Positions 1 through 30,855 of a DNA stretch of 30,855 nucleotides are shown one piece after another. Where the stretch lies: the IMG/VR virus record IMGVR_UViG_3300011115_000677, positions 1 to 30,855 of that record. One strand, 5' to 3'. This stretch comes from a virus. The notes under the pieces are model-generated. The model was not told the DNA's origin, did no database searches, and was given only the letters and a program-made list of their open reading frames with translations. Both the position numbers and the translations under genes were made by a program. The stretch's first letter is position 1. Each line of letters opens with the position of its first letter.

Positions 1-165
1 ATATGTCCAAACTTTGCCATCATAAAGACCAAGTCTTTTTCTAATCATATCGGGAATGGTTTTATATCGAGTTGTTTTTTCAAATAAAGGTAAGAACTGG
101 TCAAGATAACCAGGCTCTTTTAACCTCTCAATTAACGGCAAAAAATTATATTGGTCATATTTCAT
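1..165 (-). CDS. Partial hypothetical protein, N-terminal 55 aa, runs off left edge
   Basis: An ATG at 165 opens a frame that stays open to base 1. It begins MKYDQYNFLPLIERL and reaches GLYDGKVWTY at the edge. An SD-like GAGGGATGG lies just upstream, and the start overlaps the stop of the 45-aa gene before it (TAATG), as is usual in this operon. The composition is soluble and helical. I do not recognise the family. If the window ends were joined, this frame would lie one base out of register with the WGR-type ORF at the right edge, so the two may be halves of one gene (inference). Confidence 0.6.
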   Translation of the reverse strand, partial: MKYDQYNFLPLIERLKEPGYLDQFLPLFEKTTRYKTIPDMIRKRLGLYDGKVWTY

Positions 166-302
166 TAAAACCATCCCTCATAAGTTGGATTTAACTTTTT
201 GCATCGGGTGCAAAAAAACCTGTCGGGCAAACGTTGTTCGTTAGGCAATTCGTAACCGCCAAAATGATGGCCTAACAAAAAACAAATTAGTCGTTTAATC
301 AT
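165..302 (-). CDS. Small Cys-rich protein, DUF1660-like, 45 aa
   Basis: The protein begins MIKRLICFLLGHHFGGYELP and has a CTRC zinc-knuckle pair at residues 31-34. The layout (basic hydrophobic start, GH motif, then CxxC) matches small phage proteins of the DUF1660 type, whose function is unknown. Its stop overlaps the next start (TAATG), which supports translation as part of the early minus-strand operon. Only one CxxC is present, so metal binding would need a dimer or other ligands such as the histidines at 11-12. Confidence 0.6.
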   Translation of the reverse strand: MIKRLICFLLGHHFGGYELPNEQRLPDRFFCTRCKKLNPTYEGWF

Positions 303-369
303 TTTTTAATTTCTTTTGTAGGGTTGGTGATTTCAAATTTTGTGGCAAATAATCTGATTTATTTTGCAT
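295..369 (-). CDS. Possible 24-aa leader or small peptide
   Basis: ATG at 369 is preceded by AAGGA at normal spacing. The frame encodes a Lys/Asn-rich 24-aa peptide whose stop overlaps the start of the DUF1660-like gene in another frame. It may be a translational leader coupling to that gene or simply chance. No homology is recognised. Confidence 0.35.
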   Translation of the reverse strand: MQNKSDYLPQNLKSPTLQKKLKND

Positions 370-399
370 TCATATATCCTTGTTAAATAAAATCCGTTT

Positions 400-427
400 A
401 CCATTTTGTTGGCCGTAACAAAATGGT
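400..427 (-). terminator. Perfect 11-bp hairpin after the 93-aa gene
   Basis: ACCATTTTGTT, a 6-nt loop GGCCGT, then AACAAAATGGT: a perfect 11-bp stem starting immediately after the stop codon at 428-430. In the direction of the operon it is followed only loosely by T-rich sequence (GGATTTTATTT), so it may be a weak or partial terminator, or an mRNA 3'-end stabiliser setting expression of the distal genes. Confidence 0.5.
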
Positions 428-709
428 TTAAATAAATTCTCCGTTTGGTGGCAAGGTATTTTGAATGGTAGCGCAATGCTGCCCTGGGTTGTGATTCATT
501 CCACAAATAAGGCACTCGTCTTTTGGCCAATTAACTTTTGTTTGTTTGCTTCCGGCAAGATAATTTGCGGCGTCCATGAGATGCTCTGATGGTTTTCCGT
601 CTTTGGGGTGTTGTATTAAATACCCTTCGTCCTCTGGCTTACAAAAACAAGACGGATTAAATGATGCGTTTACTCGTCCATATTTGGGACATTCCCATGC
701 TTGATTCAT
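428..709 (-). CDS. Hypothetical Cys-rich protein, 93 aa
   Basis: It starts MNQAWECPKYGRVN and contains two candidate metal-binding clusters: C7 with CFC at about 21-23, and CLICGMNHNPGQHC at about residues 66-79. That spacing suggests one or two treble-clef or zinc-knuckle folds. The start lies directly behind the stop of the preceding gene (TAA at 710-712), so it is probably translationally coupled. Function unknown; part of a cluster of small Cys-rich early proteins. Confidence 0.6.
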   Translation of the reverse strand: MNQAWECPKYGRVNASFNPSCFCKPEDEGYLIQHPKDGKPSEHLMDAANYLAGSKQTKVNWPKDECLICGMNHNPGQHCATIQNTLPPNGEFI

Positions 710-970
710 TTATATTCTTATTATTTTTGATTCTAAGAAATCTTTTTTGTCTTTCTGTGCGATTTTTAAAATACAATGATAGCAAGCAAAAAAAATATTT
801 TTACCAAGACAAGTTGAAAGCATTAAATAACCCTTCTTCTTTTCTGATAACCACATTTTTCCGTCACAGTGCGGGCAATCAAATAAAGCGCTTCCTGGTT
901 GGTCTTCTGGTGCTTCTTTAAATTCAAGGTATGGTGGACATGCAAACATAACCAAATCTTTCTTACTCAT
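710..970 (-). CDS. Small zinc-ribbon protein, 86 aa
   Basis: Two CxxC pairs (CPHC at about residues 32-35 and CYHC at about 63-66) separated by about 28 residues form a classical zinc-ribbon pattern. The start overlaps the previous stop (ATGA). Its SD (GAGGG) lies in the 3' arm of a small hairpin, CCCTCA/TGAGGG, inside the end of the upstream gene. Probably a nucleic-acid-binding or protein-contact module; no specific role can be assigned. Confidence 0.65.
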   Translation of the reverse strand: MSKKDLVMFACPPYLEFKEAPEDQPGSALFDCPHCDGKMWLSEKKKGYLMLSTCLGKNIFFACYHCILKIAQKDKKDFLESKIIRI

Positions 971-1302
971 AATTGTTTGATTCCCTCATTGATGAGGGTA
1001 TCAGGAAAAAAATTTCCACTTTCATTTAAATGTATTATAGACTCAACAACAGCTAAAAGGGAATGGCAAGTGTGAGAACCTTTTCCCATATCTAAAACGC
1101 AACGCATAGCAGAAATAAACCCTTTGCGAAATTCTGGCGTTGTAATATTAAATTTAATTACATTTGATTCATCGAGTATTGAATTATCACACCCTTTTAA
1201 TACATGCCTATCTAGTGCAAGTTTTTCGATTTCGTCTTGCATTATTTCCCCTCTTGAAAATATTAACTGCGCGTACTCACAACATTCCTTGCAATCAATC
1301 AT
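967..1302 (-). CDS. Hypothetical protein, 111 aa
   Basis: The chosen start is the ATG at 1302 (MIDCKECCEYAQLIF), which has an AGAGGGA SD at good spacing. A start at 1350 is also open but would overlap the upstream gene by 56 bp. Cysteines cluster at the N-terminus (CKECC), and the rest is mixed helical. The stop overlaps the next start by 4 bp. No family recognised. Confidence 0.6.
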   Translation of the reverse strand: MIDCKECCEYAQLIFSRGEIMQDEIEKLALDRHVLKGCDNSILDESNVIKFNITTPEFRKGFISAMRCVLDMGKGSHTCHSLLAVVESIIHLNESGNFFPDTLINEGIKQL

Positions 1303-1471
1303 ATTCGTTTCCCTCTTCTGGTTCACCACAAAAATATCCCTGCATAACACCCACCCATTGGGTTTCGTTCATTTTTTCCAACTGCTCTTCTTCTTTTTTT
1401 GTCATCTTGCGCCCGCACTCATTCTTGCATTTGGGTGAGGCGCAAAACGTTCTATCTTTAAATGGTATCAT
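1295..1471 (-). CDS. Small Cys-rich protein, 58 aa
   Basis: The frame encodes MIPFKDRTFCASPKCKNECG and continues to a second Cys near residue 48. The FCASPKCKNECGR segment resembles a short phage protein of unknown function with a C-x4-C-x3-C knuckle. The start overlaps the stop of the Tad2-like gene (ATGA at 1468-1471), and the stop overlaps the following gene by 8 bp, so it sits well in the operon. Confidence 0.65.
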   Translation of the reverse strand: MIPFKDRTFCASPKCKNECGRKMTKKEEEQLEKMNETQWVGVMQGYFCGEPEEGNEYD

Positions 1472-1842
1472 TCTTCAATCCAATCGGTTGCCATAAACGA
1501 ATCAAACTCAGGAACGAAGGGGAAACTGTCCATCATATGAAGTACCAGTTTGCCCGTGGTCTTATCCATGAATATGTAAGAGTCCGTCCACTCTTCCATT
1601 TGCGCACGCTTCCCATCATTTAAAAATGGAATTATTTTGCAAAAGGTAAGCGGTTGGGTATCTCCTTCAATAAACCACCCGTCAGAAACCATAATGCTTT
1701 CATCGTAGGTGTAATCTAAAAATCTAGGCTGGTAAGACAGAACCACTTCGCCCTGCATCATGAAATATAGGCTTCCTTTCCATACGCTTCTGGTAACTTT
1801 TGCCCCATTTTTAAGCGCTTCCATCGCTTCGCAGAAATTCAT
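1468..1842 (-). CDS. DUF2829/Tad2-like protein (candidate Thoeris anti-defence), 124 aa
   Basis: The N-terminus MNFCEAMEALKNGAKVTRSV, a Trp at position 21 followed by a short beta strand, and the end SFMATDWIEE follow the DUF2829 pattern (MNF-EAL--LK-GkkV-R--W ... D--A-DW). DUF2829 includes Tad2, which sequesters the cyclic ADP-ribose-type signal (1''-3' gcADPR) of Thoeris and so blocks activation of its effector. The family match is from pattern recognition. The anti-Thoeris role is inferred, because not every DUF2829 protein has been tested. It has an SD GGGAG and sits in the early operon beside recombination genes, a typical place for anti-defence genes. At 124 aa it carries an enlarged middle section (about residues 32-86). 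Confidence 0.7.
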   Translation of the reverse strand: MNFCEAMEALKNGAKVTRSVWKGSLYFMMQGEVVLSYQPRFLDYTYDESIMVSDGWFIEGDTQPLTFCKIIPFLNDGKRAQMEEWTDSYIFMDKTTGKLVLHMMDSFPFVPEFDSFMATDWIEE

Positions 1843-1854
1843 TAGTTTGACTCC

Positions 1855-1974
1855 CTAGATAATTATTGCCGTAACTCCAAAACTTAAGAGCACACACTCC
1901 CACCCTGACAGTGGGAAGTGATGCTGAAAAACCATCACAAGTGCGCTTACTCCAAAACCTTTTAAATAACCCAT
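1855..1974 (-). CDS. Small single-pass membrane protein, 39 aa
   Basis: ATG at 1974 has a clean AAGGTG SD. The peptide begins MGYLKGFGVSALVMVF and ends LLSFGVTAIII, with one or two short hydrophobic stretches around an HH/PLSGWE turn. It fills the gap between the SSB and Tad2-like genes exactly, with no other sensible frame. A role in the membrane (superinfection, signalling or accessory lysis) is possible but unsupported. Confidence 0.55.
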   Translation of the reverse strand: MGYLKGFGVSALVMVFQHHFPLSGWECVLLSFGVTAIII

Positions 1975-1982
1975 CGTTCACC

Positions 1983-2486
1983 TTATAGGAATGGTGGAAT
2001 ATCATCATCAACAAACGGTGGTGGTGTATCGCCATTCGGTACACCGTTCGCCCCTTGTTCGCCTTTGGGTAGGTAGTCTTCTACCTTATTTTTGTCTGGG
2101 TACTTTGAACCCATCGGTTTGCCTTTTAACTTATCTTGGGGTATTTCGCTACCAGTCTCTACAGTTATTTTTACTTTAACGGTCTTGTTAATAGCAACTT
2201 GAGAGCAAAGTTTACCTTCTGCATATTCTTTTTGAATACCCGCAGATTCCGCAAAGTGTACGACTTTCCACATCATTTGTTTGGTGAACACTAAGAAGTC
2301 CCTAATGTCATGGGGCTTGCCCGCTTCATCATAACAAGTAACGGTCATGTCCATCATTGGGTTGCCGGAACTGGCGGACGTGGTATCTTGTGAAGCGGTA
2401 ATAACCGCCTCATAGATGCCTTCTTTCATTAATTGAAATCGTTCAGCCATTGCTTCCTGCTCGCTCATTACATCGTACTGAAACAT
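1983..2486 (-). CDS. DUF669 ssDNA-binding protein
   Basis: 167 aa with an AAGGAG SD. The body has the DUF669 look (KEGIYEAVITAS, then a beta-rich domain with MDMTVTCYDE and VKVKITVETG). The C-terminus is a disordered, Pro/Gly-rich linker ending DDDIPPFL, which mimics the acidic tip of bacterial SSB that recruits partner proteins. DUF669 proteins are known as phage SSBs often encoded beside Sak4-type recombinases, exactly as here (3 bp gap). Likely role: coat ssDNA during recombination and replication and load its partners. Confidence 0.8.
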   Translation of the reverse strand: MFQYDVMSEQEAMAERFQLMKEGIYEAVITASQDTTSASSGNPMMDMTVTCYDEAGKPHDIRDFLVFTKQMMWKVVHFAESAGIQKEYAEGKLCSQVAINKTVKVKITVETGSEIPQDKLKGKPMGSKYPDKNKVEDYLPKGEQGANGVPNGDTPPPFVDDDIPPFL

Positions 2487-2489
2487 ACT

Positions 2490-3335
2490 TTATTCTCCTT
2501 GTATTTTAGATTTCATGAAATCGATACACTTTTGAATCGAATCTTTTTGCATGTCTGACCATGTGTCAGAATTGGCCTTATCTAACCATTTCTGCGTGGT
2601 CTCTTCGCTTACCTTGAATAACTCCACAAGTCGCTCAATCTCTTTAATTTGGTCAGGTGTAGCTAATTCCTGGGCTACTGCTTCACGCTCAATTACAGCG
2701 CGTCCGTAACGGTCTGCAATCTCTTCATAAGAGAACGGGAACGTGTCGGTATCTTGGAACGTCTCAAAGCGTGACTTCTTAACTAAGCCCACACGATGGG
2801 CTCCGCGCTTTTGAATCTCAAACACCAGGTCAAAAAGATAATCTAATTTCTTGTAACAATCGAATGTTTGACCCAATACCGCTAAATTTTGTCCGTATTC
2901 ATTTTTGCTATGAGAAGTAATGATGACGTTCATGTCTAAACGAAACAACAAATTTAATAGCTGTTTCATACGTTTGTTCGCCTCACCGTAATGACGGCCA
3001 AAGTCAGTTCCTACTTTGCGCTCCGCTTTCTCAAGCAAGTCATTGTATGACAAAGTGAGCGAGTCAATGATTAATGTCTTATAGTCGTGCTTTGTGGTTA
3101 ACAATTCACGTACCTCATTAATCATTTCGTCAAAGTCTACAGTCATAAGCACCGCACCGTCTGACTTCTCAATCAAGCGTACATATTGTGGCTTGTTGGT
3201 TGAACCCTCAGTATCAATAATATAGGGCTTGGGGAACTGAATCGCAGCATACGTTTTGCCGACACCAGCAGAACCATAAAACAATGCTTTCATTCTGCAC
3301 TCAGACACCAAAGGTTTTTTTGCTTTTAACGCCAC
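2490..3335 (-). CDS. Sak4-like RecA-fold recombinase/ATPase (AAA_24)
   Basis: Walker A GSAGVGKT and Walker B KTLIIDSLT are about 65 residues apart, followed by a NVIITSHSKNEYG strand with a polar sensor and a C-terminal helical tail (about 250-281). This is the AAA_24/Sak4 architecture: single-strand annealing proteins with a RecA core that act with a cognate SSB. I chose GTG at 3335 because AGGAG sits at proper spacing. An ATG at 3371 is open (293 aa) but has a poor SD. It is directly upstream of, and probably translated with, the DUF669 SSB. Confidence 0.85.
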   Translation of the reverse strand: MALKAKKPLVSECRMKALFYGSAGVGKTYAAIQFPKPYIIDTEGSTNKPQYVRLIEKSDGAVLMTVDFDEMINEVRELLTTKHDYKTLIIDSLTLSYNDLLEKAERKVGTDFGRHYGEANKRMKQLLNLLFRLDMNVIITSHSKNEYGQNLAVLGQTFDCYKKLDYLFDLVFEIQKRGAHRVGLVKKSRFETFQDTDTFPFSYEEIADRYGRAVIEREAVAQELATPDQIKEIERLVELFKVSEETTQKWLDKANSDTWSDMQKDSIQKCIDFMKSKIQGE

Positions 3336-3424
3336 TTTACTTCTCCTAACATTTACATTAATTATGTCCATTTAAGGACTTAGATAAACCCGCTATACGC
3401 CCGACAACCAGGCGCATAAAGTGT

Positions 3425-3634
3425 TCATCTACGCTGACCATTTATACATTCCATGACCATGTGGAAAGCGTCCAGCATCCCCTTGTCTTTACCTCTTTCA
3501 AGACCTGTTCGCCATGTTTCACCAATGTCTGTAAACGTTTCGTAGTCATTGGGGTGTGCTTCAACAACATTTTCCCAGTAGTCAATTCGATGTTGTACCC
3601 AAACTCTGACCTGTTCCAAAGTAGTTCTTTCCAC
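3425..3634 (-). CDS. Hypothetical protein, 69 aa, GTG start
   Basis: The GTG start has an excellent AGAGGA SD. The sequence (VERTTLEQVRVWVQHRIDYW ... FTDIGETWRTGLERG) is amphipathic and well composed, resembling small conserved phage proteins of unknown function. A second frame on the same strand (3442-3690, ATG start) overlaps most of it. That frame has a coupled start, but after about 20 residues it reads like an out-of-frame shadow, so it may be only a short leader or a frameshifted N-terminus. Confidence 0.6.
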   Translation of the reverse strand: MERTTLEQVRVWVQHRIDYWENVVEAHPNDYETFTDIGETWRTGLERGKDKGMLDAFHMVMECINGQRR

Positions 3635-3686
3635 GTCTTGTTCCTCTTGTAATTCAATCGTTCTGCTGGCGTTATGTAGTCTTTAA

Positions 3687-3767
3687 TCATTTGCCAAACC
3701 CCTCTTTTATCAACTGTAAAATATGCCCGACCGCTGCAAACCTGGCTTCTTGCGCCCCTTCAAACAT
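3687..3767 (-). CDS. Possible 26-32 aa small protein
   Basis: The frame MFEGAQEARFAAVGHILQLI ends with a TGA that overlaps the next ATG (3687-3690). The ATG at 3767 has no SD. The same frame extends back to the TAA that ends the preceding 37-aa ORF. An AAGGG lies just before the codon ATA that follows that TAA. It may therefore start at a non-AUG codon, be reached by read-through, or be a decayed C-terminal part. Confidence 0.35.
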   Translation of the reverse strand: MFEGAQEARFAAVGHILQLIKEGFGK

Positions 3768-3785
3768 GTTGCTGTCTGACTCTAT

Positions 3786-3899
3786 TTACCCTTGCTCACT
3801 ATCGTCATAAATGCGGTAGTAGTAATATTTTTGCATCGGGTAATCGTAATCGGGGTACTCAAAGATTTCATATTCATACTTGCTGAATGTCTCAATCAT
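3786..3899 (-). CDS. Small Tyr-rich hypothetical protein, 37 aa
   Basis: The ATG overlaps the previous stop (ATGA at 3896-3899). The peptide runs MIETFSKYEYEIFEYPDYDY and is very rich in Tyr and Asp/Glu. Its stop (TAA at 3786-3788) is followed in the same frame by a further 32 open codons. Acidic, aromatic small phage proteins can be DNA mimics, but there is no direct support for that here. Confidence 0.5.
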   Translation of the reverse strand: MIETFSKYEYEIFEYPDYDYPMQKYYYYRIYDDSEQG

Positions 3900-4099
3900 T
3901 CTGATTTCTCCAGCAAGTCATCCAATGCCTCTTGTGCGCTGCTACCTTCCCCAATTGGGTCACGGCTTGGCGTTTCATAGTCAATTGGTGCGCCATCGTA
4001 GCCGTCCCAAGTTGCAACCCAAGGCGCACAATTCCAAAATGCGCGGTCTTGGTCGTAGTACACATGGGCTTTATTGCCATTGATTATGTGGGTTTGCAT
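3896..4099 (-). CDS. Conserved hypothetical phage protein, 67 aa
   Basis: The protein has TWDGYDGAPIDYETPSRDPI and SSAQEALDDLLEKSE at its C-terminus. A W/YDG core followed by a PIG-G--AQEAI-DLL helix is a pattern I associate with small phage proteins of unknown function (a compact beta-beta-alpha unit). Its start overlaps the preceding stop (TAATG) and its stop overlaps the next start (ATGA), so translational coupling runs through three genes. Confidence 0.65.
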   Translation of the reverse strand: MQTHIINGNKAHVYYDQDRAFWNCAPWVATWDGYDGAPIDYETPSRDPIGEGSSAQEALDDLLEKSE

Positions 4100-4623
4100 T
4101 AGCGCTTACTCCAATAGAAATCCCCATGCTCCATATCTTGGTTGCACTGATAACCTGCGTTCTCCATTTCGTTGTTATAGAAATCTTCGCAAGCGGTATC
4201 GAGCAAATTGTTTAGGGTGTCTTTGTAGTAAGTAAGGATATTTACAGTGGTAACTTGTGCGAACTTGGCACGAGTTTTAGGGTTTGAATCTTTAAGCATG
4301 GCAAGCATGGCACAAAGAAAATCACTATTAAGTGTTTGGTCATCACCATAGCAAGCCCATTCAATTTCACGGTCTATAGATTCTATATAGAGTCGTGCAA
4401 ATTCAAGCTGGTATGACGTTGAAAGCATGTCGAGGTTAAGCTCGTAATGGTCGCTTTTGAACTTTCCAAAGTTTGCAACCATCTCCAAAGCGTAGTCTCT
4501 AAGATTACGTTCGTGGTCTAAAATCTTCGTTACTCCTGTAACAAAACCCTTAATGTCAAACGGGTCATCACTCCATGATTCTTGCTTTTGCGCGTTAGAG
4601 TACGCTAAACTTAATGCGTTCAT
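4099..4623 (-). CDS. Hypothetical protein, 174 aa
   Basis: The ATG at 4623 is preceded by AGGTGA. A GTG nine bases further up lies inside that SD, so it was not chosen. The protein is mostly helical and acidic (MNALSLAYSNAQKQESW at the start, DMEHGDFYWSKR at the end), with no membrane segment or recognised motif. It is the first large gene after the RHH regulator. Function unknown. Confidence 0.7.
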   Translation of the reverse strand: MNALSLAYSNAQKQESWSDDPFDIKGFVTGVTKILDHERNLRDYALEMVANFGKFKSDHYELNLDMLSTSYQLEFARLYIESIDREIEWACYGDDQTLNSDFLCAMLAMLKDSNPKTRAKFAQVTTVNILTYYKDTLNNLLDTACEDFYNNEMENAGYQCNQDMEHGDFYWSKR

Positions 4624-4704
4624 ATAATTCACCTATCAAAGTATTGTTTGAACAACCGAGGTTTTGGGGTGCGAACCTAAAGCCTCAGACCTACTTATTT
4701 ACAA

Positions 4705-4905
4705 CTATTCTACATCTGCGAAATCACCTAAAACATCCATCTTTTTTGCTAGCTTTACTCTTTGTTTCTCTACTAAATTCGTAACGTACTCACCCATAGT
4801 TATTTCTGAAATCAATGCTGCTTTCTTAAGAAGAAGCCATGTATTTCTAGGCATTCTCATGTGAAAGGCTCTGTCATCAGGTTGTTTTTTTCTTTTTGCA
4901 GTCAT
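4705..4905 (-). CDS. Ribbon-helix-helix regulator, Arc/CopG-like, 66 aa
   Basis: Start chosen at 4905 (AGAGG SD), not the ATG at 4938. A basic arm (TAKRKKQPDD) precedes the beta strand RAFHMRMP. Two helices follow: NTWLLLKKAALISEI, then the TMGEYVTNLVEKQ helix that carries the dimer core. This is the Arc/Mnt/CopG fold, which binds DNA as dimers through the paired strands. It is the first gene of the minus-strand operon and faces an intergenic region with three palindromes, so autoregulation of both divergent promoters is likely. No CI/Cro-type protein is seen, so this may be the main early switch. Confidence 0.8.
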   Translation of the reverse strand: MTAKRKKQPDDRAFHMRMPRNTWLLLKKAALISEITMGEYVTNLVEKQRVKLAKKMDVLGDFADVE

Positions 4906-4923
4906 GTTAGCCTCTGTATTAAT

Positions 4924-5005
4924 GTATCTTGATATCATGGATACAAATGTATCACGAACGATAAATCAATTGCAATAGAAAAACAAAAAATAATATCAAG
5001 ATATC
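4924..5005. promoter_or_regulatory. Divergent early control region with three palindromic operators
   Basis: Three palindromes with a 2-bp centre are visible: GTATCTTGATAT (4924-4935), GATACAAATGTATC (4940-4953) and ATATCAAGATAT (4993-5004). The first and third are inverted copies of one motif, ATATC-N2-GATAT. A palindromic TTGCAA (4970-4975) can serve as a -35 for both directions. Rightward, a TAATAT follows at 4991-4996 and overlaps the third operator. The arrangement fits repression by the adjacent RHH protein. Confidence 0.6.
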
Positions 5006-5044
5006 AAAAAAGACTTTTATGTTTGTTTGATTTAGATTAGGATT

Positions 5045-5329
5045 GTGAAAGTAAATTTTAAGAAGGGTTTAGCAGCTAGTTACTTCATGTTCCAAGCTGC
5101 TGGAACTTTTGAAATCGCGCATGATTGTACTCCGCCAAGACTATCAATCGTGCATTATGAAAACCGGACGCCATTGTTTGGCATGTTAACGGCTAGGTGC
5201 GTCCATACACATGAGGCAATTATAGTCATGAACGATCCCTATGACAACATTTCTTTAATATATATCCTCTCACAATCTATAATATCCCTAAGCACATGGA
5301 GTGCTATTCACAAAATTAAAGGGAATTAG
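5045..5329 (+). CDS. Hypothetical protein, 94 aa, first rightward early gene
   Basis: A GTG start at 5045 follows TTAGGATT, a short-spaced SD. The product contains HDCTPPRLSIVHYENRTPLF and a hydrophobic stretch near NISLIYILSQSIISL (about residues 68-82). It holds the cro/cII-like position before the replication genes, but no helix-turn-helix is evident. Ends 3 bp before the initiator gene. Confidence 0.55.
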   Translation: MKVNFKKGLAASYFMFQAAGTFEIAHDCTPPRLSIVHYENRTPLFGMLTARCVHTHEAIIVMNDPYDNISLIYILSQSIISLSTWSAIHKIKGN

Positions 5330-5332
5330 ACT

Positions 5333-6124
5333 ATGAGTGTAGAAGCTACTCTTGCCACATGGCGCCTATCTAAAAAACAAGTAAATTCCACTGAAAAATT
5401 CTTTCTCATGGCTTGCGCAAACCGCGCAGGTGAATCTCATGAATGCTGGCCATCCATCAAGCGACTTTGCGCTGACACAGGTTACGACCGAAAAACCATA
5501 ATGAAAACCAGACAATCAGTAATTGACAAAGGACTGCTTATTTATTCTGGCGAGTTCAAAGGAAGGTCTGGACAAATACCTGTCATGCAACTTACTTATG
5601 TGGACAATTCTGTATCAGAATTTACCAGTACCAATAGTGGCACCAGTCCCAAATGTGGTACCGGTACCAGTCCCACATGTGGTACGGGTGACCAGTCCCA
5701 AATGTGGGACACTGAATCTAAAAGAGAGAACCTAAAAGATGAACCTAACAAACCCCCTATATCCCCCAAAGGGGAAAGTGTGCGTTTTGAAGAATTTTGG
5801 TCTCTCTATCCTGTAAAAGAAGCAAAGAAAACATGCGCACAAAAATGGAAGCGTTTAGGGCTAGACAACATAGCCGATGAAATAATCGCAAAGGTAGGTC
5901 TTCAACTACTGAATGACCGTAAGTGGGTAGCAGGATTTGCACCTAACCCATTAACTTACATTAACCAAGAACGCTGGAACGATGAGCTAGACATGAGACC
6001 AAGGGGAGCCACTTCCAAGCAGCAATCAACAGACAGTTTCCATAACACAATGGCTAAATATAAAAAGGCACCTACTGATGGATATTACGATGAACACGGT
6101 AACTTCACTGCAAACTACCTGTAG
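5333..6124 (+). CDS. Lambda O-like replication initiator with internal iteron origin
   Basis: 263 aa. Residues 1-75 form a winged-helix/HTH_36 domain (STEKFFLMACANRAGESHEC; WPSIKRLCADTG-DRKTIMK). Residues about 98-127 are a linker made of repeats (GTSPKCGT, GTSPTCGT, DQSQMWD) encoded by iterons. The C-terminal half (FEEFWSLYPVKEAKKTCAQK ... WVAGFAPNPLTYINQERW) is the partner-binding domain common in phage O-type proteins. As in lambda, the protein would bind the iterons within its own gene and recruit the loader encoded next. SD AAGGG. Confidence 0.85.
   Translation: MSVEATLATWRLSKKQVNSTEKFFLMACANRAGESHECWPSIKRLCADTGYDRKTIMKTRQSVIDKGLLIYSGEFKGRSGQIPVMQLTYVDNSVSEFTSTNSGTSPKCGTGTSPTCGTGDQSQMWDTESKRENLKDEPNKPPISPKGESVRFEEFWSLYPVKEAKKTCAQKWKRLGLDNIADEIIAKVGLQLLNDRKWVAGFAPNPLTYINQERWNDELDMRPRGATSKQQSTDSFHNTMAKYKKAPTDGYYDEHGNFTANYL
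5624..5710 (+). repeat. Four iterons inside the initiator gene: probable replication origin
   Basis: Three near-identical 20-mers of consensus ACCAGTCCCAMATGTGGKAC occur at 5642-5661, 5666-5685 and 5691-5710. A degenerate fourth (about 16/20 matches) lies at 5624-5643. The middle copy contains the palindrome CCACATGTGG. A purine-rich, AT-rich stretch (5711-5745) follows. Four iterons in an O-type gene followed by an AT-rich segment is the layout of lambda ori; the function here is inferred. Confidence 0.75.
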
Positions 6125-6986
6125 CAGAGAAAACATTGTCCGATTATTTGCCCGTTTTGCTAATAAATACGGAACGCTTTGGACGACACGATTAGGGGCT
6201 AACCCTGATTGGGAAATGTGTATTGATGATTGGTTTGAAGACCTAAAGCACTTTGATTATAAAACCCTTGTTTTAGCAGCTAAGAGCGCATTAACCACAT
6301 TTAACGATTACCCACCTACATTTGGGCAATTTGAGGATTTATGCAAAAGGCACTCTGGTTTTTTACAGCGTGAAGATGCAATCAAGATGCTTATAGCTAG
6401 GGATTTTAGCCACCCTATTGTAAAAATAATGTATGACAAAATAGGTTCTTGGACTCTAACCAACGGCAAAGAGACGGAAGTTCAAGCCAAAGCGCGAGAC
6501 GCTTACCGAGAAGCAGAAAGTGAATTTACTTTGTTTCCTGATAAATGTTGGGCGCAACTAGAGTCTTTTAACGCAAAACCAAAAGAGCTACCCGCACCCG
6601 CTAAAATCCCCATTTCTAAAGAGCTAAAGTCCTTTAAAGAACGACTGGCCGAGTACCAGGAAAAGCTTGAAGAGGCAAAGATTAATTGCAATGGCATATT
6701 TTACAAAGAGTTTGACGAGAAAAAGATAAAAGTTGGTGGACGTGATTTTGACCAAGCCGTTTATAACGAATGGCGAGACTATTTGATGTCCATTACCGAA
6801 GAACAAACGATGATTTTGCCTGTTAAATATTTGTATGAGCGTAACCGATTCTTAAACATGCGTGACCAAAAAAAGTACTTTGAGAAAGCAGGTTATGCTC
6901 CTGATGCTAATCGCACACCGCAAAAGCAAGGGCGTAGCGGAAATGGAAAGCCTACAAAGATATATAAAAACTGGCAAGGTGACTAA
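6090..6986 (+). CDS. Lambda P-like replication protein, candidate helicase loader
   Basis: 298 aa from the ATG at 6090 (an ATG at 6078 is also open); it overlaps the initiator gene by 35 bp. The N-terminal domain (LFARFANKYGTLWTTRLG ... YPPTFGQFEDLC, about 20-95) looks like the helical domain of phage P/loader proteins, where a short helical repeat ends in PP-T-G-F--LC. A coiled coil spans about 185-205, and the C-terminal tail is basic and disordered. Role by position and pattern: bring the host replicative helicase to the O-bound origin. No Walker motif is seen, so it is not DnaC-like. Confidence 0.65.
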   Translation: MNTVTSLQTTCSRENIVRLFARFANKYGTLWTTRLGANPDWEMCIDDWFEDLKHFDYKTLVLAAKSALTTFNDYPPTFGQFEDLCKRHSGFLQREDAIKMLIARDFSHPIVKIMYDKIGSWTLTNGKETEVQAKARDAYREAESEFTLFPDKCWAQLESFNAKPKELPAPAKIPISKELKSFKERLAEYQEKLEEAKINCNGIFYKEFDEKKIKVGGRDFDQAVYNEWRDYLMSITEEQTMILPVKYLYERNRFLNMRDQKKYFEKAGYAPDANRTPQKQGRSGNGKPTKIYKNWQGD

Positions 6987-7201
6987 TGAACCGTGGACTA
7001 TGGATAGCCCGCAAGAATTATTTATGTGGTTTGATAAAAAAGGTTTCTGATGGACATGGCGGAGATGACATAGAATTTCTACGGCAACATTGTAGGGAAG
7101 TGTTAGAAGCCCCTCCAGAGGAGAAAATAGAAGAGGCCATCAAGTGCTATGAAGAGATGGTCGAGCAACTTAAATACTATCCAGAGAGGCAAAGGAAATG
7201 A
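6986..7201 (+). CDS. Hypothetical protein, 71 aa
   Basis: The start overlaps the loader stop (TAATG). The sequence begins MNRGLWIARKNYLCGLIKKV and continues as an acidic helix-rich region (EEKIEEAIKCYEEMVEQL). The middle EAPPEEKIEEAI region could mediate protein contacts. No family recognised. Coupled to the next gene by ATGA. Confidence 0.55.
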   Translation: MNRGLWIARKNYLCGLIKKVSDGHGGDDIEFLRQHCREVLEAPPEEKIEEAIKCYEEMVEQLKYYPERQRK

Positions 7202-7356
7202 CCAAGGTATTGGAAGGAACGGAAGCAAAAAAGTTTGTGGCGTGGCTTACGATGGTGAAAGGATTTTTACCCAAGAGTATGCCATTGTCCGAAGCCCAAG
7301 AAATCTATATGAGAAAACGAGCCGATGAAAAAAAAGAGCAAAGTACAGCCAGTTAA
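7198..7356 (+). CDS. Hypothetical protein, 52 aa
   Basis: The ATG overlaps the previous stop by 4 bp and has an AAAGGA SD. The peptide runs MTKVLEGTEAKKFVAWLTMV and ends with a charged KRADEKKEQ tail. Small, helical, of unknown function. Placed between the loader candidate and the VRR-NUC nuclease. Confidence 0.55.
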   Translation: MTKVLEGTEAKKFVAWLTMVKGFLPKSMPLSEAQEIYMRKRADEKKEQSTAS

Positions 7357-7504
7357 TCTACGCGACAGACAGGAAGTCATGGCGCTAATGAAGATTTTAT
7401 ATGGTAATGACGAGGTTAAGGATGACCAAACGCATATCAATACCCACCGAGAACCAGGAACAAAGGTGGCTAGTAAAGTGGTTGAGCCTTCATCCACAAC
7501 TTAA
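7325..7504 (+). CDS. Possible 59-aa protein overlapping the nuclease gene
   Basis: This ORF (MKKKSKVQPVNLRDRQEVMA at the start) bridges the 65-bp gap before the nuclease start and then overlaps it by 83 bp in another frame. The SD is weak. The first half reads like protein, while the second half may be a shadow of the nuclease gene. Kept at low confidence. Confidence 0.3.
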   Translation: MKKKSKVQPVNLRDRQEVMALMKILYGNDEVKDDQTHINTHREPGTKVASKVVEPSSTT

Positions 7505-7814
7505 GGACTTCTTTTGTAAGAACAACAACGAGGGGAAACGAACAGAGGCGCAAACGTGGAACTTAAAGCTGCAAGGATTACGCCCAGGTGTGAGTGACTT
7601 GTTTATTCCCTATCCAAGCCAAAGCGGTAAATACGCAGGGCTTTGGTTAGAGGTTAAGCGCGCCATGAAATACCCGCCATCAGCACAAAAGGCAGAGTCT
7701 TGGGCGAACCAAATAATATGGATTGAGCGGATGAAAACCGTTGGATTTGATGGCCAATTCTGCTATGGTTGGATTAATGGTAAGGAAATCATCGAGCGTT
7801 ATCTCCTCTCCTGA
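7422..7814 (+). CDS. VRR-NUC domain nuclease
   Basis: 130 aa from the ATG at 7422 (GAGG SD); a start at 7401 is also open. The hallmark core is present: E10 near the N-terminus, NNNEGKRT (34-41), LRPGVSDLFIP (53-63, with Asp59) and GLWLEVKR (73-80, Glu77-x-Lys79), the PD-(D/E)xK centre of VRR-NUC proteins. Standalone phage VRR-NUC enzymes are single-domain nucleases tied to replication, recombination or Holliday-junction processing. A terminator closes the replication operon just after it. Confidence 0.85.
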   Translation: MTKRISIPTENQEQRWLVKWLSLHPQLKDFFCKNNNEGKRTEAQTWNLKLQGLRPGVSDLFIPYPSQSGKYAGLWLEVKRAMKYPPSAQKAESWANQIIWIERMKTVGFDGQFCYGWINGKEIIERYLLS

Positions 7815-7867
7815 TTTTATTTATTATTAATTTCCGTTTATTCATGATTGCTTCCTTGTTGGTGGAT

Positions 7868-7903
7868 TAGCTCGGACATTGCAAAATCTTCGAGCTAGTT
7901 TTT
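7868..7903 (+). terminator. Rho-independent terminator after replication operon
   Basis: TAGCTCG (7868-7874) and CGAGCTA (7891-7897) form a perfect 7-bp stem with a 16-nt loop, directly followed by GTTTTT. It separates the replication genes from the lysis genes, which start from their own promoter immediately downstream. Confidence 0.7.
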
Positions 7904-7910
7904 AATCCTG

Positions 7911-7919
7911 TGCTATGAT
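7911..7919 (+). promoter_or_regulatory. Extended -10 promoter before lysis genes
   Basis: TGCTATGAT is a TG-n-TATGAT extended -10 element, 31 bp upstream of the endolysin start. No good -35 is visible, which is usual for extended -10 promoters. It lies right behind a terminator, which supports independent initiation here. Confidence 0.5.
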
Positions 7920-7949
7920 TTAAATAAAACATTCGCAAAGGATTACGAC

Positions 7950-8360
7950 ATGCCAAAATTAAGCACTGCTTCACAACAAAAACTATTTACCTGTCACCCC
8001 GACCTACAAACTTTGTTTCGTGAAGTAATCAAGTATTTTGACTGCACTATCATAGAGGGATTTAGAAATGAGGCTGACCAAAATAAAGCGTTCGCTGCTG
8101 GCAATTCCAAACTTAAATGGCCTAATGGCAAGCATAACAAAAGCCCGTCAATGGCTGTCGATGTTGCTCCTTATCCTATTGACTGGAACAATACTAAGCG
8201 CATGTACTGGTTTGGTGGATATGTGCTAGGCGTGGCTCAAATGCTTAAGAATGAAGGCAAGATGACCCATGATGTGCGCTACGGTGGCGATTGGGACGGT
8301 GACAAAGACATCAACGACCAGACCTTTAATGACACCGTACATTTTGAATTAGTACCATGA
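7950..8360 (+). CDS. Endolysin, M15-type L-alanyl-D-glutamate peptidase
   Basis: 136 aa. Motifs of the M15C/VanY fold: TIIEGFRNEADQNKAFAAG (about 33-51), then H62 with S67 and D71 (KHNKSPSMAVDVAPYP) and a final zinc ligand His131 in VHFEL. These give the H/D/H zinc site of phage peptidoglycan endopeptidases, which cut the L-Ala-D-Glu stem bond. There is no signal peptide, so it needs a holin, and a small membrane protein follows 12 bp later. SD AAAGGA lies in a weak inverted repeat. Confidence 0.88.
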   Translation: MPKLSTASQQKLFTCHPDLQTLFREVIKYFDCTIIEGFRNEADQNKAFAAGNSKLKWPNGKHNKSPSMAVDVAPYPIDWNNTKRMYWFGGYVLGVAQMLKNEGKMTHDVRYGGDWDGDKDINDQTFNDTVHFELVP

Positions 8361-8372
8361 TTAGAGGTGGAT

Positions 8373-8591
8373 ATGAACAAGGTGAAGAACTATTTTAAAA
8401 AAAATCCTCACGTAGCCCTTTCTGTTCCAACAATTTTGTGTTTTATTACGTTCATTACTAACCTTATCAAAGCCTTAAGTGATGGCAACATCGATGCTAA
8501 CGAGTTTCACGGCTTAATGGCATCGGCTGATGGCTTTGAAGCAGCCGTTATGTTTATTGTGATGCTCGTATTGAAGGACAAAAAGAAGTAA
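8373..8591 (+). CDS. Putative holin, 72 aa
   Basis: Start ATG at 8373 with a GAGGTGG SD. Two hydrophobic segments are visible: VALSVPTILCFITFITNLI (about 14-32) and AAVMFIVMLVLK (about 57-69). Between them is a polar stretch, DGNIDANEFHG, and the C-terminus is basic (KDKKK). Two transmembrane helices, a lysine tail and location directly after the endolysin fit a class II-like holin, though the sequence does not identify a family. Confidence 0.7.
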   Translation: MNKVKNYFKKNPHVALSVPTILCFITFITNLIKALSDGNIDANEFHGLMASADGFEAAVMFIVMLVLKDKKK

Positions 8592-8605
8592 GATATCTTG
8601 GTATC
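8592..8605. promoter_or_regulatory. Operator-like palindrome before small terminase
   Basis: GATATCTTGGTATC matches, on the minus strand, the ATATC-N2-GATAT motif of the early control region with one difference per site. It overlaps the end of the putative holin gene and lies 30 bp ahead of the small terminase start. Confidence 0.4.
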
Positions 8606-8616
8606 TACACCAAACA

Positions 8617-8632
8617 CACTAAAGGATTAGTG
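8617..8632 (+). promoter_or_regulatory. Hairpin with SD in the loop, small terminase
   Basis: CACTA-AAGGAT-TAGTG: a perfect 5-bp inverted repeat whose loop is the SD AAGGA, at proper spacing to ATG 8635. The same design recurs before the coat, tail-spike and tail-fibre genes. Confidence 0.5.
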
Positions 8633-8634
8633 AC

Positions 8635-9051
8635 ATGGGCAAAAACTCTATTAAGCCAGAACCTGAGACAATTGGACGTCCCAGCAAATTCACACCTGAA
8701 CGATGTGCAGACATCATCAGCGCTATTTCAAGGCGCGCACCTTACCAGTTAGCAGCAGAAGCTAACGGCATTTCAGAGCGTACTTTATTCTACTGGTTAG
8801 AGGAAGGCGTGAGAGATTTGGATAACAATATTGACTCAGAACATGCAGCCTTTTTGCAGTCTATAAAGAGGGCAGAAATGCAAAAAGTCATGGAACACAC
8901 CGATATGATTGCTGCTAAACCTGAGCGATGGCAAGCTGATGCCTGGTTGCTTGAGCGTAGATGGCCTAAGCACTTCGGGGCTAATGCACAAGTGAATGAG
9001 CTTAACGAGAGACTAGCCAGACTTGAGACCGGAGAGGGCAAGAGTGAATAA
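8635..9051 (+). CDS. terS: Terminase small subunit
   Basis: 138 aa. The N-terminal DNA-binding unit is GRPSKFTPERCADIISAISR followed by the helix-turn-helix QLAAEANGISERTLFYWLEE (about 39-58). The middle carries FLQSIKRAEMQKVMEHT, then WQADAWLLERRWPKHFG (about 101-117). This GRP-K-T-E ... ISERTLY-W ... AW-LERR-P--FG pattern belongs to the HTH-type small terminases, not to P22 gp3. Role: recognise the pac/cos site and regulate the large subunit, which is encoded 1.8 kb downstream after a set of small genes. Confidence 0.85.
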   Translation: MGKNSIKPEPETIGRPSKFTPERCADIISAISRRAPYQLAAEANGISERTLFYWLEEGVRDLDNNIDSEHAAFLQSIKRAEMQKVMEHTDMIAAKPERWQADAWLLERRWPKHFGANAQVNELNERLARLETGEGKSE

Positions 9052-9172
9052 GAAGCCAAGCAAGACCCCAGAGAAGGACATCTACGGGAAGCATGAGAAG
9101 CATTTGCACGAACCCGTTAAAAAGCAAATGAAGTTCCCCAAACCTAAAGGAGAAAAAAATAATGGGCGCTAA
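9044..9172 (+). CDS. Small basic protein, 42 aa, GTG start
   Basis: GTG at 9044 with an AGAGGG SD, overlapping the small terminase stop by 8 bp. The peptide (NKKPSKTPEKDIYGKHEKHL ...) is Lys/His/Pro-rich and probably disordered. Overlaps the next gene by 11 bp. Function unknown; likely nucleic-acid or virion associated by charge alone. Confidence 0.5.
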   Translation: MNKKPSKTPEKDIYGKHEKHLHEPVKKQMKFPKPKGEKNNGR

Positions 9173-9338
9173 ATACGTATCTGATAAGCCAGACGGTTAC
9201 TTGTCTACTCGCAACAACGTGTACCTTGACCGTGAGAAAAAGCAAGAGGTTCGCATTTTTAAAGAAGCAGGTGCTTGCCGTGACCTACCCGCACAGAGTA
9301 AGGCTAATTACGGAAAAAAGAAAGGCATTGCATATTAA
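9162..9338 (+). CDS. Hypothetical protein, 58 aa
   Basis: ATG at 9162 with AAAGGAG. Reads MGAKYVSDKPDGYLSTRNNV and continues with a basic C-terminus (NYGKKKGIAY). One Cys. Not recognised. Its last codons overlap the first of two operator-like repeats at 9332. Confidence 0.5.
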   Translation: MGAKYVSDKPDGYLSTRNNVYLDREKKQEVRIFKEAGACRDLPAQSKANYGKKKGIAY

Positions 9339-9401
9339 GATATAAATATTGACAGATATTAAGATATGAGTAATAATACCCTCACATTGTTAATTGTGAG
9401 G
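9332..9401 (+). promoter_or_regulatory. Strong promoter with two operator repeats and a leader hairpin
   Basis: A consensus -35 TTGACA (9349-9354) is followed after 16-17 bp by TAATAAT (9371-9377). The 12-mer ATATTAAGATAT occurs twice in direct orientation (9332-9343 and 9356-9367), the second lying in the promoter spacer. The motif equals the early operator with one change. The transcript would then begin near CCTCACA (9380-9386), which pairs with TGTGAGG (9395-9401); this second arm includes the SD of the next gene. Confidence 0.7.
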
Positions 9402-9409
9402 AATTAGAG

Positions 9410-9589
9410 ATGAGAATCGTTGACCAGCACCATGAGCTTTGGAAGGCATTTGTCGAGGGACGACAACAGTACTTGCAGCGTTGCGTACCGAGTGCAGAGC
9501 CAGAGGCCATACAAGAGCTTCATTTAACCCGCAAGGTTTATGATGCCCTTGGTGACTTAAAAGAGCTTTTAGATAACAAGCGTTTATAA
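9410..9589 (+). CDS. Hypothetical protein, 59 aa
   Basis: Begins MRIVDQHHELWKAFVEGRQQ, with a GAGG SD placed in the 3' arm of the leader hairpin. Helical and charged (KVYDALGDLKELLDNK). It is the first gene behind the strong promoter at 9349. Function unknown. Confidence 0.55.
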   Translation: MRIVDQHHELWKAFVEGRQQYLQRCVPSAEPEAIQELHLTRKVYDALGDLKELLDNKRL

Positions 9590-9618
9590 TGAGCGCTTTT
9601 TTACAAGGAGAGTAAGGC

Positions 9619-9789
9619 GTGATTACATTGGATGTATTGCAGAAACGCAGAGATTCTTTGGCCGGCACCTTAACCACAAGCCAAGTAGACCTAGACTTGC
9701 TTAAGGAGCGAGCCAAAGACTTAAAGAAAGAGATTGCAAACACACAGGGCGCAATACTCGAAATCGACCATATGATTGAATCGCTATAA
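9619..9789 (+). CDS. Small coiled-coil protein, 56 aa, GTG start
   Basis: GTG at 9619 with AAGGAG upstream. After ITLDVLQKRRDSLAGTL the sequence has regular heptads (LLKERAKDLKKEIANTQGAI ... IDHMIESL). A short trimeric or dimeric coiled coil is likely. No recognised family; possible assembly chaperone or structural spacer. Confidence 0.55.
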   Translation: MITLDVLQKRRDSLAGTLTTSQVDLDLLKERAKDLKKEIANTQGAILEIDHMIESL

Positions 9790-9801
9790 GGACATAACGC
9801 C

Positions 9802-9993
9802 ATGAGCCTATTTAGTTCTATGTTACAACCCATACTTGAGCGCGAGCTTAAATCCCTTGAACCCGAGATTGCAGACTTCCTATTAAACCTATTAAAGAAC
9901 ATGTCAAATGAAGTTCTTGCCTGGGCAGAAGAGAAGCTACACGCAGACTTAAACAACGATGGCGTAATAGGAGAACCTAAGAATGAAGCTTGA
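9802..9993 (+). CDS. Hypothetical protein with Ca-loop-like motif, 63 aa
   Basis: Helical N-terminus (LQPILERELKSLEPEIADFL) followed by a C-terminal DLNNDGVIGEP stretch near residue 49. This reproduces the start of an EF-hand/dockerin calcium loop (D-x-N-x-D-G-x-I). Small, acidic, of unknown role. Overlaps the next gene by 11 bp. Confidence 0.6.
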   Translation: MSLFSSMLQPILERELKSLEPEIADFLLNLLKNMSNEVLAWAEEKLHADLNNDGVIGEPKNEA

Positions 9994-10225
9994 GAAAGGA
10001 AAGAAGGCAGCTACTCCAAAGGGAATGTCACATAACGTGAAGACTATGGAGAAGGCGGGTTACGGCAAAAAGCGTGCCGAAGGTGCAGCTTATGGAGAGG
10101 TTGGCATGGAGAAGAAAGCCCGTAAGGATGAGTCCAAAGCCATGAAGAAGCATATGGACGAGAAGCAAGACAAGGCCATGCTTCGTAAAACCATCAAGAA
10201 AGATTGCATGAAGAAGGGTAAGTAA
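9983..10225 (+). CDS. Lysine-rich protein, 80 aa
   Basis: Extremely basic (about a third Lys/Arg), with repeats of KK and a central KAGYGKKRAEGAAYGEVGME segment; the tail is KKDCMKKGK. Probably disordered when free. Such proteins in phage late regions may bind DNA or RNA, for example as a virion DNA condensation factor, but this is charge-based inference only. Confidence 0.6.
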   Translation: MKLEKGKKAATPKGMSHNVKTMEKAGYGKKRAEGAAYGEVGMEKKARKDESKAMKKHMDEKQDKAMLRKTIKKDCMKKGK

Positions 10226-10227
10226 TC

Positions 10228-10407
10228 ATGGCTGACAAGAAATGGATTGCTAAGGCTATCAAGAAGCCTGGCGCATTACACAAAGAGTTAGGCGTACCCG
10301 AAGGAAAGAAGATACCAAAAAAGACTTTAGACAAAGCAGCTAAAGCACCAGGCAAGTTAGGACAGCGTGCAAGGTTAGCTGAAACACTAGGTAAAATGAA
10401 GAAATAA
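10228..10407 (+). CDS. Conserved small basic phage protein, 59 aa
   Basis: MADKKWIAKAIKKPGALHKE with LGVPEGKKIPKKTL and GKLGQRARLAETL. The pattern KWI-KAIKKPGALHKELGVP-GKKIP ... G-LGKRARLA-TL is, from memory, widespread in unrelated tailed phages and uncharacterised. It is basic and may bind DNA. Ends one base before a strong RNA-hairpin-forming segment. Confidence 0.7.
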   Translation: MADKKWIAKAIKKPGALHKELGVPEGKKIPKKTLDKAAKAPGKLGQRARLAETLGKMKK

Positions 10408-10461
10408 GTGCTGAATGGGTAGCGGGGCGTATTCATAAAACGAAACGCCCTATAACAGCAC
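10408..10461 (+). other. Nested RNA hairpin between small genes
   Basis: An outer pair GTGCTG/CAGCAC (10408-10413 with 10456-10461) encloses GGGGCGT/ACGCCCT (10424-10430 with 10445-10451), extended by TTC/GAA across a bulge. The result is a long, GC-rich stem-loop with no T-tract. It is probably an mRNA-stabilising or processing structure rather than a classical terminator. Confidence 0.55.
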
Positions 10462-10506
10462 GCAACGCTCGAAGGATAGAGCGGAAACTGAATAAGGATA
10501 TAGGGC

Positions 10507-10692
10507 ATGGCTGTAATCAGAAACAGTTGGGTAGAGAAGGTCAAAAAGAAGAAGGTAGCGGAAACGGCACCATCTTATGAGTCCTATTCCCAAAAGAATG
10601 ACTTTGAACATCAAACACGCAAACCAAAGCAACGTCATACTCCATCATTAAAGGCTACGATGAGTAGGACTTTACGAGGGGTGAGAAAATAG
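10507..10692 (+). CDS. Hypothetical basic protein, 61 aa
   Basis: MAVIRNSWVEKVKKKKVAET at the start, then a Ser/Lys/Arg-rich, presumably disordered region ending SRTLRGVRK. No motif recognised. Its stop overlaps the GTG of the following zinc-ribbon gene (TAGTG). Confidence 0.5.
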   Translation: MAVIRNSWVEKVKKKKVAETAPSYESYSQKNDFEHQTRKPKQRHTPSLKATMSRTLRGVRK

Positions 10693-10886
10693 TGCAATGT
10701 CGCAGTTGTGGCTATGGTGAATCTCGCGTGGTTGACACTAACAAAGACGAGAGAACCAATCAAATTTACCGAAGACGCGAGTGCATAAAGTGCGGTGTTC
10801 GATTCACCACGCAAGAGCATTTACGCGATACATATACTCGTTCCCCATACAAAACCCCGCCGCCTAAAAGGATTTTAGAGAAATGA
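10692..10886 (+). CDS. Stand-alone NrdR-type zinc ribbon protein, 64 aa
   Basis: MQCRSCGYGESRVVDTNKDE followed by YRRRECIKCGVRFTTQEHL reproduces the zinc ribbon of NrdR (CxxCG ... S-VVD-R ... RRR-C--C--RFTT-E). Both CxxC pairs and the RRREC motif are intact, but the ATP-cone that makes up the rest of NrdR (about 150 aa) is absent. It could bind NrdR-box-like DNA or compete with host NrdR, or may just use the fold. Starts at GTG; overlaps the large terminase by 4 bp (ATGA). Confidence 0.75.
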   Translation: MQCRSCGYGESRVVDTNKDERTNQIYRRRECIKCGVRFTTQEHLRDTYTRSPYKTPPPKRILEK

Positions 10887-12442
10887 GTTTAAGCGCATCA
10901 GGAATAGCCAAACGCATTGCAGCAATCGAAGAATCTCGAAAAAAGGGTATTGAGAAGCAGATTACTATTAACGATACAAGGATGACGATACATGCTAAAG
11001 AACAGGATAAAATCTATATTCCAACTGCGACTGGTGATATTGCTCATCTCGATAATAACTTTGTGCGTGTCATTATGGGGCCTTATGGTAGCGGAAAGAG
11101 TACATGGGCAGCAGCAGAAATTGTTAGACGAGCTTGCGCAGTTCCACGTTGGCATAACGGTAGAAGACGAAGCCGGTGGGGAATTGTGCGAAATACTTCT
11201 GGGGAACTTGCCACAACAACCCTAGCTACTTGGCTTAGTTGGTTCGAAGATTTAGGCGATGTACGCAAGAGACAAAAGCCTATAATGACCTACGAACATA
11301 GCTTTAATGACGGGTTTGGTATTGTAGAACTTGAGTTATTATTCATAGCCCTTGATAGACCTGAAGATGTGCGCAAGATTAAATCTCTTGAGTTAACAGG
11401 TTGCTACATTAACGAGTTATCCGAAGTCCCAAAGGCAGCGCTTGCCCACATGAAAGGACGGGTTAACCGCTACCCATCAAAGGCGTTTTGTCATGAACCG
11501 TATTGGTCTGGCATTATTGCCGATACCAACCCACCTGAAGATGACCACTGGATATTCAAAGACTTTGAAGAAAATACTTATGAAGGCCATCGGTTATTCA
11601 AACAACCACCTGGTTTAATTAAGGATGAAGATGACAAGTGGGTACGAAATCCAGCGTGTGATAACTTTGACCATTTGCCTCATGATTACTATGAGAAGCT
11701 CGCCCAAGGACAGTCTCAAGAGTTTATTAAGGTGTTTTGTCTTGGTGAATACGGTGCTGTTGGTTTTGGTAAGCGAGTTTATCCAGAATTTAATCCCGAT
11801 TTTCATGCTGTTGATTCTCTTGCAGCTATTCAAGGAGAGCAACTTATTTTAGGCTGGGACTTTGGGTTAACACCTGCTTGCGTGGTATTGCAGTTGTCGG
11901 CCAGAGGCCAGTTGCTTGTGCTTAAAGAGTACATAGCCGATGGTATGGGTATTAGAAGCTTTGCCGAGGCTATTGTCATTCCTCAAATAGCCAAAGACTT
12001 TCCTTATTGCAAAATAGGGATGTCCATTGCAGACCCAGCAGGAAACGCACGAAACGAAATAGTTGAGGAAATGTCCTGTATTGGCGAGCTAAATACCCTA
12101 GGCATTCCCACGCACTCAGCACGAACAAATGATATTGACCCACGTCTAGGTTCTGTCCGTTACTTCCTAAACCGTATGGTTGATGGCAAGCCAGGATTTG
12201 TATTGGATAAAAAACAATGCCCCACTTTATTTAAGGGTTTTGTTAAAGGCTATGTGTATTCTCGAATAGCCGTAGGTGGTGAAGAGCGCTACAAAGACAA
12301 GCCAAACAAGAACGTGTACTCACACGCAATGGATGGTCTAGGTTATGGGTGCCTTGAATTAGCCAGTGATAGAATTACTAATGACAAGGTTGAAAGCAAC
12401 AAGTACGAGAATATGTACAATCCGGTAATGAGGATTTTTTAA
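10883..12442 (+). CDS. terL: Terminase large subunit
   Basis: 519 aa. ATPase: Walker A GPYGSGKST (66-74), Walker B ending CYINE (174-178). RNase H-like nuclease: GWDFGLTP (Asp326), SIADPAG (Asp384) and HAMDGLGYG (Asp484), which form the acidic triad. Length and motif order are normal. It docks on the portal, uses ATP to translocate DNA and cuts genome ends. The frame continues open beyond its TAA stop into the coiled-coil ORF that follows. Confidence 0.92.
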   Translation: MSLSASGIAKRIAAIEESRKKGIEKQITINDTRMTIHAKEQDKIYIPTATGDIAHLDNNFVRVIMGPYGSGKSTWAAAEIVRRACAVPRWHNGRRRSRWGIVRNTSGELATTTLATWLSWFEDLGDVRKRQKPIMTYEHSFNDGFGIVELELLFIALDRPEDVRKIKSLELTGCYINELSEVPKAALAHMKGRVNRYPSKAFCHEPYWSGIIADTNPPEDDHWIFKDFEENTYEGHRLFKQPPGLIKDEDDKWVRNPACDNFDHLPHDYYEKLAQGQSQEFIKVFCLGEYGAVGFGKRVYPEFNPDFHAVDSLAAIQGEQLILGWDFGLTPACVVLQLSARGQLLVLKEYIADGMGIRSFAEAIVIPQIAKDFPYCKIGMSIADPAGNARNEIVEEMSCIGELNTLGIPTHSARTNDIDPRLGSVRYFLNRMVDGKPGFVLDKKQCPTLFKGFVKGYVYSRIAVGGEERYKDKPNKNVYSHAMDGLGYGCLELASDRITNDKVESNKYENMYNPVMRIF

Positions 12443-12520
12443 ATTAGCGCGCATTGGAATTATCTGTTTGATTACAGACATAAAGATTTAGAGACAGGCA
12501 AGCTTAACATTGACAAGCTT

Positions 12521-12931
12521 ATGACCCTTAACAGCAATACATGCTTATCAGATTGGATGGAGCCTGGAAAAGAGCCAAGTTATGAATATTGCTTGATAAT
12601 GGAGCAACAAACCCAAAAGGCTGATGACTTAAGAGTATATGTAACCCGTGAGCAGCGTTCGCTTTACGAGGTTAAAGAGCTAGAAAAGACCAATGAACGC
12701 ATAAGACAAAAAGCGTTAGAAGAGAAGCGAATAAAAAAGATTAAAAAGGAAAACAAGAGGCGTGAAGCTGAGCGCCAAGAGAAGATACAAGAGCTTGAAG
12801 AGTACAGAGTTCGATTGCAAATACGAGAAGAGCAGTTAATTAAAGAGCGCCAACAAAGGTTGGCAGTGCAACAAAATGCAAGCTACATCATTAGTTCCGT
12901 TGGTTGGCAGTCGAGGAAAAGAAGAGTATGA
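12521..12931 (+). CDS. Coiled-coil protein between terminase and portal, start uncertain
   Basis: 136 aa from the ATG at 12521. Residues about 45-115 are a long, highly charged helix (KELEKTNERIRQKALEEKR onward) of coiled-coil character. No ATG in this frame has an SD. The frame is open back to the terminase stop, where GAGGA stands 8 nt before an ATT codon at 12443, so a non-AUG start giving 162 aa, or read-through, is possible. Position suggests an assembly factor, but no family is recognised. Its stop overlaps the next start (ATGA). Confidence 0.6.
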   Translation: MTLNSNTCLSDWMEPGKEPSYEYCLIMEQQTQKADDLRVYVTREQRSLYEVKELEKTNERIRQKALEEKRIKKIKKENKRREAERQEKIQELEEYRVRLQIREEQLIKERQQRLAVQQNASYIISSVGWQSRKRRV

Positions 12932-13083
12932 GTAATGTACGATGTAAGTATTGCGTTCGATTTGTTACGAACCTAAACAATAGAGACCGATGTACTCAGT
13001 GCGAGAAACAATTTAATATGGTGGTTGCTGCTATGACACAACAACATGGCGGTAAAATTCTAAAACTTGTAGGTAAAAACTAG
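12928..13083 (+). CDS. Small zinc-ribbon protein, 51 aa
   Basis: CKYC (6-9) and CTQC (22-25) form a compact zinc ribbon (MSNVRCKYCVRFVTNLNNRD), followed by a helix and a basic end. The start overlaps the coiled-coil gene stop by 4 bp. It is the second Zn-ribbon protein in the packaging region. Role unknown. Confidence 0.6.
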   Translation: MSNVRCKYCVRFVTNLNNRDRCTQCEKQFNMVVAAMTQQHGGKILKLVGKN

Positions 13084-13094
13084 GGAGCAACACA

Positions 13095-13355
13095 ATGGCT
13101 ATACAATCACAGATTACTTTAATATGCAGTTTTGCAGGTGAAAATAACGATGTAACCCCAAGACTATGCCGTTTGTATTGCCCAGCAAGCACACTTGCGC
13201 AAATTAGCACAGCAGGATATCTCGACAACTACTTAAAAACTCAGAATATAGCATTAGAAGCTACCGACTTTGTATTTACCGTTGGTTCAGATGGCCATCA
13301 GGTTTACAAACCAGTGTTTGCAAACAGCGTTTGTACACTAACCGTTTTACCATAA
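13095..13355 (+). CDS. Hypothetical, possible minor virion protein, 86 aa
   Basis: GGGAG SD. The sequence (MAIQSQITLICSFAGENNDV ... ISTAGYLDNYLKTQNIALEATDF) resembles small beta-rich proteins found near phage structural genes, with an 'I-TAGYL' helix and an 'L-A-DFVFT-G' strand. They may decorate virions. This is a weak pattern call without a named family. Confidence 0.5.
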   Translation: MAIQSQITLICSFAGENNDVTPRLCRLYCPASTLAQISTAGYLDNYLKTQNIALEATDFVFTVGSDGHQVYKPVFANSVCTLTVLP

Positions 13356-13372
13356 ATCAAGGAGAAATAAGG

Positions 13373-13618
13373 ATGTTATTGCAAGAAGCGTTATCAAATT
13401 TACAAGCAGGCAAACAAATGCACCGTGCAGCATGGGAAATTAACGAAGGTTATTTATCTTTAATGCCTGGCATGACCCACGTTTGGAAAGTAGTTATTGT
13501 TCCATCAACTAATGCTGGAAACTTTATTTTCTCATTAGAAGATTTGTTGGCTGATGACTGGAAAGAGTTCGAGCTACCAAAAGAAGTAGTTGATGCAGAG
13601 TTCGCAGAAGCTGCTTAA
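13373..13618 (+). CDS. Second DUF2829/Tad2-like protein, 81 aa
   Basis: The start at 13373 has AAGGAG upstream; an ATG at 13331 overlaps the preceding gene and was rejected. MLLQEALSNLQAGKQMHRAA, W20, the strand GYLSLMPGM, and SLEDLLADDWKEF at about 55-67 follow the DUF2829 scheme (--EAL--L--GK--HR--W ... D--A-DW). It is shorter than the early-operon copy, close to a minimal domain. Its place just before the portal gene suggests late expression, so it may be a virion or assembly protein sharing the fold, or a late-acting Tad2 homologue. Confidence 0.6.
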   Translation: MLLQEALSNLQAGKQMHRAAWEINEGYLSLMPGMTHVWKVVIVPSTNAGNFIFSLEDLLADDWKEFELPKEVVDAEFAEAA

Positions 13619-13645
13619 GACACCCTTAGATTAGGGCGTTAAAAG

Positions 13646-13675
13646 GCGACTTTGACATAGGATTGTTGAAGTCGC
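13646..13675 (+). other. Stem-loop upstream of portal gene
   Basis: GCGACTT (13646-13652) pairs with AAGTCGC (13669-13675) over a 16-nt loop. There is no T-tract. It lies between the Tad2-like gene and the portal SD (CGGGGA), so it could insulate the portal mRNA from upstream decay. Confidence 0.4.
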
Positions 13676-13718
13676 TACTTAAGGACAAGGTATTTAACCC
13701 AACGGACGGGGAATTGGC

Positions 13719-15914
13719 ATGGAAATTATTGCTGAACAAATGCCCATTGAAGATGTTGAGGAAATCAACGAGCGTCTACAGTCACGACTAGAAGATGCTG
13801 GAATCGATGAGGCAGAAGTATTAAAAAGAGCACGCGAAGACTTAGTCCTTTGGGATGGGTACTTTGACGAGAACGTAGTGCGTGGTCGGGATGACATGAA
13901 CTTCTTATTGCGCGACCAATGGTCAGCAGTCGAACGTTCCGAGTTCTCACGCTTGTTTAAGCCTGCAATGACATTCAATAAGCTATACGATGTCACCAAA
14001 AAGATTGCAGGGGAACAACGCAAAAACAAACCTGACTTGATGGTGCGTTCACTAAGCGGCAAAGCCAATCAGAAACAAATTGATTTGCGTGCTGACTTAG
14101 TCAGATCCATATCGTACAAAAGTCAGAACGATTTAGTCTATCAGACAGCGTTTAGGTCGGCATTGATGATGGGTTATGGGGCGTTTGAAATATGCCTAGA
14201 CTACGAAAACCCACTGTCATTTAACCAAACCATACGCTATGAATTAATTCCCGATGCCAGCCGAACATCATTTGACCCCACGGCTATGATGCCCCATAAA
14301 GGGGACGGTAACTTTTGTTCGCGCCAATTCCTGTACACTAAAGAAGAATTTTATGCTACTTACCCGCATGTAATGAACCCTGTTAGCTACTCAGACCCAA
14401 GGTCATTGCTAGATTTCCAATGGGAAACCCGCGATACCATAGTGGTTTGTAAGTACACCCGTAAAGAATGGTTCCCTATCAAACTACTTCTTTTGTCCAA
14501 TGGTGAGTCAATTACTCAGGATGAGTGGGACGAAAGACAGAAAGAGTACAAAATTAAAGAGGAAATCGCACGGTCTTCACAAGTGGTTGGCGATATTATT
14601 CTTCGTGAAATCCCAACAATCGTTGGTGAGCGTAATTCAAAAGATTATGTCGTTCGCCAATACGTGCTAACTCAAAATCAGATTATAGACTTTACCGACT
14701 GGCCATCAAAATACCTGCCAATCGTGTTTGTTGATGGTGACTCGAATTATATTAATGGTAAACAATATACCCGTTCGTTCATTCATGAAGCAAAAGACGC
14801 TCAGAAATTCATTAACTATGTGGGTTCTGAGATTGCAGCGGAAATTAAAAACCGTAGACGGGAACAATGGCTTGGGACACCCGATAATATTGTCGGAAAT
14901 GAGCAAGTGTGGCGTAACCCTGAATTACAGGCAGGTATTCTTACAGCGAAACCCGACCCTAAAACAGGGGCATTGCCGCAAAAAATGCCAGCATGGGAAC
15001 TATCCCCTACCCTATTGCAACAATTCCAGCGTGGTTCGCAAGACATGCGCGAAATATTGGGCTTTTCTGAAAATGAGGCGCTCCAAGGCCATGACATGTC
15101 AGGCAAAGCTAGGCGTGAGCGCAAACTGGAAGGCTCAATGTCCGCTTATGTCTGGTTTGATAACCTTAATCAGGCAGTAGAGCAGGGCGGAAGGGTGGTA
15201 AACGACCTTTTACCTGTAATTGCAGGGGAACATGAGCGACACATGATTGTCTCTAAAGCCGATGGAAGGTCAGAGCCAATCACATTAAACAAAGTGACAG
15301 GTCAGACCGAAGATGGCGAACCAATTCGCGAAAACGTACTAGATACAGGAGATTATGATGTTGAAATCGATACAGGGCCGAGCTTTGCGGTGCAGAAAGA
15401 CATTGCACTTGAATTTTTCCAGCAGACGATACAAGCTAATCCGCAAACTTTCCCGCTTATTGCAGACCTTTGGGCTAAGAACTTGGATGTTCAGTTCATG
15501 CCACAAATTGCTTCTCGCTTTAAGTCGCTCGTTCCCCCTCAAATTATTGCCGAAGAGGAAGGCAAGAAATTACCCCCTCAACCGCCAAGCCCTCAAGAAC
15601 AGATGATGCAAGCGCAGATGAAGGCGCAACAGCAACAAATGGCTATGAATGAGCAAAAAATGCACCTTGAAGAACAACAACTCATGGAAAGAGCCGAAGA
15701 GTTGAAGATTCGTAAAGAGAAGCATTTACTTGAACAAGCTGAAATGATTATGAAGTCCCAAGAGATGGCAGATAAGCGACATCTTGAGCGTCAAAAGCTT
15801 GGGCTTGAGAATCGCAAGGTTGAATTGGATTATGAGAAAGCAGACAACGATTTTTCATCAAAATTGGCACAAGTTTTGTCAAGCATTCACAAATCCACTC
15901 CTAAAGAAAGATAA
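13719..15914 (+). CDS. Portal protein, P22 gp1-like
   Basis: 731 aa, close to P22 gp1 (725 aa). The N-terminal region (WDGYFDENVVRGRDDMNFLL, then MTFNKLYDVTKKIAGEQRKN) and the wing/stem with LGFSENEALQGHDMSGKARRE are characteristic of the P22-type portal family. Residues about 625-731 are Gln/Met-rich, then helical, matching the C-terminal barrel of P22 portal. Twelve copies form the packaging vertex, binding terminase outside and gp4 later. SD CGGGGA. Confidence 0.9.
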   Translation: MEIIAEQMPIEDVEEINERLQSRLEDAGIDEAEVLKRAREDLVLWDGYFDENVVRGRDDMNFLLRDQWSAVERSEFSRLFKPAMTFNKLYDVTKKIAGEQRKNKPDLMVRSLSGKANQKQIDLRADLVRSISYKSQNDLVYQTAFRSALMMGYGAFEICLDYENPLSFNQTIRYELIPDASRTSFDPTAMMPHKGDGNFCSRQFLYTKEEFYATYPHVMNPVSYSDPRSLLDFQWETRDTIVVCKYTRKEWFPIKLLLLSNGESITQDEWDERQKEYKIKEEIARSSQVVGDIILREIPTIVGERNSKDYVVRQYVLTQNQIIDFTDWPSKYLPIVFVDGDSNYINGKQYTRSFIHEAKDAQKFINYVGSEIAAEIKNRRREQWLGTPDNIVGNEQVWRNPELQAGILTAKPDPKTGALPQKMPAWELSPTLLQQFQRGSQDMREILGFSENEALQGHDMSGKARRERKLEGSMSAYVWFDNLNQAVEQGGRVVNDLLPVIAGEHERHMIVSKADGRSEPITLNKVTGQTEDGEPIRENVLDTGDYDVEIDTGPSFAVQKDIALEFFQQTIQANPQTFPLIADLWAKNLDVQFMPQIASRFKSLVPPQIIAEEEGKKLPPQPPSPQEQMMQAQMKAQQQQMAMNEQKMHLEEQQLMERAEELKIRKEKHLLEQAEMIMKSQEMADKRHLERQKLGLENRKVELDYEKADNDFSSKLAQVLSSIHKSTPKER

Positions 15915-15925
15915 AAACTCTCACG

Positions 15926-15960
15926 TAGCGGGCTTTTCCAGCTCGCTATGCAATTTTCTC
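15926..15960 (+). terminator. Terminator after the portal gene
   Basis: TAGCGGGC (15926-15933), loop TTTTCCA, GCTCGCTA (15941-15948): 8 bp with one G-U pair. A moderately T-rich tail (ATTTTCTCT) follows. It would limit read-through into the antisense of the HNH gene and reduce the transcript entering scaffold and coat. Confidence 0.6.
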
Positions 15961-15980
15961 TGATAACCCCTGATAAACCC

Positions 15981-16352
15981 CTAACTATATTTTTCAAGGT
16001 ACTCTATCGCTGATAGTAAGTTTTCTTTTGATTCTTGAAATTTACCCAAAGCTATATTGCATTGGGTGCAAAGCAATCCTCTTATTTTCCCTGTTGCATG
16101 ACAATGGTCTACGCAAAGCTCTCTAATTCTTTTTGTTTTTGATAAAAAATATGACTCTTTCTTTTTACAAATAGCGCAAACTTCCTTTTGCTGTTTTAAC
16201 AGCTCTCTAAAATATTCGTCACCAATATTATATTTTTCTTTCCTTTTAAAGTCTCTTCGGCATGGTCTGCATCTATAGGTATTTTGGCTTTTTACAAACC
16301 AAGCATCTTTTTCTGTTAACCCACCATGAATCTTGCATATTTTAACAATCAT
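15981..16352 (-). CDS. HNH / recombination endonuclease VII-type homing nuclease
   Basis: 123 aa, AAGGA SD, opposite strand to all its neighbours. Zinc-binding pairs CRPC (28-31), CAIC (59-62) and CTQC (95-98), with the catalytic LCVDHCHATGKIRGLLC segment (79-95, His83/His85), identify the endonuclease VII fold. It ends in a helix ALGKFQESKENLLSAIEYLE. Free-standing members act as intron-less homing endonucleases in phage genomes. Here it sits between portal and scaffold, next to a run of inverted repeats, so it looks like a selfish insertion that brought its own promoter. Confidence 0.88.
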   Translation of the reverse strand: MIVKICKIHGGLTEKDAWFVKSQNTYRCRPCRRDFKRKEKYNIGDEYFRELLKQQKEVCAICKKKESYFLSKTKRIRELCVDHCHATGKIRGLLCTQCNIALGKFQESKENLLSAIEYLEKYS

Positions 16353-16375
16353 TTTATTCCTTATTTGTAATTAAG

Positions 16376-16492
16376 GGTACATTGTACCACCTTAACCGCC
16401 AGATATGGCGTACAACGGTTTTTAAATAGGGAATATACTATTAAGTATCGAGGAAAGGATTTCCTCTGGGTCTCAGGCCTACCGTATGGCCT
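16376..16492. promoter_or_regulatory. Leader region with four inverted repeats between HNH gene and scaffold
   Basis: Within 117 bp there are GGTAC-ATT-GTACC (16376-16388), CGCCA-GATA-TGGCG (16397-16410), GAGGAAA-GGA-TTTCCTC (16450-16466) and AGGCC-N8-GGCCT (16475-16492). A possible -10 TATACT lies near 16433. Part could be the HNH gene's operator or promoter and part the structured 5' leader of the scaffold/coat mRNA. Confidence 0.5.
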
Positions 16493-16530
16493 AGGGCGCG
16501 ATTACGTGTCGAAATGGAGTTTGAGAAATC

Positions 16531-17328
16531 ATGGACGAAGACCAAAACGAATTAGCCGAAGCTTTAAGTGGCGATAATGAAGATGTTGAGAATGGCGGTG
16601 TTGGGCCAGGTGATGCCGAAGAACAGGGTGTTCAGGACGACCAGGGACTAGCGCAAGAGGACGACCCCATTAGCGTAAAAAAGCGATTGGGAATGCAGGC
16701 CAAGAAACACGCCAGGGAAATGCGCCAATTACATGAGCGTTTAACGCACATGCAATCGGTGATGGCGGACAGTGCCAATCCTCATCATCAACAAACCGCT
16801 TACGATTCACCAGGGCAGCCTAGCTCTCCAGGTGTAAACGAAGAGGAACGCATACAGAAAGCAGTACGCATGGCTCTTGGAATGAGGGAACACGAAGAGA
16901 GACAAGCTAAAGAGGCACAAAGCCACGCTCATGTTCAAAAGCAGTATCAGCGTTTGAATGATGAGTTTGACCGTGCGTCTGACAAGTACGAGGATTTTGA
17001 CGATGTCGTAAGAGAAGGCGATGCCCCTTTTACTGACGCAGTGCGGGACGCGCTGTTACTTGTTGAGAACCCAGCCGAAGTTGCTTATCGCTTAGGTAAA
17101 AATCGTTCTGAGTTACAAAGAATCTCTAAACTCCATCCCCTAGACCAAGCAAGGGAAGTGAACAAGCTGTCGTTTTCTTTAATGGGAAACAATGGAACAA
17201 AGCAAGCGGGAAGCCGTTCTGCTCCATTAGGAACTGTTAGGGCAAACCCAGTCGCTTCCCAAGCCGTTACGGATAAAACTCCGCCCTCTGTTATCAGGGC
17301 GCGGATGAAGGCTGGTACATGGAAGTGA
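16531..17328 (+). CDS. Scaffolding protein, P22 gp8-like
   Basis: 265 aa. Very acidic N-terminus (MDEDQNELAEALSGDNEDVE), then long helices (KRLGMQAKKHAREMRQLHER; EERIQKAVRMALGMREHEER) and a basic C-terminus (SVIRARMKAGTWK). P22 scaffold is likewise all-helical with a C-terminal basic unit that binds coat. Position between portal and coat gives the assignment; sequence identity to gp8 is not obvious. It directs procapsid assembly and then leaves. Confidence 0.8.
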   Translation: MDEDQNELAEALSGDNEDVENGGVGPGDAEEQGVQDDQGLAQEDDPISVKKRLGMQAKKHAREMRQLHERLTHMQSVMADSANPHHQQTAYDSPGQPSSPGVNEEERIQKAVRMALGMREHEERQAKEAQSHAHVQKQYQRLNDEFDRASDKYEDFDDVVREGDAPFTDAVRDALLLVENPAEVAYRLGKNRSELQRISKLHPLDQAREVNKLSFSLMGNNGTKQAGSRSAPLGTVRANPVASQAVTDKTPPSVIRARMKAGTWK

Positions 17329-17334
17329 CGTAGG

Positions 17335-17399
17335 GTTTTAAGGATTAAAACTCAATGAGACCCTTGTCAGTCTGTGTACCCATTTAAAGGATTAAATGG
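17335..17399 (+). promoter_or_regulatory. Twin hairpins with identical AAGGATTA loops before coat gene
   Basis: GTTTTAAGGATTAAAAC (17335-17351; 6-bp stem) and CCATTTAAAGGATTAAATGG (17380-17399; 7-bp stem). Both hold AAGGAT in the loop, and each is followed by GAGACCC (at about 17357 and 17400), so the unit is also a direct repeat. The second ends 9 bp before the coat start. A role in coat mRNA stability or translation is likely. Confidence 0.6.
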
Positions 17400-17408
17400 A
17401 GACCCAGG

Positions 17409-18620
17409 ATGGCTAACCAATTTATTACAACTGACCTAGTCAGTAACACTGCGTTGGCAATGTTTGCCAACAATGCACCGTTTGTAATGACGGCTTCTCG
17501 TATTTATCAAGATGACTTCGTGTCTTCTGGTTATAAGATTGGCGATACATTACAAGTTCGTAGACAAAACCATTTCATCGTTGGTGATGGTAGCGTAGCA
17601 ACTCCACAGTCAATCATAGAAACTGTTGAAACAATTGTTATCGCGCATCAATACCACGCGCTGATAGCCTACACAATCCAAGACTTGTCTTTGCGTATTG
17701 AGGACTTTTCACGTCTGTTTATTGCTCCTGCAATCCAGGAAGTAATTACCCAGATGGAAAAAGACATTGCGCAAGCTGCTGAACAAGAGCTTAACTTCTT
17801 CACTGGTACTGCTGGTGTGGCTATTAACTCGTTCACCACTGTAGATACTGCTGGTGCTAAATTGCTTGAGCAAGGCGTAAATATTGCGTCTGATGCTTAC
17901 ATGGCAATGACTGTACGAGATGGTTCTAGCTTAAAAGGTGCGTTGTTAAATAACTTCACTCCTGTATTTAACGAAGACATCGTGCGCTCTTCTGCAATTG
18001 GTCACTTGTCGTATTTCGACATTTTCCAATCTCAGAACATTAAACATCATATCGCTGGTGCTGGCCCACGCCTGTACTCTTCTGACCCACTGTTAGTAAA
18101 CGGTGCTGTTGCTTCTGGTAACACCATTCTTATGGATGGCGCAACTATAAGCATCGCTGATTACTTCGTGGTAGGGGATGTGATTTCTATTGAAGGCGTG
18201 CAGTCTGTTAACCCTGTAGGTCGTGCTGCTACTGGCCAAGACATGCAGTTTGTTGTTACTGCCAATGCTGCTTCTGATGGTGCTGGTAACTTATCTGTAC
18301 AAGTTGCTCCTATCATTATCTCTGATACTCAAAACCCGAACAGAAACGTAAGCAACCCAATACCTAATAACGCACCCGTTACTATGGTCGGTTCTTACAA
18401 CTGTAACGTGGCTTACCCAAGCCGTGGTTTGGATATCGTTTGTCCGCCCCTTTACAAACTGCAAGTTCCTTATGCGTCTGTAGCGGTTGACCCTGAGACT
18501 GGTTTATCACTTGCGGTAACGCAAACTGGTGACATCTTAGGTTACCAAAACTATATGCGTATCGACTTACTTTGTGGCTTTAAGTGGCACGCACAGTACG
18601 CAGTTAAAGTACTGTCTTAA
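17409..18620 (+). CDS. Major coat protein, P22 gp5-like
   Basis: 403 aa (P22 gp5 is 430). MANQFITTDLVSNTALAMFA at the start, a DTLQVRRQNHFIVGDG N-arm/E-loop region, and TQMEKDIAQAAEQELNFFTG in the spine helix match the P22 coat-protein family (HK97 fold). Residues about 220-325 (ending NPNRNVSNPIPNNAPV) include the I-domain-like insertion area. The gene has its own strong SD (GGAGACCCAGG) and a double hairpin leader, consistent with being the most expressed gene. Confidence 0.9.
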   Translation: MANQFITTDLVSNTALAMFANNAPFVMTASRIYQDDFVSSGYKIGDTLQVRRQNHFIVGDGSVATPQSIIETVETIVIAHQYHALIAYTIQDLSLRIEDFSRLFIAPAIQEVITQMEKDIAQAAEQELNFFTGTAGVAINSFTTVDTAGAKLLEQGVNIASDAYMAMTVRDGSSLKGALLNNFTPVFNEDIVRSSAIGHLSYFDIFQSQNIKHHIAGAGPRLYSSDPLLVNGAVASGNTILMDGATISIADYFVVGDVISIEGVQSVNPVGRAATGQDMQFVVTANAASDGAGNLSVQVAPIIISDTQNPNRNVSNPIPNNAPVTMVGSYNCNVAYPSRGLDIVCPPLYKLQVPYASVAVDPETGLSLAVTQTGDILGYQNYMRIDLLCGFKWHAQYAVKVLS

Positions 18621-18633
18621 GGAGAAACACCCA

Positions 18634-18843
18634 ATGCTAACTTGTGTCTATCACCCAATCGATGCCATGCGAGTGGTCGAAGAAGATGAAGCGGAACGCC
18701 TGAGAGCAACGGGTGTTTGGTTTGACAGTCCATGCGATGCGCAGAATTACCGCATCAAAGTTGAGACTGACATTAAAAAGGAAAAGGCCGACAAAGCGAA
18801 AGCCGAAGCTGCCAAGGACAAACTAAAGGAGAAATCCAAATGA
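18634..18843 (+). CDS. Hypothetical protein, 69 aa
   Basis: The start at 18634 follows GGAG. The first half (MLTCVYHPIDAMRVVEEDEA ... ATGVWFDSPCDA) is folded. The second half is a Lys/Ala/Glu-rich helix (KKEKADKAKAEAAKDKLKEK). I do not recognise it. Position directly after coat suggests a minor capsid or decoration factor. Ends with an ATGA overlap. Confidence 0.6.
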   Translation: MLTCVYHPIDAMRVVEEDEAERLRATGVWFDSPCDAQNYRIKVETDIKKEKADKAKAEAAKDKLKEKSK

Positions 18844-19043
18844 AAGACAACAGCATGGTTCAATCTAACAATGCCTTTGTTAGAAAAGAGCAAGCCAAAA
18901 TGAAAACTCGTATGGGTAATCGTCCAGGCGCACCTAAAGAAATGCTCGAATTTAATGCCTATATGAGCAACGATGGCGAGAAAGCACAAGCTGCTGGCCG
19001 TAAATTGTGCAAAGGCTTAGATGATGCGTTCCCTTTGAAATAA
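18840..19043 (+). CDS. Hypothetical protein, 67 aa
   Basis: MKDNSMVQSNNAFVRKEQAK with a basic middle (KTRMGNRPGAPKEML) and a C-terminal helix (AQAAGRKLCKGLDDAFPLK). Coupled to the previous gene by ATGA and followed at once by a strong terminator, so it closes the scaffold/coat transcript. Confidence 0.6.
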   Translation: MKDNSMVQSNNAFVRKEQAKMKTRMGNRPGAPKEMLEFNAYMSNDGEKAQAAGRKLCKGLDDAFPLK

Positions 19044-19051
19044 GTTGATAC

Positions 19052-19094
19052 AATCGACATGTCCTAGTGATATGTCGATTTTACTCTCTTTTTT
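19052..19094 (+). terminator. Rho-independent terminator after capsid genes
   Basis: AATCGACAT (19052-19060) and ATGTCGATT (19072-19080) form a perfect 9-bp stem with an 11-nt loop, followed by TTACTCTCTTTTTT. It separates capsid genes from tail genes, lowering expression of the latter. Confidence 0.8.
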
Positions 19095-19112
19095 CATCAT
19101 GAGGAGGTCGCC

Positions 19113-19847
19113 ATGTCCCAAGTCGTAAAGACGGTCAACGAGTTAATTACAAGCTCTCTTTACCTACTTGGTGAGTTGGCTACGAATGAAACTCCTGATT
19201 CGTTTATGTTGTCTACAGGGTTGGAATTGATTAATGAAATTCTGGCTATGTATGACTCTGACAGTATCTATATACCCTACATAACCACCGTTAGCTTTAA
19301 CATGGTCGTAGGACAGCGCACCTATTCGCTTTCAGATATGGTTTCTGCTGATGTAGTAACCAATCGCGTGGTTGATTTAAGTTATGCCAACTATACCGTG
19401 CCAAGCGCAGGTCAGGGCATTATCTACCCATTACAAATTATTAACAAAGCCCAATATTATGGTGTTACCCGCTTAACACCGCTTAATACCCGTCCAGGAT
19501 TTATCTTTTTAGATAAACAAGCAGACGAAAGCTTTATTACCCTATATCCATCACCTGACCAGCCATACCCATGCCAATTAGGCGTTAAAAGTATGATGAA
19601 TAGTGTGGTTGCCAATGGAAACCTTGGGCAAATGCCACCTTTTTACTATGGTCTATTGAAATTCACTTTAAGCCGAAGATTCCTTGCGTATTACCCATCG
19701 GGTAACTGGCCTCAACAAAATGAGGACACCTACCAGGAATATATGAACATCATTAAAAATGCCAATGAAACGGATTTAACCATCAGACCATCTGCCGTAT
19801 TAAGCAGAGCTGAGCCGTTCTACTGGCAAAATATATTGGCGTACTAA
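19113..19847 (+). CDS. Head-tail adaptor, P22 gp4-like tail accessory factor
   Basis: 244 aa, longer than P22 gp4 (166). The N-terminal helical part (TVNELITSSLYLLGELATNE; GLELINEILAMYDSDSIYIP) is that of gp4/gp6-type connector proteins; a beta section about 60-160 and a closing helical part follow (PPFYYGLLKFTLSRRFLAYY). Gene order (coat, this, gp10) supports it. Twelve copies would extend the portal and help seal packaged DNA. SD GAGGAGG. Confidence 0.75.
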   Translation: MSQVVKTVNELITSSLYLLGELATNETPDSFMLSTGLELINEILAMYDSDSIYIPYITTVSFNMVVGQRTYSLSDMVSADVVTNRVVDLSYANYTVPSAGQGIIYPLQIINKAQYYGVTRLTPLNTRPGFIFLDKQADESFITLYPSPDQPYPCQLGVKSMMNSVVANGNLGQMPPFYYGLLKFTLSRRFLAYYPSGNWPQQNEDTYQEYMNIIKNANETDLTIRPSAVLSRAEPFYWQNILAY

Positions 19848-19849
19848 TT

Positions 19850-21907
19850 ATGGCTAATAATGATGCGAAAGATTATGACATAGTAGGCAGTTACGACAAC
19901 CAGCGTGTGAGTACGATAAATGCGGAACGCACTGTTAACATGTTTGAGTATCTTGACCCACAAGGCAAACGTCCTAAGTCAATGCTTCCAACAGCGGGTT
20001 TGGTCGATACAATGCTACCTTTTGGCGCTGAAACTGGAGGCGCAAGACAGACTTTTGTTTTTGACGGTGCCATTTACCAGGTATTTGGAGTTTCTGTATA
20101 TCGAACTACAGGCACCACAGGCAATCTCATTAATACTCTTATCGGGACTATCGGAACAAGTGCTGGCTATGTTGGCATTGACGCTAACACTTTTCAGGTG
20201 ATTTTTGTCGATGGCCAAGCAGGTTATATTTGGGACACCAATTCAAACACTTTTGAGCAAATTACCGATACAGGATTTCCAGCGGCACCCGTGGATGTCT
20301 GCTATTTAGACGGATTTTTCGTTGTGGCTCATGGAGGAACAAACGAGTTCCAATTGAGTTCTTACAACCAAGGGATGGTTTGGAGTGGAGCGCAAGCCAC
20401 ATTCACAGCCAATTCTACTACTGATTTGCTCACTCTGAGCATTAGCAATGCAAACTTTGCTACAGGTGTTCCCGTAACCTTTACGACTACTGGAACATTG
20501 CCCGCACCGTTAGCAGTTGGACCGCCTCAAACTTATTATGCGATACGGGTTGGTTTGGCTGGGCAAAACCCTGGAACAATCAGGCTTGCCACAAGCTACG
20601 CCAATGCGATTGCCAACGTATTTATTGACCTGACCACCAATGGCGCACCAACAAATACAATAAGCGTCTTTGGGCAGGTTCAATTAGGACAAATTACGTC
20701 CCATCCAGGCACTATTGTTGCCTGTAGAACGCTTCACAGGCGCATATTTTTCTTCTCTCAAAATTACACAGAGGTTTGGGAAAACGCAGGTATTGGCACG
20801 AATTTACCTTTTAGACGTAACAATTCACTGCTTATGGAAGTGGGAACACCTGCAATTGGCAGTGTGGCCGTTGGATTTGACCGAATGTTCTTTTTGGCTC
20901 AGGACAAAGACGGGCTTGCAGGGGTTATGGAAGTACAGGGAACCGAATCTATACCAGTCAGCAACCGTGCTTTGGATTATCAGCTAGCGCAATATGCAGC
21001 AGATCCCCTAAGTGGCGTTGAAGATGCGCGAGGCATATTAATCAAAGAGAACGGCCTCATTTTTTACAGGCTTAATTTTACTCTGGCTAATCATACTTTT
21101 GTACTTAATGTCTCCATGAGTACACAAGAATCACCCAAATGGCATGAAGAGGAGGTCTTAAATGGCGATAGGCACCCCGCCCAAACTCACGCTTATTTTG
21201 ATGGCGTTAATTATTACGGCTCTTACAATTCACCAATATTTTATAGGGTAAATGACAGGATATCGACTAACGCAGGTGAGGCCATCAGACGTATGAGGAT
21301 TGGCCGACAAATGTCACCAGAAGGCTACACACGCCTACGTGTTGACCGATTCCAGCTTGACGTATTGCAAGGCGCTGAACAGCTTTTGGATATTACCTCA
21401 CCGTTCACAGCCAACGCAGGTACAGACATTATTACCATCTCTGAATTGCAAGAATTTTGGCAAACTGGTGAAGCCGTGCGACTTGATAGTAATGGGGCAT
21501 TACCGTCGCCACTGGCCAAGAACACAACCTATTTCATAATCAGGTTAAACGCAGGAATTCCCGCAACCATAAGACTTGCAGCCACACAGCAAGACGCATT
21601 TGATGGGATTTCCATTGACATAACCACGGCAGGAAGTGGCGTAAACACCATTCGTTTAGTTCCCGTGGTCATCAATGAAGAAGCGCCTGTAATATTTTTG
21701 GCAATTTCTAAAGATGGTGGCCAGACCTATGGCAACTACACCAAAGCGCCAATGGGAAATATTGGCCAGAGAACCTTTAGAAGTGTGTGGAGAAAACTAG
21801 GGACAACCCCTAGAGGACAAGGGTATACCCCTAAGATTGAGTTCTTTAATAAGACTCCATTTGTTGTATTGGGTGCTGCTTGGGTCTTTGAGCAATTACC
21901 GGAGTAA
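19850..21907 (+). CDS. Packaged-DNA stabilisation protein, P22 gp10-like, with two inserted beta domains
   Basis: 685 aa against 472 in P22 gp10. The ends are gp10-like: YDIVGSYDNQRVSTINAERT with VNMFEYLDPQGKRPKSML at the start, and GQRTFRSVWRKLGTTPRG near the end. Residues about 184-273 and 518-603 are two copies of one beta-sandwich module (FTAN---D-LT-S ... LP-PLA---TYY-I ... TIRLA ... NTI). Removing both leaves about 510 residues, near the usual size. The protein plugs the tail channel as a hexamer; the extra domains probably project outward. Confidence 0.82.
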   Translation: MANNDAKDYDIVGSYDNQRVSTINAERTVNMFEYLDPQGKRPKSMLPTAGLVDTMLPFGAETGGARQTFVFDGAIYQVFGVSVYRTTGTTGNLINTLIGTIGTSAGYVGIDANTFQVIFVDGQAGYIWDTNSNTFEQITDTGFPAAPVDVCYLDGFFVVAHGGTNEFQLSSYNQGMVWSGAQATFTANSTTDLLTLSISNANFATGVPVTFTTTGTLPAPLAVGPPQTYYAIRVGLAGQNPGTIRLATSYANAIANVFIDLTTNGAPTNTISVFGQVQLGQITSHPGTIVACRTLHRRIFFFSQNYTEVWENAGIGTNLPFRRNNSLLMEVGTPAIGSVAVGFDRMFFLAQDKDGLAGVMEVQGTESIPVSNRALDYQLAQYAADPLSGVEDARGILIKENGLIFYRLNFTLANHTFVLNVSMSTQESPKWHEEEVLNGDRHPAQTHAYFDGVNYYGSYNSPIFYRVNDRISTNAGEAIRRMRIGRQMSPEGYTRLRVDRFQLDVLQGAEQLLDITSPFTANAGTDIITISELQEFWQTGEAVRLDSNGALPSPLAKNTTYFIIRLNAGIPATIRLAATQQDAFDGISIDITTAGSGVNTIRLVPVVINEEAPVIFLAISKDGGQTYGNYTKAPMGNIGQRTFRSVWRKLGTTPRGQGYTPKIEFFNKTPFVVLGAAWVFEQLPE
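20399..20668 (+). repeat. First copy of inserted beta-sandwich domain in gp10-like gene
   Basis: Encodes about residues 184-273: FTANSTTDLLTLSISN, the TGTLPAPLAVG turn, TIRLATSYANA and TNTISV. The same module recurs at 21401-21658. Similar modules (LP-GL--GT-YYVI ... LATT-ANA) occur in many phage tail proteins. Confidence 0.7.
21401..21658 (+). repeat. Second copy of inserted beta-sandwich domain in gp10-like gene
   Basis: Encodes about residues 518-603: FTANAGTDIITISELQEF, NGALPSPLAKNTTYF, TIRLAATQQDA and VNTIRL. It aligns over its whole length with the copy at 20399-20668, but with diverged DNA, so the duplication is old or the domains were acquired separately. Confidence 0.7.
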
Positions 21908-21910
21908 TAA

Positions 21911-22174
21911 ATGGCGCGTAATTTTGACAATTTTCCAACCTATGACCCAGTCACCAAGAGTGGGGATTATTTAAGCGGTGTTTGGTCTGACTTCATGGCA
22001 ACGTTTGTTGAAACATTGCAGGGGTATTTGACACAAAATGGGATTCAATTCCCAAGAATTACAACAGCAGAGCGTAACGCATTGCAGAATGTGCAAAATG
22101 GATTTGCAATTTATAACACGACGTTAAACAAGTTCCAGGGTTATGAGAATGGGGCTTGGGTTAATTTCGTATAG
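21911..22174 (+). CDS. Small tail protein, candidate tail-needle/tip position, 87 aa
   Basis: N-terminus MARNFDNFPTYDPVTKSGDY; the C-terminal half (FPRITTAERNALQNVQNGFA, then IYNTTLNKFQGYENGAWVNF) is a motif common at the tips of trimeric phage tail and fibre proteins. In P22 the gene after gp10 is the tail needle gp26 (233 aa). This product occupies that slot but is much shorter and lacks a long coiled coil, so the equivalence is only positional. Confidence 0.6.
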   Translation: MARNFDNFPTYDPVTKSGDYLSGVWSDFMATFVETLQGYLTQNGIQFPRITTAERNALQNVQNGFAIYNTTLNKFQGYENGAWVNFV

Positions 22175-22190
22175 ACAAGGATGAATGACT

Positions 22191-22796
22191 ATGGCTTTTG
22201 ACTCTAGCATGTTTGGAAGTGGCCTTGGTGGCCTTTTAGGTGGCATGTTTGGCAACTCCGGCAAGCCTTATGATAAAGCTATGGAAGAGTACCAAAAATA
22301 CATGCAAATGGGGCAGCAAACACAACAACCCTATTTAGATGCCGGAAAAGGCGCTATTGGTGATTACCAGAAATGGTTACAAAGCCAGCAAGACCCTAGT
22401 AAATTCATTAATGACCAAATGAAAAATTACCAGCAAAGCCCGTATAATTCATATTTACAGGGTCAAGCGCAAAATGCGGGAATTAATGCGGGGTCTGCCA
22501 ATGGCACAATGGGAAGCTCGGCATTAATGCAGCAAATGCAACAAAATGCCGGAAATATTTCACAACAAGGCATGGATTCATGGCTACAAAACGTATTGGG
22601 AATTAATACACAGTACGGACAAGGTCAAAACAATTTAATGCAAGGTGGTCAAAATGCAGCAAATTCACTGTCTAATATGTTCTCTAATATGGGTAACAAA
22701 ATGGGCGATGCAGCCTACGGAAAAGAGGCCGGAAGACAATCTGACTGGTGGAATATGCTTGGTGGAGTTGGCGGCATCATTGGCAGCTTTTTATAA
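22191..22796 (+). CDS. Putative ejection protein, P22 gp7-like position, 201 aa
   Basis: Start at 22191 (AAGGA nine bases before); an in-frame ATG at 22185 is spaced too close. Glycine-rich hydrophobic ends (GSGLGGLLGGMFGNSG; MLGGVGGIIGSFL) flank a Gln/Asn-rich helical body with QQMQQNAGN repeats. These features are typical of virion proteins that leave the capsid and form the DNA conduit in the host envelope. It is the first of three consecutive genes matching the P22 gp7-gp20-gp16 block. Confidence 0.65.
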   Translation: MAFDSSMFGSGLGGLLGGMFGNSGKPYDKAMEEYQKYMQMGQQTQQPYLDAGKGAIGDYQKWLQSQQDPSKFINDQMKNYQQSPYNSYLQGQAQNAGINAGSANGTMGSSALMQQMQQNAGNISQQGMDSWLQNVLGINTQYGQGQNNLMQGGQNAANSLSNMFSNMGNKMGDAAYGKEAGRQSDWWNMLGGVGGIIGSFL

Positions 22797-22807
22797 GGAT
22801 ATAGATT

Positions 22808-24121
22808 ATGGCTCTACCATTACCAAGAGTTGTTCCTGACGTTGGCCCAGGTGGCGGTCTTGTTACTGCTATGGGCGGAATAAATAAACTTAGCAACGAT
22901 ATGATATTGCGAAAAATAAATGAGATTAAAAAGCAATATGCACCTACAACTATGCAAGCGGAAGCTGCGAGTAAACTTGCCTATGCCAATTTAATGGGGC
23001 CACAGTTCCTTGCAAAATTGCTCGGAAATGATTCTGCCATTGCAAATATGGGTGATGCTCAAGCCAAACAAGCCCTTCAACAAGCGGTAACTGCTGGAAT
23101 GGGTGGTGGTAATACAAATAATGCATTTCAGCAAATGCAGCAACAAGGCGGTCAACAAAAGCACGGGAATTTCTTTGTTAACAAACTTAAAGATTTTTTT
23201 GGCGGTCAAGACAATCCTGGTAGGGGACAGATGCAAGGACAAACCCAACCACAACCACAACAGCAAGCGCCTCAACAGATGCCACAGATGCCAAATAGTG
23301 CTGGGCAGCAATCGGCACCAATGGCACCGCCTATGGGAAACCGTCCTAAAGATGGCGTCACGCTTGAAGGTCAGCAATGGTACAATGCGAAAGGCAAACC
23401 TGTTTATGAAGAGGATGTTAATACCCCTGACGGCTCAATGAAACTTGAACTTACAAAGGGTATTCCGCAAAAAACCTACGCTCAAAACACAGGTGAGTAC
23501 AAAGGAACTGTTAAGCAATTTGAGAAAGAAGGCGAATACCGTGCTGATGCGCTAAAACAAATCGGTGAAAGCCAACTTGGCTTAAGCAATTCCGGTGCTG
23601 TTTTGGATAGGATGACAGGAATTATCAAGAACCCTGTTTTTGCGAACATGCGCAATAAAATACCTGGCTTCCAAAACAAACAACTTGATTACCTAAAAGT
23701 CATGGGTACACCCGAAGAGAAAGAGCTTATCGGTGATTTTTTATCGACTGGCGAGAGCTTTATTGCTTCTACTGTACAAGGATTTAGCGGAAAACCATTG
23801 GTGCGTGAATTTGATTTGGCACAACGCCAAAAGATTACGCCACATGATACGGTTGAATCTGCTATTGGAAAACTACAGTCTGCTACGGCACTTCATGACA
23901 TTGCAGAACAAAAAAACCAAATCGTCTCTGAATTGCTGCAAAAAGGTTATAACGAAGCCGATGCAGTCAAGCAAGCTAACAAAATGGTTGATGTACGCTC
24001 TATTGAAAAAGCCACAAAGGAGCGCTTACAAAGGAAAATCCAGGTGAGAAATAACAAAACTGGCGCAACCAAAATGGTAACTCTTGAAGAGGCTCGAAAA
24101 ATGGGGGTTCCAAATGTCTGA
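22808..24121 (+). CDS. Putative DNA ejection protein, P22 gp20-like position, 437 aa
   Basis: N-terminal helical domain (about 1-75; KLAYANLMGPQFLAKLLGND), a Gln/Pro/Met-rich linker at about 100-180 (QMQGQTQPQPQQQAPQQMPQ), then a mostly helical C-terminal domain ending VRNNKTGATKMVTLEEARKM. The closing 'RNK-TGE---VT-EEAR' tail also ends several phage pilot proteins. It probably travels with the genome during infection. No enzymatic motif visible. SD AAGGA. Confidence 0.65.
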   Translation: MALPLPRVVPDVGPGGGLVTAMGGINKLSNDMILRKINEIKKQYAPTTMQAEAASKLAYANLMGPQFLAKLLGNDSAIANMGDAQAKQALQQAVTAGMGGGNTNNAFQQMQQQGGQQKHGNFFVNKLKDFFGGQDNPGRGQMQGQTQPQPQQQAPQQMPQMPNSAGQQSAPMAPPMGNRPKDGVTLEGQQWYNAKGKPVYEEDVNTPDGSMKLELTKGIPQKTYAQNTGEYKGTVKQFEKEGEYRADALKQIGESQLGLSNSGAVLDRMTGIIKNPVFANMRNKIPGFQNKQLDYLKVMGTPEEKELIGDFLSTGESFIASTVQGFSGKPLVREFDLAQRQKITPHDTVESAIGKLQSATALHDIAEQKNQIVSELLQKGYNEADAVKQANKMVDVRSIEKATKERLQRKIQVRNNKTGATKMVTLEEARKMGVPNV

Positions 24122-25010
24122 TTGGGAAGTCGTAACCGAGGCACCACCACAAAGCAGAGGCACTCCAATGCAGTCTGATTGGAATGAAGTTCCTCAAGAA
24201 GACAACCAGGAAAGCGCTTGGAAAAGGATCCCTAGGGACGTTCTAATTGGCTTAACTCATGCGGGTAGAAATCTTCATAACCTACCCCATGACTTAGCCT
24301 CTTTAGGCGAATGGCCTATAGAGAAATTAAGAGGAAAGCCATTTGAACACCCATTGTCTTCATACCTTCCCAATGACACGACAAATTATGCTGATGTTTT
24401 GGGTCAAAAAGGACAGCCCTCGACATTAGATAATGTCATTCAAAAAGGCGTTGAATATGCACCAGATATAATTGGCGGAGCAAATGCCCTTAGGGGAATT
24501 GGTTTGCTTCCTCATCTAACTAGACGCGGGGCTAGTGGCTCATTAAGACAGGCAAGAAATATGGGGCGAAGCAGGAATATAGCACCACTTGAGGTAGACC
24601 CTAATATTATTGAGGACGCTGCACAATTCTTGCCTAGAACCGCACCCTATAGAAATGCAATAGAGGACGCGCATTATGGTGATTATGACTCTTTATTTAG
24701 ACTGCAATCTGATTTAGGTAAGCATTCCTCAGATTATGCAAGGTCTCTATTTTCAGCATCAGAAAGAGCGCATGGAAGGGCGGGCATGGCCACAAGAAAT
24801 AGATTATTAGATGAAATTCATCAGGGATTAGAAGCTCAAGGCCATCATGATATATCTAATTTATTAAGACGAGGCCAAAATGAATATCGCAGATATTCAA
24901 AGTTTAAGCCTTATAGGAATGCTTTAGGTGTTGCAGCAGGTGCTTATATGATGCCAAAAAATGCGCTTCTTGATTTGGTTAAGAAACTTGTTACAGCAGG
25001 AAGGGATTAA
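24114..25010 (+). CDS. Putative ejection protein, P22 gp16 position, truncated relative to it, 298 aa
   Basis: Start at 24114 (MSDWEVVTEAPPQSRGTPMQ), overlapping the previous gene by 8 bp. The opening SDWEVV... acidic segment recurs in virion-packaged internal proteins. Next come DVLIGLTHAGRNLHNLPHDL and a hydrophobic GVEYAPDIIGGANALRGIGL segment (about 120-140), then basic helices. P22 gp16 is about 609 aa, so this protein is half the size; no lytic transglycosylase motif is seen. Confidence 0.6.
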   Translation: MSDWEVVTEAPPQSRGTPMQSDWNEVPQEDNQESAWKRIPRDVLIGLTHAGRNLHNLPHDLASLGEWPIEKLRGKPFEHPLSSYLPNDTTNYADVLGQKGQPSTLDNVIQKGVEYAPDIIGGANALRGIGLLPHLTRRGASGSLRQARNMGRSRNIAPLEVDPNIIEDAAQFLPRTAPYRNAIEDAHYGDYDSLFRLQSDLGKHSSDYARSLFSASERAHGRAGMATRNRLLDEIHQGLEAQGHHDISNLLRRGQNEYRRYSKFKPYRNALGVAAGAYMMPKNALLDLVKKLVTAGRD

Positions 25011-25084
25011 AAATCAATGTCTTTTGTAATGAACATTTGGACAATGTTATAGGCTAGGAAGCCAAACAGAAATAAACTAATCAT
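25007..25084 (-). CDS. Possible 25-aa antisense membrane peptide
   Basis: MISLFLFGFLAYNIVQMFIT plus KDIDF forms one hydrophobic helix with a charged end. It lies antisense in the gap before the tail-spike gene, behind a good minus-strand -10. The SD (CGGAC) is weak. It may be a toxin-like or regulatory peptide, or chance. Confidence 0.28.
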   Translation of the reverse strand: MISLFLFGFLAYNIVQMFITKDIDF

Positions 25085-25111
25085 AGAAGTCCGATTGGTT
25101 AACAAAAATAC

Positions 25112-25141
25112 ATTATAGTATTTATAGTGGATAAAAAACAA
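25112..25141 (-). promoter_or_regulatory. Minus-strand promoter candidate in tail region
   Basis: On the minus strand TTGTTT (25141-25136) and a perfect TATAAT (25117-25112) are 18 bp apart, pointing at the 25-aa ORF and antisense to the end of the gp16-position gene. The region is very AT-rich, so chance matches are common. Confidence 0.35.
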
Positions 25142-25185
25142 GCATTATTTATATCAATGAAAATGCTTTAGAATAGATACATAAT

Positions 25186-25202
25186 TTCACAAGGAATGTG
25201 AA
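25186..25202 (+). promoter_or_regulatory. Hairpin with SD in the loop, tail-spike gene
   Basis: TTCACA-AGGAA-TGTGAA, a perfect 6-bp stem whose loop holds the SD core; ATG 25204 follows at once. Same design as at 8617, 17380 and 28461. Confidence 0.55.
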
Positions 25203-25203
25203 T

Positions 25204-26847
25204 ATGACGATAAGTTACTTGCTTGCGCCTACTCCAAAGTGGGTCATCATAGACAATAACGGTGGCGTGGCTGGCGGTGCAAAGCTATACACGTATCGTT
25301 CTTTAAATAAGACAGAGAAAAAGACTGTCTACCAAGACCCAGCAGGAACTATTCCCTGGACTAACCCTATTCTATTTGACCTTAACGGTACACAGGGGCC
25401 ATTCTATTGGGCAGTTGATAGCGATGACTTGGCAGATACGTACTACCTTGAGGCATATGACGCCCAAAACAATTTACTTTGGACGGTTGATGACTTTTAC
25501 CCACCAGGTTCAGGCGGCGGCGGAATAGTCACAAGCTACATTCCCATTGTAAATTACATTACAAATAGTCAGTTCATAAACCACATTGATGACATTGCGG
25601 GAAATATTGCACCCAATAACTCTTTGGCTACCAACTTGGTTATTGCGCCATCAAACCACAAGGGATTTACTCCGGCAACAAGTGTTCCCGTAGTTGGAAC
25701 TAATGGCACGCTTGGGCCAGATATTCGTTTTGTTAAAAGCAATACAAATGGCGCTGACAATATTTATTTTCCATTATTTCCCTTGGCAAGTTATCCATTG
25801 ACTGGTGATGTTACCCCTGTTGATTACGTACGCTATCAATGTACAAACAGCCCAGCAGGGGAAACGTACAAAGCGTTCCAATTCCCAATTACCCAAAAGG
25901 TTAAGAATTTATCGAACCAATCAATGACCTTTGGATTTTGGGCAGCAGTCGCGGCAACTCCTGTTGATGTAAACATTTATGTACGCCAATATTTTGGTTC
26001 GGGAACGGCTGCAAGTGCAGAAGTACGGACTTTGATTGGCACAGCAAGCCTTACTACCACGTGGACTTGGTTCCCATTTAACTTTGCTATCCCATCGGTT
26101 GCGGGTAAATCCCTAGGAACGCCAGGGCAAACCACTAATGATGATGCGCTTTATATTCAGATTGAAATGCCACTAGGCATTCCTTGTGACGTTTACTTTA
26201 TTAAGCCCGCATTATTCTTAGGTGATATTGACCCAGAATTGGAATTTGACTCATACGACCAAATTGATTCCATAAACACCACCCCAAGAACGGGTGATGT
26301 GCGACCAGGCTATTTGGTTACCGCCCCTGGTGGATGGGTTCCTATGAATGATGGCTCAATTGGTAATACAGGCTCAGGTGCTACAACCCGCGCAAACCAA
26401 GACACATTCCAATTATATAAAACTTTATGGGATGCAGTTATAAATACTTGGGCACCTGTATCAACAGGAAGAGGAGCGACTGCAATTGCTGACTTTATTG
26501 CAGGCAAAACACTTACTTTGCCTAGGGCATTAGGAAGAGCATTATCAGAAGCTGGATTTGGCTCTGGTTTAACAGCAAGAGTTTTAGGTGAGTTCTTAGG
26601 AAGCCAGGTTGTTACTTATGCTGCAATGCCGTTGCATAATCATACTGGAAGTAGTGCAACGACTCCAATGGGTGCTGGCGCGTTAGTAAATAATGCTGGC
26701 GGAAATGCATCTGTATCGTTATCAGGAGGGCCAACTGCTGTTACTCTTAATATTGCAAATGCAGGAGGCGGAACATTAAACACTCAAGGTGCCGCAGATG
26801 GAAATATGCCACCCAGTACTTACATGAATTTTTACATTAAACTATAA
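25204..26847 (+). CDS. Tail spike/fibre protein with collar-type C-terminus
   Basis: 547 aa from ATG 25204 (a GTG at 25198 lies inside the SD hairpin). The N-terminal unit (LLAPTPKWVIIDNNGGVAGG, AKLYTYRSLNKTEKKTVYQD) is the virion-anchoring beta domain seen in many phage fibres. The middle is a carbohydrate-binding-like beta sandwich (about 120-350). The C-terminus has the tail-collar pattern: GWVPMNDGSIG, TLPRALGRALSEAG, MPLHNHTGSS and MPPSTYMNFYIKL. It probably recognises the receptor. No polysaccharide-lyase repeats as in P22 gp9. Confidence 0.8.
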   Translation: MTISYLLAPTPKWVIIDNNGGVAGGAKLYTYRSLNKTEKKTVYQDPAGTIPWTNPILFDLNGTQGPFYWAVDSDDLADTYYLEAYDAQNNLLWTVDDFYPPGSGGGGIVTSYIPIVNYITNSQFINHIDDIAGNIAPNNSLATNLVIAPSNHKGFTPATSVPVVGTNGTLGPDIRFVKSNTNGADNIYFPLFPLASYPLTGDVTPVDYVRYQCTNSPAGETYKAFQFPITQKVKNLSNQSMTFGFWAAVAATPVDVNIYVRQYFGSGTAASAEVRTLIGTASLTTTWTWFPFNFAIPSVAGKSLGTPGQTTNDDALYIQIEMPLGIPCDVYFIKPALFLGDIDPELEFDSYDQIDSINTTPRTGDVRPGYLVTAPGGWVPMNDGSIGNTGSGATTRANQDTFQLYKTLWDAVINTWAPVSTGRGATAIADFIAGKTLTLPRALGRALSEAGFGSGLTARVLGEFLGSQVVTYAAMPLHNHTGSSATTPMGAGALVNNAGGNASVSLSGGPTAVTLNIANAGGGTLNTQGAADGNMPPSTYMNFYIKL

Positions 26848-26862
26848 CCAGGAGATTAAACG

Positions 26863-27165
26863 ATGGCCGTACAACTATGTCTTATACAGCCTTTAGACCC
26901 AAATGCTTACACGGGGCCAACTCGTGTCATGTCAGGAGTCGCACGCACAGGCGATGCCACACCAGACTCTTATTATGGGCCTAATGGTTCAGTCGAATTC
27001 GCTCGCTGGTTATATATTGGCGTGCAAGGTGACGTGTCCTATACAAAATGGGACGGCGCCGAACAGACTCTTGTCGGATTGGCTGCTGGCGTATGGCACC
27101 CTGTTTTCTCTATTAGGATAAACAGCGCAGGTACAACAGCTACTAATTTGGTATGGGGAAGTTAG
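26863..27165 (+). CDS. Small conserved tail-associated protein, 100 aa
   Basis: A beta-rich sequence with YIGVQGDVSYTKWDGAEQTL, GVWHPVFSIRINSAGTTATN and a GS end. The scheme GDVSY-KWDG ... L-GLAAGVWHP ... GTTAT is that of small trimeric phage proteins found next to fibre genes, probably a spike tip or head decoration. No enzymatic residues evident. SD CAGGAG. Confidence 0.65.
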   Translation: MAVQLCLIQPLDPNAYTGPTRVMSGVARTGDATPDSYYGPNGSVEFARWLYIGVQGDVSYTKWDGAEQTLVGLAAGVWHPVFSIRINSAGTTATNLVWGS

Positions 27166-27208
27166 CTAACTTTAAAGGGTAATATTACTAATCAAAAAGG
27201 AATTTAAA

Positions 27209-28285
27209 ATGACTACACACTTTTCACAAACTGTTTTTTCGCCTTGGTTAACACCTGTGCGCTTGGCATCTACGTCTAACATTGCAGGAACATATAGCAA
27301 CGGCCCTAGCAATAACGGTGTTGGCGCGACTTTAACAATTGCGGCTTCTTCTTTGACTATTGATAGCGTTGCAGTTGCCGTTGGCGACCGTGTATTGCTT
27401 CAAACTCAAACAAACACCTACGAACAAGGTGTGTACGTGGTTCGTGCAATCGCTTCAAGCGTAATCCTTGAACGCTCAGATGACCAACAAGTCATTGAAC
27501 AAATGAAAGCTGGTCAATATGTAGCTGTTGGTGCGGGTTCTGTTCATGCTGGTAACTTCTACACGCTTGTCGAACCATTACCACAATTCATTGGTATCAG
27601 TGCCATTGTATGGAACGCAGACCCATCTGCCGGAGGTGTTACATTTTCTGGAGGCGCGTCTACTGCGAACGCTTTGGCTGTCTTTTCTGATACGGCAGGA
27701 AACCTTAAAGAGGCATCTACAACAACCACATTGGGCCAAGCGTTAAACATTACAGGCGCATTGGGTGTAGCTGGTGGAGCAACTGTATCTACAGGTAATT
27801 TAGCTGTTTCTGCGGGAACAATTACTGCTTCTGGCGCAATTACTTCTACTGCTGGAAACATTACCTCCGGTTCAAGTGGTGACGCTGGTACGTTTATTGC
27901 GTTCCCTGCCACTGCTGCTAACGGCACAATGATTATCGCGGCTGGTAATGCTGGCGGTGCGTTTGATACCACTATCACAAGTGGCACTATCGGTCAGTCT
28001 ACTGTTTACACAGTGCCTGATATCGGTGCGGCTACTGGTGGAGTTGTAGTTTCTACTGCTGCGGTTCGTATGAAATCGGTAGCTGGTGCTGCTGCTGCGG
28101 GCGGTGCTGCTGCTCAGTCATTCACTGATGCTTTCTGTACTTCTGGAAGTAACGTTGTCGGTAACTGGAACACTCAAGCAAACGCTGTGTCTGTTTTGAA
28201 AATTGTTCCCGGAAACGGTTCTTTCGTAGTAACAAGCTCGGGTGATGCTGGTGTTGGTACATTCAACTACATCATCATGAAGTAA
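27209..28285 (+). CDS. Tail fibre / head-fibre-like structural protein, 358 aa
   Basis: The N-terminal domain (about 1-140: VRLASTSNIAGTYSNGPSNN, then VGDRVLLQTQTNTYEQGVYV) is a beta domain common in phage fibre and decoration proteins. Residues about 150-230 are degenerate Ala/Gly/Thr-rich repeats (TGALGVAGGATVSTGNLAVS), forming a fibrous beta-helix-like shaft. The end forms a compact beta tip (GNGSFVVTSSGDAGVGTFNY). Followed by a terminator. Codons are GC-richer here than in genes after 28479. Confidence 0.7.
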   Translation: MTTHFSQTVFSPWLTPVRLASTSNIAGTYSNGPSNNGVGATLTIAASSLTIDSVAVAVGDRVLLQTQTNTYEQGVYVVRAIASSVILERSDDQQVIEQMKAGQYVAVGAGSVHAGNFYTLVEPLPQFIGISAIVWNADPSAGGVTFSGGASTANALAVFSDTAGNLKEASTTTTLGQALNITGALGVAGGATVSTGNLAVSAGTITASGAITSTAGNITSGSSGDAGTFIAFPATAANGTMIIAAGNAGGAFDTTITSGTIGQSTVYTVPDIGAATGGVVVSTAAVRMKSVAGAAAAGGAAAQSFTDAFCTSGSNVVGNWNTQANAVSVLKIVPGNGSFVVTSSGDAGVGTFNYIIMK

Positions 28286-28292
28286 TTGAGTT

Positions 28293-28317
28293 GGGGGGCT
28301 TCGGCTCCCTTCTTATT
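28293..28317 (+). terminator. Rho-independent terminator with UUCG loop
   Basis: GGGGGC (28294-28299), TTCG tetraloop, GCTCCC (28304-28309), then TTCTTATT. The stem has one G-U pair and is capped by the very stable UUCG loop. It closes the transcript of the main tail genes. Confidence 0.8.
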
Positions 28318-28331
28318 AAAAGGACTTAAAG

Positions 28332-28466
28332 ATGCAAGGTGCATATGGTGGATTAATCATTGTTATTGCTTATGGAATGGGCCAAGGAATTATAGAAGAC
28401 TATTTTTTATGGCTTGATACCACACCTTTCACGCTCTTAAGCGGTGAACGATTAACATTATTGTAA
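28332..28466 (+). CDS. Small membrane-associated peptide, 44 aa
   Basis: ATG at 28332 with AAGGA upstream. MQGAYGGLIIVIAYGMGQGI provides one short hydrophobic segment; a WLDTTPFTLLSGERLTLL tail follows. It fills the gap exactly between the terminator and the fibre gene, and its last codons lie inside the fibre gene's SD hairpin, so its translation would melt that hairpin. Confidence 0.5.
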   Translation: MQGAYGGLIIVIAYGMGQGIIEDYFLWLDTTPFTLLSGERLTLL

Positions 28467-28476
28467 GGGATTACAA
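28461..28476 (+). promoter_or_regulatory. Hairpin with SD in the loop, distal tail fibre
   Basis: TTGTAA-GGGA-TTACAA: perfect 6-bp stem with a GGGA loop, two bases before ATG 28479. The stop of the 44-aa gene (28464-28466) lies in the 5' arm, so a terminating ribosome would open it. Confidence 0.55.
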
Positions 28477-28478
28477 GC

Positions 28479-29921
28479 ATGTCTAAAAATATATTTCAGG
28501 TCTACCAAGACAACCCTATAGTAACCAACCAAGCAACCGATTTAATGTACTTTGGTCGCGCTCCTTATGGGCTTGGGGATGATACTGCAATGCAATTTTC
28601 AGATTTTGCAGCCCAATTTGGAAGCCCATTTACCCCATCTGCTTTGACAAAAACAGATGACAGTAATGTTACCTTAACGCTTGGTGGAACACCTGCAACA
28701 GCATTGCTTCAAGCAGTCTCATTAACCCTGGGTTGGACTGGGCAACTTTCAGTTGCTCGAGGTGGTACAGGTGCAAGTTCATTTATACCATTTTCTGTTG
28801 TTTGCGGTGGAACAACTTCGGGTGGCGCACTTCAAAGTGTTGTTGGCTTAGGAGCTGCTGGCGAACAGCTTACATCAAATGGCCCTGGGGCATTACCTAC
28901 ATGGCAAGCAGGAACGGTTATAACTCCGGCTGCAATGACTAAAACAGATGATACAAACGTCACCCTTACCCTTGGTGGCTCTCCTTCAACTTCATTATTA
29001 GCTGCAACTTCTCTTACTTTAGGTTGGACAGGTTTATTATCTCCAGCTCGAGGGGGAACAGGTATTAATAATGGAACAAATACCTTAACACTTGGCGGAA
29101 ACTTAACTACATCAGGGGCTTTTTCTTCTACCTTTACAATGACGGCCGCAACAAATGTTACATTCCCAACATCAGGAACCTTGGCAACAGTTGCAGGAAC
29201 CGTTTCAAGTATTACAGGAACCGCAAACCAAGTAATTGCCTCATCTTCAACGGGAGCCGTTACATTAAGCTTGCCTCAATCTATAGCAACAACAAGTGCA
29301 GTTAGCTTTGCATCTGTTCAATTCACTGGAAATAATGGTTTAATCGATTCCAATGGCAATAAAATATTATCGTTAAATCCACAATCTGGCGCAGTAAACT
29401 ATATTCAAGTACAAAATGGCAGTACGGGAAACGGACCTAATTTTCAAGCTGTTGGCTCAGATCCTAATGTCATTTTACAATTAACTGGCCAAGGAAATGG
29501 AGGGGTACAAGTTCAAGCAAGTGCGGCAGGTGGTTCGGTAGGCGCTGGCTATGTTGGTTATTTTGTATCAAGTGTCATTCCATTTGCATCAGCTATTAGT
29601 ATTAGTAATAATGCAGCGAAGAATTTAACTTCTATCACTATTAGTGCCGGAGACTGGGACATTTATGGAAATATCTATTTTAATCCTACAGGTATTGCAA
29701 GTAACGCTTTATGCTGGATAAGTTCTACAAGTGCTACAGTTCCTGATGCTTCTTTAGTAAATGGAATATCGGGTTCGGCAATTGGAGCTACGGCAATCTC
29801 TGCCCCATTTTTTCAAATATCGGTAAGTAGTAATACAACTATCTATTTATCTGGATTTTTAGCATTTAGTACTGGTACTGTTAATATGTGTGGTGGTTTA
29901 TATGCAAGAATAAGGCGTTAA
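28479..29921 (+). CDS. Distal tail fibre protein with 45-aa tandem repeats
   Basis: 480 aa. Two repeats, A55-A99 and A152-I196, share TKTDD-NVTLTLGG-P-T-LL, SLTLGWTG-LS-ARGGTG, the 'ARGGTG' fibre repeat common in phage tail fibres. A beta-helical shaft (about 200-370) follows. The C-terminal tip (about 380-480: NNAAKNLTSITISAGDWDIY, then ISVSSNTTIYLSGF) is a module widespread at the receptor end of phage and prophage fibres. Probably host recognition. DNA is AT-richer than in the upstream virion genes. Confidence 0.78.
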   Translation: MSKNIFQVYQDNPIVTNQATDLMYFGRAPYGLGDDTAMQFSDFAAQFGSPFTPSALTKTDDSNVTLTLGGTPATALLQAVSLTLGWTGQLSVARGGTGASSFIPFSVVCGGTTSGGALQSVVGLGAAGEQLTSNGPGALPTWQAGTVITPAAMTKTDDTNVTLTLGGSPSTSLLAATSLTLGWTGLLSPARGGTGINNGTNTLTLGGNLTTSGAFSSTFTMTAATNVTFPTSGTLATVAGTVSSITGTANQVIASSSTGAVTLSLPQSIATTSAVSFASVQFTGNNGLIDSNGNKILSLNPQSGAVNYIQVQNGSTGNGPNFQAVGSDPNVILQLTGQGNGGVQVQASAAGGSVGAGYVGYFVSSVIPFASAISISNNAAKNLTSITISAGDWDIYGNIYFNPTGIASNALCWISSTSATVPDASLVNGISGSAIGATAISAPFFQISVSSNTTIYLSGFLAFSTGTVNMCGGLYARIRR

Positions 29922-29922
29922 T

Positions 29923-30420
29923 ATGCATAATAAATTAAAATTTTTAAGTACTTTTTTTAGTATAATTATTAGTATAAATTCTTTTGCCTTCAATTTTTAT
30001 GAAGACAAAATAGAAAAATTATCATATATACCTTTGGACACTGGCCTGCCTTTTAAAAAGTATGTTTTATTTACCATTTATTTAAAAGAATTAAAGAAGG
30101 ATGACGTTTTATTAATTACTTCCGAATTCGAAGTTACAAATAATACAAATATAAATCTTATGATAGCATCTACTATAGAGCTTTGTGATTCTGAAAATTC
30201 AACAAATGGAATTATTGTAGACCCAAATAACGGTTTTAATATTAATCCACAGCAACATCATGGTGTAACAGTAAAATCACGTTTATTTAAAATTAATAAA
30301 GATATGACCGATAAATATATGAATGTAATAATTTGGACAGCAAGCTCTGCTGCTACATCACAAGATTATCTTAAAATCGAACCAAATTATGGACATTTAG
30401 ACGTTTTAATTATTAATTAA
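29923..30420 (+). CDS. Secreted beta-rich protein, AT-rich moron, 165 aa
   Basis: The N-terminus has lysines, then FLSTFFSIIISINSFAF, a signal peptide with likely cleavage near residue 22, rare in a virion operon. The mature part is a beta sandwich (DDVLLITSEFEVTNNTNINL; QQHHGVTVKSRLF; MNVIIWTASSAATSQDYLKI). Base composition is markedly AT-rich compared with the virion genes, which suggests separate acquisition. It follows the fibre gene by 1 bp with AAGGCG as SD. Possible roles: periplasmic or surface factor modifying the host, superinfection exclusion, or a fibre partner. No family recognised. Confidence 0.65.
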   Translation: MHNKLKFLSTFFSIIISINSFAFNFYEDKIEKLSYIPLDTGLPFKKYVLFTIYLKELKKDDVLLITSEFEVTNNTNINLMIASTIELCDSENSTNGIIVDPNNGFNINPQQHHGVTVKSRLFKINKDMTDKYMNVIIWTASSAATSQDYLKIEPNYGHLDVLIIN

Positions 30421-30434
30421 ATAGGGATTACAAC

Positions 30435-30653
30435 ATGAAATATGATTCAAATCAATTAAGTATGGAATTAGTGTCTTTAAACCATAACAAAGAATTAGCA
30501 TTCCAACAATATCATAAGATTTGTGGAGCTATAGAGATGTTAGAAGCCATGCAAAAAACTGCATTAGAACACGAAAAAGAAGAATCCAAAAATCTTGCAT
30601 TGGAAAAAAAGGGCGAGATGGAAATTCCTTTTGTACATATGGAAGATTGTTAA
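30435..30653 (+). CDS. Hypothetical protein, 72 aa
   Basis: AGGGA SD. Helical, charged (MELVSLNHNKELAFQQYHKI ... ALEHEKEESKNLALEKKGEM), probably a coiled coil. Last gene of the rightward late operon; its stop overlaps the stop of the convergent WGR-type gene. Function unknown. Confidence 0.6.
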   Translation: MKYDSNQLSMELVSLNHNKELAFQQYHKICGAIEMLEAMQKTALEHEKEESKNLALEKKGEMEIPFVHMEDC

Positions 30654-30855
30654 TTTATTAAGGGCGCAATGAGTTCGTACCCACGACTTTTGCGCCTTTT
30701 CATCATCTGTTCAATCGTTTTTTTTGCTTCTTCTTCGGAACACAATGAAATGCTTTTAGAACCACCGCGATTTGAATTACAACTACCCCAATGGTAATCG
30801 AGGACAATATTAGTAAATCCATTTTGTTTGACTGTTATTTGATAGAATCGGTCTT
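30650..30855 (-). CDS. WGR-domain-like protein, partial (C-terminal 67 aa)
   Basis: The frame enters from the right edge without a start. It reads FYQITVKQNGFTNIVLDYHW, then GSCNSNRGGSKSISL, SEEEAKKTIEQMMKRRKSRG and YELI. The order (F-Y-I-V strand, W-G at a turn, G-K--- strand, EEA helix, K---GY) is that of the WGR domain, a DNA/RNA-binding module known from PARPs and bacterial proteins. Here the motif is WGS instead of WGR. It belongs to the minus-strand operon and may continue the gene cut at the left edge. Confidence 0.65.
   Translation of the reverse strand, partial: DRFYQITVKQNGFTNIVLDYHWGSCNSNRGGSKSISLCSEEEAKKTIEQMMKRRKSRGYELIAPLIN
30662..30700 (+). terminator. Late-operon terminator inside the WGR gene
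   Basis: GGCGCAA (30663-30669) pairs with TTGCGCC (30690-30696). Inside, AGT and CGT pair with ACT and ACG. TTTT follows. A stable hairpin ending late transcription, placed within the 3' coding part of the convergent gene. Confidence 0.75.

Follow-up and report, generated by a model that had tools for sequence, protein, structure and literature searches.

A short Tad2-like protein encoded before the portal gene in a podovirus lineage, and its tandem relative on the opposite strand

Sponges such as Tad2 are studied as optional counter-defence genes; in the group of uncultured bacterial viruses described here, instead, evasion of the alarm signals of the host may be built into the block of head genes. 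The window, i.e. the whole stretch of 30,855 nucleotides that was analysed, encodes one short Tad2-like protein in front of the portal gene and a second, longer one on the opposite strand, and this arrangement raises the question of what a member of this family does beside a portal, and why the same genome carries two.

Two Tad2-like genes in one genome

The short gene (13373-13618, plus strand) begins with an ATG at 13373 and its stop codon ends at 13618, giving a product of 81 aa with one module; a good ribosome-binding site lies upstream (AAGGAGAAATAAGG), and an alternative TTG start at 13331 would give a 95-aa reading. The protein matches the Pfam family PF11195 (Tad2-like, formerly DUF2829) with 32.1 bits and an E-value of 1.7e-7, above the curated cut-off of 25 bits. 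The gene that starts 100 bp downstream (13719-15914, plus strand) encodes a P22-like portal (PF16510, P22_portal, 342 bits), which confirms the initial annotation of an 81-aa Tad2-like ORF upstream of the portal. A promoter scan found none close to the short gene. When the full record of 30,855 bases was searched with PF11195, two genes only were recovered, with three matching stretches; an NCBIfam search returned nothing for either product.

The second gene (1468-1842, minus strand) encodes a protein of 124 aa that matches PF11195 with 47.2 bits over two stretches and is composed of two modules of about 60 aa, module 1 (residues 1-62; 1657-1842, minus strand) and module 2 (residues 63-124; 1471-1656, minus strand). 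In hhalign comparisons module 2 aligns to module 1 (probability 96.3%, E 1.5e-9), to the short late family and to ordinary Tad2; profile comparison with the short family gave a probability of 97.8% and an E-value of 1.3e-12 for module 1, and 95.8% and 6.8e-9 for module 2. The difference in size between the two proteins is therefore explained by the tandem structure of the longer one. The two had been described as sharing the same pattern: EAL..L..GK..HR..W ... EDLLADDW is indeed present in the short protein, but the statement is slightly too strong for the tandem protein, whose motif is looser (EAM..L..GA..TR..W ... FMATDW). Next to the tandem gene, on the same strand, are genes for a DUF669 protein (1983-2486; PF05037, 26.1 bits) and an AAA_24 ATPase (2490-3371; PF13479, 82.4 bits). 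Judging from the gene blocks, AAA_24 ATPase and DUF669 on one side and terminase, portal, scaffold and coat on the other, the tandem copy would be expressed early and the short copy late.

AlphaFold2 models were obtained for both proteins as single chains, with a pLDDT of 86 for the short protein (70 sequences) and of 94 for the tandem protein (25 sequences), in which the order H-E-E-E-H-E occurs twice. A Foldseek search with the short model placed Tad2 chains, AcrIIA7/HgmTad2 included, at all ranks from 1 to 24 (probability 0.98-1.00, best E 2.7e-3), the probability falling to 0.13 at rank 25. With VIA-align the same model gave Z 8.9-9.8 against ten Tad2 entries, over 64-66 residues and with an rmsd of 2.2-2.5, the next unrelated entry reaching Z 3.8; the tandem model gave Z 9.2-10.3 against Tad2 entries and 2.5 for the next one. 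Both models hence match solved Tad2 structures, and the possibility that the two proteins have unrelated folds, which had been raised at the outset, is discarded. The Foldseek match at rank 25 is to a neck protein from phage 812 (probability 0.13; VIA-align Z 3.8, rmsd 9.4) and was not counted in favour of a structural role. For the tandem model, VIA-align places only 61 residues although its alignment extends over residues 1-124, so that the model seems to pair the beginning of module 1 with the last part of module 2; a domain swap is not claimed.

Conservation of the pair and linkage to the portal

A search of IMG/VR with the single short protein returned 12 loci, and a search with the alignment of short proteins 78 loci with 65 distinct proteins; in 78 of 78 a portal homologue begins 47-237 bp past the match. 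Since these loci had been found through the short gene itself, the linkage test was redone starting from the portal. This re-search gave 72 loci, 64 of which have at least 400 bp upstream; the short gene lies just before the portal in 61 of the 64, in a sample that is biased to near relatives (portal identity 55-98%), the portal patterns having been taken from the window, and that shares many contigs with the 78-locus set. The three members without it (L143, L147 and L152) have a portal identity of 56-60%; no other sponge family was detected by Pfam in the ten proteins scanned there, which correspond to part of the ORFs between terL and portal. Neither PF11195 nor the short-family profile matched in the cultured phages with related portals, BA3, P26218, PBR31 and MW202557.

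The surroundings of the short gene are conserved as well. In the window the interval between terL and portal begins at the gene for the terminase large subunit (10883-12442, plus strand; PF04466, 27.7 bits; phrog_2, 96.7 bits). Directly upstream of the short gene is a small gene for a protein of 86 aa (13095-13355, plus strand), for which neither Pfam (above cut-off) nor PHROG gave a match; a homologue is found in 75 of the 78 loci, and the remaining three are truncated there by the end of the contig. Between the short gene and the portal gene an RNA hairpin with a 13-bp stem is predicted (13645-13676, plus strand). Among 62 distinct intergenic sequences the stem has at least 9 bp in 49 and the fold z is -2 or lower in 51, and in 20 sequences 8 of the 13 pairs are changed on both sides, versus 2.2 (sd 1.0) in shuffles; the hairpin is mostly devoid of a T run, and an Rfam search assigned it to no family. 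Three further elements of the window can be mentioned here: an NrdR-like zinc-ribbon protein (10692-10886, plus strand; PF22811, 51.8 bits), whose gene immediately precedes that of the terminase large subunit and is kept in many relatives; an Endonuclease VII-type ORF on the opposite strand between the portal and scaffold genes (15981-16352, minus strand; PF02945, 80.1 bits), probably a mobile gene; and an imperfect inverted repeat with 28-nt arms (19036-19096, plus strand), ahead of the ORF at 19113.

The presence of two copies was surveyed with PF11195 over 31 contigs longer than 30 kb, plus L143 and SPO1. A short copy occurs in 29 of the 31, a number that is not independent, 28 of these contigs having been chosen through the short copy; 23 of the 29 also carry the tandem copy, in all 23 cases on the opposite strand. 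The tandem profile revealed no further tandem copy in the remaining six contigs, where two weak hits correspond to the short copy. An upstream frame in the contig L130 that matched the tandem protein with phmmer was judged to be a cross-match between relatives. Nineteen second copies were retrieved from relatives, and each of them has the length of a tandem and matches the tandem profile; within about 2.5 kb of them a DUF669 homologue is found in 17 cases and an AAA_24 ATPase homologue in 15. As the tandem copy, its strand and these neighbours recur across contigs, the pairing is an old feature of this podovirus lineage. The initial annotation of two Tad2-family proteins therefore holds as a property of the lineage, their gene blocks having opposite orientations, and the short late protein is real, lineage-wide, homologous to the tandem copy and unusual in its placement.

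The short protein of the window retrieved no match among cultured phages, and the divergent lineage member L144 retrieved 16 records. Genome contigs gave nothing when scanned with the single short protein; with the alignment, one 34-kb contig was found in a Planctomycetota MAG, which carries the genes of a phage of the same lineage, short Tad2-like gene included. This assignment was not used as evidence for the host and is a host hint at best, a binning error being possible. No description of a portal-linked or of a tandem Tad2 was found in the literature consulted, which mostly leaves out subscription papers and so is not proof of absence; one paper presents a podovirus with one Tad2-like gene (PMC13299392) and another a DUF2829 line within a domain table (PMC5735904).

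So strict a linkage could be explained by domestication, in which the Tad2 fold would have lost signal binding and taken on a core role in morphogenesis, or a place among the minor virion proteins, e.g. as an accessory of portal or terminase. This is the main rival to a counter-defence role. It agrees with the presence in 61/64 portal-anchored relatives, with the position directly before the portal in 78/78 loci found by the family's own profile, with the small neighbour co-conserved in 75/78 and with the disappearance of both signatures of ordinary Tad2 proteins, discussed below. Conversely, four phages with related portals and three members of the lineage lack the gene, which indicates that the protein is dispensable for P22-type assembly in general; the fold search gave no convincing structural neighbour besides Tad2; and the sequence changes more rapidly than that of the portal. 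Indeed, mean identity to the window proteins is 59% for the short protein, 54% for the tandem protein, 66% for the upstream gene and 81% for the portal (23, 23, 22 and 20 genomes, respectively). The short protein thus diverges faster than the portal, unlike a tightly packed part of the virion, although small proteins diverge fast anyway. Weighing these points, we regard domestication as unlikely, yet as an alternative to be taken seriously.

The position of Tad2-like genes was also viewed in twelve cultured phages, picked by eye from listings, so that the following counts are not frequencies. In four unrelated phages the gene lies in or beside the virion genes: in Skulduggery the order is terL ... 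Tad2 ... portal, in Vibrio 1.205.O the gene directly follows a P22-like portal, in Vibrio 1.127.O it is one gene ahead of the major capsid gene, and in Koot it is flanked by two internal virion proteins. In the remaining eight it is found in early, accessory, lysis or end regions, so that the late position of the short gene is not typical of the family. In the Pseudomonas phage Skulduggery the Tad2-like gene (4776-5270) comes directly after an ORF (4477-4779) with a sub-threshold match to the Acb2/Tad1 hairpin (24.9 bits, cut-off 27), both between terminase and portal, and the two are a candidate counter-defence pair. In Vibrio 1.205.O (3261-3773) the Tad2-like domain just past the portal is fused behind a crAss001_48-related domain (PF21825, 69.6 bits).

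Signatures, pocket and origin of the short form

The two forms were compared with 13 ordinary Tad2-family proteins, that of SPO1 and 12 more from cultured phages, of which only SPO1 Tad2 is experimentally characterised. All 13 carry WNG behind the first conserved tryptophan and W[VLA][PA]S ahead of the last helix; among the 70 short proteins these motifs occur in none and in one, respectively, and both are absent from the 25 sequences of each tandem module. Taken as marks of a functional sponge of the SPO1/Myroides type, these signatures of ordinary phage Tad2-family proteins are thus all but missing from the short proteins and missing from the tandem modules. The short family has a signature of its own, around MPGM..VWK and P.PNAGN; its most conserved stretch is NAGN, found in 65 of 70 rows, and a tryptophan is kept after it (AGNW) in 7 of the 70, which belong to the more divergent of the portal-linked proteins. 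In the hhalign alignment NAGN corresponds to the beta3-beta4/beta4-alpha3 part of Tad2, which lines the gcADPR pocket according to a review (PMC12043709). The pocket may have been rebuilt rather than lost. Since both short and tandem copies lack the two ordinary signatures, their ligands are not readable across from known Tad2 proteins, and the replacement of these signatures makes it probable that the ligand of the short protein is not bound exactly as in SPO1 Tad2. The long insertion between beta2 and beta5 of the HgmTad2 type, associated with cyclic dinucleotides, is absent too: the protein has 81 aa, and 64-66 of its residues align to chains of 99-104 residues.

The same structural matches lead to another interpretation, namely that the Tad2 fold serves here as an inhibitor that binds a protein, as an anti-CRISPR or otherwise, and not as a nucleotide sponge. 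AcrIIA7 entries (8kbi, 8kbk) are among the matches with Z 8.9-9.2, and the solved AcrIIA7 entry has the HgmTad2 fold; however, the titles of 8kbi and 8kbk describe a Tad2-type protein, in complex with nucleotides or in its apo form, and the window holds no pointer to CRISPR anywhere, which makes this interpretation improbable.

Concerning the origin of the two forms, proteins of the ordinary Tad2 type are widespread, a single tblastn query having retrieved 373 phage records, and the searches made here recovered the short form from one podovirus lineage only; the simpler direction is therefore that the late block recruited a Tad2-type gene. In a tree of 62 rows and 72 columns, unrooted and with warnings for long branches, the 13 ordinary proteins form one group (100/100) that is attached to divergent portal-linked proteins, the opposite end being occupied by the tandem modules. 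The initial annotation had also considered a late structural protein from which the anti-defence sponge evolved. The ordinary proteins do join the most divergent portal-linked members, several with AGNW, and an unrooted tree of 72 columns lets either direction be drawn. This proposal is nevertheless unsupported, as ordinary Tad2 occurs in many phage types versus the single lineage of the short form, the short protein's own sequence has no match in the cultured phage collection, and a virion role has been shown for no family member; we consider it very improbable. Derivation of the tandem copy from the late copy is not claimed either, given the few columns, the long branches of the tandem modules and the lack of a root.

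Possible roles and comparison with known Tad2 systems

In the best-supported reading, to which we give an even chance, the short protein is a Tad2-fold, signal-binding counter-defence protein of the sponge type, fixed in the late operon beside the portal. The family, the fold, the tandem architecture, the linkage and the conservation throughout the lineage are established by the data above; timing, ligand binding and anti-defence activity are inferred. The protein would be made together with terminase, portal and coat, and would sequester a nucleotide-type alarm signal just as these head proteins could set off TIR or similar defences; in the early phase this task would fall to the tandem copy, encoded on the opposite strand, perhaps with another ligand. 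A major head protein (PMC12578639) and a portal protein (PMC11984713) are reported as triggers of TIR defence. The virion-block position of Tad2-like genes in the four unrelated cultured phages and the faster divergence of the short protein relative to the portal also speak for the sponge. Against it, a gene that is nearly fixed and strictly linked is unusual for accessory counter-defence and fits a core role at least equally well, and the replaced signatures and the atypical late position count on the same side. A division of labour between the two copies, as initially proposed, is plausible and better founded than before, and two signal molecules for two copies are possible.

More tentatively, a Tad2-fold signal-binding protein may have become a permanent component of the head-gene module and may act in head assembly, as a partner of portal or terminase, as a protein carried in the virion, or as a sponge for the alarm raised by portal and coat, with the tandem relative doing the early work; one fold would then exist in two forms, an early one with two modules and a late one with a single module. 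With a portal-side copy in nearly every member and a tandem form on the opposite strand, timed immune evasion becomes a testable proposal, and the lineage offers a large natural set of proteins with a putatively rebuilt pocket for finding new signals.

Compared with known systems, the short protein shares the Pfam family PF11195 and the predicted fold with SPO1 Tad2 (Gp34.65) of the Bacillus phage, and profile comparison of the short family with the 13 ordinary phage members gave a probability of 98.2% and an E-value of 3e-14; it differs in its length of 81 aa, with a shorter middle, in the absence of WNG and W[VLA][PA]S and in its fixed place before the portal. The fold is also shared with HgmTad2/AcrIIA7 and SptTad2 (Z 8.9-9.5), which bind cyclic dinucleotides; dinucleotide binding is assigned to the long insertion between beta2 and beta5 in the review cited above (PMC12043709), and the 81-aa protein has no room for it, the chains of those proteins being of 99-104 residues. 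ModTad2, from a Myroides odoratus prophage, binds His-ADPR by its entry title and has the same fold (Z 9.1-9.2), but is a Tad2 of ordinary length, unlike the short protein. Sponges of the SPO1/Myroides type bind gcADPR or His-ADPR, thereby block Thoeris, and assemble as homotetramers made of V-shaped dimers. Skulduggery gp08 and the DUF2829 protein of Vibrio 1.205.O resemble it in being encoded beside terminase or portal genes; however, they belong to different phage types and are long forms, with an ordinary Tad2 behind another N-terminal part, PF21825 in the case of 1.205.O. Finally, the Tad2-like gene of Ochrobactrum phage ZX86 adjoins those for a Sak4-like annealing protein and a single-strand binding protein, a setting comparable to that of the tandem copy beside AAA_24 and DUF669, but the ZX86 protein is a single ordinary Tad2 domain, whereas the lineage described here has two modules in tandem.
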